In this document: positions 1-64,000 of the stretch, piece after piece
Layout: each line of letters opens with the position of its first letter
Numbering within the stretch: position 1 is the stretch's first letter
Assembly: GCA_039704465.1 (NCBI GenBank)
Contig: JASFAU010000019.1
Coordinates: 248,001 to 312,000 of the forward strand
From: Plasmodiophora brassicae
Lineage: Eukaryota > Endomyxa > Phytomyxea > Plasmodiophorida > Plasmodiophoridae
Direction of reading: 5' to 3'
DNA: 64,000 bases
Translations under genes and position numbers: made by a program
Notes under the pieces: generated by a model
What the model was told of the DNA's origin: nothing
Databases searched by the model: none
What the model saw: the letters and a program-made list of their open reading frames with translations, nothing else

Positions 1-1574
1 ACTGTAGTGTTAAAGCAAGCTCGGAGGTGCTACCACCGGTCTTTGGGACAGGTCCATCATCGGCCTGGTTCGAAGGCATCGATGTCGTCACCGTCAACGA
101 ACGCCGTAGTGAAATTAGACGACCGACGCACGAGCAGCGCGAAACAGTACCTGAGATACATCGCTCTGAACCAAGAACAGAGCATGCGTCACTCCTCGGA
201 CAGTGCCATGTGCGGCTGATTGGCGATGAACAGCCCAATGTCCTTCATCTGCATCGGCTATTGCATGATGGTTCCCGCTCCCGGACGTTGCACTGACGAA
301 ATGAATACCTAATGCCGCGGCGGCCGGACCCGCTCAGCCCCAGCTGAGCTGGGAGGACCGGCTCGGGCGCTAGAGTAGGCCCCCGAAATTCTGTACATGA
401 GGGCCGCGAAAAGCATGCGTGGCTGCCCAGCCAGCACAATTTGAGATAGGCGTGGACACGCGCCCTCCTAATCCTGCGTCACGCGCGACTCACGTACGTG
501 GTCGCGATTGTTCGAGTGTGATGGTTAATGCACTATTGACGCGTTCAGCTGTCGACTAACCGACTGAGACGGTGCAGAAAGGCGGTAAATTAAAGATGTC
601 AACAACCACGTTTCGCCTGGCGTCCATCGCAGAATATAAGACCTATTGGCAAGCCCAGACACTGCACGCCTAACCATTGGCAGACAGTGCGAACATTGCA
701 ATACATAATTAAGACCTGCAGCATTCGTGGATCGGAATATCTCTTGTTTATACTTACATACCGCAATTGCCGAACAACCTTCAAACGTATGAATGGGCAC
801 TAATGCAGCACTTTGGAGGCGTTGTCCCCTCGGGTCCTTTGTCTCACCGGCACTAGTTCAGAACGTTTTAGTTTCCAGCTGTTAATTTGATATACAGCGC
901 GCGGCGAAGCACGTCCCGAAAAGCTTTATCAACCGAAGGGCCCCAGCATGCGGTCGAAATTGGTTTGCGCGCAGCTTCTCTCGTGGAGTCGGGTGATCCC
1001 CATTCTACACAATGCGCCGTGCGTTTAGAACTCGTGCCAGACCCTTCGAGCTCAAACGAGGTAAAACAGATCCTGTAGCGGCTGGATACATACAAGCGAC
1101 GTCAGGAACGTGGGATCAGAACTCCCAGTTGCGCATCGCAGACTGCCCATTGCATAAGGTTACCGGCGTTTAGAACGATGTATTCATCGTCTTGGCGAGC
1201 TTTTGTCGCTCGTTATTCGCAGAGTTTCAGGCGCGAAAAAAGGGACGCGCAACTTACAAGGCTGGCTATGCAGTTTCGCAACCTCCCATACGTCAATGGG
1301 CACTTCTACAGCCCCTACTCGGTCGAATCTTGAGCGACTGCTGGATGTGCGACTGGCGCGCCAAATGTCCGTCAGGCGGGCGCGGGCTGCCGTGCCGACG
1401 GTGCCGTACGTGTGCGCCGGTGCCGTGCAGGTTCCCCGATGATGTGCGGGTACGCGTCGTCCCCCGGGCAGATATGAGGATGATCGTGGCAGAATCTGTC
1501 TGATATTACGTGATCTTACGATTTGAATCGTCGGGCGCGTATCGATCTGCGACGACGGGTTCGGGGGCGGCGTA
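1..1574. other. No supported gene
   Basis: Only short overlapping ORFs on both strands, none with a recognisable domain or a convincing splice pattern. The last few hundred bases should include the promoter and 5' UTR of the gene starting at 1575. I see no repeat family shared with the rest of the window. Confidence 0.5.
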
Positions 1575-4500
1575 ATGGCCGCGCTCATGTCGCGCGTGTC
1601 CAGCCTGATCGGCGCCGCAGGCACGACGCCGTCGAAACCGGAAGCGACCAAGAAGGCGGCGCCGCTGGCCCTGAAGGATATCGGCCACGATGACGACCAG
1701 GTCGAATCGATGAAGTCGCCGATGGCGGACACGACGATCGACCTGGCGGACAGCTCGCTGAAGACGCAGCTGGGCCTGCTGCCCGTCGACCAGGCCGTCC
1801 TGCTCTGCGTCACGATCATGCGGGCCGCCGTCGACTCGCAGCAGCAGCACGACGTCAGCGCCGACCTGTCCGACCAGCTGCGCATCGCCGTGCGCTTCGT
1901 CACGAAGCTGCCCGACCCGTCGCCGACCGAGACGGCGCTGGACCAGTTCGTGCTGACCCACAAGGGCCTCGACATACTCATCGACCTGGCCAGGTCGCCG
2001 AACGTCACCAGGGACGCCGTCCGCGCTCTGTACCGCGTCGCCAGCGTCGACGCCTTCCTGAAAGCTGCCGTGGCCAGTCAGGTGCGGCGTGTTCCGCGGG
2101 GCTGTGCCGCACGGCACCACGCTTAGGCCTGTTTTCTACAGGTGCCCAAGGCCGTTGTCGACCTTCTCGGCGGGAACCTGCTGGAGAGCGACCCGTCGTT
2201 GCAGAACGACGGCCTGCTGCTGCTGGGGAACCTGTCGTTCGACCCGGAGGCGCGCGCCGCCATCGGCGCCGCCGGCGGCATCGACGCCATCCTGCGCATC
2301 CTGCGCCGGGCGCGAAGCAACTCGGAGCAGATCGATCAGTGCTGCTATGCGCTCGCCAACCTCGCCGTCTCCAACCATGCGAACAGCCAGGCACGGGTGG
2401 TCGTCACGTTCGTCTCGTGCGTGCGGTGCTAACGGCGGCCGGGGTCCCGCAGACGATGATCGACCTTGGCGCCATCGACGACATCGTCCGCATCATGGCG
2501 ATGCATTCGCGCGATGCCCGATTGCTGGAGAGCGTCATGTTCGTCCTGACGAACCTGTGCGCCGACGGCGAGACGTCGCGCATGCAGATCGTGTCGGCTG
2601 GCGGCGGCCGCATCCTCGGTCAAGTCCTCGAGCAGCACGCCCTGAAGACGTCCCTCGTCCATGCCGCCCTCCGAACACTCGGTGCCGCGATTTGTGCTGG
2701 TTTGCCAATGGCCCCCACTGACGAACGAACCTAACAGGCAACCTGGCGTGTAGTGCAGCCGCCGTGCAGACGCTGCTACGTGATGGCCTGGTGCGGATTC
2801 TGATGGGGAAGCTCACCGAGATTACCGGGGTCCACGAGAAGGAACTCGCTGTCCTGGTCCTGTCGAACATGGCGATAGAGGGCGACCATCAAACGTTCGA
2901 GGAGATGTGCGGCGCCGACTCGATCGTTCCGCAACTGGTCGCGCTGTGCACCGAACGCACCATACTCATGGTGAGCCTGACATGGCCAGCGACGACACTG
3001 CAGCACTGATACACCCGTTTCCAGGTGGTTGTTGGCCTGCTCGACACGATCGCTGGGAAGCACCCTGCGTTCGAACAGCAGGACACAACGTGGACGATGG
3101 TGTTCCCGATGCTAATCGCGTCTTTGCCTGACCTGATATCGCCGGGACATCCCGACCATGGTCGGGCCCGCTGCGTGTCCATCCCTCGTCCCATCCGAAT
3201 TAGACGACCTGACTCGCATGCAGAGCGACTGCGTCTCGAGGCCGTTCAGCACGTTTACCATGCCGTCGGCCTACTGGCCGGCAACCCCGACCATGTGGAC
3301 CTTGTCCAGAACCTACACGAGTTCCGCAACGTCCTGTACACCACGCTCGATTTCGACGTCAACGTACGTCGCATCACCGGCGCTTCCTGTATCGTTCGTG
3401 ACAGACCGCCACAGGCGACGAAGGAGGATGTCGAGTGCACCGTACAGGCGTTATGGTGCCTGGGTACGAATACTGCCACTCGCATGGAGGGTGTCGTTCT
3501 GAGGAATGCGCGTCCAGGCCGCTTGATAGTCCCTCTGTCCATCGAGCAGATCGAGGCGGAGAAGGTGGTCGTGCGCGTTCAGACCCTGTTGGGAACGCTG
3601 CTCGCCATGCTGGCGCCATCGGACACCAACAGCGAAATCTGGTCAGCGTTCGGTACGCACGCGCGCCTTGTGGTACCTGCTGTTACGTCATCTAACGTCA
3701 GACAGCCGCTGCTCTGCGATTGTTGTCCCAGTTGGCAACCAATCACCGGTCGATCAATACGGAGATGGCGCGCCGGTCGATCCCGATGCTGACCAAGGCG
3801 CTCGTCCTGTTCACCGATCGGAAACCGCACCCGGACCCGGAGACGTCCGCCGCCTTCGCCAGCTTGTTATCCGCCATCTCGTCTTCGCAGACGTCGCTAG
3901 TCCACCTCGGTACCGTGCCAGGGGGTGTCCATCGTGGTGTGCGCGCGATCTCACCGATTGCACCAGGGCCGGATTGTGCCGCGGCCATCAGCAAGCTGTT
4001 GAAGACCGCGACGAGCCAGGACGGGACGTTGACGGTTGCATCCGCCGCCACCTTCATTGTCCTTCTCGCCCGGATGGCCGCTGCCGATCGTCGTGGCAAC
4101 ATTCGTCGAGCGCTGTCACCAGCCGTCCTGACCCCCGTCCTGAAGGCGCTACAGGTAAACTCGCTATGGACAAACCCGTCGGCGTTGATAGACGCGACGT
4201 GCGTGTCGTAGAGTGGCGCGTCGATCCAGTTCCAGGCCAGCGAACCTACCAAGAACAGCGGTGAAGAGTCGGTCGTCACCTCGCTCATACAAGCGTGCGC
4301 GCAACTGCAAACGGTGCTGGAGTCGCCCGCCCTCGACTCGACCGCCCCAGAGTCCCAGCCAACCGCCGAGTCCTTCTCCCCACAAGCGAGGAAACCGTAA
4401 CGAACCAACCGACGTCGGCAACCTTTGTCGTATCCGCTGACGCATCCGGACAGGTTCCTGCTGGACGCGTCGCAGTCCAGCCCGAAGGTGGACAGCGTTC

Positions 4501-6452
4501 GTCGCGTGTCCCGCGCGCTGTCCCCGGCCATGTCCCCGCCTGCATCCCCAGCGCTACGTAGCCACGATTCCGTGCCTGAGACGCCCAACCGGCAGCAACC
4601 GACCGTGTTCGAGTCGCGATCGCAGTCGATCGTGTCCGATTCGCCAGCGTCGCCCACGTCGGGCGGGTCGACGAAATTCAGCTTCAGCACGGGCAGCATC
4701 AGCGTCGTCGACGAACCCGGCCGCGACTGGGACACGCTCCTCGACGAATGCGCCGGCGACGTCGCCAAGCTGCGATCGCACCCGAACATTCAGCCGCTGG
4801 TCAGCATGGGCGTTCCCGCTGAGCATCGCGCGCAGGTAACGTGCAGGGCGTTTCGTCACCGGCCAGTGCGCTTACGCCATTCGTGGCAGGTCTGGCGCAT
4901 TCTGTCGGGGAGCGATCAGATGCGGCAACGGTACAACGCCGGGTACTACGACCTGCTGGTGCAGATCGCCCAGGAGCACGGGTCGCCGGCCGAGGTCGAG
5001 ATCCGGAAGGACATTCGACGCACGCTGCCCCATACCGACCTGTTCAAGACCGAGGACGGCGTGGCGAAGCTCGAACGAGTCCTGTCGGCGTACTGCCTGA
5101 GGAACAGCGAGACGGTCGGGTACTGTCAGAGCATGAACAACCTGTGCGGGGCCCTGCTCACCGTCCTGGACGAGGAGGACGCCTTCTGGGTCCTGTCCTG
5201 CATGATCGAGACCCGCGTCGGGTACTACTGCAAGTCGATGTGCGCCCTGCTTGTCGACCAGCGCGTCCTTCGCGACATGCTGTCGTACGAGGAACCGCAA
5301 CTGTACGATCATCTGACCTCGCATGGAGTCAATCTGGACACGTTCACAGTGTACGCCCGTTGCGCGTTCTCGTTGCCATCCGGGGACAATGATGCCGTCC
5401 AACAGGTCGTGGTTCCTGTGTCTGTTCATGGAGGCCCCTGTGCGTTTCGAGGAGACGCTGATCCTGTGGGACAACATCCTCATGGTCGGCGACGAGCTGA
5501 TCTTCCAGTTCGCGCTCGGCATCTTCCGGTCATGCAGGGCGCAGATCATGGCGCTCGACAGCGATAGCGAACTGCTCGTCTACTTCCTGCACGGGATGTC
5601 GAAGGACATCCCGCCGGTCAGCGTCCTCCTCAAGGAGATCCGGCACGGCGACCTGACCGCCGAGCTGACCGCCTTGCGGGAGCTCCACGAGAAGGCCGTC
5701 GTCCAAGAGAGCATGGGCATTCGCCCCGGGACGCTGCTGAACTTTGAATCACAGTACTCGTTCAGCGAGGAGGAGATCGACGCGCTGTGGAAGGCGTTCC
5801 TGGCCCCCTCACCGTGGCACATCCTGCTGCACGCGTCCATACCGAACAGCAGATGGTTGCAGCAGAGCCTGGCCGTTTCCGTGTTCGACAAGTGAGGGAG
5901 TGTCGACGTTACGCATGCGGCGAACGGCGTGTCTGATGATGGCGGTGGTGTGTGTGTGCAGGATCAAAGATAACTGGCGGGACCACGGCCTGATGTCGGG
6001 ACTCATGGACCGGCTGTTCATCGTCATCGATACCAACGGAACGAAGCACGTCGACTTTGGCGAGTTCCTCGTCGCGGCCAACATTCTCCTGAAAGGATCG
6101 CAGGACGACCGCCTGCAGTTCTGTTTCATGTTCGCCGACGCCAACGACGACCACCTCATCTCCAGGTACGAAATTTGGGCGACAGAACCTGCTCCAGGCG
6201 GGGTCGTAACGGCGCGCCGCGTTCAGGGATGAAATGACCAGACTGGTGACCATGCTGGAGGAGACGTACAACGGGCGGCAAGGGGCATGCGACGCCGCCA
6301 CCCGCTTCGTCGACGACGTGTTCACCGATGCGCAGCCGTCGGACAGCCAGCTGGACTACGAGGAGTTCTCCCACTTCGCCCTGATCCACCCTCTGGTCTG
6401 CTCCTTCTTCCGGCTACAACCCAGCCCCGTCCTGGCCAATGTTACACCCTGA
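1575..6452 (+). CDS. Armadillo-repeat / TBC Rab-GAP / EF-hand fusion protein
   Basis: Predicted 1351 aa from 15 exons: 1575-2081, 2142-2396, 2453-2681, 2738-2970, 3025-3160, 3224-3363, 3415-3652, 3706-3909, 3967-4154, 4230-4396, 4454-4835, 4890-5350, 5406-5891, 5962-6165, 6227-6452. The sum is an exact multiple of three. Residues 1 to about 720 are helical ARM-type repeats (LLLLGNLSFDPEARAAIG, VLVLSNMAIEG). A Ser/Pro-rich linker follows, then a TBC domain from about residue 893 with the arginine-finger motif IRKDIRRTLP (about residue 931) and the glutamine-finger segment YCQSMNNL (about 970). EF-hand loops follow (DTNGTKHVDFGE, then DANDDHLIS completed across the last intron). TBC domains accelerate GTP hydrolysis by Rab GTPases, and both catalytic fingers are present, so an active GAP is expected. 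TBC plus EF-hand resembles the TBC1D8/9 group; the ARM N-terminus is not typical of that group. The introns at 3161-3223 and 4155-4229 are the least certain boundaries. Confidence 0.85.
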
Positions 6453-6708
6453 CACACCCTCATTCGGGAAACCCTACTGCGCGTGCAGTTCGTGACTGCG
6501 CAGCTGCAGCCCGTGATGTGGACTCGCGGCCGTCGCCGGCTGCAGACACGGCTGTGATGGGGCGTACCCCCGTCGGTGCAGTTCGTGACGTGGGCGACGG
6601 CAGGGGTTTAACGTTTTGGCGCGCTTTCCGCGGACTTTGAGCGGGTTGGGCGTTTGGCGGGCCCCGCTCGCTCACAGTGCCGGTTGGGTTCAGTTGCTGC
6701 CCGATCGA

Positions 6709-8445
6709 ATGCTGGCCGGCCTGCTGCAACGGGAGCGACTGGGCGCCCGCAGGCACCCGACCACACCTTTCAGCCGTTAGACCTGTGGCTGTCGCCGCCC
6801 TGTTCGCGTCTGACAACGATCTGCGCGTAGTGCTGCGATGCGGGACGTATCGATGCGAGGCCGACGATGCGTTCTCGTTCGACGGGATCGGGCTCGAAGG
6901 CGAACCCGTCATCCCGTACGTCGTGCAGTTTAACCAGGTCGGTCGGTGTGTCGTGAGCAAGGCGCTCTCGCGACCGAGCGCGCTTAGTTGGTGACGGCAG
7001 GTCAACAATGGCCGGCAGTATTGCATGGTCGCCGACGAAGACGGATTCGTCTCCGTACTTGATACGAACATCGAGCGGAGGTCCACGATCTATCGCAGGC
7101 AACTGCATCAGAACGCGATATTCGCGTCGTGCTGGATCGACAACGACTCCTGCTTCCTGACGGCGTCCGGCGATCGCACCTGCCGCGTATCGAATATCGG
7201 TAGCGCGCGTTGCGAACGAGAATCGTGCACGTCCGTTTGATATGTGCACATCAGAGACGGGCGCGCAGATTGTCGCCTGTGGCCACGAGGCGTCCGTGAA
7301 GTCTGTCAGTGCCCAGAGGACCAACTCGAAAGTCTTCGCAAGCGGGTCCAGGGACGGAAACGTCTTCATCTGGTGCATCGTCCATACATTGTGCTGCGTG
7401 CGCGCTGGCAACCTAATTCGTTCGCATAGGGATGTCCGAAGGCTAAGCCATGTGCCCGGTTCACATTTGCATCCAGTCGCCAAGCTGAGTTCCGTCCATG
7501 GTGCCGGCCAGCGAAGCACCCGGTCCCGACGCTCGCTCCCATCGCCTGCTTCACAGTGCGTCTCGGCGGTGCAATTCGTCGCTGACGACAACATTCTGTG
7601 CACCGCCGGGGCGTCCGACGGCACCATCAAGCTGTTCGACCTGAGGAAGTTTGCAACGGAGCACTGCGTCGCGACCTATTCCATGAACGCTGTACGTCCG
7701 CTCTGCGATTCGCGTCCCTGCAACGCGCTGATCTGCTGCAGAATACGGGTGTATCCAGCCTCGCTGTCGACGAGCTCACGGGCCGGTCCCGGCTGCTGGT
7801 CAGTTACACCAGCGGCCTGTTGAATGTATTCGCCGACTGCCGGGAGCAGGTCTGTGGGCCGCGCCTCGTTTCGAACGAACGCTTACGGTGGCGTTCAGGG
7901 GCTAACGGAACCGATCGCGTTCTTCAACGAGCGCGCGAAACTGAAGAACTCGTTCTACGTTAAATCGTGTTTCTCGCCGTGCGGAAGGTGGCCGTGGGTT
8001 CTGGTGGCGACGAATGGCGGATGGCGCTGACCAGGACGACGCTGTCAGGTACATTCTGTCGGGTGCCGCCACTGGCCGCCTCCTGCTGTTCGACTCCCTT
8101 CAGCCTCACATCGCGGCGGACATCGAGGGATCCGAACTCCAAGGCGACATCAACGGTGTCGCCTGGTCGCCCCATGATTTCGCCCTGATCGGGGCCTGCT
8201 CGGACGGTATGCCATCTCCCGCTCGCATCGGGCTGGGCGCTTCCTGACGATTGCCCGCAGACGGTGACATCAGGCTGTGGCGATACCACCGCAACGACAG
8301 TGTCGAGCGGCATCCACGTGCACAGGCCGCACCTGTGCCCGCCCCCAGCCCTGCGACAACGGCGCCGAACGCTGCCGTCCGGCAGGCGACCCTGTTCCAG
8401 TTCTGGGACCGCAGACACGGTTCCGCCCGGTCTCGTCATAAATGA
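6709..8445 (+). CDS. DTL: CDT2/DTL-like WD40 substrate receptor of CRL4 ubiquitin ligase
   Basis: 435 aa from nine exons: 6709-6775, 6831-6952, 7001-7199, 7255-7372, 7430-7691, 7742-7849, 7899-7987, 8049-8206, 8261-8445; the total is in frame. The second donor could instead be at 6938, giving 430 aa. The WD40 repeats match the CDT2 order: MVADEDGFVSVLDT, FLTASGDRTCRV, VFASGSRDGNVFIWDVR (WD restored by splicing), LCTAGASDGTIKLFDLRKF, KNSFYVKSCFSPCGR and GACSDGDIRLWRY. CDT2 recruits PCNA-bound substrates such as Cdt1 to CUL4-DDB1 in S phase and after damage. The C-terminus ends in QATLFQFW (residues 416-423), a consensus PIP box, followed by a basic tail. The start at 6709 is chosen because exons 1 and 2 then align with the conserved CDT2 N-terminus. 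The protein is shorter than metazoan CDT2, which has a long C-terminal tail. Confidence 0.85.
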
Positions 8446-9137
8446 TGCTTCGCGCGGGACGAAACCACCCCCCGCGTCTGTTTCGTCAGATACGATGCGG
8501 GTCGTAGGTATGATTGGCGTCCGGCCGATCCGCGGTGCCCTCGTCCGCCTGCAGCCTGGCGTCCTGAGTACTTGTTGTAAGGCCCGCTTAGATTGTGCCA
8601 GGCGCGCCAGTTGACGGCGGCGCGTCAATGGCAGGCAAGGTCGCCTGCGCCTCCCCTTGTCCAACTTCGACGCGCTATTCTGCACGAACGGCGCTGGCTG
8701 CGACGCTGTGTGGCATAGCGCATTGTGATGCGCTTGTCGCGCCCGACAACGTCATGAAGCGGTTTGGTCGTTAAAGGCGCCTGCCGTTCCCCCGACGGGC
8801 CTAACTGCAAACGCATTGGTCACTGCGGCCGCATTCAAACCGGCCTAGCGCTGCCGGGAACCATGGCAGTGGAAAACGAACTTCATCGCTGCATTCTGCT
8901 GAACGTCGCCGACGTCCCCATTTAAATTACGCTTCGTTTGATGGGGTCGACGTCCCGTCTCGAGGTTATAGGCGCAATCGGCCTTCCCGCGTCCACGTTG
9001 TGGTACTATGTGGTAGTTGCCCTCACATAGAGTCTGAACCACGAGGCTCTCGCTGACCGGCACAGCAGTGCCGGCTAGGTAATCATGGCCAGGAGGAGTA
9101 CGGGATCACTGTGTACACCCGCTGAAGCGGGGCTCTC
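8446..9137. other. Intergenic, nothing recognised
   Basis: Spacer between the CDT2-like gene and the large membrane protein gene. ORFs here are short and lack domains or matching splice sites. It probably contains the terminator of the first gene and the promoter of the second. Confidence 0.5.
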
Positions 9138-12100
9138 ATGGGTCTCCGTTCGCTGTCGTCGGCGGGTTCGTCGGCGCAGTCGTTCGGGTCGGAGGCGGCC
9201 ATCGCCGATGACCTGGATTTCAGTCTCGGCCAAGATGGGACCCAGAAGTCGTCCTGGGCGGAACGAGTTGTGGCATGGTTCAACTCGTGTCAAGCCGGAT
9301 TTATTGCCCTGCTGTACATCATGTCCAAGTCGTCGGCGCATTCCGCCGCCTTCGACGTCGTCGTTGAAGTTATCGAAGCGCTTCAAATGGTAAGTCCTAG
9401 CAACGAACAATAGCGCGCGTCGTGCCCAACTAATTACCGATGCAGATGGCGTTAATGGTGCCGCCCGCAGACGCGTTTAACTTTGGACTGGAACAGCCCA
9501 TCCAGTCATGGTTCGACTTTGCGCTGTATTTCACAGTGCTTCCGGTGGTCCTCGGTTATAAAGCCAACGAGATCGGCAACTACCTGTCCGCAGGACTGCT
9601 GACGATACTGTTGGCAATCGGCACATATCTCGGATACGCGTGCGTTGCTGGCAGCACCCGGTATATGTGGATCGCTGTCGTGTTCCGCAGCCTTGCCGGC
9701 GCGCTGGTCACCTTCATGTACGTGCCTGTCTTGGGGATTCTCACGGGGTACTTCGCGTTCCAAGATCTACCGAGCTGGGCGGCCACCTTCATTACGGTCC
9801 TAATGCTCGCCCTGGCGCCTGTAATCGCCATCGTCGGCGCTGTCATCGCACTAACCATGTTTGAATCGGACCCAACAAGTACGGCAACGTCGGCTCGATC
9901 GCATTCGCGTATCTTCCAACTGCGATTCGCAGTGAAGACAATCCTGACAGTGCTCAGCCAATACCTATGGTGGACCCCGATCGCGCAAACCGATGCTGTC
10001 CGTATCTGCTGGGCCCTGCTCACCCTTGCCTCTGCGTTCACTCTCGCATATCTCGAGGTGATGTATCAGCCGTTCTACAACATGAAATCGAATATGTTGC
10101 ATGCGGTGTCGCAGTCAGTGGTGTTCTGGGCGGTTTTATGCAGCACGTTTCTTCGGGTCATCCTCCCGGGGACCGTCAGCGTTATGACCTTGTTCTTCGG
10201 CGGGCCCCTGCTCGTTGTACCACTGATAATCCTGGCCGTCAAGGCCCGCCGGTCCCACCTCGACCGCCTCGTCATCGCCAAATGTTCGAATGTCTACGAA
10301 GTTGAGCTCTGCTGTCGCCCTGCAGATTGGCGCAATGCAACAGACAGTGAACTCGATTCTATTGCCGCCAAATATGAGCAAGCCCATGAGAGGTTCCCGA
10401 AATCAGTCGCACTGTACGTCCCACTAACTGTCTGTTGCATGCCACGCAGATCGGCAGGACAATGACCTGTTTACGTGTAGGCACATCTTCGAGTCGGTAT
10501 TTCTGCTGAGCGTGAGAAACGCGACGTTGCAGGCCCGGAAGGTGCTGCTTCGTGCAGACAAACTTGAACTGTCGGTGGACCAGAAGTTCTATCTGTTCCG
10601 TCAGGTACGCAAGCTGAAAGAGTGCATGGAATCGTGGACCATGGGACAAGGCCGTGCCGCGCTTGAGTACGTCAACTTGGAGCGGGGCCTGCAAGAGGCT
10701 CGCCGGATGGACATGAAGTGCTGCCAGGCGATGGTGCAGTTCTGGATCGAGATTGACAAGAAGGCAGACATGAACAGGGTTCTGCGATTGACGCAGGCCA
10801 TTGGGTTCCTGACCAACCGGGCATCGGCCGCATATCGGACGCTCGTGCGTCGATCGCCGAACTCCCCCAAGGCCCTGCACATGTACGCCGGGTTCTTACA
10901 TACCGTTATCAACAATACCGACCTCGCGGACCGCATGTCGATCAAAGCGGAACGGGCGGTCAACCTGCGTCGTCAGGAGGGTGGTGCACAGCATGACTTC
11001 ATGGATGAGCAGGTGGCCACTGTAACAATTTCCATCACCGATGACACCAGCAATAACTTTTCTATGGGCTCTGTTGTCACTGTCAACGACCCCGCTGTGA
11101 CGTTGCTCGGCGACGGGGTTGTCGGCCGTGACTTGCATCAGTTTCTCCTGCCGCCGTGGTCAACCGTCTTTCCGACGGTTGCAACCAGGTACTTGGACTC
11201 AGGCGAGTCCGATCTGTTTATGCGCCCGATTAACGCGTTCTGCAAGAACGCCAAGGGCGAGCTTTTCCAAGGAACTATATTTCTGCGCCCGTTCTCTCAC
11301 GATGGCATCACATTCGTCATGTTTGCGTCCATCGTGCCGACGTCATCTCCATCGTCCAGTATCGTGATTGCTGATAGCGGTACTGGGTTGGTGTTTGGAA
11401 TGTCAGCCGCGGCGTTCAGCCTTTTCCAAGTCGGAGTCGACGATTTGGCATCCAACTCTCTGAAGATCACCGACCTGATCCAGGATTACGATGACAACAG
11501 GGAGGAGTTCCTTCGTGACCCAGGCGTAGCCCATGAGGCAGCAATGTCGCATCGCGTATCGTTGGACGATCCCGGACGGATCAATGTGGCCGTCACTTTG
11601 TTCCAGGTGCACACTGAAACCGTCGATGCCATCATCGTCAGCACATTCGACGAACCGAGCCACTCAGTGACGTTTTCAGCGCCCAGGGTCTCTATTGCGC
11701 CGCCAGTCGACAGCGCCAGCGAAGTGTCGGATTCGGAACGTGACCTGACGTCGTTGGCCGTTATCGCACCGGAACAGACAAGTGGAGGTCGCTCTCGACG
11801 GCGATCCTCTGGCCAAAGCAGTCGCAAGGTTCAGTTTACTGCGTCTCAGGATATGTCGGACGTGACGAATACGACCTGTATCGATCGTGTGAACGCGTCG
11901 GAGAAGGAAGATGCGGGTAATGCAAATACGGGATCCGGTCATGGTCGAGGGCGGAACACCAACGGGGGCCCTCCTTCGGCGTCATCTGTGTCGGAGGCAA
12001 ATTCGAGCGTCAACCAAGCACGGGCGTTACGCCGTGCCCTACTGCGAAACAATTCTGCATTGGACCCCAGCCTACGATCTTTCCGGAACATGTACCTCGG

Positions 12101-14408
12101 TGTTATCGCCATTGTTGTCGTGGCATCGATCGCATGGTTCGCCGCCCAAAACCAATCCATAACCACCTACAACAACTTTATGCAGACGGCCATTGTCTCG
12201 GCAGAACGGCGATCCTACCTAACAACGGCTGCGTTCGGTGCTTTCAACCTCATGCTTATGAATAACGGGCTCATCCCGAATGATACCTCTGTCCAGGCGT
12301 GGCTACGGCAACGCATGTCAGGAGCCGCGGCCACCCTACACGGCAGCGATCTTGCGCTCTACCAAGGTAACGACAACGAATCCACGAATTAACGCATTTA
12401 TGCTGACGCCATGACGAAATACGACAGCACGAAGTTCATTCGGTGAGGGTGTGGTTCCATTCTATGAGACCCCAGCGGTCAAAGTGCGATTGCTACTGCA
12501 CGACACAGCCGACCCCGACGGGACGTCGACAATGATCACGCAGATGGGGTTGTTTGATGCCGTAACGATGTATACGTCGGCAGCGGATCAATTGACTCAA
12601 AGCGACCTATCTCAGTTCCGGTCGACCAACCCACTTGTATTTATGTTAATAGCAAACGCGCTGGGATCGACATCATCGTCTCTGCCCGGAGCGATCACTG
12701 CAAGCAGGAACGCCGTATTTGCCAAACTGACGAACTTTTTATCCTCAACAGGTAGATGCCAATCTGTTCGCAAATGATTCCGCCTGTCCATTGACCATAT
12801 TTTCATCGGGCAGTATCCATGACGATCATTGTCAGCATTGCATGCCTGGTTTTGATCGCGCTCTCTGTTCTTGCTCTGTACCCAAAAGTCAAGACTATCG
12901 AAGAATCAAAACGTGAAACGATGCAGATCCTGATGAACCTCCCGGAGGAGTCGACGGCCGCTATCCGCGATAGTATTCTGGATCGTCTCGAGACGACCCA
13001 TGGGATCGCTGCTCGCAGTGTCCTAATGGCCATCAACACAACCAAAGGATACCACCGCTCCAAGACCAAGCGGCGCCGTTCACAGGACGTTGGCGGTGAC
13101 TTGACCGTGAAACCGCCAGACGACGATGACGACCAAGAAAATGTCAACGATCAACGCTGTGAGGATCCGCCAACGACCGTTGCCAGGCCGTCCCAACTTC
13201 GAGATGATGCATATGATGACGGAACTGGTGGCGCCCTCCAAACAGTGGCCACACCTGCTTCGAAAGTGACAGCTGGCGAAGACACGATGGATGTGAAGCA
13301 GCCGGGCGCGGTTTCCACTTCAGATCAGCGTCATGGGAAATCGAAGTCTCAACTTAGACTTGAGGTGCGGACGCTGCTGGACCAATTTCTGCGTTTCCTG
13401 CGGGACAGAGGGACGCGGGTGACGTTGCGCGCCGCAACGATTGTCCTGGTCGCTATGGTATACTTTATTGCTGCCAATATGCAACTTGCAAACATGCATG
13501 ATTCCATGACTAATATTCCGGCATGGATGAGCCTGAGCGCCACGAACCATCGACGGACAGGCAATATTGCCTTGTATCTGCAAATGTACGCTGCTGGAGC
13601 CAAGGTCAAAGGCATCGACGACGACGTGGCCGCGAACCTGATCACGAAGTCGCTGATCTTGAACTCAATATCGCAGTTGGAGTCATCGGCGTCACAACTG
13701 CTGTACAGTAATGGGAACATGGGTACAGTTGGGATGATCAATGTGTATGGTGGTACACAGCCCGAATCTGTCAGCGATGAACTCGACATTCTCCTCACTA
13801 ACGGATGCATCAATTTCCAGGAAGGTGCTAGTCCTACACAGGTCACATGCGAACAATTCCGGAACGGGGTCATGACCAGTGGATTGTATCACGCTACCGT
13901 GGAATACGCACGGCAATCGAAAGGGCTGGCGAATGTCCTGTCGAATACGCTACCGGCGGCCAACGCCGACGTTCAAGTGGAGAGCGCGGCTGGTACCGGC
14001 GTATGGCTACTTGCGAACGAAACAGATGTGATGTCGAATCTCGCCAAAGCGGACTTGGTTAACTTACTGGAATTCGAAAACTCGTTCCTGGACCCTGTAG
14101 GCCTTCGGAGCCTTAAGCTGTTCGGCAACGCCGTCGCCGCCATCCTTCCCGACTATCTCTTGACGCAGATTCTACTGCTGGTTGGGTTCATCGTTGCGGT
14201 GGTCGCGCAGTACCTCTTCGTCGTATATCCGCTGATCGGCGTCCTAGACAGCGAATGCAAGCAGGCTCGAATGTTGCTTCTCTTGGTGCCCGAAGAAAGG
14301 CTTGCGGAACTCACATCCAGTCACCTGTTCACGAATATCGTCAACACCGACGAGCAATGGCAAGCTAATTCCACTGACAAGAACGATAAGGCACCTGTGA
14401 CCAACTGA
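9138..14408 (+). CDS. Tiny-macrocysts (TmcB/TmcC)-like multipass membrane protein with PAS-like region
   Basis: 1674 aa from five exons: 9138-9389, 9446-10413, 10481-12366, 12428-12751, 12814-14408, exactly in frame. Residues about 90-370 hold seven or eight hydrophobic segments. The conserved-looking block LHIFESVFLLSVRNATLQAR is created by the splice 10413/10481. A soluble region (about 590-815) looks PAS-like (IVIADSGTGLVFGMSAAAFS, followed by FQVGVDDL). Further membrane spans lie near 945-965, 1145-1168, 1350-1375 and 1590-1618, with long Ser- and Asp-rich linkers between them. This architecture matches the Tmc family of Dictyostelium and other protists, large membrane proteins of poorly known role, possibly signalling. 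The family call rests on recognition of the architecture, not on an alignment. It lies downstream of CDT2 on the same strand, with no evidence of shared function. Confidence 0.7.
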
Positions 14409-14687
14409 TTCGCCATCTTCGCAACTTGAGCTGGTAAGTAAGCAACGGCTCAACCGGCCAGAGGGAGCACACACTCTCCCAATCACTTCCTTCGTAATAA
14501 ATTGGACAATTGCCCGGCGACGCGAGCCAGCTCCATTTCCAGGGATTGTCGTACACCGTAGGTCGTCCCCCGGTACGGACGCATCTGAAAAGTGCGGTCC
14601 GCCGGCGGTGGGCGCGAGCTGCACCCAGACGCAGTCCGCGAAAATAGTGCGGCGGCGAACCGCTTCGCTCTACGACAGTGCGCACGA

Positions 14688-17600
14688 ATGGCCGCCGTCC
14701 TCCTCATCCTCCTCGTCGTCCTGGTCCCCGCCGGCATGCAGGTCGGCGTCATGTGCAGCGCCGCCTACCAGGTCGACGACGACCTCGTCTCCGCATTGCC
14801 GGGGTTGTCGAGCGTGATCGAGCGCCGCGCCTGGCTCCACCGGGCCCGCGCGCGACTCGCCACGTCGACGCCGGACGCGCTCGTCGCCATTCTGTCGGCG
14901 TGCCGCGCGCATTTCCATTCGCATGCCGGCGACCTGTCGCTGATGGCCTTCTTGGATGCAGTCGCCGACGACACCGTTGCCCGGTCCGCCACCATGCCCG
15001 TCCCCCATCAAGCCGCCCTGATCACCAGCATCAGCGACCTGACGTACGTCGCTCTGCGCGGTTCCTCGTTCCATACCCTCCTCACCGTCGTCGAACCGAA
15101 CATCGTCCCGCACATCGACACGTTCTCTGCCCCCATGCTCGTTTCGTTGTTCACCACATTCGCCAAGTCTCGCAACGGCAACGGGTCGAGCGCGTTCCCC
15201 TCTGCATTTCGGCACCTGTCGCGACAGGTTCAATCCCGGTTGTCGCTGCTGACCGCTGATGAGCTTTCCCGGGTCGTCGATGTGTGCGGGCACGACCTGC
15301 ACCACGACGACGCAGTGTTCGTCAAGGACGTCGTCGACGAGATCAGCCGACGACCGTCGGAGTTCGCCACCGTTGACCTGGTGGCGGTTCTGGAGCGCCT
15401 CGCAACGCGTTCTGACGTCGATCCTGTCGACATGTTCGCCGCGTCCGCGTATCGTCTGAGTCGCAACGTGTCGTCGATGTCATCCGAGGACCTCGTCCGA
15501 GTCGCGTTCGCGTATGCCAGCGCAGGCGCCGGTCATCCGGTGATGCCGCTCATCGCCCGAAAGGCCACGTTCGACCTGTCGCTCGTTTTCCCAAACATCG
15601 CCGCGCAGACCGCTTCTGGTCGTTCGCTGAACTCGCTACCCGTCTCTGCCCTTTTCAAGGAGATCGCAACCGAAGCCATCAAACGTCGTCGTTCTATTGA
15701 TTCCAAGCTGATTCTCCGTCTCCTGCTCGCGTTTCGTCGCACCCGGTTCGCATGCGATCCCGCCCTGTTCGACGAAGTGTCCAACCGTGCCCTCGCCCGC
15801 TGGCGGCCGGATGAGCTCGCGCAGCTTGCCATCGCGTTCAGCTCGGCGCCCATGCACATACGGTACCCGATGAAACGTCGTATCGCGCGCGCCATCGTAA
15901 GACGACGGGACGAAATCTGGAATGTCGAGCACGTCGTGCACATTGTCCTTGCCACTGAGTACGCGTTATCCGCGTTCCGCACCTCGATTCTGCAAGCAAT
16001 CGCCCCTGCCTTGATCGAACGTATCCCCAAGATGAGCGCAAGCCATCTTGCGCTTATTGTCCCGACGTACGCGACGCATGTTCACCCGACAAGTAACGAT
16101 GTTCTGCGGGTCGTTGCAAGTTACAGCGGGCCGTCCTTTGACATAATTGCCAACGTCGACGACGTTGTTGCTGCGCTGCAGGTGATGACGGAAGAGGACG
16201 TTCCTGCGACAAACCTTCTGGAGACGTTCACGGCCGCCGTCATCGATAAGGTCGCCGACCTGAACGTGCACACGATTGCCAGGATTCTGTACGTGTTTGC
16301 ATTGATCGACAAGCCGAAGGCCGTTTCGGCCATCGTTGTCGAGCGCCTCCTTCCTCTTTTCCTGAACGACACCGTCCTGGACCACAAGCTGAAGGAGACG
16401 ATGACGTTCCTGCACCTGTGGAAAATCTCGTTGACCAATTCTGACTTCGCCAAGATTGCCGTGCAATGCCCTTCCTTGCTTCGTATCTTCGCTCGCTGCG
16501 CGGAAGTGTTCACTGCTGACGCGGACGAGCTTCCGTCTTCCGTTCCTCAACGAAACCTGTCCACTGGCCTGCGCTCAAACTACCGGTGCCCATGGACGGG
16601 TCTCCTTGTGCCTTCTGCGTACGTGACCTGTTCCGCGAACGTTGTGATCCTGTCCAAGAGCGAAGCGAAGTATAGCGCGAGGTTAGGTGTCCCTCGTGCT
16701 GTCCACAGGTTCAAATACCGGTGCCTCATGCGACACGGATGGCGCGTCATCGCAATGGACCTGCAGTCATTAACAGCACTAGGCGATCGGCAGATCCAGG
16801 ACATGATCGACGATGTCTTGACCGTGCCTGTTGATCCAGAGCAGGAATTACATGACGCTATCATGCGGGGCGATGTTGCCGTTGTTAGGCAGTTGTACCC
16901 GTTACGGTTCAAGTTCACGAGTGCCGCCGCCAACCCGAGCTGGACACCAATGCACACCCTGGCGGATTCTGGAAGTCGCAATCTGCCCGCCATGACTTGT
17001 ATCATGAAAGACGCCATCAACGTGCAGACCTGGGACGGATTGACGCCGCTGGACATTGCCGTTGCACGATCGCGGCAAGAGGCAGTAGAAACAATACGAA
17101 GTTCTGGGGGGACGTCTTCTGACAGATCGTCGAAACTCACGGTAACGACACCAGAACGCATGCCTGAGTCGATTGCCTGGATGGCGGCAGCGTCATCCGG
17201 CGATCATGGCATGTTCTGGCACCTGTTGAAGAAGCACCGGCGTATCTACCCAGGGCGTCTGAACTGGGAGGGCGACTCCGTTCTTCATCTCGTCGTGCAA
17301 GCGTATCGCCTGTGCCGGAACGTGACGGCCGACGTCGCCTTCCTGCTGTCCAATGGTCTCCCTGCCAACCTGAAGAATGACAAAGGTCGAACGGCGCTTC
17401 ATGTCGCCACCTTGTCCGGGACCCTACCGGGCGTCCTGGACTTACTCATGGCGCACGACGTCGCCATTAACGAAGCCGATCTGAAAGGGCGTACAGCGGT
17501 CCATGTGGCCGCCATCCACGGTCGGCACCGTTTCATTGCAAGGTTGTTCCAGTGCGGGGCCGACGTGAACGCTCTGGACCGGGACGGTCGCACGCCCTTG

Positions 17601-18317
17601 CATTATGCCGCCCTGAACGGTCGTGATCGTGTCATCCAGGAACTCGCACGGCACGGCGGGAATGTCTCTGCCCTGGACCAGCATGGGCTTACGCCATACG
17701 ACATCGCCCGAGACGATGTGTGCAAGTCGGCACTTGCGGCTTTGCTGGAACCGATTGGGGAGGGAGCTCCAATGCCGACGGTCTCTGTACCTACGGGTGT
17801 TCCAGCACTGACGAAAGCGTCGTTACTGGTCGCCAGCCTTGCATTAACAGCGGCAGTGCGGCCCGACCTCATTTCCCGGCGATCGATGCCAGTGCCAACG
17901 AAAACATCGTCGTTCAGTTGGGCGTCGTTATGGCGATCAACACGAATACGTCGCGCGATGTCGATGCTGGCTGGTGCTGCTTCGACGGCGGCCGTTTCCC
18001 GTTACATGGCTAAAGCTCCTTCTAGCCGAGGTCGCATGGCCGCTGGTTGCAAGGGTTCTGAAAGGACGTCGACATGGGCGATCGTAGTGCCGGTCGCACC
18101 GGTCGTCTATGTCGTGGTCGCTGTTGGCGCAGCCCTCGCCATCTTGGCATCATGTCTGATTTGGTACAAGCTTTCCGACTCGTGCGCTCATCGGTACGCC
18201 GACGTTCGCGATGTGATCTGGTGGCGGTATGACGACCTCAGGCAGTTTTTACGGTACCGAGTCACTTTCCCCTGGGAATGGCGTTGCCATCGAACGAGCG
18301 GGGTTTGTTTCGGTTAA
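14688..18317 (+). CDS. RAP-domain protein fused to C-terminal ankyrin repeats and a membrane span
   Basis: Intronless frame, 1209 aa from the ATG at 14688; the frame is open from 14592, so a longer start is possible. I prefer 14688 because it begins directly with a hydrophobic signal or anchor (MAAVLLILLVVLVPAG). Residues about 60-650 are a helical-repeat array like that of FASTK/OPR proteins. Residues about 672-705 read RFKYRCLMRHGWRVIAMDL, the core of a RAP domain (organelle RNA-binding, nuclease-fold family). Residues about 715-1025 contain ankyrin repeats (GRTALHVATLSGTLPGVLDL, GRTPLHYAALNGRDRVIQEL). One strong transmembrane segment lies near 1131-1160 and a short basic, Trp-rich tail follows. 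RAP proteins usually act on mitochondrial or plastid RNA. Ankyrins and a membrane anchor are unusual partners. The absence of introns contrasts with its neighbours. Confidence 0.7.
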   Translation: MAAVLLILLVVLVPAGMQVGVMCSAAYQVDDDLVSALPGLSSVIERRAWLHRARARLATSTPDALVAILSACRAHFHSHAGDLSLMAFLDAVADDTVARSATMPVPHQAALITSISDLTYVALRGSSFHTLLTVVEPNIVPHIDTFSAPMLVSLFTTFAKSRNGNGSSAFPSAFRHLSRQVQSRLSLLTADELSRVVDVCGHDLHHDDAVFVKDVVDEISRRPSEFATVDLVAVLERLATRSDVDPVDMFAASAYRLSRNVSSMSSEDLVRVAFAYASAGAGHPVMPLIARKATFDLSLVFPNIAAQTASGRSLNSLPVSALFKEIATEAIKRRRSIDSKLILRLLLAFRRTRFACDPALFDEVSNRALARWRPDELAQLAIAFSSAPMHIRYPMKRRIARAIVRRRDEIWNVEHVVHIVLATEYALSAFRTSILQAIAPALIERIPKMSASHLALIVPTYATHVHPTSNDVLRVVASYSGPSFDIIANVDDVVAALQVMTEEDVPATNLLETFTAAVIDKVADLNVHTIARILYVFALIDKPKAVSAIVVERLLPLFLNDTVLDHKLKETMTFLHLWKISLTNSDFAKIAVQCPSLLRIFARCAEVFTADADELPSSVPQRNLSTGLRSNYRCPWTGLLVPSAYVTCSANVVILSKSEAKYSARLGVPRAVHRFKYRCLMRHGWRVIAMDLQSLTALGDRQIQDMIDDVLTVPVDPEQELHDAIMRGDVAVVRQLYPLRFKFTSAAANPSWTPMHTLADSGSRNLPAMTCIMKDAINVQTWDGLTPLDIAVARSRQEAVETIRSSGGTSSDRSSKLTVTTPERMPESIAWMAAASSGDHGMFWHLLKKHRRIYPGRLNWEGDSVLHLVVQAYRLCRNVTADVAFLLSNGLPANLKNDKGRTALHVATLSGTLPGVLDLLMAHDVAINEADLKGRTAVHVAAIHGRHRFIARLFQCGADVNALDRDGRTPLHYAALNGRDRVIQELARHGGNVSALDQHGLTPYDIARDDVCKSALAALLEPIGEGAPMPTVSVPTGVPALTKASLLVASLALTAAVRPDLISRRSMPVPTKTSSFSWASLWRSTRIRRAMSMLAGAASTAAVSRYMAKAPSSRGRMAAGCKGSERTSTWAIVVPVAPVVYVVVAVGAALAILASCLIWYKLSDSCAHRYADVRDVIWWRYDDLRQFLRYRVTFPWEWRCHRTSGVCFG

Positions 18318-18450
18318 ACTGATATTGCCCATTGGTCGGCAAGGACTTGAACGTGTGAGAACTTCTGCTGTTCTGTATAAAACACAAGTATTCTTGCTGG
18401 TGCGCTTATCGTGTCTTTCAGCGGAAAGCGGATTCTGGTCTGCCCGTATG

Positions 18451-19272
18451 TCAACAGCAGCGGGAGCGGGAAGCGCTCGCGGCATGGGGATCCTGTATAT
18501 GCACCTACAGGGATGTTTAGGACATGGTGTCGCTGGCGACAAGGTCGATGTTGCTTGCTTACGCGAACCTTTCCGCCCGGGGATGTCCCCGTCCCGCTTC
18601 GGGAATGGTGGATTGCGTGCACGTCTTTGACAAGGCGGGTGACGGCTTCGGTGACGTTGTCGCCTGATTTCGCGCTGACCTCGAAGTACGGGAACTTCAG
18701 CGCCAGAGCTTCATCGCGGGTAACAACCCGTCCAGCGGTCAGGTCCGCTTTGGTACCAACCAGGATTACCACAAGCTCAGGTCCGGTATGGTCCCGAAGC
18801 TCTTTCAGCCAGCGCGGGACGTTCTTGAACGATTCACGATCAGTGATGCTGAAGACGAGCAAGGCGCCCAGTGACCCCCGGTAGTAGGCGCTCGTAATGG
18901 CGCGGTACCTGTGCAGTGCAAGCTGAAGACGATTTTGAATTCGCAGCTGGAGGTCGCGCTTACCGCTCCTGGCCGGCAGTATCCCAGATCTGCGCCTTGA
19001 CGCGGCGACCATCGTCCATGTCCAGAATCTTTGTAGCGAACTCCACACCTGTGCTCGTTAGAACCATGCAGGAATCGTGTTAGGCGTGGGAAGTGCGCAC
19101 CGATAGTCGACTTCTCCTCGTGGACGAACTTGCCCCTGCAGAAGCGATTTATGATGTTGGTCTTGCCAACCCCGCTGTCGCCAACGACGACGAGCTTGTA
19201 CAGCTTTTCGTAGAAGACCGTCGGCGCTGATGACGTCGTCGGCGATGCATCGGACGGCGCGCCAGACGCCAT
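18451..19272 (-). CDS. RAB11: RAB11-family small GTPase
   Basis: 218 aa from four exons, read downward: 19272-19101, 19048-18964, 18908-18563, 18504-18451; in frame. It has the P-loop GDSGVGKT, a STIGVEFAT effector region, [19 protein letters not shown] (diagnostic of RAB11) and a SAKSG G5 motif. The final 54-nt exon supplies the terminal di-cysteine SRSRCC, the geranylgeranylation signal. Without that last splice the frame runs on with no prenylation site, which supports the splice. RAB11 controls recycling endosome and post-Golgi traffic. The G4 motif is TKAD rather than NKxD, as in Rho GTPases; it should still bind guanine nucleotide. This gene and the TBC Rab-GAP at 1.6 kb lie in the same window, but no partnership is implied. 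Confidence 0.92.
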
Positions 19273-20188
19273 GTGTGACGCCCAACGTCAATGGAGAGGA
19301 CGGGTCGATCGATCTAGTACTAACGCGAACGTAATACCCCCGGTATACTATCCTACTTAGTCGCACCATCAGATCGATTGTATAACGGCGGTTGCTTAGT
19401 TTTCGTTGTTGTCTCTCAAAAAGGAACAATAGCTGGAAGATGGCTCAGCGGTTGCCTTCATGGACAATCCAGCGAGTGAATGAGTCGCAACCGACGCCGG
19501 GACGTCGACGTCAACGTATATTGTGGTCCGTCTCGTCAGAGAGGAAGGACCGTGCGGAGCATTGTAGTAACACCATTTTACGCTTCGTGCTCGCGACGAA
19601 ACCCAAACCGTACAAGACTGCCGGCCTGAAGGCTTCTGCGACGCACTATCGCGACAGTACGGGCGTTAACTGCTGCATTAGTGCACGCCCAGTGCTGATC
19701 GGCCAACTATGGAGTCGACACTTTCCGAGAACTCTCCTGCACTTCCATCGGCACTTTACTGCCGGTTTCGACGTGCTCCCTGTTGTCCGTCGTGTAAGTG
19801 TTCCCAGTTGTATGGCGTGACGGTAATGCCCTGCTCTGCGTCACGGACTCCGAAGCGGACTCCGCAACGACTGGCCGCATTGCCGCGTGATTTCATCCGG
19901 TGAATGTCTGGTGGCCAGGCACCGATCGTCGTCGTCCGCGTCAAACGGCCGCGATTATGCTTACCCGTAGACGATCTAGGTATTTGGTGGAATATTCTGT
20001 AGTACTTCCTCTGCAATGTTCTTGACGGTTTACGTCAGTTGTCAATGCACCGTCCGCTAAACGGGCTACCACGGCGTCACTTTCAAGCCGATTCACCGGC
20101 CTCGTCGTCGCAAGCGATCCCAGTTCAAGTGCCAAACGTCAGTCAAATGTGTGCGTCGTTCCCGAGCAATTCTGACCATGGGGAGCAG
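19273..20188. other. Intergenic; probable promoters and unresolved first exon of the Iwr1-like gene
   Basis: No convincing complete gene. The region must contain the RAB11 promoter (minus strand) and the 5' end of the gene at 20.2 kb. A candidate first exon ends at 20137 with donor GTCAGT and a phase matching the acceptor at 20188, but I could not find a start codon for it. Confidence 0.35.
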
Positions 20189-20842
20189 TGTTTCGACGGA
20201 TCGAAACATGTAACAACGAGCAATTGCTCGACGCATCGTTTCAGGAGCGCCTTCGGGTAGTAGTGCCCATTGGGTTTCTGTACAGATGGCCGTCTTACGT
20301 TGGTCAATGCAGGATTCGAACGGCCGGTATGATGCCAGTGCGCATTTCCGGTATATCGATGTGGACCCGCTGGCGCCAGGTCGGTCTGGCTCGACAAACT
20401 ACGAGCGACTGATGGAGAAGTACCGCGCTGATATCGGTGACGTCGTAAGCGATGGTCGACGCTGTTGGTCGATGTGATCTGACCGGTGGGTCGCAGAAGG
20501 ACGCCGATGAATTTGTTTGGGACGTGTTCGTCTGCGAAGGCGCGGCTTCCGCTGCGCAGATCAACAACAGGTCGGGGATGTCGCGCTCTGCACGTGCTGT
20601 CCAATCGTAATCGGTGATCTTCGCCTAGTGCGCTCATCAGCATCGACGACGACGCGGAGCCGCTAATCTTCGAGGCCGACACCGACGAGGAGGCCAACTG
20701 GGACGATGAGGACTCGAACGCGTCCAACAACCCGAACATGTCGTACCCGGAGGAAGACACAGAGAGCGACGACGACGGCGTCGGAAGCGACATCTACGAC
20801 GAGAACTCGCTCGACGACCTCGACGATTACGACCAGTCCTAG
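20189..20842 (+). CDS. Iwr1/SLC7A6OS-like RNA polymerase II nuclear-import factor (5' end unresolved)
   Basis: Exons 20189-20256, 20313-20444, 20497-20570 and 20641-20842 join in frame. The C-terminus is very acidic and has the Iwr1-domain pattern: ADEFVWDVFV, then NWDDEDSNASNNPNMSYPEE, then a run of Asp/Glu ending DDYDQS. Iwr1 binds assembled RNA polymerase II and directs its nuclear import. The upstream frame (FRRIETCNNEQLLDASFQER) is compatible with the family, but the first exon and start codon are not placed; an exon ending at 20137 is possible. The acidic tail alone could mislead, so confidence depends on the EDSN...YPEE block and on the VWDVFV block that precedes it. Confidence 0.6.
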
Positions 20843-20982
20843 AGAAGGCGCCTCACCTGTACTAACAACGTTGCCTCGTAACTTATGCAGACCGTGTTGT
20901 GGACACGAGCGCGGGTCGGAGATCGGCCGAGCCGCCCGTCGTTAACCCGGTTCCGGGCCGTTCCGCTCACTGACGATCCCCG

Positions 20983-21522
20983 ATGCGCATTGCCATCGTC
21001 ATGGGAGCGGTCCTGCAGGTCGTCGCCGGGTCCGTCGGGTACCCAGTGGTGCCCGGCACGCTGCACCCGCGCGCCTCTGCACCTACCGCACCGTGCCCGT
21101 GTGTCACGCCAGGGCTCTCGCAGGCGCCAGCACCAACGCCCTTGCCGTCGTTGGCCCCTGGGTACCAGTACGGGTACATCTGCGCCCTGGTTGCCCTACC
21201 TAGTAACGCGTTCCCAACCGCCACGCTCGCTTCCGCGCCAACGTCGCCGCCGCCGCCGCCGCCGCCACCACCAACTTCGCCCCCGGCGCCGGTATCAATG
21301 CAGTTGCCGTTCACGGATCCGCCGATCATTATCGTAAAGACGCCGACCTCGCCTGCGATCCCGACGCCGCCGGGGCACCCGGCGCCACCGGCCAGCAGCA
21401 CCCCGTTGACCGCCATGTCGTTGCCGGGCGCGGCTCCCCCACAGAAACCGGGCGACGCTCCGGCGCGCGACCCGCCCTCCAGGCCGCCCGGTGCCGGCGT
21501 GGACGCCCTCGACGACGCTTGA
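20983..21522 (+). CDS. Secreted proline-rich protein
   Basis: 179 aa, single exon, starting MRIAIVMGAVLQVVAGSVG, a plausible signal peptide cleaved near residue 17-19. The mature part is dominated by Pro, Ala, Thr and Ser, with a run of nine prolines near residue 90. No catalytic domain is visible. A candidate poly(A) signal AATAAA follows at about 21549. It could be a cell-wall or extracellular matrix protein, or a secreted effector; the sequence does not decide. Low-complexity composition also leaves some chance that it is a fortuitous ORF. Confidence 0.5.
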   Translation: MRIAIVMGAVLQVVAGSVGYPVVPGTLHPRASAPTAPCPCVTPGLSQAPAPTPLPSLAPGYQYGYICALVALPSNAFPTATLASAPTSPPPPPPPPPTSPPAPVSMQLPFTDPPIIIVKTPTSPAIPTPPGHPAPPASSTPLTAMSLPGAAPPQKPGDAPARDPPSRPPGAGVDALDDA

Positions 21523-21838
21523 GCCCCGGCCCTAGCCTACCCAGCAGAATAAAACGTTCCAGTCGCGATGTCGCCCGCATCGAATGGTACAGGGGCCCAC
21601 CACGCGGTTCGCAGCAAAACCCCCGCGGGCGGGCCACGAAGATACGTGATGCTGAGGCGACAACGTCCAGGTGGATCCCGGAGGGCACCCTGGGAACGTG
21701 CCCTAGTGCGGAACCAGAAACACGGTTGCAATCGTGTCCCAGTTCGCCCATTGCAGTGTTGTCCACATTGCCGAAATCATCCCGGTGGGGTTCCGCCACC
21801 ACGACTCCCTGCGCGTACATCTGAGGACGTTGCCGCAG

Positions 21839-22035
21839 TGTTCATCCAGAGTACCAGTACTCAGATGATGCTGCTCAGATGCTGCTGCCACCCGGTCACA
21901 TGATCATGACCGTACTCGACCCCGCAGCGGCCCTTGCTGTGACGATCCTGTCCAAATACATCAGTTCGTTATATCACCAGGCGCCGACTCTTGCGACCGA
22001 CCGCCCCCGTAGTGGGCAGCGGCGGCGTTAGCACA
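21839..22035 (+). repeat. 5' LTR of chromovirus copy 1
   Basis: TG...CA-bounded 197-bp terminal repeat, identical by eye to 26977-27173 and 63592-63788. Preceded by the target-site copy CGCAG at 21834-21838. Confidence 0.95.
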
Positions 22036-22078
22036 GAAGCTTCTTGCGCAAAGAGCCCCAAGCAAACGAACTCACTTA

Positions 22079-25078
22079 ATGGCAGGAGGTGGCCGCAGAG
22101 CGCCCGTTCGTCTACAGATGGAGGACGACGCCAGGACCAACTCCGACGCCGAGGCCAAGGAGCATGAATCGTCGACAGATGACGAAATCGATCGAGGGCT
22201 TCAGTCAACAAACCTGCACGGTAAGAGCCCGATCTTTATGCCTTTGAAACCGCCCATCCTACGTACCCTGAGCCTTACGGCCAAGGACGGAATTAACGAT
22301 TTCCTCAAGAAATATAGGAAACACGTCGAGATCGTTAACGAGCGCCGACTGATCTACAAGGAGGATATTCATCCGCCAACGGTGAAGTCATGCATTACCG
22401 AGGACGTCCTCAGAGGGATGTCGAAATATCGCCTACGTCAACCCGCCAGCACGATCACGGATGGCGACATCATGAGCTACTTGAGGTCAGTCCAACGCAG
22501 GGAGGCTGATGTCGAGAGTTCGACAGACATCAAGGCGCTTCTCACGAAGACAGTGGTCATGAACCTGTCAATCAAGAGTATTGAGGAACGTGTCACGTCT
22601 TTCTTCGCCAAGTTCGATGAGCTAATCGACGACTATGGGCTACAAGACACATACGCCAAAGGAACGAAAGGAACCAAGCGCAAGATCAAGGTATTACGCG
22701 GAGGTATCCGTCCCACTGACCTTGCGGTTCTAGTCGAACGCGCGATCGAGTTCGGAGGGTGCAGGGACGCTGAGAAGGACGAGCTCAAATTCTTCGACCT
22801 CGTCGACCGTCTTGCCAAAGAGCAGGACAAACACTTCCGGCTGCAAGCTGAGAAGAAGAAGTCTCCAGCGCAGACCATGTCCCCACCTGCAGGTAAGAAA
22901 GGTAAGGACGTTGTTGCTCCGAATAGGAATGGCGGCAAGCATCCGACAAATCCGATCGGACTGAAGACAGCTCAATCGTCCACATCGCAAACGAAAGACG
23001 AATCGAGGGACATCCCCGAGCACATCCGAAAACGTTTCGAAGGTAAGGATCCTCCAAAGGCAGGTTGCCTAATCTGCAAGGAGCAGCACTGGGTCCAAGT
23101 GTGCCCGAAGGCAACTCAAGGAGAACGCAAAGCTGCCATTGAAAAGTTCCAGAAAGAGCGCAAAGAGAAGGAGGAGAGTAAGGGCAACGCAGACACGGCA
23201 AAGCGCATGGGCCCGCCGTCGCCGTCAACACCGTCCCCTATGAGACTTCGCTTCCAGAACTCGCTCGACCTTCCATTCGAAGCCGATAGTGGTGCGACGA
23301 AGACCGTCATTTCGCAATCGCAACTGCTACGGATTCAAGCCATCCAGCATGTCCCAGTCAAAGTGTTCGACCATCCAACGGAGGCGAAACTTGCAACGAT
23401 CGGGGCTACGACAACAATTGTCGCCACAGCGATCGTGGACATCACCATTGTCCCACCTTCGCATGGCAAACCTGCACATCTACGCGGGCGGGAAATCAAC
23501 GTATGTCGCGAAGACCTATCTGATGACATTGTCCTTTTAGGAGCCCCGGAACTGGACGCGTTGGGTATCAATCCAGCTACACAACTGAAGGAGATGTTAA
23601 TCGAGGCAAATGGTCCTATCATCATCGAAGCGGATCCGACCCCGGAACGTCACGCCCCAGGTGGTCAAGGGATCACGATGAGAGCGGTAAGACACCCGGA
23701 GGTAAGTGGAACAACTCGCGATCATGAGCCCCAATTGGACACCAATGATCCGGGTGACGACTATGATGTCGAAATCGGAGAACACTCCGATACAGACGTG
23801 GACAGGGCAATAGACCGGATGATACAACGTGCAACTGACTCCGGTTTCCCTAACGATCAAGTCCCGCGTCTACGCACAACTGTCAATCGACACAAAGACA
23901 TATGGCGAACGAAGCTTGGCCGTGATCCACCTGCGAAAGTAAGTCCACTGAAACTACACTTCAAAGCAGATGCTCGTCCTGTTCGTTGCCGAACACGAAG
24001 GTATACCCTCGAACATCAAAAATTCATGGATGATCACGTAGGAACCTTGGCGGAAAACGATTTTGTGTACCGCAATCCGCACAGCAGGTACGCGTCGCCG
24101 TGTCTGGTCGTCGACAAGAAGGACACGGAGGTTCGCGGCCATCGGCTGACCGTCGACATCATCAATGAAGCCGTCAACAAACAGACCGAACGCATTGCAT
24201 GGCCGATGCCTCACATCGACATCATCCTGACCTACCTACGTTCCGCGACCATCTTCATGCTGTTCGATGCCTTTAAAGGCTATTGGCAATTTCCGTTGCA
24301 CCCTGATTCGCAGGAGGCCTGCTCGTTCATGACGCACATCGCCACGTTTACACCCAGGCGCATCATCCAGGGAATCGCTGATTGCGTGTTTGCGTTCCAG
24401 GCGGGAATGCAACAGGTGTTGGGGAAACTTCTATATATCTGCGCCCTACTCTGGATCGACGATATCCTCGGCTACGTATCTGGATTCGGAGCCTACATGG
24501 ACACACTCGAATCTCTTCTCAACGCTTTCGACGAGTTTGGAGTTAAACTCAACCCTGATCGCTGCCAGTTATATCTCACTTCAGTGACATGGTGCGGTCG
24601 CGTTATATCCGCTGATGGAGTGTCGTTCGATCGCTCGTATCTCAACGCCTTGCACGATCTATCAACTCCTATCACGGCTGCTGATCTCCAACAGTTCCTC
24701 TCGGGCCTCAATTGGGTCCGTTCTGTTATCCCTCAATTCGCGGCACATGTTCATCCGCTACAGGATCTACTTCTGTCCGCTTCTCGTTCTGTCAGCAGTC
24801 TGAAGAAATCACACCTACGTCGAGTTCGTTTAGCCGACATCGGCTGGACCACTGACCATCTCACCAGTTTCAATTCTCTGAAGCATCGACTATCGGAGGC
24901 CATGACGCTGGCGCACCCCAAGGACGAATGGATCATGTGTCTCTTTCCGGATGCGAGTGACCGTTTCTGGTCTGTTTTCCTGTCGCAGATCCCTCCGGAA
25001 GATATTGATCTCCCGTACGGTGAGCAACACCACGAACCTTTGTCGTTCATCTCGGGACATTCCGTGGTTCTCAATTGA
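22079..25078 (+). pseudogene. gag-pol 5' part: zinc knuckle, protease, reverse transcriptase
   Basis: 999-codon frame starting 43 nt after the LTR. Gag carries a variant zinc knuckle CLICKEQHWVQVC (CX2CX3HX4C). Protease has ADSGAT. Reverse transcriptase shows HRLTVDIINEAVN, then FDAFKGYWQFPLH, and WIDDILGY in the catalytic position, where YxDD or FxDD is usual. The frame ends at a TGA just before the RNase H core; the expected continuation is one frame away, so a single-base deletion near 25060 is likely. Gag and pol sit in one frame with no ribosomal frameshift needed, as in some chromoviruses. Confidence 0.9.
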
Positions 25079-26967
25079 AGTGGGCGACCATTGAGAAGGA
25101 GGCCTACGCCATCATTGAAGGCTGCTATCGCCTCAGACACTTCATCTCTATGTCAAAGCTGGCACTTCGAATCTTCACAGACCACCGTAATTTGGTTTTC
25201 ATTCTGAACCCAGCCTCGGTTGCACGAATTAGTCGGACGACCGGCGATCGCTTGGAGCGCTGGCGACTTCAGATTATCGACCTAGATTTTCACATTGAGC
25301 ACATTGCTGGGGAGGACAACGTTTGGGCCGACCTCGCCACGCGGTGGGGCGTCGCCCTGCAACCACTCTCCTCATTTTCCCTCCATCGTTCCGTTCTATT
25401 CGTCATATGGCAATTAATCTTGACTTCGACGATTACAAGATGACCGATGAGTTTATCTGGCCGTCTGTCGACGAGATTAGTAACGCTCAGACCGACTACA
25501 TTCGCCAACACGACCTATCTGCCGTTTCCGATATTCTCCAACTCGAAGGGGACATGTCTCTCCACCTTAGCCCGGAATCTGGCTGGCGTACTCCAGACAA
25601 TCAACTCTGGGTACCATCACATGCACTGCAGCTACGCATCGCAGTGATTTCACATATGGGATGTCTGGTCATCAACCTGCTGCATCGACTATTTCGAGCA
25701 TCGCACAACTCTTCTGGTGGCCTGATCTGGATTCCTTTGTTCGTGCATTTGTGGACAAATGCTTACACTGCCTACGCAACAAAGATTCGATGATTCCCCG
25801 ACCTTTTGGCACGGCTATGCATGCGGACAAGCCCAATAAGGTCATCCACTATGACTTTCTGTTCTTATCCAAACCTCGTCCAGGCGATTCTCATCAACTT
25901 CGTTATGTTCTGGTTCTGAAGGACGACGCCACGGCATTCGTCGAGTTAATTCCTTGTCAATTCGCGGATCACAGCGTTGTCGCCGAATCTCTTCTGGATT
26001 GGTTCAAACGTTTCGGCATTGTTTTCCAACATGTCTCTGACCGCGGCACACACTTCAAAAACGCGGTTATCGCCGAGCTTAATAGCCGGTTACACTGCAA
26101 CCATCATTTCACAACTGCCTACACACCTTGGGCGAACGGCACGGTTGAGGTTGTCAACAGCGGCTTCTCTTTCTGCTGAAGTCCCTCCTCTCCGAGCTAA
26201 ATCTTCCATTCCAGGATTGGCCGTATGTCCTTCCGCTGATCAACATGACGGTAAATCACACTGTTCGATCAAGTGTGGGCTACGCGCCTGTCACGATGTT
26301 TACGGGTTTGCCACCCTCGACACCTATCTCGATTATCTTCAACAAACGCATCGACGCGGTTATCGACGTACCGTTGACCCCTGACCGTCTAAAGGAAATG
26401 ACGACGGAACTTATCGATTCTCTCGAGGACATGCACAAAGCAGTGGCACGTACACGCACCCATCTACGTGATCTCAAGCAACGCGCCCGGCGTCGCCGAC
26501 GCAATGTTCGCGAGATCAACTTCACGACGGGCGACTATGTTCTCGTGGCCAACCATGGCAAGCACTCCAAGTCCGAGTACAACTGGACTGGACCTGCCCA
26601 GATTATCGACACCAGCAACGACTGGGTGTATCGAGTTCGAGATCTCTTGACTGATCGTATCTCAGATGTACACGCCCAGCGCTTAATGTTCTATGCAGAT
26701 GCGCACTTGAATGTCACCTCTTCCCTGAAGCACAACATCGCGCTCACCGGCGTGGCTTACCAAGTCAACGCAGTCGAGGACATTCGAGTCAACTCTACGT
26801 CAGGTGACACTGAACTACTGATCAACTGGATCGGATTCGATGCCACCGACAATTCATGGGAACCTTACTCGGTCATGGCGGCCGATGTTCCTGATATCGT
26901 CAGGGCCTTCCTCGAACGACAAGCCGAAGGAGACCCGCTCTGCTCACGACTGTTAGCAGATTTCTAA
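25075..26967 (+). pseudogene. pol 3' part in four frames: RNase H, integrase, chromodomain
   Basis: Four overlapping open stretches continue pol: 25075-25443 (RNase H, IEKEAYAI), 25323-25793, 25661-26179 (integrase core with HYDFLFL, VSDRG and ANGTVEVVN supplying D, D and E) and 26245-26967 (integrase C-terminus and chromodomain, LLINWIGFDATDNSWEPYS). Each junction looks like a single-base indel, near 25060, 25330-25410, 25660 and 26160. As written this copy cannot make a full Pol protein. Whether the breaks are biological or sequencing errors cannot be told from the sequence. Confidence 0.88.
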
Positions 26968-26976
26968 CACGGGGAG

Positions 26977-27173
26977 TGTTCATCCAGAGTACCAGTACTC
27001 AGATGATGCTGCTCAGATGCTGCTGCCACCCGGTCACATGATCATGACCGTACTCGACCCCGCAGCGGCCCTTGCTGTGACGATCCTGTCCAAATACATC
27101 AGTTCGTTATATCACCAGGCGCCGACTCTTGCGACCGACCGCCCCCGTAGTGGGCAGCGGCGGCGTTAGCACA
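26977..27173 (+). repeat. 3' LTR of chromovirus copy 1
   Basis: Identical to the 5' LTR and followed at once by the target-site copy CGCAG (27174-27178). Confidence 0.95.
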
Positions 27174-28975
27174 CGCAGCAAACACCAGGAATGAGCAAGC
27201 GCCGTCCTTTGTAATGAGAATGCACAGAATTGGAGCTCCTGACCGGCTGGCTGGTGGTGCCTCGCTGGACCTGTATACCGGACAGAACGGTTGGCACGGA
27301 GAGTCGCGCCGCTGTCCCAGCTTCGCGCCCATGGTCGATGGCAGGGGGTACATAAGCAGGATCGCCTGGCGAGCGACGATCACAGGGCTGATATGATGAC
27401 GCGTAAACGTCGCCGTCGCCAGACAGTGTATGCCTGCACGTGACAGGACGCGCGTCTTGCCGGCATGGGGATGCGATCCGCCGGATACCGTTCAACAGAC
27501 GCGATATCATGCCTCGGCCGAGCACTTGCTTGTTGCCAGTCGACCGCAGGAGACCTTACGTCCTCTCCCGGCACCTGAACAATGACGGCACGATCGACGC
27601 GATTGTCCAAACAGGTCAGCGAACGTCGCGTGTGCGTCCTGGGGACCTGGAGCCACCCGCTTCCCGCTCCAGATTCAGCTAGCACCAAACGGGATTGGCT
27701 CCAACCGCAGGCGCACTCATGACGAACGCGGTCTGGATGCCTTTTATTCCCCATGAATCCGAGTATCGGGAGCGTCTAACTGGTATGGCCTTCGATGGCC
27801 AGTACATTCGTGACGGTGTTCCTGCAGTTGTTCGTGACATCGTGTCATCTGAACGATGTCACGAATAACTGCAGGAACACCGTCACGAATGTACTGGCCA
27901 TCGAAGGCCATACCAGTTAGACGCTCCCGGTGCGCGGATTCATGCATGGGGAATAAATTTCGACACACTCGATATGAGTGTATCAGCCAAGCCAGTTGCC
28001 GTCCCATCGTCGCCACCAGAGTTAACGATTCGATTATCCGCCATCATGGCAGGCACCCTTCATGAGTCTGCATTCCGCGAGCAACTGAAACGCCGACAGC
28101 AATGAGGTAAACGAGGACAAGGGACAGATCCCAATTCGCACCTGAGACGCTGCCGCCGAGGTAGGCATTCGGATTCGAGTGCACTCCGGGAGACCCGGCG
28201 TCGAACTCCGTGCGGACTGCGATCAGACTCCTTCACGGTGTCACGGAGTCCGAGTGGTCCGCCACTTCCCGCACTCTTCCTGTCCTGTTGAACCCATTGT
28301 TATGGATCATTACGTCATTGATCATATGGCGTCATTTACTCACTCTGTCAATTCATTCTGAACATCACGCTTCATTCCTCCAACCACGGTCGCCGAAACC
28401 GGCACGTTTTCGGACCCGGCGAGTGAGTGGCTCGTCCAGGCTGGCGCCGGTTCCTCCGGTACGGAACGCGAACTCTGCAGACCATGCCAGTCAATGTGGC
28501 CGCGTGCAGTGGACGCCCGGCCACCGGCTGACGAACGACATGGGGGTCGTAGTCCAGAATCCACCCGCTGCACATGGCTAGCGCTTCGCGTCGCTGCTGG
28601 ACATAAGCGTCCACCTGGAGGGCAACTCGGATCAGGTGACCTGCTGGTCGCCGCCGACGTATTGCCGCCGACGTTACCCCGGGTCATCCTGTTGCCCAGC
28701 GTCTCGGTTGGACTCCTCGTACAGACCCTCGACGTCGACCGGCCTTCGCACCGGAGCTCTGCGGCGCCTTGAGCCGCGCCAGCGTTTCGTTGCACGACCG
28801 AGCCCGACACGTGGGCACTGACCAGGGCACGGTGTCGGTTCAGGGCCCAGACCCGGCCTGGGGTGGTGGCGAGTGATCCGGCCACCTTGAGGGTGGGCGA
28901 TTTCGGGCGGTTTTCAGAGCGCCGCGCCCGGCGGCCGGTACGGCTCGGCGGACCGCGGCCTTACCAATCGGAAGA
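27174..28975. other. Non-genic, repeat-derived sequence
   Basis: No gene supported. About 27300-27450 is recognisably similar to about 62675-62795 (shared segment GGCAGGGGG followed by AGCAGGA and GGGCTGATA), so both are decayed copies of one repeat. A long inverted repeat at 27745-27960 is listed separately. The remainder (28.0-28.97 kb) shows only short ORFs. Confidence 0.5.
27745..27960. repeat. Near-perfect inverted repeat (77-bp core arms, 9-bp spacer)
   Basis: Core arms 27767-27843 and 27853-27929 are reverse complements with one mismatch (a G/T wobble in RNA), separated by 9 nt. Similarity continues outward about 25-30 bp on each side with a 4-nt indel. Both arms can be read as the same peptide (RERLTGMAFDGQYIRDGVPA) in opposite directions, so the structure is an inverted duplication of formerly coding or repeat sequence. 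A transcript across it would form a long hairpin. Confidence 0.93.
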
Positions 28976-29629
28976 ATGTCGGTGAACGACAGGGTGGTCA
29001 TGGAAGTTGCAAAGTTCGCTGGCGCGCCGCTGTTCGGGCGGGACTATCGCGTCCGCTTCACGGCGTTGGATTCGGCGCTCGTCCACCAGGTCTGGTTGCC
29101 GAACGCGCGTACCATCTGCTCGCACCCGCCATACCTGCTCGCCGGTTACACGTCCTATGATGAAATCGATGCGGCGGTCTGCATGGATAGCATCGGCGGT
29201 CTGATCCCGTACGCCATCGTGATCGGGTCCCCGCCTCACACTAGAGAAGCGTCCGAGGGCGATGCGCGTCCTGGCTCATCGGGCGACACGAGTTGCGATG
29301 ATCCGTTCCCTCAGCTGAGCGTCCACGGCCTACTCGATATCCCAGATCGTGTTCTGGATCACATTGCGAAGCTGTTCAAAACCGCGGTATCGTTCCAGTT
29401 GCTTCCTTCGAGGAACGGGATTTCCCTGCTTCTTGTCGGGCACGGCAGCGACGACGACGTTTGCCGCGCGCGCCAGTCTACCCAATACCCTGTGGTTATT
29501 GCAGGAGCTACTGTTGTGCATCATATAGTCACGTTCCGAACAGCCGGGCGAGGGCGCGACCTTGCCAACGCCGACGTCGTCCAACTCACGTCGGAGGCGC
29601 AGGTCCTGTCCACACGGACGAGACACTGA
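28976..29629 (+). CDS. Hypothetical ORF, 3' half within a dispersed repeat
   Basis: 217 codons from an ATG. The first half (MSVNDRVVMEVAKFAGAPLF..., YDEIDAAVCMDSIGGLIPYA) is unrecognised and occurs once in the window. The second half (PFPQLSVHGLLDIPDRVLD..., RNGISLLLVGHGSDDDV) recurs at 39685-40024 and, inverted, at 39338-39620. It may be a decayed transposon ORF or a member of a duplicated gene family. No domain or motif identifies a function. Confidence 0.3.
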   Translation: MSVNDRVVMEVAKFAGAPLFGRDYRVRFTALDSALVHQVWLPNARTICSHPPYLLAGYTSYDEIDAAVCMDSIGGLIPYAIVIGSPPHTREASEGDARPGSSGDTSCDDPFPQLSVHGLLDIPDRVLDHIAKLFKTAVSFQLLPSRNGISLLLVGHGSDDDVCRARQSTQYPVVIAGATVVHHIVTFRTAGRGRDLANADVVQLTSEAQVLSTRTRH

Positions 29630-29840
29630 TTCCGGGGATCCGCTCATGTGAAGGCCTAATCGGAGACGTGCAGGTTATCTTGGGTCCATGGATAAGGTCG
29701 AATGACCATGGTCGACGCCTCGGATTGGTTCCCACCCATGGCCTCCTTCCTCCGCACCGGGACACGTTGCTTCACCGATTTCGTCGGATGATGTTTCGCC
29801 TGACAGCAATATCGATATCAGCAGCGACGTCGGGACACAA
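29281..29840 (+). repeat. Dispersed repeat, related to the inverted pair at 39.3-40.1 kb
   Basis: Closely similar to 39685-40130 on the plus strand and to 39338-39620 on the minus strand. Shared landmarks are the LSVHGLL coding stretch, a TCCGGGGATCCGCT block and the later segment TTTCGTCGGATGA. This copy is not itself palindromic, so it may be the source form. Confidence 0.8.
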
Positions 29841-30086
29841 CTAAGGTTCGTTCGTAGACTAATTTGGTCTCCCTCACTGTAGTCATGCACCATAAACATT
29901 TGTGGGAATAAATACTTTCTTGATCACCGCCAGTCGCCAGGGGATCACCACCCCTGATTGCAGCACGTCGCGACTTTCGTTCTTCCCATTGTTTGTCAAT
30001 CTGCAATGACGTCAGCCACGTCGACGCCCCGACGCGCGCCCGCACGGCAGGGTGCATGCATCTGGACAGCACATAGTTCCCCACGT

Positions 30087-30173
30087 TGTCACGATCAGGC
30101 AAGCTGATGCAACGAACGCTTTGACGGACTGGCGAAGTCCGTCGCGGGGTTCGGGATTTATTCAGTTATCACA
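30087..30173 (-). repeat. 3' LTR (87 bp) of minus-strand chromovirus
   Basis: Identical to 35526-35612. The other target copy CACGT lies at 30082-30086. A purine-rich tract directly after the integrase stop codon (about 30174-30187) is the likely plus-strand primer. Confidence 0.94.
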
Positions 30174-30186
30174 GAATAGTCCTCTT

Positions 30187-31860
30187 CTAGCGATTGGGTC
30201 TCCGCCGGTTTCGGGAGCGAGGGCCAGGTTTATCGGGATATCGAGCATGAAATTCAGCAATCGCTTGGTCCAGGCCTCCTGTCCCATGGAGATTGCCCGC
30301 GGGTTCCCAGGTGCGATCGGACGGGGAGTATCCTTCCCAATCTATGAGATATTGCAACCGCCCCGACCGGTATCGGGAATCCAAGATCGACTTAACGATG
30401 AACAGGGGCTGGTCGTCATCTTCCAATACAATGGGCGGCGGCGGTGGCTGTTGGCGATGTGGAAGGACATTAGGCGTATACGGTTCCAGCTGTGACACAT
30501 GGAAGACGTTATGTAGGCGCGAGGTAGGAGGCAGCTTCACTTCGTATGCGACGGGGTTAACTGTGCGAACAACTTGGAAGGGTCCCAGCAGACGGTCATC
30601 CAGTTTCCCGCACGGGCGGCCAGTCGATAAGGTTCCACGCCTGAGCATGACGAGATCGCCCACCTGCAGTGGTGGTGGTTCGCGGCGACGGCGATCCGCA
30701 GAGCGCTTCATAGCGTCGACCGCCCGTTGCAGTTGGCCCTTCAAGTAGCGGCGAACCTTCTCAAGGAATTCGGCACGCTCATCGGCGGCTGGGTTACAGA
30801 CTTGGCCATTCCTGGGTCGAGGCTCCGTCACCCTTGGATGAAACCCGTAGTTGGCGAAAAACGGCGACATGCCGGTGGCCGAATGGTCGGCGTTGTTGTA
30901 CGCGAACTCGGCCATAGGCAGAAGTTGCAGCCAGTCGTCCTGCATGTAGCTAACATAGCAGCGTAAGTATTGTTCGAGGATCTGGTTCACGCGTTCCGTC
31001 TGGCCGTCGGATTCCGGGTGCCGGGATGAAGACAAGTTCCGTTGGATACCAAGACGGTCCAGTAAGTGCTTCCAGAAGGCCGACACGAACTGGGGCCCCC
31101 GGTCGGAGACGATGTCGTCCGGTAGGCCATGCAGGCGGAATATCTGCTGCAAAAACAGGTCGGACAGCTCGACCGCTGTGAGGGTCTCCTTGCACGGAAT
31201 GAAGTGGGCCATTTTCGAAAACCGGTCGACGACGACGAGGACCGAATCGTAGCCGTCGGAAACTGGAAGCTTGACAATTAGATCCATTGAGATCGATGAC
31301 CACAGAGAACTCGGCAAGGGAAGAGGCAGCAGGAGCCCGGACGGTTTGTGGCGCGGAGACTTGCTTCTCTGACAAATGTCGCAGGATGAGACGTACAGTT
31401 TGACGAAGGCCCTCATGCCAGGCCACCAAAATTCACGCTGGACAAGCCCAAGCGTTTTGCGGATACCAAAGTGACCAGAGGCCCTATTATCGTGGAGTTG
31501 CCGGAGGATCTCGATCTTGCATTCGTCTCCGGAGACGACCAAGGAGCGTCCTTTGTACAGGAGGCCGTCTCTCAGGCAATACTTCCTACCTTGAGGTCGG
31601 TCGAGCAGACCGGCAATCTTGGCGACGAACGGATCACTCGCTTGGTGTCGTCGGATACGGTCTAGGAGAGGCTCGGACGGAGCCGCCTCCGCGTGGACGG
31701 TGAACGCGTCCACCACGGGGGACGGAACTAGGCGATGAAGCGGGAGCAGTTGGAGAGATTGTTGCAGGATGCCTTCTTCAGACGCCGTCGGGACGTACTC
31801 CGGGCGGCGCGTCAAGGCGTCAGGTTTACCGTGCAAGCGGCCCGGTCGGTGCTGAATCAT
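30187..31860 (-). CDS. Integrase-chromodomain ORF of minus-strand chromovirus
   Basis: An open 557-codon frame with the HHCC domain ([14 protein letters not shown], then CDICQRSK), the DDE core ([27 protein letters not shown]), a GPF-type C-terminal domain ([20 protein letters not shown]) and a chromodomain ([20 protein letters not shown]). It has no ATG at the frame start, so it would be expressed as the end of a Pol polyprotein. The chromodomain normally steers insertion into specific chromatin. Confidence 0.93.
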
Positions 31861-31873
31861 GAAGTCGAAGCCG

Positions 31874-33222
31874 CTAAGCAGTTGGGACCATCGGATTTGG
31901 CGCGGATTGCTTGTGGGTCGTCATGAAGTACTTGAGGTTGCGGTGGTCGCTGTGCACAAGTGTCTGATGTTCATCCGAATCCAGGAACTGGCGCCATTTC
32001 TCGAAGGACGCAACAACGGCCAGGAGCTCTTTGTCGTAGACCGCATATCGGATCTCAGCGGGGTCCAGTTTCCTCGAAAAGAACGCCAGAGGGTGTAAGT
32101 CCCCGTCACGGCCCCGTTGTGAGAGGACCATGGCAATGGCGAAGTCGGAGGCATCCGTTTCAATCTCGCACGGCACGCTAGGATCGAAGTGGGCGAGGAC
32201 CGGAGCGCGTGTGAACGCGCTCTTCAGAGTTGCGAAGGCGGTCGAAGCAGTCTCGTTCCAGATAAATTCGGTTTCCCCGCGAGTAAGGTTCGTCAAGGGA
32301 AGTGCGATCTCCGCGAAATGCGGGATGAACTTTCGGTAGAAGTTGGCGAACCCAAGGAAGACTTGCAGCCCGTGGAGGTCACGCGGCGGGGCCCACGCGA
32401 GTATTGTGTCTACTCGGCTGGGATCCAACCGGAGGCCGTCCTTGGACACTAAGTAGCCGAGGAATTCGACCTCCGGTGCGTCGAACAAGCACTTAGACAG
32501 TTTGGCCGTCAGGCGCGCGGAGCGTAGACGTTCGAGCACCAAACGCACGTGCTGTTCATGTTCCTCAGCATTCTTGGAGAAAATCAAGATGTCGTCAAGG
32601 TAAACAACAACGAAACGGTCAATGAAGTCGCTGAATGTCTCGTTCATGAAGGCTTGAAAGGATGCCGGGGCGTTGGCAAGCCCGAAGGGCATAACCAGGT
32701 ACTCGAACAATCCGTACGGTGTCCGGAATGCTGTCTTCCATTCGTCACCTTCGCGAATGCGGATCTGGTTGTACGCACTTCGAAGGTCGATCTTGAGAAG
32801 ACCGTTGCTTGACCGAGTGTCGAAAGCAGCTGGTCGATGAGCGGAAGTGGGTAACGGTTCTTCACGGTGACCGAGTTCAGGCCTCGGTAATCAACGCAAA
32901 GCCGTAACGAACCATCCTTCTTCTTCGCGAAAAGGATCGGCGCGCCGGCAGATGAACGCGACGGCCGTATGAAGTTCGACTGGAGGTTATCTTCCAAATA
33001 CTTCTTGAGGGCTACCTGTTCGCGGGGAGACAAGCCGTAGAGGCGACAGAATGGAGGCTCCGTCCCCGGTTTCAGGTCGATCGAGCAGTCAGAGGCGCGG
33101 TGCGGCGGTAAGGATGTGGCGGTGGCCTCGTCGAACACGTCGGCAAAATCCTGGTATTTTTCAGTATCTTCGTCTGCTCTGACTCGGTGTCCTCGGTCCA
33201 CGTATAATGGATGAGGTAGCAC
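31874..33222 (-). pseudogene. Reverse transcriptase and RNase H of minus-strand chromovirus (frameshifted)
   Basis: RT fingers and palm ([20 protein letters not shown]) occupy 33222-32760. The frame breaks near 32800 and resumes at 32710 with [19 protein letters not shown] and the catalytic VVYLDDILIFSK, followed by the RNase H region ETDASDFAIAMVLSQRG to 31874. Motifs are canonical, so damage is limited to frame breaks. Upstream, 33972-33222 is more degenerate. Confidence 0.9.
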
Positions 33223-33971
33223 TGAGCGTCGTCCATGAGTGCGTCCAGGAACGGTTCGGCGTCGACTAGATGGATGGGAACGTTGGCCGCCAGAGGTTCT
33301 TCAGTGCTTGGTGCCGGCAAGGGAACGTGGTCGATCCGCGTCCCGTCGCCTTGATTAGAATCCGTGGGCCGTACGTCGCACGACGACTGTGGAGCATCTC
33401 CGGCTAGAACGTCAGGGCCGGCGTTCGGCGGGGCGATCGGACAGGCGTCGTCAGATGACGTGTTTAGATAAGCACGAAGGTCGACGCGTGCGGGTTCGCG
33501 GCACATAGTGACGAAGGCAAGCGCCCAAGCGGCCGCCACGATGGATGAGCACATGAACAGGCTGACCACCTGGCGTGCCCTGGAACCGTCGTCCAAACGA
33601 CAATCTGGTAGACGTCGACCGGCTCCCCGCCTGTGTCGCTGCTCCCGCGCCGGCGACGTTAGCCCTGTCTGGTCGGGGAACGATTCGAGCTCGAGGCAGT
33701 TCGCAGGGGTGTTACCGGTGTCAGCCGTTTCCAGGTCGCCAGCGGCTTTGTCCTGAGTCTCAATTGCGGCTGTCGCCAGGACTCTGCCACCCGGCGTTCA
33801 TCGTTGGCCGCAGGCGGCAATGGTGTCACGATCAGGTCTTGTGCGGAAGTTGGATCTGGATGTTGTTTTGTGTTAACAGGCGCCTGGGCGATGAGCGGAG
33901 CTGCACTAGAGGCGTCCAGGGCCGGATAACGGCAGTCGTCGTGTGGCGCAGCCACGCTTGCCTCGGTTGTC

Positions 33972-35340
33972 TCAGCTTCTGCATGGCCAGGATCCGCCAC
34001 AGTTGTCGGCGTTGACGTTGACGGCGAGGGGGCACTGGCGCGGCGAGACGAGCCGCCGGCGCCAATCCACATCTGGATTAGTCTGGGCTAGCCAGGGCAG
34101 ACCCAGGATGACGGGATAGGTCGGCGAATTGATCAGATTCAGGACGATCTCACACGAGAACTGGGCGTCCACCGTCGTTCTCAACGGCTGAGTCTCCTGT
34201 GATATAGGTGCGAGCTGGCGGCCGTCGACAACGCGGACAGGTATCGGACGATGCGTCGGGCGGGTAGGCAGAACGTGGAGCCGCGCGAAGGACCAGTCGA
34301 TAAAGTTGCTAGTCGCGCCACAGTCGATCAAGGCCGTTGTCGAGATACTTTCGGACCCGGTGTATATGGTCATCGGAAGTACGAGATGCGGGACAGAGCG
34401 GGCGTGGAGAAACATGAGATCGCTTATTTGAACAGGGTCGGGTTCGGATGACAATGCAGAGTTTACTGGGTGGCCGGCGAACCCGTTGGCGGTCACCCTT
34501 GGACATTTCCCGGTGCAACCGGCGGCCGTTTCGGGCAATCCGCGATCCGGTGGCCATCTTCTTTGCAGTAGAAGCAGAGGCCGTCCTTGCGGGCACGCTC
34601 ACGGGCATCGGCGGCGACAACCTTCGGAACGGGGTAGCGCGGGCAGAGGTGTTTCGCCTTTTGACCATCTCGTCGAAGTCGGTGATCATGTCCTCGAACA
34701 GTTTTTCCGACAAGGCAGTATGCAGCGACTTCCGGAACTTCGACGCGCGCCGGGCCGAACTCATCTTGAAGGTTGCATCCGCGCGCTGAAGCGCTTGATA
34801 CAAATTGTTGAACATCAACACATGCTCTTCGACAGGTTCGGTCTGGGTGAGGTTGTCGAAGCACTCCTCCAGCTGTTCGAACGTCGGCACCGGAAACCAT
34901 TTTGACATCGCGTAGGACAGGTCGGCCATCGTGGCGTCGTCCGGCAGCCCGAAATAGACTTCCAACGCCGGGCCTTCCAGCGATCTAAGAAGGGCGCTGT
35001 GCGCCGCCGGCGGAAGGCGGGTCGTCGATGACGGGAGCTGCAGCGTCCTTGACAGACACTTCAGAAAGTCGCGGGAGTTCGTGGAACTGTCGCGAATACG
35101 CCCGGTAAAGCGGGGCAGGTGGATCTGGTGGTCGACGATGTGTCGGGATGTCGGCGACGGCTCGCTCGGCGGCATCTTGTCGGGCAGCGAGCGATTTATC
35201 GCTGTCCCAACGGCATCTTCGACCCGGTCGGCCACTACGGACTGCATAGCTTTCAGCTGGTGCAGCATGTCGCTGACAGTGAGCGTGAGGTCCCGCACTT
35301 GATCTGCCAGTGCGGCGATCTGGTCCTCGCTCGTTGTCAT
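33972..35340 (-). pseudogene. gag and protease of minus-strand chromovirus (frameshifted)
   Basis: Gag starts at the ATG at 35340 (MTTSEDQIAALADQVRDLTL) with a helical N-terminus. The CCHC knuckle CFYCKEDGHRIADC lies in a different frame (34900-34493), and the protease with LIDCGATSNFID in a third (34538-33972). At least two single-base breaks are needed to connect them. Confidence 0.88.
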
Positions 35341-35380
35341 CGCGAACACACCGGTAGACGGACAGGAAACGGGACGGCAG

Positions 35381-35490
35381 GAACGGAGCGGGCGGAACGG
35401 AGCGGGCGGAACGGAGCGGGCGGAACGGAGCGGGCGGAACGGAGCGGGCGGAACGGAGCGGGCGGAACGGAGCGGGCGGAACGGGGCGGG
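35381..35490. repeat. 14-bp tandem repeat in the retroelement leader
   Basis: About eight copies of GAACGGAGCGGGCG, the last ones slightly changed, lying between the PBS and gag. A single degenerate copy with the same flanks occurs at 38855-38880 in a remnant of the same family, so the expansion happened in this lineage. Confidence 0.9.
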
Positions 35491-35513
35491 CGGGACGGCG
35501 GTGACCGTTGGTT

Positions 35514-35525
35514 AGTCCGTCAAAA
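35514..35525 (-). promoter_or_regulatory. Candidate self-complementary primer-binding site
   Basis: In element sense the 12 nt directly after the 5' LTR are TTTTGACGGACT. Eleven of them are the exact complement of AGTCCGTCAAA inside the LTR (plus-strand 35559-35569), and the twelfth pair is G-U. No tRNA-type TGG start follows the LTR. This matches the logic of Tf1-type self-priming, where the PBS pairs with the 5' end of the element's own RNA. It needs the transcript to start near 35569. Confidence 0.6.
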
Positions 35526-35612
35526 TGTCACGATCAGGCAAGCTGATGCAACGAACGCTTTGACGGACTGGCGAAGTCCGTCGCGGGGTTCGGGATTTAT
35601 TCAGTTATCACA
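35526..35612 (-). repeat. 5' LTR (87 bp) of minus-strand chromovirus
   Basis: In element sense starts TGTGATAACTG and ends GATCGTGACA. Contains AATAAA (plus-strand 35596-35601) and a perfect 8-bp stem (GACGGACT / AGTCCGTC). Followed by target copy CACGT at 35613-35617. Confidence 0.94.
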
Positions 35613-35758
35613 CACGTCCTCCCGACTCGCGTCCAGGCGTCGGACCAGCGACAATATGGCTCCGTTGATCAGCCGGGTCTTCACGTACCTGCCTCGCGAT
35701 CTTTCCACGGATCCTCCGCGCACTCCTTGAGGTCATCGATCAGCTTCTTGACGGGTAA

Positions 35759-36141
35759 GGGCATCTCCAACGCGGTTGCTATTGCTATTTCTAACCTTGA
35801 TAGAACGTTTCTATCCCTCCCACCGCGGACCAAATTGCTATAGATAGGATAGAATGTCCGCGATCCTTGCTATTTCGTCCGAAATAGCAAGGATTGGAGG
35901 TCCGTCGCTACGGAGTTCTAAGCCGATTTGCGCCCCGCATGGTGGCTCCCAAATTAGAGGTGGGGGGCCGGCTCGGGGGCGGCATTGGCTGGCAGTCGTT
36001 TATCACGAGGATCCATTGGATAGCGATAGCGTTTGACAGCTGCCGCGGTGGGTAGCAATGTGTCCGGAGTTTCTAAGCGGGGCTATTTTTACTTCCGGAG
36101 GCCGCGATAGCAATAGAATAGCCCCTAGCGTTGGAGATGCC
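35759..36141. mobile_element. PIF/Harbinger-type MITE
   Basis: About 383 bp with 14-bp perfect terminal inverted repeats GGCATCTCCAACGC / GCGTTGGAGATGCC, flanked by TAA on both sides (35756-35758 and 36142-36144), the TWA-type target duplication of PIF/Harbinger. No coding capacity; the interior is rich in short GCTATTGC-like repeats. Confidence 0.85.
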
Positions 36142-36269
36142 TAAGAGCATCTCCACCCGGCTAGCCATAGCCATAGCTAAAATGTCCGTTTTGCGGCAAT
36201 TTTGGCGATCGCTATTTTCCCAATCCCCATCCGGTGATAGCCATAGCTACTTTACTGTGCCAGCATTTC

Positions 36270-36725
36270 CTGCCCATTGCGCTTGTCGTCGGATGTAATC
36301 CTCGATTCCGTTTCAATGACAGCACTGGCGTCGTTCGAAGAGGCTTCTGAGGCGAATATCCAGTTTCTCGAGCTAGCCTGGCGACACCACACGAGCAAGA
36401 AGAAGCAGAAACCCGTATCTGGTGGGTCCAGACACTGTCGCAGGCCCAATGCTGAACGAAACTCTGAATACGGTACGGAAGGAAACATCCGCGAATAATT
36501 TGCTGCAGGTGCGATGTACAACGAACACCTCTGATCTGTATGTTCAGGCGGCGCTTCCGTAGAAACGTTTGTTCGCGAGACCATGGACGGGGACCTTGGA
36601 CAAGATCCATGGTTTCAGAAAAGAACCACTCATTCACCGGCGGGCTTCCAGGTATAACTCGGCAGAAAGTTGTAGCAGCCATGCGAATCATCGCGTACGG
36701 GTGTGCTGACGCTTGTAGCTAATAC
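36270..36725 (+). pseudogene. Harbinger-type transposase N-terminal fragment
   Basis: Broken plus-strand pieces: MFRRRFRR, then QKVVAAMRIIAYGCADACS before a stop. The second resembles the conserved QKctaAlRmLAYG block near the start of plant and protist PIF/Harbinger (ALP1-like) transposases, and the FRRRFR block precedes it as expected. Stops and frame changes show it is not functional. Confidence 0.55.
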
Positions 36726-36993
36726 GTTCGTTTGATTTCTGCCCGTTTCTTACACCAGGATCATGGGAAATGACAACATAGGCACGCACCGACGACATGC
36801 CCTCCTTTCCGGCCCACTCCGAGCCTGTACGACCGTTCTTCGCCTCATATCGCCCATGGTTCCCTCGATCAACAGGAACCACGAGGCCGTCCCCACGATC
36901 TCCCAGTCAGACAAAATGTGCGCAACTCCGTGGCTAGAGATTTGCTTGCCTAGCTATTTCGCGCCGAAATGGCGAGGCAAGTCAAAAAATATA

Positions 36994-37843
36994 CTACCTC
37001 TGTTTCACAAAAAGACGGTGATTTGTGAAACATCGAAAGATTAAGGCCATTCTTGGATATTTACGGTATTGAAGCATATGCTCTGTAAGACTTTGAGAAG
37101 AGCAATACAGCCGCGCAGTTCTAAATTTTGAAGGTGCTCTGCGTGGCCCAAAATTTGGGCCCGAATTGCGTCGCTTTCTCGTGTGTCGCAAAGAGCGACT
37201 TATGGTAGCTGCGATGGGCGAACAAGTTCATAGCGGAGCCAATGGTCATGATCTTCATGACAGCCAGCCCCATAAAGCGATTCTCTCCATCCCTAGAACA
37301 GACGCACACACTGACCGCGGTGGTTGCCACGCAGATGCGTCGTTGAGAGGAAAGCCCAATCTCTCTGATGACCAACGACGCATGGTAGTTGAGTACCTGA
37401 AGCATCAGCTGGAGCAGCGCAACATTGGTGAGCTCATCGCGGCGACGGTGCAGTCGTTCGGGAGCCTCGGCTGCGAGACTCTAACCGACATTTTCCTGTC
37501 GCTGCAGATGTCAATGATTGAACAATGCGGGTAGCTGGATCGAACCGATACAAGGCGCCGCACATCGGCAAGTCCAAGCTCCGTCGTGAAGGCAAGCTTA
37601 CTGACGTCTTGACCTGCCCACGTCATCGAGTTCGCGCAGAAGATCATTCAACAATGATAACTACAACTCGTGAAGCAATTTTATTCGGTAATGCTCACCC
37701 GATCAGCATTAGTATGTTCGCCACTCAGTACCAAGTCATTTCTACCTTGGGCCTGCGTTGGCGTGCCTTCAACCACAAATCACCGTCTTTTTTTGAAACT
37801 GCGTAAAACGGAGAATCACCGTCTTTTTGTGAAACAGAGGTAG
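36994..37843. mobile_element. Nested mariner/Stowaway-like element (850 bp)
   Basis: Perfect 30-bp terminal inverted repeats starting CTACCTCTGTTTCACAAAAA, flanked by TA dinucleotides (36992-36993 and 37844-37845), the Tc1/mariner target duplication. A further copy of the subterminal motif lies just inside the right end (about 37770-37797). The interior carries a fragment that may be mariner transposase. It is inserted inside the Harbinger-like element. Confidence 0.88.
37166..37806 (+). pseudogene. Possible mariner-like transposase fragment
   Basis: Two overlapping frames, 37166-37534 (LSDDQRRMVVEYLKHQLEQ...) and 37525-37806 (KSKLRREGKLTDVL). Their order resembles the N-terminal helix-turn-helix part of Stowaway-type mariner transposases, where LTDEQR-like and K-rich segments follow each other. 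No DDE/D catalytic region is present in 850 bp, so the element is non-autonomous. Weak similarity by eye only. Confidence 0.35.
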
Positions 37844-37929
37844 TAGCGATAGCTAGCCCGGGTGGGGCTGTTTTCTAGCTAAATTTTGACTATAGCTAGG
37901 GAAATAGCTACGGGTTGGGGATGCTCTAA

Positions 37930-39290
37930 CCCGGCCCGGAGGCGCTCGCCGTCCCCTCGATCGCGCACCGGCGCCTCGCCCGTCCCGCTTGCCAGCTCGC
38001 CGCTGCTGCATACCGCACGCGTACCGCCGGCCCGTGCATCGCTGCGGTCTGGGCCCTGGCGCCCGCCGCCCGCAGCTCCTCCTTCAGGCCCGCGATCTCT
38101 GCCTCCAGCCGAGCCCTGGCCGTGGCTTCTGGCGCCGCGTTCCCTCGGCCCACCGGAGCTCGGCTCATGACCTCTTGCGCCGCCGTTTGCTCCTTGACGT
38201 CCACGTCCTTCTCGCGCCCGACAAGACGCTGTCGAACGAGCCGTCGGCGACACCCCGGCACATCGTCGACCACCCGATCCACTTGCCCCGATTTACGGGG
38301 CGTATCCGCGACGTCTGTTCCCCCAATTCACGTGACTTTCTGCAAGGCCTGTCAAGAGGACGCTGCAGGTTCCGTCGTCGGCGACCCGACACGCGTCGTC
38401 AGGCAGCCCGAAATAGACTTCCAACGCCGGGCCTTCCAGCGAGTTCAGAAGGGCGCGCTGTGCGCGCCGCCGGCGGGAGTCAGGTCGCCAACGACGATCG
38501 GAACCTGCAGCGGCATTTCAGAAAGTCACGTGAATTGGTGGAACAGTTGCGGATACGCCCGGTAAATCGGGGCAAGTGGATCGGGTGGTCGACGATGTGT
38601 CGGGGTGTCGCCGACGGCTCGTTCGACAGCGTCGACTCTTCGGGCTAGCGCTCGATTTATCGCTGTCCCCACGACATCTTCGACCCCGTCGGCCACGACA
38701 GACTGCATTGCTTTCAGCTGGTGAAGGATGTCGTTGATAGTGAGCGTGACGTCCCGGACATGCTGGGACAGCGCGGCGATCTGGTCCTCGCGGGTTGACA
38801 TCGCGAATACGGCCAGTTGGCAGACAGGGACGGCAGGCGGGACGGGCAGACAGAGACGGAACGAGGCGGGCGGAACGGCGACGACTGCTGTTAGCCCGTC
38901 AACATGTCACGATCAGTCATGCCTTCCAAGTTGTTCGCACCGTTAACCCTGTCGCCTACGAAGTGAAACTGCCTCCTACCTCGCGTCTACATAACGTGGT
39001 CCATGTGTCACAACTGGAACCGTATTAATGTCCTTCCGTGCGCGACGTCGCCTCCAGCCGCCACCACCGCCTATTGTATTGGAAAATGATGACCAGCGTC
39101 CATGTTCATTTTTCGATCCTTCATTCCCGATACCTGTCGGGGCGGCTGCGGTACCTCATAGACTGGGAAGGATACTCCTCGTCCGACCGCACCAGGGAAC
39201 CCGCGGGCAACCTCCATGGGACTGGGGGCTAGACTAAAAGCTATTGCTGAATTTCATGCTCGGTACCCCGATAGACCCGGTCAAAGCGCC
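37930..39290. mobile_element. Rearranged remnants of the short-LTR chromovirus family
   Basis: Pieces of one family in mixed orientation: gag on the plus strand (about 38226-38400), gag start on the minus strand (38801-38526, MSTREDQIAALSQHVRDVTL), leader and 14-bp unit remnant (38820-38905), a 14-nt LTR end (about 38903-38916), then integrase C-terminus ([20 protein letters not shown]) and chromodomain on the plus strand (38924-39290). An intact element would have all pieces in one orientation, so deletion and inversion have occurred. Confidence 0.8.
38228..38633. repeat. Inverted gag duplication (arms about 113 bp)
   Basis: The segment 38228-38340 and the reverse complement of 38519-38633 are the same gag stretch (landmark GTCGACCACCCGATCCACTT), with a spacer of about 180 bp. 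The arms have a few differences. Confidence 0.8.
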
Positions 39291-39337
39291 TGTTGCATCA
39301 GCTTGCCTGATCGTGGAGAAGAACGCGATCTGCGACC

Positions 39338-40024
39338 ATCGTCACTGGCTCTTATCCATGGCCCCAAGCTAACCTGCACGCCTCTTAAGTCGTCGCAACG
39401 GATCCCCGGAAAGAGTGTATCGCCGGCCGTGTGGGCGGCAAACGTCGTCGTCGCTGTCGTGCCCGACAAGAAGCAGGGAAATCCCGTTACTCGACGGAAG
39501 CAACTGGAACGATACCGCGGTTTCGAATAGCTTCGAAATGTGCTGAAGAACACGATCTGGGATATTGAGTAGCCCGTGGACGCTCAGCTGAGGAAACGGA
39601 TCATCGTAACTCGTGTCGACTGGTGAACCAGGACGCGCATCCACAGGGAGCAGATCGGCCACGTTTTGGACTGGGTCATCATCAGTCGACACGAGTTACG
39701 ATGATCCGTTTCCGCAGCTGAGCGTCCACGGGCTACTCAATATCCCACATCGTGTTCTTCTCCACATTGCGAAGCTATTCGAAACTGCGGTATCGTTCCA
39801 GTTGCTTCCTTCGAGTAACGGGATTTCCCTGCTTCTTGTCGGGCACGGCAACGACGACGACGTTTGCCGCGCGCGCCAGTCTGTCCAATACCCTGCCTAG
39901 CTCATGGAGGCGCAGGTCCTGCCCACACGGCCGGCGAGACACTCTTTCCGGGGATCCGCTGCGACGACTTAAGAGGCGTGCAGGTTAGCTTGGGGCCATG
40001 GATAAGGTCCAAATGACGATGGTC
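39338..40024. repeat. Large inverted repeat (arms about 283 and 340 bp, 64-bp spacer)
   Basis: Left arm 39338-39620 and right arm 39685-40024 meet at GTCGAC...GTCGAC. The left arm lacks about 60 bp present in the right. Both match the dispersed repeat at 29281-29640. The arms have many substitutions, so the inversion is not recent or both arms came from different copies. Confidence 0.9.
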
Positions 40025-40669
40025 GACTTCTCGGATTTGGTTCCCAACCCGTTGCCTTCTTCCTCCGTACCGGGACAAGTTGCTCCACCCATTTCGTCGG
40101 ATGACAGCATCAGCAGCGACGAAACACTCCATTCCGGTACTCGTCCTTCGGCACCATGACGACCTCGTCGAGGACAAAGTCTACCTGATTTATCCGGAGA
40201 GACTTGAAGTGGGCATGATACGCGCCAAGTTTATTGGGTCTAGATTCAACGTTCAGGTCAATGAACGCCGTCGCAATGGCAACTTTCGCGTCTACCAAAC
40301 GTTTCGGGAGCTGGCAGTCCTGATCATGTTGATTCCGAACTCTACAGTGGACGGCGCCTGCGGTACACCTGTCGCCGATCCCGATCCGCCACACGACGGC
40401 CGATCAGTCCATGGCCGTCGTTCGATTCCTGGCTGGTTCTACGCGTGGAACCGCTGTTAACGAGATCCTGCTGGCGTCGCTGCCGAGCAGCGTACGCGTC
40501 TGTGACCTCGCGTGAACGTCAGGAACGTTACTTTAGACAGCAAAGACTCCTAGTTTCGTTCCTCCCGTTGCGTCTAACCGACGTGACGAGCGCACCCGTT
40601 ATAACGCGCGCCACCCTTGACGCCCCCGACCGATCGGATGGTGGCGAATCGGCGCCCATTTTGGCGGAG
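40025..40669 (+). other. Repeat tail, short hypothetical ORF and promoter region of the RNase H2 gene
   Basis: 40025-40130 continues the 29.7-29.84 kb repeat. 40080-40460 is open for 126 codons (KVYLIYPERLEVGMIRAKFI..., NFRVYQTFRELAVLIML) but lacks a recognisable domain; it may belong to the same decayed repeat ORF. The last 200 bp should contain the promoter of the gene at 40670. Confidence 0.4.
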
Positions 40670-41738
40670 ATGGCGTCGTCGTCGTCGTCGTCTGGGTCGC
40701 CCGCGGGATACGCGGTCGGCATCGATGAGGCCGGGCGCGGTCCCGTGCTGGGCCCGCTCGTGTACGGGGCCGCGTACTGCCCGGTGGACCGGCAGGCGCA
40801 GCTGGCCGACCTCGGCGTCGCCGACTCGAAGACGCTGACCGCCGACGACCGGGAGCGCCTGCTGGCGGCGATCGACGCCTGCGCGTTCCTGCGGTACGAG
40901 CTGGACGCGATCCCGGCGGCGACGATCTCGGCCATGATGCTGCGCCGGCGCAAGTACAACCTGAACCTGATCTCGCACGACAGCGCCGTCGGCCTCGTGC
41001 GCCGCATCATGGCGTCCGGCGTCGCCGTCGCCGAGATCTACGTCGACACGGTCGGCGACCCCGACAAGTACGAGCGGAAGCTGTCGGCGCTGTTCCCCCA
41101 GGCCAAGTGCGTCGTGCGGAAGAAGGCCGACAGCCTGTTCCCGATCGTGTCGGCGGCCTCGATCTGCGCCAAGGTCGGGCGGCGACGACGACGTACGACG
41201 ATGTGCACTGCCGCTGCTGAACGTGTTCTGTAGACGGCGCGCGACCGCCTGCTCAGCGAGTGGTCGTTCAAGGAGGAGGGTGCCGGCGACGCGTTGCCGT
41301 TCAGTCGCGCGTTCGGCAGCGGGTACCCGTCGGACCCGGCCACGAAGCAATGGCTCGTGGACCACTGCGATCGGGTGGGGACGGGTGATGGCGGCACCCC
41401 GCGCCCACCTGCACGACTAACGTGTGCGCGCCCCGCTGTACAGGTGTTCGGGTTCCCCGACCTGGTCCGGTTCAGCTGGCAGACGACCAAGACGATCCTC
41501 GAGCAGCGATGCGTCTCGGTCGCGTGGTATGTTTCACGACGGGCGCGTTCGCCGCTGGCTGATCTCTCATGGCGTCAGGCCCGACGACGACGACGACGAC
41601 GACGGCAATGGGCAGAAGGAGAACAGGAAGCGGACGATCACGTCGTTCTTCGGGAGCGCGGCCGCCCCGCCCGCCGCACCGACGAGGCATCACTACTTCA
41701 CGCGTCGCCGAATGAAACTGCTGGAGGCGTCGCATTGA
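40670..41738 (+). CDS. RNASEH2A: Ribonuclease H2 subunit A
   Basis: 295 aa from four exons: 40670-41173, 41234-41374, 41444-41526, 41579-41738; in frame. The type 2 RNase H signature is GIDEAGRGPVLGPLVYGA, with catalytic D19 and E20, followed by DSKTL, YVDTVGDP and RKKADSLFPIVSAASICAK, which supply the remaining acidic residues. The C-terminal part WLVDHCDRVFGFPDLVRFSW is typical of the eukaryotic subunit. It removes ribonucleotides and RNA primers from DNA as the catalytic subunit of RNase H2. The last exon adds an Asp run and KRTITSFF (residues 260-267), close to a PCNA-binding PIP box. Its 3' end lies 67 bp from the 3' end of the convergent RhoGAP gene. Confidence 0.92.
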
Positions 41739-41805
41739 CGCGCGCCCCCTCCCCCTTCCATCGCACCAGACACGTCATCGTGTGCCCCCGCCCCGGGTCG
41801 GTATT

Positions 41806-44436
41806 TTATCGGTTGGCGGCCGAGGTGGGCGCCTCTGGTCCCAGGTCGGTCGCGAACGGCCTCAGCCCCATCTGCTTGGGCGCTGACGCCACCGGCACGA
41901 CGGGCGCCGACGCGTGATGCCGCTTCCGGGCGCCGTCGCCGATCTTCACCGTGAAATCGTGGACGACGCGACGGTCGACACTTGCATCGTCATCGTCATC
42001 GTTGCTGTCGTCCGACAACGACGACAGGTCGACGTCGGGCATGTTGCTGTCGTGCCCGGCGATCTTCTTTCGTCGCACGCGCTGGATGCGGTAGAAGCCG
42101 GACGACAGCGCCACCGTCGGCTGCGAGTTGGAGTGCTGCGTTCGCAGCGCCTTGCCCCTGGACGCGTTGTCCACGGCGGGCGACGGCACGCGCAGCATGC
42201 CCAGCTGGTTCCCGACCTGGACGATGCGCGTCGGCGACAACCTGCTCACGGTCGGGGACGGGCGACTGGCGATCGTCGGCGTCGCTGCGGCGGACGACGA
42301 CGACGACGGGCGCTGGGCAACAACGACGACGTCGGCGGCGTCGTCCCATGACGAATCCGACGACGCGTCCAGCGTCGCGTTGTCGTGGTCCGGCCGCATG
42401 GAACTCGTCTGCGAGGCGGGCCCGCCTTCGAGGCGCGCGACGATGCTCGCCAGGTAGTCGTGACGGACGGGGTCGCTCTCGGCCGTCTCCCTGGCGGCGG
42501 CCACGTGCCATTGCCCGCGTTGCACGACCGGCTGCGACGACGACGACGCGACGGGCGGGGAGAACTGCGATCGCCTCGTCGCCGGCGGCCGCCGATCGTC
42601 GTCTGACGAGGACGACGACGACGGCAGGGGTCGGGCGGCGACGGGAGGCGGTTGGCCGGTGCGCGCCGCCACCTTCCTGGCGCCCATCGGGTCGAACAGC
42701 TGTAGGCGCTGGACGAGCGGCGGCGGCCGGATCGACAGCGGCCGGGCGGCGACGACGCGCTGCTGCTGCTGGCGAAGAGCCTCCTGGATCGCGTCCCGCT
42801 GCCGGGCGACCCACTTCCCGGTCGGGCTCCTGCGCTTCCGGACCGGTTGCCCGACGACGACGACGCCGGCGCCGGCCGCGTCCACGCGCGGCGACGACGC
42901 CGAGCTGACCGACGAGATCGACAGCACGGACGAAGGCGACCGCTGGTCGGGCGCCGTCGCCGGCAACGACAGCCGCGGGCGCTGGTTCGACGCGGACGAC
43001 GGTCGCATCGTGGGGCGCGCGTCGCCGGCGTCCGACTCGACGGACGACGACGTCGACGAGATCGGGGCCGGCGGCGTGCGGCGGTCGTCGTCGGCAGCGA
43101 CCTCGTCAATGTCGTCCGTGCTCAGCGGCGTCGTGCTGCTGTGGGCGGCGGCCTGCTGGCGCAGGCGGTCGGCGTCGTCCCACCACGACGACGACGATGG
43201 CCGGGGCGGCTCCGGCGGCGGTTCGGCTGGCGGCGCGTCCGACACGCTGACGTGCGTCTGAAGACGACCGGTCACGACCGTGGCCGTCGGGGACGGCGAA
43301 CGATGCCCGACTGCAGGGCGTCATCAGCACGACGATCGCGACCTGGCGACGGACACGGCAGGCCGTACCTGTTCTGACTCGCGTGATGACGACGTCAGCG
43401 GGAGCAGACGGCGTGCTCGGCGGCGAGAAATCAGGCGGGCAGTCGTCGTCGTCGTCGTCGTCGTCGATCGGTGGCGGTGGTCGTCGTCGTCGCGGGGCGA
43501 CGTCGGCAGCTGGCGGCGGCACTGCGCGGGTCGTCACCTTCTTGAAGTGCTTCTCGCGCGTCTGGCTCGACCGGGACCATCGTTTCGGCGTGGCGTCGCC
43601 CAGGACGACCTGCCGGCCCTGTTCGATCAGCGACGGGCGGCGGTCGTCCGGCCGGCCGCGCCCGTCAAAGATCGCGGCACGATGCGTGATCAGGAACAGG
43701 ACGATCTGGTTGACGACCTTCAGGTCGTCGAGCAGCGTCGACGTTGAGTCCGGCCGCGGCCGGATCAACGTCGGGCCGAACACGTACGCCAGCGACGAGG
43801 GCGTCATCTTCGACAGGCGGCCGTGCGCGACGACCGCCTCCAGCAGGGCCATCAGCTCCGACAGGAACTCGTAATTCTCGGTCGGCATCGCCAGCAGCGC
43901 CGCCCGGAACGCGTCCGCGCTCGGCGACGTCCCTGTCAGAGGAAGGGGGAGCACCACCGTCAGCCATCGCGCGACGATACGCGCCGTCCTCCGCCCCCAT
44001 ACGCTGGATCTGTATCAGGGTCGACGGGCACGAGATGACGGCGGCGGGAAGCTCCTGCAGGACGCGCTTCAGCGCGCCGGCGACGACGTGCACGTCGAAC
44101 CTGCCAAGGTCGACGCCTGCGTGCCCACACCGTCTCAGCGGACACGCGACGGGGGTCGGAACCCGTTCGCGAACGTACCGCGACCCGCCTGCACGCCATC
44201 AACGACCTTGGCGACGAGGTCCCGCGGGGCACTGCTCTGGAAGATGCCCTCCGTCCTGCTGGCGGCGTCGGTGCCCGCCAGGTGCCGCAGCAGGCGTGAC
44301 GCGCCGGCGAACGTGCCCGCCTGTCGGCGCGCGTTCAGCCACCCAGCCGCGAACGAACACAGTGGGGCGCGCCTCCCGCGTTTACCGATGGGTGAAGAGC
44401 GCCGACGCCCGCCGCCGGCGCTGGCATCGTGTGCAT
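41806..44436 (-). CDS. RhoGAP-domain protein lacking the arginine finger
   Basis: 791 aa from five exons, read downward: 44436-44386, 44320-44179, 44116-44003, 43932-43369, 43310-41806; in frame. The RhoGAP domain occupies residues about 18-190: SRTEGIFQSSAPRDLVAKV, DVHVVAGALKRVLQELP, NYEFLSELMALLEAVV and KMTPSSLAYVFGPTLIRP. In active RhoGAPs the residue after GIF/GIY is the catalytic arginine; here it is Gln45. The remaining 600 residues are disordered: Ser, Asp, Pro and Arg rich, poly-Asp and poly-Ser runs, and basic patches (RVRRKK, GARKRHH). The N-terminus before the domain is only 17 residues. The protein may bind Rho GTPases without stimulating hydrolysis, unless a distal arginine substitutes. 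Confidence 0.85.
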
Positions 44437-44501
44437 GGGAGATCGCCTGCCCCAACCGGCAGCAGTAAATATCTCGTGGTGGTTATATCGCAGGGGCCCG
44501 T

Positions 44502-45036
44502 TTAGTTGCCGCCCGCGGTCGGTTTCCGCTGGTCGTCCAGGTACTGGCGCAGGTCGGCGATCAGCTTCGCCTCCTTGCGCTTGCTCTCCTCGGCGTTGAC
44601 CAGGGCCATGGCGCGCTTCGCCTCGGCGCTGTACACCTGGGCCTCCTTGCGCATGCGCACCTCGTTCATGCGATGGTGCCGCGACCCGCTCATGACGTAG
44701 CCGAGCGTCTCGTACCGCTCGATCTCGGTCGACGTCAGGCCGACCTCACCGCGCCGCGGTATGCGCTGCCCGGCCTGCACGTAGCTGGCGATCGCCGACC
44801 CTTCGCCGGGCAGCAACGCGCCGCCGTACTCGCGCTCCGACATGGTGCCCGACAATTTCGGCGCCGGCGCCGGCCCGAACTCGTCGGCGTTGCCAGCGTC
44901 CGGCGGCGCCCTCGTCGTCCCCGCCTCCTCCTTCTTCGCCTTCCTCCTCAGGCGCCTGGCCTCCTTCTTGAGGCGTTTCGCTTCGCGACGCGCCGCTTTC
45001 CGCGCCCGCCGCGCATCACGACTGCGATCCGACCGC

Positions 45037-45067
<31 letters not shown>

Positions 45068-45378
45068 GGGATGCGGAACGGCGGCGGTGGCGTTTCGGCG
45101 ATCGGCGTGGGGTCGGGGGCGGCGGCGGCGACGGCGATCGCTCCCAGATATCGAGCGGGTGCAGCTTGACAGCGGCGCGCTCCCGCGCCCGACTGCGACA
45201 TGGGGCGGTCAGCGCACGGGAACAGCGGCAGCAAGCGCGCGCGATGCGCACACACACACCTCTCGAGGAACGACGCGGGTGCGGGCGCCGACGGGCGCTC
45301 CCGCCCGTCGTCCCGGCCATCGTCCGGCACCCAGCGGATGGCGTGCGGCGATCGCGATCGCGAACGACGCCGCGACAT
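44502..45378 (-). CDS. NKAP: NKAP family nuclear protein
   Basis: 269 aa from two exons (45378-45260 and 45192-44502), in frame. It begins with an RS-rich stretch (MSRRRSRSRSPHAIRW), then PLDIWERSPSPPPP, a poly-Ser and Arg/Lys-rich middle, and the conserved C-terminal domain MSEREYGGALLPGEGSAIAS, PRRGEVGLTSTEIERYE, GYVMSGSRHHRMNEVRMRKE and QVYSAEAKRAMALVNAEE. NKAP associates with spliceosomes and transcriptional repressors in the nucleus. It is shorter than the human protein (about 415 aa), mostly in the RS region. Its start faces the GLG1-like gene across 196 bp. Confidence 0.92.
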
Positions 45379-45574
45379 ATTTTTAGTGCGGCCACGGACT
45401 TGGCCCGACCCGACCCGCGCAATGCGACGTCCTATTAATGCACACACAAAGGGGGGGTCCCTGGCCGCGGCTCGGAAATCGGGTGAACCCGGGCCGCGTA
45501 TGGCTCGGACGCTCGTTGGAACAGGTGCGTAGGTCGTGCGCGCTTCATTTCGAGTAACCTGCGCCTGGGCCAAT
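45379..45574. promoter_or_regulatory. Shared intergenic promoter of NKAP and GLG1-like genes
   Basis: The 196 bp between two divergent start codons must contain both transcription start regions. No clear core motif apart from a short T/A-rich patch (ATATTTTTAG) 5' of the NKAP start. Confidence 0.5.
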
Positions 45575-46950
45575 ATGCGAACGGCTGTCCTCGTGCTGCT
45601 GCTGCTGCTGGTGGTGCTCGGCGTTGTCGCGGACGCGCTCGCCGATGACGGGGGGAGCGGCGATTTTATGAAGATGCACGCGGCATGCCGGCACGACCGG
45701 GACCGGTTGTGCGGGCACGTCCACCGCCTGGTCCCCGTGCTCGACTGCATCCATGACCACGAGGACGAGCTGGAACCCGCCTGCCGCGCCTCGGTCAAGG
45801 CGTGCCCCGCCTACCGGTGCAGCCGCGACGCCATGCGCCTCTGCCCGGACGTCAAGAAGCACGACCAGGTCCTGTCGTGCATGTGGCTCAACCGCAAGGT
45901 AGGACGGGGACGACCCTAGGTCGACGATTGGCAAGGCGCGCGCCCCACTGATCACACGTACGTGGTGCACAAAGGCCAGCACGCTGTCGGGTGAGTGCAC
46001 CGGCTCCCGGTACCAGCGGACGAACTTCGACGACGCGCGCCACGTGTGCCACCGGGACCGCCTGGACTTGTGCGGCGCCGAAACGGGCCTGCCGGCCATC
46101 ATGTCGTGCCTGTTCGAGAAGCGCGACCAGGTGAGCGACGCATGCGGCGCCGCCGTTCGGAAGTGCCCGGCGTTCCCCTGTGCGCAGGACGCGTCCAAGT
46201 TCTGCCCGCACGTCGACAACGAGCACGACTTCATGAAGTGCATCTACGAGCACAGGGCGGAACTGTCGTCCTCGTCGTGCACCCTGGTCTGCCCGTTGCC
46301 ACGTTACCGGTCGCCGACGCGCTGACTCGTGGCCCAGGGCCAAGCTGGCGACGAACACGGCGCCGGCTGCCACTCGGCCTGCAAGGCGGACGCCAAGCGC
46401 TTCTGCCAGGACAGCAAGGGCGTCGCGCAGACCATGTCGTGCCTGGTGCACCACGAGGCGAAGCTGTCCGACAAGTGCAAGGCGGTCGTCGACAAGTGCC
46501 CTGCGTTCCACTGTGCGGACGACGTCCTGAAATTCTGCCCGGTCCCAACGCGTGTCGTCGACAAACGTCACGTCCGCTCGCTGACGTGACGTTGGGTTGC
46601 AGGACGCGACGACGAAGCGCGCGTTCGTGGCCTGCCTGTGGAAGCACCGCAAGGAACTGTCGCCCCAGTGCATGGACCAACCGGACGACGTGTTCGAACA
46701 TGCTGATGATGACCGGCGGCATGGCGTGCGCCGCCTGGGCGTTCGCAGCGCCAACGGCGACGTTGGCCGGGAGATCGAGGACGAGATTGGGAAAGCGTCG
46801 CGGACGACGCTGTTCGTCGGCGGGGCCATCATGGGCGGCGTTGTCAGCGGCCTCGCAATCTGGGCAGTGTCGTCGTTCCTGGGCGCGCGCAAACGACGCC
46901 GCGAGGCCCAGCTGGCCGTCTCCGACCCGGCCCATTACCAGCGTATCTAG
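45575..46950 (+). CDS. GLG1-like cysteine-rich repeat membrane protein
   Basis: 395 aa from four exons (45575-45898, 45975-46286, 46338-46541, 46603-46950), in frame. It starts with a signal peptide (MRTAVLVLLLLLVVLGVVAD). Cys-rich GLG1-type repeats follow with regular spacing: HAACRHDRDRLCG, SCMWLNRK; HVCHRDRLDLCG, SCLFEKRD, KCPAFPCAQDASKFC; SACKADAKRFC, SCLVHHE, KCPAFHCADDVLKFC. Near the C-terminus is one transmembrane span (TLFVGGAIMGGVVSGLAIW) and a short basic cytosolic tail (RKRRREAQ). GLG1 (MG-160/ESL-1) is a Golgi protein that binds growth factors and selectin; this version has only a few repeats against sixteen in animals. A type I membrane protein of the secretory pathway is the safe prediction. 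The ATG at 45575 is chosen because the open frame upstream begins only at GTG. Confidence 0.85.
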
Positions 46951-47133
46951 GCGGACGCTGAGCGATAATTCGTTAAACGCTGTTGTTGTTTGTCTACGCC
47001 GTCTTTGCGACGCCTTGCTAGAGCGTCAACGTTGTTGCTCGTCCGTACCGTCGTGGTATATATACTTTATCGTCGTCGCCGTCGTCGGATGATGGTGAAG
47101 ATCCTGCCTACGCGTTGCCCGTGTCCATGACTG
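46951..47133. other. Convergent 3' spacer
   Basis: Lies between the stop codons of the GLG1-like and PH-domain genes. Contains an A/T patch (GTATATATACTTTATCG, about 47055-47070) that could act in 3'-end formation. Confidence 0.4.
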
Positions 47134-47769
47134 CTATTCGCCATACGCGTCGACGTCATCCTGCCACTGGTTCGTGCGCGCCATGACAATATCGCGACCT
47201 GTGCGCCCGAACCCGTTAGACGACGCGCAACGCACCGACCGGGTCGTGTACCGATGGCGCGGATCCAGGCTGTGGGTAACACTGGTCAGGTCCCCCCATC
47301 CCATGACGACGACAGGCGCGCACGTGCCAACGTCGTACCTTCTTTGTCGTTCGCCGACGGGGCGCACAACGAGAACCCGTACTCATTGGAGTAGACGTCG
47401 AACGAGTGCGGCCGCCGCGTGACGTCCTCCGAGCTCTGACAATGCGTTAGCGGTCATCACCCAGCGGCGCGCGGCCGGCCGACGCCCCCACCTTGACGGA
47501 CGAGAACACGCTCAGGTCGATGACCTCGGTCGGGTTCGCATACTCCTTCTCGTTCCGGAACGTGTACAACTTGGAGTTCTCCAGGACGACCCACCGTTTC
47601 TTCCAGACGCGCAGGATCCGACCTGTGTGTGTGTGCGTGCGTGCGACGACGACGCGTCAGCGCGCGTCCAACCGGGATCGACCAGCACAGCACACCGACT
47701 CTGCTTCTCCAGCCAGCCCTCCTTCGTCGGGTTCCTGATCACGGGCGCGGCCGTCGACCCACCCAGCAT
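47134..47769 (-). CDS. Small PH-domain protein
   Basis: 126 aa from five exons, read downward: 47769-47700, 47622-47492, 47435-47339, 47269-47252, 47198-47134; in frame. Almost the whole protein is one pleckstrin homology domain: KEGWLEKQSRILRVWKKRWV, LENSKLYTFRNEKEY, PHSFDVYSNEYGFSLCAPS and KEAWIRAIGRDIV with the invariant tryptophan in the last helix. PH domains bind phosphoinositides or proteins at membranes. The basic loop RILRVWKKRW is compatible with lipid binding. The fourth exon is only 18 nt; an acceptor 12 nt further upstream would keep frame but insert four residues before the Trp helix. Confidence 0.85.
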
Positions 47770-47954
47770 CGCCCGCGCTGCCCCCCTCCGGTCTTGTCGA
47801 TTGGGCACCGGCGCGTTCGCGATATCCGCTGTGCACCGCGGCGGGCGCCGGGCGGCCATTTCCGGACGCCACCCGCCCCGCCTGAACGCCCAGACGCGTA
47901 CTACGTTAGCACACCCAGTACAGGTGGCGTGCGGCCGCTGTGTGTTCGTGTTAG

Positions 47955-49524
47955 TTACTGGACCGGGGGCGGGTCGGCGTCGGCGGGGTCGTGCAGGCGC
48001 GTCTCGCCCGGGCTGACGACGACCGACAGGCGGCGCAGGCGCTGGACGATGTCGGTGACGACGACGCTGGCGCGCCAGTGCCCGACGATGGCGCCGCCGC
48101 GGCGGAAGTGCAGGGCCAGCGTCGTGCACGTGACGAGCGTTCCGAGCGTGACGGCGCCCGCGGCGATCTGGAACGTGGGCGCGCGCCGCGTCGCCCCCAG
48201 CAGGGTCAGGGCGCCGAGCAGGAGCACCTGGCAGGCGATGCCCAGGACGACCCGGTTGCGCAGGCGCGCCTGCGCCCGTTCCCGCTCGGCCATGGGCCTG
48301 GGGCGTGCACAACGGTCGTCAGAGGGGGGAGGCGCGCGTACAACGCAGCGGTCGGGTCTTACACGGCGCCGCCCCGGTGCTGAAGGCGCCACAGCATCTC
48401 GCAGGCGTTCGCGACGACGGCCGCCGTTGTCACCGCCTGGGCGCCCTGCATGACGCCGATCCGGGCGCGGGACGGCGTCGCGCACGACGCGTACGTGACG
48501 GCGCAGGCGACGGCGGCGGTCCCGTCGGCGATCGCGTAGGCCACCGCGGCGAACAGCATCAGGCCCTGCAGGGACGCCTCGGCGGGCGCCGGCAGCCACG
48601 AGCCCCAGGTCATGGCGCGGCGCCAGCTGACCGCCATGACGACCAGCGCCAGGTCCAGCAGCGACAGCGGGGCGAACAGCAGCACGCCGGACGCCTCGGC
48701 GGGCACCCACTGCCACAACAGCGAACGTTCATCGATCGCCGGCTGACGAGCGACCTGCACGACGAACGGACCGTGCCATTCGCCGCGTACGTGTTGGCGC
48801 TGTGGACGCCCTGCAGGACGCTCGACAGCGTGACGCAGGCCAGGACGACCTGGGCGGAGAGCGGCGCTGACCCGCGCTTCTTGGCGCCGCGCAGGACGCC
48901 GTTCAGCTTCACGCCGCAGAGCGCGACGTTGAACGCGCTCCAGCACACGGCCAGCATGCCGAACAGCGTCATCGGCCGCGACGCCGCCACGTCGTGCCAG
49001 GCTGTGGACCGGGTCCCCGTCCACGTCACGACGCCGCCGTCCTTCGTCGCCAGCTGCAGCCAGACGCGGCGAGTGACCTCGACGACGGGGACACTGGCGA
49101 CGACAGCGTGCGGCGGCGGGACGATCTCCCAGTACTGGTCCAGCAGCCGCCCCGGAACGTCAAGGTCGACGCCAGTGTCGGCCACAATGATGCCCAGGCA
49201 CCCTGTCCAGTGCGTTGCGGTCTGAGGCTGCGGTCGACGTCCGCCAACGGCCATCGCCCTACCGAGCTCGCTGCACGTCGCCACATGCGACGACAGCGAC
49301 GCTCCGCCCAGATTCGGGATCAGGAGCACCTCGTTCGCAGTCGGAACGCGCCCAACGGCCACGCTCGTATTGCCGGCCCGCCATCGCCCGCACGCGACGT
49401 TGCGCAGCGTGGCGCACATCACGTCCCCGTCGCCGCCGCCACCAGCAACGAAGCAGCCGTGCGCCACCTGGTAACCCGCCGCCATCGCCCATGCCGCCAC
49501 GGCGCAGCACGCCACCCCCTTCAT
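47955..49524 (-). CDS. Multipass membrane protein with signal peptide, family of two in this window
   Basis: 480 aa from three exons (49524-48772, 48709-48363, 48297-47955), in frame. It starts with a signal peptide (MKGVACCAVAAWAMAAGYQV), followed by about 140 residues of predicted lumenal or extracellular domain. About six or seven hydrophobic spans follow, the first near MTLFGMLAVCWSAFNVALCG, then AQVVLACVTLSSVLQGVH, GVLLFAPLSLLDLALVVMAV, LMLFAAVAYAIADGTAAVA and VVLGIACQVLLLGALTLLG. Its layout and several blocks (SAPLSAQ..., VLQ) match the 473-aa protein at 56432-57853, so the two are probably paralogues. No known receptor family is recognised; a 7TM-like topology is possible. Function unknown. 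Confidence 0.75.
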
Positions 49525-49616
49525 CGGCACACGTTCGTTCGCGGGTCGAACCGGGGATGCTGGGTGGGTGGGTGGGTGTGTACCCACTGGCGATCCCCCG
49601 CGCCCGGCTAATGTAA

Positions 49617-49717
49617 CACGCTCCCGGTGTGCAGTTCTGCGCCGGGCAGACTGTGCGGAAGAAACCGCGTAACAGGTCCCCAGTCGGCCCGGCGCAGAAC
49701 TGCACACCGGGAGCGTG
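49617..49717. repeat. Perfect 31-bp inverted repeat in a divergent promoter
   Basis: Arms 49617-49647 and 49687-49717 are exact reverse complements (landmark GTGTGCAGTTCTGCGCCGGG), separated by 39 nt. It lies in the 305-bp spacer between the divergent starts of the 480-aa membrane protein (49524, minus) and the PPR protein (49830, plus). Just beyond it, towards the membrane gene, is a TGGG repeat (49561-49578). Confidence 0.95.
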
Positions 49718-49829
49718 CGCCGGCCAAGTGCCGACGAATGTGCAGTGCCGGGCCCGACCGCGTCATTTTTGTTTTTGGCGGGACGACGCCGTATTTGCAG
49801 CGCTGACTGGGGCGGGCGGGCGGGGTCCG

Positions 49830-50588
49830 ATGGAGGTGTTCGTGCAGCGCCAGTGGGTGGCCGGCGTGCGCCGGGCCGCGCCGACGATGCCGGACCACGT
49901 CCTGTTCGAGCAGGCGTGCCGGGTGCGCGAGTTCGCGCCGGCGCCGACGCTGTCGACGCTGCGCCTGCTGGGCGACGTGCTGTTCGGGCGCGGCCCCGAG
50001 CACCTGCTGCGATGGTCGGTGCATAACCGCGACCTGAAGGCCGGGCGGCACGTCGACCTCGTCCGGCACCAGCTGCGCCTGCTGGCCGACGCGGGCGACT
50101 CGGGCGCCTGCCGGCGGGTCATCGCGTTCGCCGGCGACCCCGTCCTGGAGCGCTGCCACGCCCACGAACTGCTTCGGTGCCTGTCCGGGCAGAGGGACCC
50201 GGGCGTCTGTCGCGAATGGTTCGACGAGATGGTCCGGCGCGGCGTCCGGACGAACGCGACCACGTACGCGCACCTGATCCGCGCGTTCCGCGACGACGTC
50301 GACACGTGCCGCGCGTTCTTCGCCGAGGCGCTGAAGGACCGGCGGCATCCCCGCGTCCGCCAGGCGTACAACGCCCTGCTCCGGGTCCTGGTCGGCAGGC
50401 AGGACCTGCAGGCCGCCGAGGACCTGTACGCCGACATGAACGCCCGGGGCATCCCCGCCGATGTCGACGGCCTCGACATCATCATGCGGGCGCTCGCCGT
50501 TACCGGCCGCACGCTGCTGGCCACCCAGCTCTGGGAGCGACGCAAGGCGCTCGCCGACGCTAACCGTAAACGAGCGGCACTGTCATAA
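49830..50588 (+). CDS. Pentatricopeptide-repeat (PPR) protein
   Basis: 252 aa, single exon. The second half contains PPR units: CREWFDEMVRRGVRTNATTY, AHLIRAFRDDVDTCRAFFAE, QAYNALLRVLVGRQDLQAAE, DLYADMNARGIPADVDGLD, IIMRALAVTGRTLLATQLWE. The first half (VHNRDLKAGRHVDLVRHQLR...) is likely a set of degenerate repeats. PPR proteins bind single-stranded RNA in mitochondria or plastids; the basic, Arg-rich N-terminus could be a mitochondrial targeting sequence. The start at 49830 is the first ATG in the frame after the inverted repeat region. It ends 91 bp from the convergent UBE2S gene. Confidence 0.85.
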   Translation: MEVFVQRQWVAGVRRAAPTMPDHVLFEQACRVREFAPAPTLSTLRLLGDVLFGRGPEHLLRWSVHNRDLKAGRHVDLVRHQLRLLADAGDSGACRRVIAFAGDPVLERCHAHELLRCLSGQRDPGVCREWFDEMVRRGVRTNATTYAHLIRAFRDDVDTCRAFFAEALKDRRHPRVRQAYNALLRVLVGRQDLQAAEDLYADMNARGIPADVDGLDIIMRALAVTGRTLLATQLWERRKALADANRKRAALS

Positions 50589-50679
50589 GCGGCCCCCACA
50601 CGAGGCAAACGCTGCTGCTCCCCCGCACCCGCTTTATACGCTCCAGTCGTCTGCTGATGGCGGCCCCCGTCCACGCCCG

Positions 50680-51428
50680 TCAGAGGCGTTTGATGCTGCG
50701 CTTCTGCTTGCGGATCGCCTTGCTGGCGCCGGTGCCGCCGCCCGGCTGGAGCGCGGCCGTGCAGGATTCGGCGGGCATGGCGTAGATCTTGGTGAACAGC
50801 ATCGCCCGCGACGCGTACCCGTCGTAGTTCTCCAGAAGCATCTTGCCGGCCTCCTCGTTCAGCGCCGATTCCGCCTGCCAACGGTACAACACACGGGTCA
50901 GCGGGCGCGCCGGTCTGGGGACGTGCGCGCGTGGGGAGAGCCTGACGTTCGGGCAGATCAGCAGGCACCGGATGACGGACAACGTGTGCCGGATGCCCTG
51001 TGTCGGTTGCCAGTCGCGTTTCAACGCGTTGACGCAGATCAGGCCTTCGCCGTTCACGTTCGGGTGGAAGATCTTGGTGACGAACACGGCTGGGGGCGCG
51101 CGCATCAGAGGACACGGGGCGGAGACGCGCGCGTGCACCGGTATACCTTTCGGCGGGTTCGCCGGGTAGTCGCTGCCGAGGATCAGCTTGCACTTGAAGA
51201 CGCCGCGATGGTACGGCGTCTCCTCCGGCCCCCGGATGTCGGCATGGATCGTCGACACGTTATCGTCGGGCATGGTGACCGCGATCCCGTCGGGGGCGTC
51301 CCGGGCCAGGCCGCGCAGCTCCTTCAGGAGCTGGGCGATGACCGCCGGCGGCAGGTTCTCGTTGGCCTGCGCGGGGGCGGCGCCGTCAGACCACCGCGGG
51401 ATCCTTCATCATCGCCCCTACATACCAT
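50680..51428 (-). CDS. UBE2S: Ubiquitin-conjugating enzyme E2 S-like
   Basis: 186 aa from four exons, read downward: 51428-51426 (the start codon only), 51366-51147, 51089-50947, 50874-50680; in frame. The first intron directly follows the ATG (donor GTATGT). The UBC fold has IRGPEETPYHRGVFKCKLIL, DYPANPPKA, TKIFHPNVNGEGLICVNALK with catalytic Cys, RDWQPTQGIRHTLSVIRCLL and ESALNEEAGKMLLENYDGYA, all typical of UBE2S. UBE2S extends K11-linked ubiquitin chains on substrates of the anaphase-promoting complex. The C-terminal tail is basic and ends SIKRL, comparable to the Leu-Arg-Arg-Leu end by which the human enzyme docks on APC/C. A start at 51412 with a 45-nt intron (51367-51411) is less likely. 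Confidence 0.9.
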
Positions 51429-51663
51429 GCGTCGTCGGCGCCGTCACCAACTGCGTTAATGGGTCGAGGACGATCGCGATCCCTAATGGCGTTATTGTGG
51501 GACGAGCGGGGCGGGGAAGGGTGACAGGCACGTCTTGTCCAATGATCCGTCGAGGAAACCCTCCTCGGACTGACTGACGCAGTCCCCGAGCGACGCGCGC
51601 GCGCGCCCCGCGGCCTTCAGGCGACGCGTCCAGCGGATTGGAACAGCCCCGCATGGTTTATGT

Positions 51664-53628
51664 TTAGATGGTGCTGGATTCCTCGATGAGCTTGTCCAGG
51701 TCGTCCTCTACACAGTGTGTCGAACGCGTGAACGAGTTCGCGGGGCGTACCGTACGAACCTGTTAGGCCGTGCTCATCGAGCGAGATGAGCTCCACGTTC
51801 TCCTGGTCGATGGGGATGTACGGCGTCTGGGTCGCCGGGCGGAACCACCACCCCGTCAGAGCGTAGAACACGATCGTGGCCTAGCAACGGGTTACTGGGC
51901 AAGCCTGCCGGGGCATCGCGCTCTGCGTTACCGTCTCGTACGTCAGCGTGGACAGCCACGTCATACGGTACGGGAGCAGGGACGCCATCAGAAGCACGAT
52001 GATCCGCGTCTGCGTGTCGGTCAACCCGCGACAACGTGTGATCAGCACGCATGGGCGTTACCGTGTAGATATACACAACCACCAGGCCGTAGAACTTTCG
52101 AAACCGTTTCAAACGGCCGAGATTCTGGGCCGCTGTGACGTACGTGTTAGCAGGGCGTTGCTCGGGCGTACTATCCAGTGCAACGCGGACCCTTCTCGTC
52201 GTTCCGGCTGCTGATCGTCTGCTTCAGGTGTTGTATGGACCACATCAACGGGAACAAGATGGCGCAGCAGCAGATAATGTCGAGCATCAGAAGAATGTCC
52301 CGCGTCCGAAGCCAGAAGCTGCACGGTTGACCCGATCAGCCTTATGCGCGCGTACACCATCAATAAGGCGGACGTACACGAATCCAGGCATGGTGGTCTC
52401 TTCCACGACAAGGGCAATGTTGACAACGACCTGCAGCGAAAGAACCGCCGTAATGATCCGCTTGTCCCTGGCTGTGATGAACGGGGTCATATAGCTCCAG
52501 CCGTTGCCTACACGCATCTGTCAGTCGCGTCAGGCAGGACGAACCGCACAGGCACAGGTAACCGATGAGGACGATGCCAGCAAAGAAGGCAAGCGTGCGA
52601 ATGGAATGCGCGATATAGAACAGGTACGCCCATTCGTCGAACACACCGGTTGCCTTTAGGGTCGCAAGCTTGATCGCATCGAGGCCGGAGGCAATGGCCT
52701 TGACAGCAACCACGAAGGTCATCAGGTGGTGGATCTTTTTCACTTGATGTGCCCTGCAGCACTGCATCACTAAACGCAAACCCAGAGCACACCGCCGTTA
52801 TGCGTGAGGGTATTACTCAGAGCGTCGAAGAAGGCGGATCCAGACGGCAGCTTCAACTACAAGGAGCAGTGCCGACAGGGCAAACACGGTGGGCAGCGGC
52901 GATTCGCCGATCGACAAGTAATCGCGCTGGTCGGACCCCTTGAACGGGGCGTTATACTCGGTGAGCGTCGCCGTGAACGATATCGAACTGCCAGGGGCAC
53001 AGTTGGACCAGAACAGGTGGTACAGGCCCGGATTGATAACGTCGAGGGCAAACGTCTGCGTCGGGAACGAAACTGACGTGTCGGAACTAGGTGCACCATT
53101 GTCAGGCGCTCGTGCAACCCGCAGGCACGTTTGCCGCGATCCTACGTTTTCTCCGCGTGGGCCAGGTCGTACTTCGTGTCGAATACGTGCATTTGCGAGT
53201 CAAACACGTACTCGTGGAAGCAGAACGAGGCCGTCGTTCCGGGAACCGGGTACGTGGCCGGTTCCAGCGATCGCTTCAGCACGAATTTCGCGTTCGGTGT
53301 CAGCGTCACGTCCGTTGTCTTCTGAAAGTGCATCTGCCATTTCCAGCACGCGTTACAGATACGCTGCTGCGCCTCGTGGGATCACGTTCCCACCACGACG
53401 TTGTCGAGACGAAGCTCGAATCGGCCATGCACGTCGAACCCGAACACCTCCATCAGGACCACCGGTCGGCTGCGCACGAGCGGTCACCACACCGATGCGC
53501 ATGACGCGCGCGCGCTCGCACACGGACCTGTCATGGTCGACGGTCAGCTCCTCGATCCTGGCCGACGCCGCGCCCAGCAACGCCACGGCGCCCAGGACGA
53601 CGACGACGGCGTCACGCACCGACCACAT
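51664..53628 (-). CDS. GOST-family seven-transmembrane protein (GPR107/GPR108/TMEM87 type)
   Basis: 465 aa from eleven exons, read downward: 53628-53528, 53469-53394, 53333-53146, 53086-52817, 52753-52563, 52507-52378, 52318-52191, 52132-52062, 52009-51932, 51880-51760, 51707-51664; in frame. Signal peptide (VVVVLGAVALLGAASARIEE), a lumenal GOLD-like domain (NPGLYHLFWSNCAPGSSISF), then seven spans with family blocks: TVFALSALLLVVEAAVWIR, VKKIHHLMTFVVAVKAI, EWAYLFYIAHSIRTLAFFAG, NGWSYMTPFITARDKRII, LLMLDIICCCAILFPLMWS, LKRFRKFYGLVVVYIYT, FYALTGWWFRP. The tail ends EHGLTEDDLDKLIEE. GOST proteins act in Golgi and trans-Golgi traffic. Acceptor choice at 52753 is the least certain. Confidence 0.92.
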
Positions 53629-53760
53629 TGACAAATGCCGCACGCTGCTGGGCGGATGACTGCCGCGAACTGCACCGACACGTGGCTGAACTGCAGCCGC
53701 GCGCGGACATTCCACATAGACTGTATTGCCCTGCTGTATTCTGCCGGCGACCGACCCGCT

Positions 53761-54366
53761 CTACGACTTGGGGGCCTGCTTGGAGGCCTTGGCCTGCTCC
53801 CGGTAGCGAGCGAGGTACTGTTCGAGTTCGTCGTGCTGCACGCTGGGAGGTCAGCGCGCGCTATGCCGGACGGCGTGACGTGACCGGCGGGTGCCTTACG
53901 AGGCGCTCGTTGTGCCTGGCGCATAGCAGGATGTCCTCGGCGCGGATGCTGGACGGGCGTTTGGCGTGCTTGGCGAAGCACTCGGCGTCTTTGGCCAGAC
54001 GAGCTGTACGCAGTGAGCGCAGGGAGACCGGACGAACCGGTTCGCTACGATGGCATACCGGCAAGGTCCATGGATAGTTCGGTGAGCGCATAGACATACT
54101 AATGGGGGGTTATGAGTACGGTGACAGATATGTGCAGGCGAGGGGCGCACGGACCGCTTTCGAGTACGACTTCCCGCTCGTCTCGCCTGTTGCGCAATCC
54201 AGGGTCATCCGACAACGTCGCCGACGATCGCTGCAGGGCCACGAGGCGCGAACGTACCGTACTCCTGACACATGCGGTAGATGGCGAGGTGCAGGCTCTC
54301 GTTCAGGTCGTCCCGCATCTTCTGCGACACGGTGACGACGTCCCCGTTGTCGTCGTCGTCCTCCAT
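53761..54366 (-). CDS. CENPS: CENP-S / MHF1 histone-fold protein
   Basis: 119 aa from five exons, read downward: 54366-54258, 54186-54155, 54098-54059, 54003-53900, 53835-53761; in frame. The histone fold reads LNESLHLAIYRMCQEYGETS, SYSKAYVYALTELSMDLAAR, LAKDAECFAKHAKRPSSIRA, EDILLCARHNERL, then a tail YREQAKASKQAPKS. The AKDxExFAKHAKR block with EDxxLxARxN is diagnostic of CENP-S. With CENP-X it forms the MHF tetramer, which binds DNA at kinetochores and stimulates the FANCM branch-migration enzyme. Two exons are very short (32 and 40 nt), so automated annotation may miss the gene. Confidence 0.92.
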
Positions 54367-54747
54367 GGCGCTGGCTCGCTCGGCGCCGCACAATCTGCGA
54401 TCCGAACCCTTCCAGCGGATAGCGCTGCGCCGCTTGCATAGGGGCGTTTGGATCACACCCGAGAACGATCGAACTACCAGTGTGCTTGCGGGTCAACCGT
54501 CTACTCCACGTTCGTCCGCATGCCGTTACGTTTCCGAATCGTCGCCATCCACCGCGTGAGCCGTTGTTCTTGTTACCAGCTGCGACGGCTCAGCAGGAAT
54601 GTGTAGAATGCAAATAAGAACCAGACCGCGAGCCTTTGTAGAGAAACGAAATCATGTTCAAATACTGGTTCGAACAGCTGCGAGAGCCGATACCCCGTTT
54701 ACTAAAACAGGAGACAGTGAAGCGCCTGCATGGCGATACGTAAAGCA
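54367..54747. other. Intergenic spacer
   Basis: Separates the start of the CENP-S gene from the end of the beta-trefoil gene, both on the minus strand. No gene seen; it should hold the CENP-S promoter. Confidence 0.5.
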
Positions 54748-55476
54748 TCAGGCAATGGAGGCCGCGACCGTGAAACGTTCGGGACGGTCAGGCACGTCAC
54801 GGTTGGCAACAAGGATCTCGTTCCGGCCCAGCAAGGACATAAACTTGTTCGTGGCAACATTCTGGAAGGTGAACAACGATGCAGATGAAGGCGGGCCGAT
54901 AGGGCACATGCGCCATTGATGCGCGTCGGTGACCTTCTTGCTGTCCGAGTCGATTCGCCCATTGCTCCCGGAGCCCAGGTACCGGCCGGCAGCGGTCTTG
55001 AAACCAACAATGCCTTCACTGAGCTCCACAATTTCGAACGGTTCCCAGGACCACATGGGCACACCGTCCTGCGTTTCGACCCTCAGCGGCGCCGATATCA
55101 CGTCGAATTCCTCCCAAGCGCCCGCATTGGTACGGTCGACGACAGGGTGTTCGAAGGCATTCGGAGCGCACAGAAACTTCTTTGTCGCGCGGTTCTTCAG
55201 CGTGAACTTTCCTTTAGTTGCGTCTCGCAGCCACCACTGAGCTTCTGGGACGATCGTGTCAAAGGATGCCAAACGCGAGGTGGCCGATCCAGAGCCCAGG
55301 TACTTGCCGTGCGCATTACGAATGGCAACAGCACCATTGTCTACCGCCTCGATACTGTAATGCTCCCAGTGCCGGGCGGTTTCCCGGTCCGCTGGGTACG
55401 TCCCGTTGTCGTCCGCACAGATGAACCGCCCGTAGTGCGTCCTGAACGCCACTTGTCGCCACGGGAGGAACCCCAT
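54748..55476 (-). CDS. Fascin-like beta-trefoil protein
   Basis: 242 aa from the first ATG in the frame (55476); the frame is open upstream to 55506 without another ATG. It has four similar units: VAFRTHYGRFICADDNGTYP, VAIRNAHGKYLGSGSATSR, FTLKNRATKKFLCAPNAF, VGFKTAAGRYLGSGSNGRI and FTFQNVATNKFMSLLGRNE. The alternating aromatic and GKYL/GRYL pattern is typical of fascin-type beta-trefoils, found in actin-bundling fascin and in plant DUF569 proteins. No signal peptide, so it is likely cytosolic; actin binding is an inference. An upstream exon cannot be excluded because the frame begins close to a GT-rich stretch. Confidence 0.75.
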   Translation of the reverse strand: MGFLPWRQVAFRTHYGRFICADDNGTYPADRETARHWEHYSIEAVDNGAVAIRNAHGKYLGSGSATSRLASFDTIVPEAQWWLRDATKGKFTLKNRATKKFLCAPNAFEHPVVDRTNAGAWEEFDVISAPLRVETQDGVPMWSWEPFEIVELSEGIVGFKTAAGRYLGSGSNGRIDSDSKKVTDAHQWRMCPIGPPSSASLFTFQNVATNKFMSLLGRNEILVANRDVPDRPERFTVAASIA

Positions 55477-55696
55477 CGTCCACAATGCCGAGTCCGCCAC
55501 AGACACCGCCGTGGCGGCGGCCTTCGCTCCGAACGCATTCGAAACGGGCGCCGCTCTCTAAACCATCGCCACCGACGGGCGACAACCTCGATATGCTCGA
55601 AGGACTCCTATGTAGCGACGGTCAATGCCAGAATGGCGGTAGATTGTCGTAGCAGTTACCACTATTAATAAGTTGGTGACTGTTACCGGTCGTCCC

Positions 55697-55781
55697 GCCT
55701 GCATGGCTCAGTTGGCAGTAGCGTAGGTCTCATATCCAAAGAGTTATCCTGAGGTCGCAAGTTCGAGTCTTGCTGCAGGCA
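55697..55781 (+). tRNA. Elongator tRNA-Met (CAT) with an 11-nt intron
   Basis: The acceptor stem GCCTGCA pairs perfectly with TGCAGGC, followed by discriminator A. The T arm is GCAAG-TTCGAGT-CTTGC. The anticodon loop is CTCATA with CAT, interrupted one base after the anticodon by an intron of about 11 nt (TCCAAAGAGTT), the canonical position. The order TCTCATA...ATCCTGAGGTC is that of eukaryotic elongator tRNA-Met. The B box is AGTTCGAGTCT. Confidence 0.93.
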
Positions 55782-55784
55782 TCC

Positions 55785-55790
55785 TTTTTT
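55785..55790 (+). terminator. RNA polymerase III terminator
   Basis: A run of six T residues, three bases after the tRNA 3' end. Confidence 0.85.
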
Positions 55791-56431
55791 GCCCATAGAC
55801 GGGACACACTGCAAAGCGCCTCTGCTGTTGTCGCTCCTGGAGACCTGGACGGAATCCGCTAGAGGAACACGTTCGAAGGATCTTTGTGTGTGGTGTGTGA
55901 GTCTGCGTGTAGCGCAACGATAGAGCCAGCGTATGGAGGGGACAAACGGACCGGGACTCGGAAGACTCCGCCCCACCTAGCAGTGATGATGATATTGATG
56001 AAGTTGTCACGGCGGGCTTGTTGCTCAGCGAGCAAATGCTACCAGCGGCCCAAGGTGGCAGCCAAGCGCGGATGGGGCGGCTCTCGACCTGGACGGGGCG
56101 TTGACACGGCAGGTGTAGCAGCTGGAGGAGGATGAACGTGGCCAGACCCAGAGGAATCAGTAGCAGGGACTAGAAGGACCATTAGGAACGTTTGCCTCGA
56201 CGAGCCTCAGCATTGTCTCGACCGATCAATAGACAACAGAATCGTCACAGATCTGAACTAGATCTGTGCCGGAAGTGACGAATTCACTAAATCTGGTAGG
56301 TAGCGATAAAGATCCCTGGTTCGGTTGGTGTGACTGACTGCAAGCTGAATCGTCAGATCAGACGATAACTACCGAAAACGGCTCCGCGGTGGAGATGCTC
56401 TGACCTATGTGACGGTGTGAGAGTCCTTTCA
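55791..56431. other. Intergenic, nothing recognised
   Basis: Between the tRNA and the 473-aa membrane protein gene. Only short ORFs. A small palindrome AGATCTGAACTAGATCT lies at about 56250. Confidence 0.45.
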
Positions 56432-57853
56432 ATGGGGCGATCTGCTCATGCCTCGACGGTCGCCATGCTGCTGCTGTCGTGTGCCGTCGACGCAAGCACC
56501 AGCGTGGAGACGATGGGGAGCGGGGTCGTCCTGGGATCCTGGGCGACGCCGTATTTCGTCCTCGGCAACGCATCGTTCGACGTCGCCGCCAGTGCGTTGT
56601 ATGTTGTCGGGGCGGGCAAGCAGGCCGACTCCCTGCCTCCGTTGGCCACCCCGACGATCGTGGCCGTTGACGGCGCCACCACCCTCGATTACCAGGGATG
56701 GGCAGACGCGTGCGCCCGCCAGGCAGGGTCGTGCCGGGGCGTCCTGGTGACGAACTGCGACGAACCGAACCGGAGCGAAGCGTCGTGGATGTTCCGGTCG
56801 GCGGGACCGCTCCCGTTCACGACGGTGCCCATGGTGGTGATGGCCCCGAAGCAGACGTCGGCCCTGCTGGCGACGTTCGGCAACGACGGGCGGCACCTGC
56901 TTCGAATGACGTCGCAGACGGCACCGGACCCGGTCCTCCTGTCAACGTGGTCGCGACTTCTCTGGGCCGTTACCTTCGTGCTGCAACCGATTCTAGCAGC
57001 GGTCGCGTTCGGCAAGCTCGTCGCGTTCTCTGTCGACGGCAACGGGCGGGTGCGGCGCGCTCCTCTGGCGCCCTCGTTCGCGCTGACCATGGTGCTCCTC
57101 AGCGGCCTTCAGAACGCGTATTTCATGGGTGACATCGTCTTCTGTCTGGGACAATGCACACCGTTCAACTTCGTGAAGGTATTCCTTCAGCAGGTAGACG
57201 TGACGTGGGCGCTGGCGTCGACGCTGACGATCACCTACATTCTGCAGCAGGCGTACGCGCAGGCGGGCGGTGTCGTTCCGCGTTGGTCGTCCCGCGCCCG
57301 CGCCCTGCTCTGGACGCTGTCGCTCGCCATCATCGTTGCCTACGATACGAGCATCGTCCTTGAATTCGCCACGTCGATAAGGCGGGCGATCTCGCCGATC
57401 TCCATCGCCGGCGTGCTTCTTTTATACATGCTGACCTTCATCGCGTTCGTTCGCCAGGGCAGCAGAGTGGCCGCCCTGCTGCTGCGATGCCATTCCATAT
57501 CCGAAGGTGACCGGCTCATGCGCCTTCGATTCGCGCAGCGTATCGTTCTATGCGGCGTCGTGGGATTGCTGGCCGTCGTCCTGTTTACGGTGCTGGCCGG
57601 GTCGGCCGCCGTCGGTAACTTCGCCCTGTACTGGTACGTGAACAGCGTCGTCACCGCGCTGAGCACAGTGCAACGCATCATGGAAGCGATGGCGTTCCAG
57701 GTCCCGCCCGACAACATTGTCGGCAAGACGGCGACGCAAGTTAGCGTCATCGTCTCCACATTGGTGGGACGTCGCGCTCCGCCGAGTTCCAAACAGCGCG
57801 ACGTCGTCCTTGTTGTTGTTGCCAATCCCAGGGGCACTTCACGCCCGGCGTAA
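56432..57853 (+). CDS. Multipass membrane protein with signal peptide, paralogue of the 47.9-49.5 kb gene
   Basis: 473 aa, single exon, from the ATG at 56432 (the frame opens earlier at a GTG). Signal peptide (STVAMLLLSCAVDASTSVE), then about 160 residues of predicted lumenal or extracellular domain with Cys pairs (DACARQAGSCRGVLVTNC). Then about seven spans: LLWAVTFVLQPILAAVAFG, FALTMVLLSGLQNAYFMGD, WALASTLTITYILQQAY, ALLWTLSLAIIVAYDTSIVL, ISIAGVLLLYMLTFIAFV, IVLCGVVGLLAVVLFTVLAG and ALYWYVNSVVTALSTVQ. Similar length, topology and blocks to the 480-aa protein suggest a gene family, here intronless against three exons there. The 7TM-like topology suggests a receptor or channel, but no known family is recognised. 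Confidence 0.75.
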   Translation: MGRSAHASTVAMLLLSCAVDASTSVETMGSGVVLGSWATPYFVLGNASFDVAASALYVVGAGKQADSLPPLATPTIVAVDGATTLDYQGWADACARQAGSCRGVLVTNCDEPNRSEASWMFRSAGPLPFTTVPMVVMAPKQTSALLATFGNDGRHLLRMTSQTAPDPVLLSTWSRLLWAVTFVLQPILAAVAFGKLVAFSVDGNGRVRRAPLAPSFALTMVLLSGLQNAYFMGDIVFCLGQCTPFNFVKVFLQQVDVTWALASTLTITYILQQAYAQAGGVVPRWSSRARALLWTLSLAIIVAYDTSIVLEFATSIRRAISPISIAGVLLLYMLTFIAFVRQGSRVAALLLRCHSISEGDRLMRLRFAQRIVLCGVVGLLAVVLFTVLAGSAAVGNFALYWYVNSVVTALSTVQRIMEAMAFQVPPDNIVGKTATQVSVIVSTLVGRRAPPSSKQRDVVLVVVANPRGTSRPA

Positions 57854-57920
57854 AGACGGTGCAAGGTACGATACTGTTCGCGCCTGCACGACTCGATAGT
57901 TCGGGCTGCTGCTTGGGCGT

Positions 57921-59007
57921 CTATGATACGCGCGAACAACGATACAGGTCTGTTGTCCGGCCTCTACCTCGGTAGTCCTGTAGTGAAGCAATATAATCGG
58001 GAAAACCCTCCTGTGGTGACGTCGTTCGCATGTTAGAACGTGCCACCATAGTATTGTAGCACCTGTTCAAGTCGCCGATGGCCACGAACGAACGCGTAGA
58101 ACAAAGGGGGTTCGTTCGAAAGCGGGGTACGACGTTCTCGTCTTGCGCGTTGATCACGTTGATCCGGCCGACCTTCAGAGGTTCCTTCACGAAGTTGTCA
58201 TCATGGTCATTTTCCTTGAATGGGCTTTGTGCAATCGGTGCGTCGCCAGCAGTCCACGCGACTGTCGGCCAGCAGGGACGCGCTCTAGACGCCTATCAAG
58301 ACAACTGGTTTATCAAAGGTACAGACGTGGGGCAATCCCATGCATACGGCAGCAGGCTACTACTTTGGTAATACACAAAAGCCCGATGAGACCAGCGCTG
58401 AAGCGGTAGGTTTGCAGCTGGTCACGAATTGGATCGGCATCCGACTGCGCCCAATCCGACCGCGCGATGTCATCACGTAGCATCCAAGCGATCGCAACCG
58501 TCAGTGAATGCATTTCGATGTAATCGGCGGCCTCAATCAGGCGCGCCCGACGTGACACCTTTCGAATTGTCCCGATCTGCAATCCACTGGGCGGCCAAAT
58601 CTACCTGTGATGGGACAGACGTCAGGGCGCGGTTTCTGGACGGCAGAAGGAATCGATTGTCTGATGTAGCTGCCGTACCTGGTACAGGTGCATTGGGAAT
58701 GCATTGATGAAGTTGACGATCACCTGCAGGCTCCGGCACAGTGCGGTCGACTCCCAGAGGGGGACGGCTGCAGGCGCCTGGCTCAAATCATTGCCCATTG
58801 AACGTAACAAATATCCCGACATGCTGGTCTACACCGTCGTGTCGACCTAACGGTCATGTGACAATTCGCGAAACAACCAGCAGCACTGGAACGTAAGGCC
58901 AGAGCGAACAGACGTACTAAGGTCAACGGTGGTGAATAGTCCAGCGGCGTCGACGATACTGCCAACGTTAAAGAGGGCGGTGAAGATCGAGATCGAAGAC
59001 AGGACAA
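57921..59007 (-). CDS. Partly resolved multi-exon membrane protein (5' end missing)
   Basis: Three phase-0 exons join cleanly, read downward: 58828-58679, 58576-58364, 58292-57921 (stop). They give TALCRSLQVIVNFINAFPMH, ARLIEAADYIEMHSLTVAIA, FSAGLIGLLCITK and a hydrophilic tail (NFVKEPLKVGRINVINAQDE). An upstream exon ending at 58928 reads SSISIFTALFNVGSIVDAAG. Hydrophobic spans and a charged cytosolic tail resemble the two membrane proteins nearby, but I cannot show homology. The 5' end runs into an inverted repeat at 59.08 kb and may be lost, so it could be a truncated gene. Confidence 0.42.
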
Positions 59008-59077
59008 AGTGAGACGACGGGTGCATCAGATGACCATTGCGGAAACGAGGAGTCGATGACCCGCGCTTCCTGGGCGG

Positions 59078-59684
59078 CCTTCCCAGCTCTATGCGCTCTC
59101 AGTTTCCAGCGCTCGTGACCCACCGGAGCGCTGTTGACCTTTCCATTACCGACGAAATGCGCGCACTGCTCGAACAGGGTCTTCCTTTTGAAGGATACGC
59201 CAAGATGTTGCTGGAGCTTCATGGTCGAGCTTGATCACGTCGCCGCTCCTGAATCCGGTCCCTCACGAATCTGAAGGTTACAACGGGTTCGTACCTACCA
59301 CCGGGTACCTTCAGTGATGCTACGTCTTGTTCCACAGGTCCATTCGTGACATATTGGATTTGCACTAGGAGCTCAATTGTCGAGCTTGATCACATCGCCA
59401 CTGTCGGTCTCCTGGTGCAGATCCAATGTATAGCGAATGGACCGGTGGAGCAAGACGTAGCATCACTGAAGGTACCCGGCGGTAGGTACGAACCCGTTGT
59501 AACCGTCAGAGTCGTTGAACGCAGAAAAGGGAGGACGGGATTCAGGAGCGGCGATATGATCAAGCTCGACCATGAACCTCCAGCAACATCTTGGCGTATC
59601 CTTCAAAAGAAACACCCTGTTCGAGCAGGGCGCGCGTGGGTTATGAGCGCTGGAAACTGAGAGCGCACAAAGCTGGGAAGGAGA
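59078..59684. repeat. Long imperfect inverted repeat (arms about 275-290 bp, spacer about 40 bp)
   Basis: The left arm (about 59078-59370) and the reverse complement of the right arm (about 59410-59684) share GCGCTCTCAGTTTCCAGCGCT, TTTTGAAGGATACGCCAAGA and TGGTCGAGCTTGATCA, with scattered substitutions and small indels. Both arms encode the same peptide stretch (SQFPAL near GYAKMLLELH) in opposite directions. Confidence 0.88.
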
Positions 59685-59739
59685 CGCAAGAAGCACGATC
59701 CCTAAAATGAGAATGTGTGCGGCCGTCCCTCAGATTTGC

Positions 59740-60545
59740 ACTTAGTGCATAGATACACCTTGCCGATCAAATAATAACAGGAATCTCGCGTGACAACTCG
59801 ACGATCTTTGGTCCACGTGTGCCGCTTGACGTTGAATACGCCAGTAGGGACAGGCGAAGGTTTCCCGCTCTAGTCCACACTCTAGGCAGCGGCCGACGAG
59901 ATCAGGTAGCATTGTCGCAATGTCCCACACGAGAATGTCGCGCAGGTACCAAGCCGAAGGGTCAAGCTGCAATACCGAGGAGCGTACGGCTTAGGGTTTC
60001 CAACAAGAACAATAAGCCGACCCTGGCGGAGAGCTCTGAGAACGGAGCTGCCCTGGGCCTTCAGGTTCTCCCCCGAACATGGCCGAGGGCAGTCTGCAAT
60101 CTGCATGAACTTCAAGGCAGACGATCGCGGACTACTCGAACCTAGCGCATTGTTAAAAACGTTGGTCTGTTACCAGCACGCACAGGCAATTACCCTCAGC
60201 GTCATCATCGTCGGGCCCGTCATTGTATTCCCCAAATGTATCGTCGTCGAGTCCTATGGCATTGGGATCTCCTTGCTCAATCCATTGCTCGTTCTGAATG
60301 TTCGGTGAATCGTCGAATATAGACGGTCGTGTCTCGTTCAGACGTCCATTGCCGTCGGAGATCAACGAAAGACTATCGAAATATGTCGCGGGAGGCGATA
60401 GCGGAGATGACGCGGCCGCCAGCGACAGGGATGACCCGGAGCATTGGCGCCTGCCGCCTATCCGCGGATCCGGTGATGCTTGCGGCGCACCAACAGTGTT
60501 TCCAAACGCAATAGCGTTCGTAAGAGCTCGAGACGGAGGGTTCAA
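59740..60545 (-). pseudogene. Decayed transposon-type ORF with a zinc-binding-like block
   Basis: Minus-strand pieces in several frames: an acidic Ser-rich N-terminal part (60545-60153, IFDDSPNIQNEQWIEQGDPN) and a block with paired cysteines and tryptophans (59972-59742, WYLRDILVWDIATMLPDLVG, RCLECGLERETFACPYW). The following segment (SQFPALVTH...LLELH) is in the right arm of the inverted repeat. The order acid-rich, Cys/Trp block, FPALxTHR is known from large repetitive ORFs carrying a DUF6729-like domain. No continuous frame remains. Family assignment is tentative. Confidence 0.35.
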
Positions 60546-61273
60546 GTTTACCCGAGATGGTGCGGTTCGGGTTCAATCATGTGCGGGCGGTGCAGTAGGA
60601 GGGCCAGGTCACAAGATCTCATTACTCGCGACGTTTGACTGATGGGGGCATGTGGCGCAATCGCAGGGGCAACACCAGCACTGGAGTCGAAGACGAAGGT
60701 GCCATGGGCTCAATAACGACGTGGCTCGACTACGAAGCCGCCAGATTGCCCCGCAGGCGCAGACGCCACTGGAGACGACGGCGAGATGGGCCCATTGACG
60801 TCAGCTGGTATCGGCCGGCGTATATACTATCTCGACGCGGAACATACCCGACAATGGCATGTTGACCAGATGACGTAGAGCGCGCGCAGGGGCCTCTGCT
60901 TCCTCCTAGCGTTCGGCCGATGGCCACCACCTCGACTCATCCTGTACGAACAGACGCGCGACGTCAGTAGGACAAAAAATGGCCGGCGGTGGTGCCATCG
61001 AACCATTTCTGAGGAAGCCCCAGGGGAGAAACCCGCCCGCCAGTCGCAAGTTGACATCGGGCAACAAAAAAACGCAGTGCCCACGGAAAATCCGAAGTCA
61101 AGCTCGACTGTTGTCCGAGGTCAACCGCTGCCCCTGCGGACCTCGCACCCACTCAGGGCTCAACGCTCGCACTGCGTGAGAGCCAGAACCGCCCCCCCAG
61201 CGCGCGCAGTTGCGGCCCGCGCCAGGCTCATTCTGCACGCTGCTGCTGGTGCATCCACGAGCGACAATCGACA
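60546..61273. other. Intergenic, nothing recognised
   Basis: Short overlapping ORFs only; no domain, repeat partner or RNA gene seen. Confidence 0.45.
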
Positions 61274-61627
61274 ATGGCGCTGTGTACATCGTATGCATTG
61301 CTCTTTGCGTTCCTGGTCGGCCGCTGCGCTCTCGGCGCCGTTGACGACGTCGACGGTGACAGTACTGTCGAGACCTACTCTAACCAGCGGCGGGCGCACG
61401 CAGATGCTCATCGAGACCTAGACCAGGGCATGACGTCCAGCACGGTACCGTTCCACGTACACACTCATGATAATATCGTCGCTGATGCCATGCATCCAGA
61501 CAAGATTGAACGGTGTCGGCAACCTGCGCGACACTGGCGACGTCGATGCGGCGATACCAACGGCAGGGTCGAGCGGTGGAGGTCGCAGTCAGGGGATCGT
61601 TGGCGAGCGAGCAGTCGTGGTCACTGA
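61274..61627 (+). CDS. Possible secreted peptide or first exon of the zinc-finger ORF
   Basis: 117 codons starting MALCTSYALLFAFLVGRCAL, a good signal peptide. The rest is hydrophilic without motifs. It overlaps the start of the zinc-finger frame (61467) in another frame, so the two may be spliced together. I could not find a convincing donor and acceptor pair that does so. Confidence 0.35.
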   Translation: MALCTSYALLFAFLVGRCALGAVDDVDGDSTVETYSNQRRAHADAHRDLDQGMTSSTVPFHVHTHDNIVADAMHPDKIERCRQPARHWRRRCGDTNGRVERWRSQSGDRWRASSRGH

Positions 61628-62531
61628 GACACTTAAAGTTGAAGACGTTCCGCTTGACCTTGACGTTGATCCGATGCCTACCTGGCCAATGGGTCGCGAG
61701 CACAACCCGCCGCACAGAGCCGATGGAGCGACAACGCATGGTCCAGCGACGCGAGCCAACGATTACCTGGGTAGCGGCATGTCATTCTGGCCATCGGCGG
61801 ACGTCGTCAGCGGCACGTTTGACTTTGCTAGGCGGATGTGGGTGCCGGACGATCAACGCCGACGCACGACGTCTAACAATATTGCTGCTGGGGCGACATC
61901 CAACTCGTTCCCGAAGGACACAAAACTTACGTGTGCCCAATGCAGCAAGCATGTATCCACCAAGTTTGGCCTAGAGCGACACCTGACACACCATTGCAAG
62001 GGGCCGGGACCAACACTCCCGAAGGACACAAACTTGGCGTGTGCCCAATGCGGCAAGCAGCGGTCAAGGAAATGTTGCCTAGGGCGACACCTGACACGCC
62101 CTTCCAAGGGGCGTGGACAGACCACATCCAGCTCGGTTCCTGAGGCTACAACCGTTCGGTGTGGCTATTGCGGCAATCCGCAGCGAAACGATGAGAGCGT
62201 TAGACTGCACAAGAACGATTACCTGGGTAGCGGCACGTCAACCTGGCCACCGGCGGACATCGTCAGCTGCACGATTGACTTTGCTAGGCAGAAGTTGGTA
62301 CCGGACGATCAACACCGACGCACGACGTCCAACGTTGGTGCTGGGGCGACAACATCCAGCTCGTTCCCGAAGGACCCACACTTTACGTGTCCCCAATGCG
62401 GCAAGCAGCTATCCAGCAAACCTGTCACGTCATTGCCAGGTGCGCCGGGGACCGACAATCTCCAGCTCGGTCCCGCAGGCCGGCACAACGGTTCGGTGAG
62501 GTTCTTGCGGCGATCCGCAGGGAAACGATGA
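61467..62531 (+). CDS. ORF with C2H2-like zinc fingers and an internal duplication
   Basis: 354 codons. Contains finger-like units LTCAQCSKHVSTKFGLERHL, LACAQCGKQRSRKCCLGRHL and FTCPQCGKQLSSK (the last without its histidines), plus RCGYCG. A unit of about 80 residues is present twice: it begins NDYLGSGMSFWPSADVVSGT in the first copy and NDYLGSGTSTWPPADIVSCT in the second, and each is followed by DFAR, VPDDQ, RRTTSN and a finger. The first ATG sits within a frame overlapping a signal-peptide ORF, so the true 5' end is uncertain. It may bind nucleic acid, or be a repeat-derived ORF; the neighbourhood is transposon-rich. Confidence 0.45.
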   Translation: MIISSLMPCIQTRLNGVGNLRDTGDVDAAIPTAGSSGGGRSQGIVGERAVVVTETLKVEDVPLDLDVDPMPTWPMGREHNPPHRADGATTHGPATRANDYLGSGMSFWPSADVVSGTFDFARRMWVPDDQRRRTTSNNIAAGATSNSFPKDTKLTCAQCSKHVSTKFGLERHLTHHCKGPGPTLPKDTNLACAQCGKQRSRKCCLGRHLTRPSKGRGQTTSSSVPEATTVRCGYCGNPQRNDESVRLHKNDYLGSGTSTWPPADIVSCTIDFARQKLVPDDQHRRTTSNVGAGATTSSSFPKDPHFTCPQCGKQLSSKPVTSLPGAPGTDNLQLGPAGRHNGSVRFLRRSAGKR

Positions 62532-63591
62532 GAACTTAAGACCGCACCAGAATCGCAGTTGCCCGTTCCTCAAGCATCAGAGGGAAGCCCAGAACTGTGC
62601 AGACATCGCCCTTTCTAATGAACTGGCTGGCCCTATCTCGTATGATCTGGTGGCATGGTTCACAATTAGGAATGAGACGCCGCTGGCCCACTTGTGCGCC
62701 CGTGGTCGGCAGGGGGCGCCACAGCAGCAGGAACGCTGACGGATCACCGGGCTGATACCCCGACACGAAACGACGCCATACAGCGACTTCCTGCAGGTGA
62801 GAGGCACCTTGACCGCGACGATACCATTGACGGTTTTCCACATTGGTGCAATTCCACGGCTGACAAGGCGGATTGTTGCAGAATGGCATCGTGTTCAGTG
62901 CGGAACTGAGAGGCGGGCAGAAAACGTCAGCTCCCGTAGGCAATGGCGCGAAACGTCGCCACCGCCAGACGGCGGTTCCCTGGCGGTGACAGGCAGGCGT
63001 ATAATCTGCAGGGCGTGCGAGCAGGCACCGTCAACTGGGAGGTGGTCGGCGCGAACGACGCGTTGCGCGTCTTTGACGACGGTACAGGCAGGCCTTGTCG
63101 CCGGAGCCGACGGCGCTGGCGGGTAGACGCGGCTCTCGAAACGGCGAGCGCGACGCGCCAGCGAGGACGCCGGAAGCGAACGTACGCGTGCATCGTGGTA
63201 CGTATCCCAGGCACCAGTAGCGAAAGGATCCGCGCGGGGTGCCCGAGCGAGATGTTCTGCCAGCCAGGGCATTTGCAGGCAGTCGCACAGCGGATCGTTG
63301 CAATCAGTATCAGGCGCTGGCCAGACACTATGGCAGGCAGTACAGACTCCGATCCGCCGGCTGGAATGACGTTCTCGTCATGAGCAGTGCTGTCACGGAG
63401 ATACTTTTGAGTTGTGACGAGGTACACGTCACATCAATGATCCGTCCATATTGGAGCCGTGACTAGTGCGATCAGACTGGATCGCAGAACAACGAATAGA
63501 TGGCAGCGGGTCGACCCGACCCGACCCGACTCACCCGTGGGGGTTCCCAGTCGACCCGGGTCAGACCCGCCGCGCCCGGCCGTGACCCGGG
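62532..63591. other. No supported gene; partial match to the 27.3-27.45 kb repeat
   Basis: About 62675-62795 is similar to 27300-27450. Minus-strand ORFs such as 63272-62895 are long for the composition but show no domain. The last 80 bp are ACCCG-repeat rich (63513-63530) just before the retroelement. Confidence 0.45.
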
Positions 63592-64000
63592 TGTTCATCC
63601 AGAGTACCAGTACTCAGATGATGCTGCTCAGATGCTGCTGCCACCCGGTCACATGATCATGACCGTACTCGACCCCGCAGCGGCCCTTGCTGTGACGATC
63701 CTGTCCAAATACATCAGTTCGTTATATCACCAGGCGCCGACTCTTGCGACCGACCGCCCCCGTAGTGGGCAGCGGCGGCGTTAGCACAGAAGCTTCTTGC
63801 GCAAAGAGCCCCAAGCAAACGAACTCACTTAATGGCAGGAGGTGGCCGCAGAGCGCCCGTTCGTCTACAGATGGAGGACGACGCCAGGACCAACTCCGAC
63901 GCCGAGGCCAAGGAGCATGAATCGTCGACAGATGACGAAATCGATCGAGGGCTTCAGTCAACAAACCTGCACGGTAAGAGCCCGATCTTTATGCCTTTGA
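63592..64000 (+). mobile_element. Chromovirus copy 2, 5' LTR and gag start, cut by the window end
   Basis: 63592-63788 is the same 197-bp LTR, and 63789-64000 repeats the leader and first gag codons of copy 1 (22036-22247). I see no difference over the 409 bp. The element continues beyond the window. Confidence 0.95.

Follow-up and report, generated by a model that had tools for sequence, protein, structure and literature searches.

The window, a stretch of 64,000 nucleotides from the genome of the clubroot parasite Plasmodiophora brassicae (Rhizaria, Endomyxa, Phytomyxea), contains a chromovirus of 5,526 bp on its minus strand (30087-35612). The element is bounded by paired LTRs that start with TG and end with CA, and it is flanked by a 5-bp target duplication. 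Its main features are the following:

30087..35612, minus strand, LTR retrotransposon, chromovirus "family A", 5,526 bp (identical LTRs, target-site duplication, protein domains)
35526..35612, minus strand, 5′ LTR, 87 bp (LTR comparison)
30087..30173, minus strand, 3′ LTR, 87 bp, same sequence as the 5′ LTR (LTR comparison)
35613..35617, minus strand, target-site duplication ACGTG, 5′ side (flank comparison)
30082..30086, minus strand, target-site duplication ACGTG, 3′ side (flank comparison)
34309..35349, minus strand, gag-like open frame of 346 aa without a Pfam match
34493-34984, minus strand, frame overlapping the gag-like frame, with CFYCKEDGHRIADC, a CCHC-like knuckle read by eye
33972..34538, minus strand, aspartyl protease (RVP_2; Pfam, E 4e-06)
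31874..32710, minus strand, reverse transcriptase (C-terminal part) and RNase H (Pfam)
30187..31860, minus strand, integrase (H2C2, rve, SH3_Tf2-1) followed by a chromodomain (Pfam)
30174..30184, minus strand, purine-rich GAGGACTATTC, putative polypurine tract before the 3′ LTR

The pol domains are arranged in the order protease, RT, RNase H, integrase and chromodomain (Pfam, minus strand; Chromo E 2.8e-12), and we classified the element as a chromovirus because the integrase is followed by a chromodomain and accompanied by protease, RT and RNase H. The top solved-structure match of the RT was the Ty3 RT (4ol8, E 2e-44). In a protein search, the integrase region was closest to a partial protein from Plasmodiophora brassicae, with 100% identity across 72% of the query length; in the 120 matches listed, out of 3,735, the named organisms were Plasmodiophora, Planoprotostelium, Tilletia, Dendrobates and Anolis. 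The integrase also matched Pfam SH3_Tf2-1. No relative of the element was found in the viral contigs scanned. In the window copy (30187-35349, minus strand) the pol domains are split over separate frames; the RT and integrase frames have equal lengths (338 and 577 aa) in the window and C8 copies, whereas a single copy of family C and a single copy of family E, families described below, have the RT within an open frame of 1,658 or 1,347 aa. At the position of the polypurine tract, AGGGGACTAT was present in family B and in the family E and G pairs read, and absent from the C and D pairs read. Elsewhere in the window, a degraded relative of the junction between LTR and primer binding site (TGTTGACGGGCT, 38890-38922) lies next to a repeat of the element's gag region, and long inverted repeats occupy 39346-40011 (192 nt at 95% and 91 nt at 96%).

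The junction between the 5′ LTR and the interior of the element carries these features:

35514..35525, minus strand, primer binding site (PBS) TTTTGACGGACT, made up of the 2-nt spacer TT and the 10-nt core TTGACGGACT (sequence, covariation)
35559..35569, minus strand, predicted primer segment AGTCCGTCAAA, which would be the start of R if the RNA begins at 35569 (complement, covariation)
35596..35601, minus strand, AATAAA (spacing to the predicted primer)
35533..35547, minus strand, U5 stem-loop ATCAG-CTTGC-CTGAT atop the primer:PBS helix (predicted RNA fold)
35575..35582, minus strand, U3 palindrome arm GACGGACT, complementary to the primer (arm/primer covariation across families)

TTTTGACGGACT lies immediately behind the LTR and forms 11 contiguous Watson-Crick pairs with AGTCCGTCAAA at LTR positions 44-54; its twelfth base is unpaired with the LTR (G against A). 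The preliminary description of this DNA had reported a chromovirus with such a site directly behind an 87-bp LTR, an exact complement of 11 bases within the LTR, and the location of that complement 27 nt after the AATAAA. The first point is borne out by the LTRs, the duplication ACGTG and the Pfam domains, the second by the contiguous pairs, and the third by the A at 35569, which is the 27th base and leaves a gap of 26 nt. To judge how often such a match would arise by chance, LTRs were resampled from their own dinucleotides, and 53 out of 200,000 carried a complement of at least 11 nt that started no more than 5 nt from the LTR end. Among the other 20-mers of the window (n=8,283) none reached an 11-nt complement, the best being 10 nt, found five times. 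The sole control of another element kind was a further recent Ty3-type element in the window (21839-27173, plus strand), which has identical LTRs of 197 bp and the target duplication CGCAG; the first 30 nt behind its LTR (GAAGCTTCTTGCGC...) contain neither a TGG nor an LTR complement of 7 nt or more.

We then scanned the genome (25.3 Mb, 21 contigs) with a pattern of the site motif, which gave 72 matches vs 1 for the reversed control pattern. Sixty-six of the 72 were read, six family E matches being left out, and 63 of those read had a recognisable primer segment; the other three were truncated (L037), carried an insert in the primer (L086) or were without the motif (L087), the last being taken as a chance match. 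The search for the primer was blind to the letters of each site, but it used a pattern derived from the families known by then. Together with two family G leaders, which the site pattern does not match, this made 65 leaders, outside which remained L043 (mutated site), L054 (truncated LTR), C18:103019 and C19:625968 (neither of which the site pattern matches) and the degraded window junction at C19:286893. The genome holds six primer/site families, with the following 10-nt segments:

A/B, primer AGTCCGTCAA, reverse-complemented site AGTCCGTCAA
C, primer AGTCGGTCAA, reverse-complemented site AGTCGGTCAA
D, primer AGTCGGTCAA, reverse-complemented site AGTCGGTCAA or GGTCGGTCAA
E, primer AGTCGGTCAA, reverse-complemented site AGTCGGTCAA
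F, primer AGACGGTTAA, reverse-complemented site AGACGGTTAA
G, primer AGTCGGTTAA, reverse-complemented site GGTCGGTTAA

The RT identity to family A was 66-67% for C, 67-70% for D, 75% for E and 73% for G. LTR pairs were confirmed for A, B, C, D, E and G, the E and D pairs coming from copies other than L034 and L035, whose self-BLAST gave no LTR pair; none was found for L061/L062 either. Pairing over the 10 nt was perfect in 52 of the 65 leaders, nine differed at position 1 only and four had other mismatches.

The preliminary description had proposed to align the copies and examine whether the LTR segment and the PBS covary. Copies of family A alone could not test this, because the stretch hardly varies within families A and B; the co-change was seen between families, in an alignment of 14 chosen distinct leaders from which the four mismatched leaders and most near-identical copies were excluded. 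Primer and PBS paired in 98.6% of the 140 cells (14 leaders, 10 pairs), and both sides had changed in three of the ten pairs. The covariation score was 0.215 vs 0.070 after shuffling, and 0 of 500 shuffles scored as high. Two secondary measures were weak, their values being reached in 24 and 383 of the 500 shuffles, which is not surprising, since only three columns covary; these three compensated columns may represent only three evolutionary events. When the register was slid by one column, pairing fell to 49% and 37%, and at slides of one to three columns no pair had both sides changed. Similarly, when sites were swapped among the six families, the true pairing was never beaten (59 out of 66 matches), and its score was reached by six of the 720 orders, one of them the true order and the others exchanging the sites of C, D and E. 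The family A primer matched its own site at 11 of 11 positions and the sites of C and E at 10 of 11, and the family G primer fitted the sites of C, E and F equally with its own (9/11). On the basis of the resampled LTRs, the window 20-mers and this covariation, a chance complement was rejected. The comparison of these sequences makes it highly probable that all six LTR families of P. brassicae share a self-priming design.

Priming by a tRNA is the usual rule for LTR elements, and a tRNA or tRNA fragment could in principle prime here as well, the match to the LTR being then coincidental. The preliminary description had seen no TGG-type tRNA site, and indeed the first 22 bases behind the LTR of the window element contain no TGG, nor do the first 19 in any of the six family leaders compared. 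The family D leader that was folded contains a TGG at bases 20-22 behind the LTR, within CCATGG, which counts in favour of a tRNA. The search for matching tRNA 3′ ends that had been suggested was performed with AGTCCGTCAAAA, a 12-mer complementary to the site, as an exact search of the whole genome. It returned 26 copies, 25 of them element sites and one (C2:1907443) inside a family B solo LTR; no tRNA was found at the latter position, and none of the 26 copies lay in a tRNA. The tRNA list of the genome is a lower bound, with 63 of 482 first-look candidates scored, and its incompleteness also leaves some room for a tRNA primer, which would nevertheless leave unexplained that the site tracks the LTR of each family. 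Given the lack of a nearby TGG and of tRNA copies of the 12-mer, tRNA priming was rejected and we consider it very improbable. The element has the sequence arrangement expected of Tf1-type self-priming, with a site behind the LTR that is complementary to a segment of the LTR, and without a tRNA site.

The length of the putative primer could be delimited from the same families. Positions 2-10 pair in the common form of all six, and position 1 is also paired in A, C, E and F and in part of the D copies; in seven family D leaders and both family G leaders it is unpaired. The eleventh pair is restricted to family A, and a 2-nt spacer separates the terminal CA from the paired region in six out of six families. 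For these reasons, the conserved unit likely consists of a ~10-nt primer and a 2-nt spacer, rather than strictly the 11 nt of Tf1. The length of 11 nt given in the preliminary description therefore holds for family A, but what the families share is positions 2-10, usually 1-10. In two copies, L013 (C13:98-104 kb) and L029 (C10:603-611 kb), the 5′ end carries two tandem LTRs with TTTC or TTT between them. The L013 junction, CA-TTTC-TG, fits two extra bases per cDNA end, and the string splits in other ways too; the L029 junction, CA-TTT-TG, does not fit a cDNA end two bases beyond the LTR.

The primer segment has a further complement within the LTR. The preliminary description had cautioned that the LTR contains an 8-bp palindrome, one arm of which the PBS resembles. 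The palindrome is real (GACGGACT-TCGCC-AGTCCGTC), but the 10-nt site core is closer to the reverse complement of the primer (10 out of 10) than to the palindrome arm (8 out of 10). Arm and primer paired in 100% of 48 cells, with both sides changed in three of six pairs, and their covariation score exceeded that of all 500 shuffles, two weaker measures being reached by 33 and 58 of 500. Since the U3 arm also covaries with the primer, the latter has two conserved partners. These data could be read as the site being a by-product of the palindrome, which would be kept as a U3/R hairpin or a DNA palindrome, for instance as a selected promoter or protein-binding site, the sequence behind the LTR resembling the arm by descent. 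However, the PBS is nearer to the primer than to the arm in all six families: the matches out of ten to the primer are A 10, C 10, D 9, E 10, F 10 and G 9, and those to the arm are A 8, C 7, D 7, E 8, F 7 and G 7. Moreover, primer positions 9-10 pair with the PBS in 14 of 14 leaders, and the arm lacks both partners for these positions, except for one base in family E. A constraint on the hairpin alone predicts covariation of the primer with the arm but not with the PBS, and a PBS copy without a pairing role should have drifted. The palindrome as the sole cause was consequently judged unlikely, and we give this explanation only a slight chance.

Tf1-type self-priming from the RNA of the element itself is, in all likelihood, the best explanation of these sequence patterns, and both the covariation between families and the tRNA search support it. 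Transcription would start at or near 35569, so that the RNA would begin with AGTCCGTCAA... The 5′ end of this RNA would then fold back onto the 10-nt core of the site and enclose the U5 stem-loop, the pairing being deduced from covariation and the fold being predicted. By analogy with Tf1, RNase H would cut behind the paired segment and free a short RNA primer, and minus-strand DNA would begin two nucleotides outside the LTR and continue through the ordinary LTR pathway. When RNAs of families A, C, D, E and G were folded from the start of the primer, positions 2-10 formed primer:PBS pairs with a predicted probability of 0.66-1.0. In the folded family F leader the site reached only ~0.2 (0.4 with the arm included), a weakness that we attribute to a second copy of the site that follows the first. 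A GTCAG/CTGAC stem was found in family C at the position matching the U5 stem-loop of family A.

R would be present at both ends of the RNA, and the PBS might also be paired with another copy of R, in a separate RNA or at the 3′ end of the genomic RNA, instead of the 5′ end in cis; sequence does not separate cis from trans. Two observations argue against this second possibility. In the window element, the one folded for this purpose, the 3′ copy of R is predicted to be locked in a hairpin with the U3 arm (pair probability 0.89-1.0 with four assumed RNA ends), and the precedent, Tf1, uses the 5′ end of its RNA (PMC7175516). Priming in trans therefore appears improbable, and self-priming by the 5′ end in cis is preferred.

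The two partners of the primer may be related to the start of transcription. AATAAA precedes the primer with a gap of 23-26 nt in the leaders examined from families A, C, D, E and G, and was not found in the family F leader examined; from this spacing we infer a start in the loop of the palindrome. The motif could be a poly(A) signal or, given its spacing, a TATA-like element. An RNA starting in the loop would have a 5′ end without the upstream arm, and it is conceivable, albeit doubtful, that its segment is thereby left free for the PBS. As a tentative model, one palindrome might thus separate the two copies of R, with the 5′ copy free to prime and the 3′ copy masked by the U3 arm. When the arm was included in the transcripts of families C and D, the predicted primer:PBS pairing was ≤0.01, vs 0.66-1.0 without it (positions 2-10); A, E and G were predicted to keep the pairing with the arm included, and F was partial either way. 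A primer with two partners is the part of this design that could be new.

Several observations concern the spread of these elements. A search with the LTR and leader gave at least 42 matches genome-wide. Nineteen 5′-to-3′ LTR pairs of families A and B were found through LTR-start patterns that allowed few mismatches, L025 and L030, with altered starts, being left out. Eighteen of these pairs had no mismatch, which indicates that copying was recent, and the remaining one (L018) had a one-base deletion. Matching 5-bp duplications flanked 16 of the 19 pairs; L018 lacked one because the deletion shifts the count, and in L013 and L029 the duplication lies at the outer end of the extra outer LTR. 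L022 and L027 each contain two of the 19 pairs, and these four seem to be copies of a single duplicated segment. In both loci (on C18 and C13, respectively) a segment of ~3.15 kb with a family B element is doubled in tandem ~20 kb from the contig end, and both have the target duplication CGTCC.

Family B (loci L022-L033, e.g. L023:251-4007) consists of short LTR elements that are probably non-autonomous. Its R-U5-site region is that of family A, and its U3 and the sequence behind the site differ; primer, U5 and site are kept letter for letter in nearly all copies. The interior of L023 is a tandem array of 147-bp units in 25 copies, the other six family B copies compared have the same repeat register (BLAST between copies), and no BLAST match was found between the interiors of families B and A. 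Copies with LTR pairs measure 1.7 to 4.8 kb, and L029 measures 7.7 kb, of which ~5.3 kb is other sequence. The limitation of the A/B similarity to R-U5-site fits a common priming need, although recent recombination would give the same picture.

Tf1 of Schizosaccharomyces pombe carries a chromodomain, and Lin and Levin reportedly found in 1998 that it needs a U5-IR-like stem-loop. Like Tf1, the P. brassicae element belongs to Ty3/gypsy and its integrase matches SH3_Tf2-1, and it has a predicted U5 stem-loop. Unlike Tf1, the P. brassicae families share positions 2-10 (usually 1-10) behind a 2-nt spacer, have LTRs of only ~87-147 bp and reside in a rhizarian host. The primer of these families is one arm of a conserved palindrome. 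Self-priming was shown for Tf1, which uses 11 nt at its RNA 5′ end (PMC7175516). Besides Tj1, further Tf1/sushi elements of fungi and vertebrates, the Tcn1 clade of plants and the TAR/copia lineage have been proposed to use it (PMC7175516, PMC4600332, PMC6317226). The preliminary description, which took the mechanism as established for fungal elements, was correct for Tf1, but its range had already been proposed to reach beyond fungi, namely to vertebrate Tf1/sushi elements and to the Tcn1 clade of mosses and club-mosses (PMC6317226). For Tj1 of Schizosaccharomyces japonicus, self-priming was likewise proposed, because its PBS is complementary to the 5′ end of the RNA; Tj1 is fungal and active in a transposition assay (PMC4600332). 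The Tcn1 clade (fungi, mosses, club-mosses) is a further parallel, in that most of its plant members are predicted to self-prime (PMC6317226); one club-moss element showed no evidence of either priming mode (PMC2864245). Skipper of dictyostelids (Amoebozoa) also comprises protist chromoviruses, most of them without a TGG site but, unlike the P. brassicae element, with a polypyrimidine tract and without a complementary LTR segment (PMC5006619).

The repeat content of the P. brassicae genome is low, at 5.4% in PMC4471660 and under 2% for isolates Pb3 and Pb6 in PMC4815078. Within the accessible portions of the P. brassicae genome literature the priming of LTR elements is not discussed, and the searched part of the open-licence PMC literature yielded no report of self-priming in Rhizaria. 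As far as this search reaches, the elements represent a known mechanism in a new host lineage, extending the predicted range of tRNA-independent self-priming to Rhizaria on the strength of compensatory changes inside one genome rather than of a single lucky complement. This bears on whether self-priming in chromoviruses is old or was spread by horizontal transfer, and the six families provide a natural set for studying the primer length that is needed and how the two copies of R are told apart.
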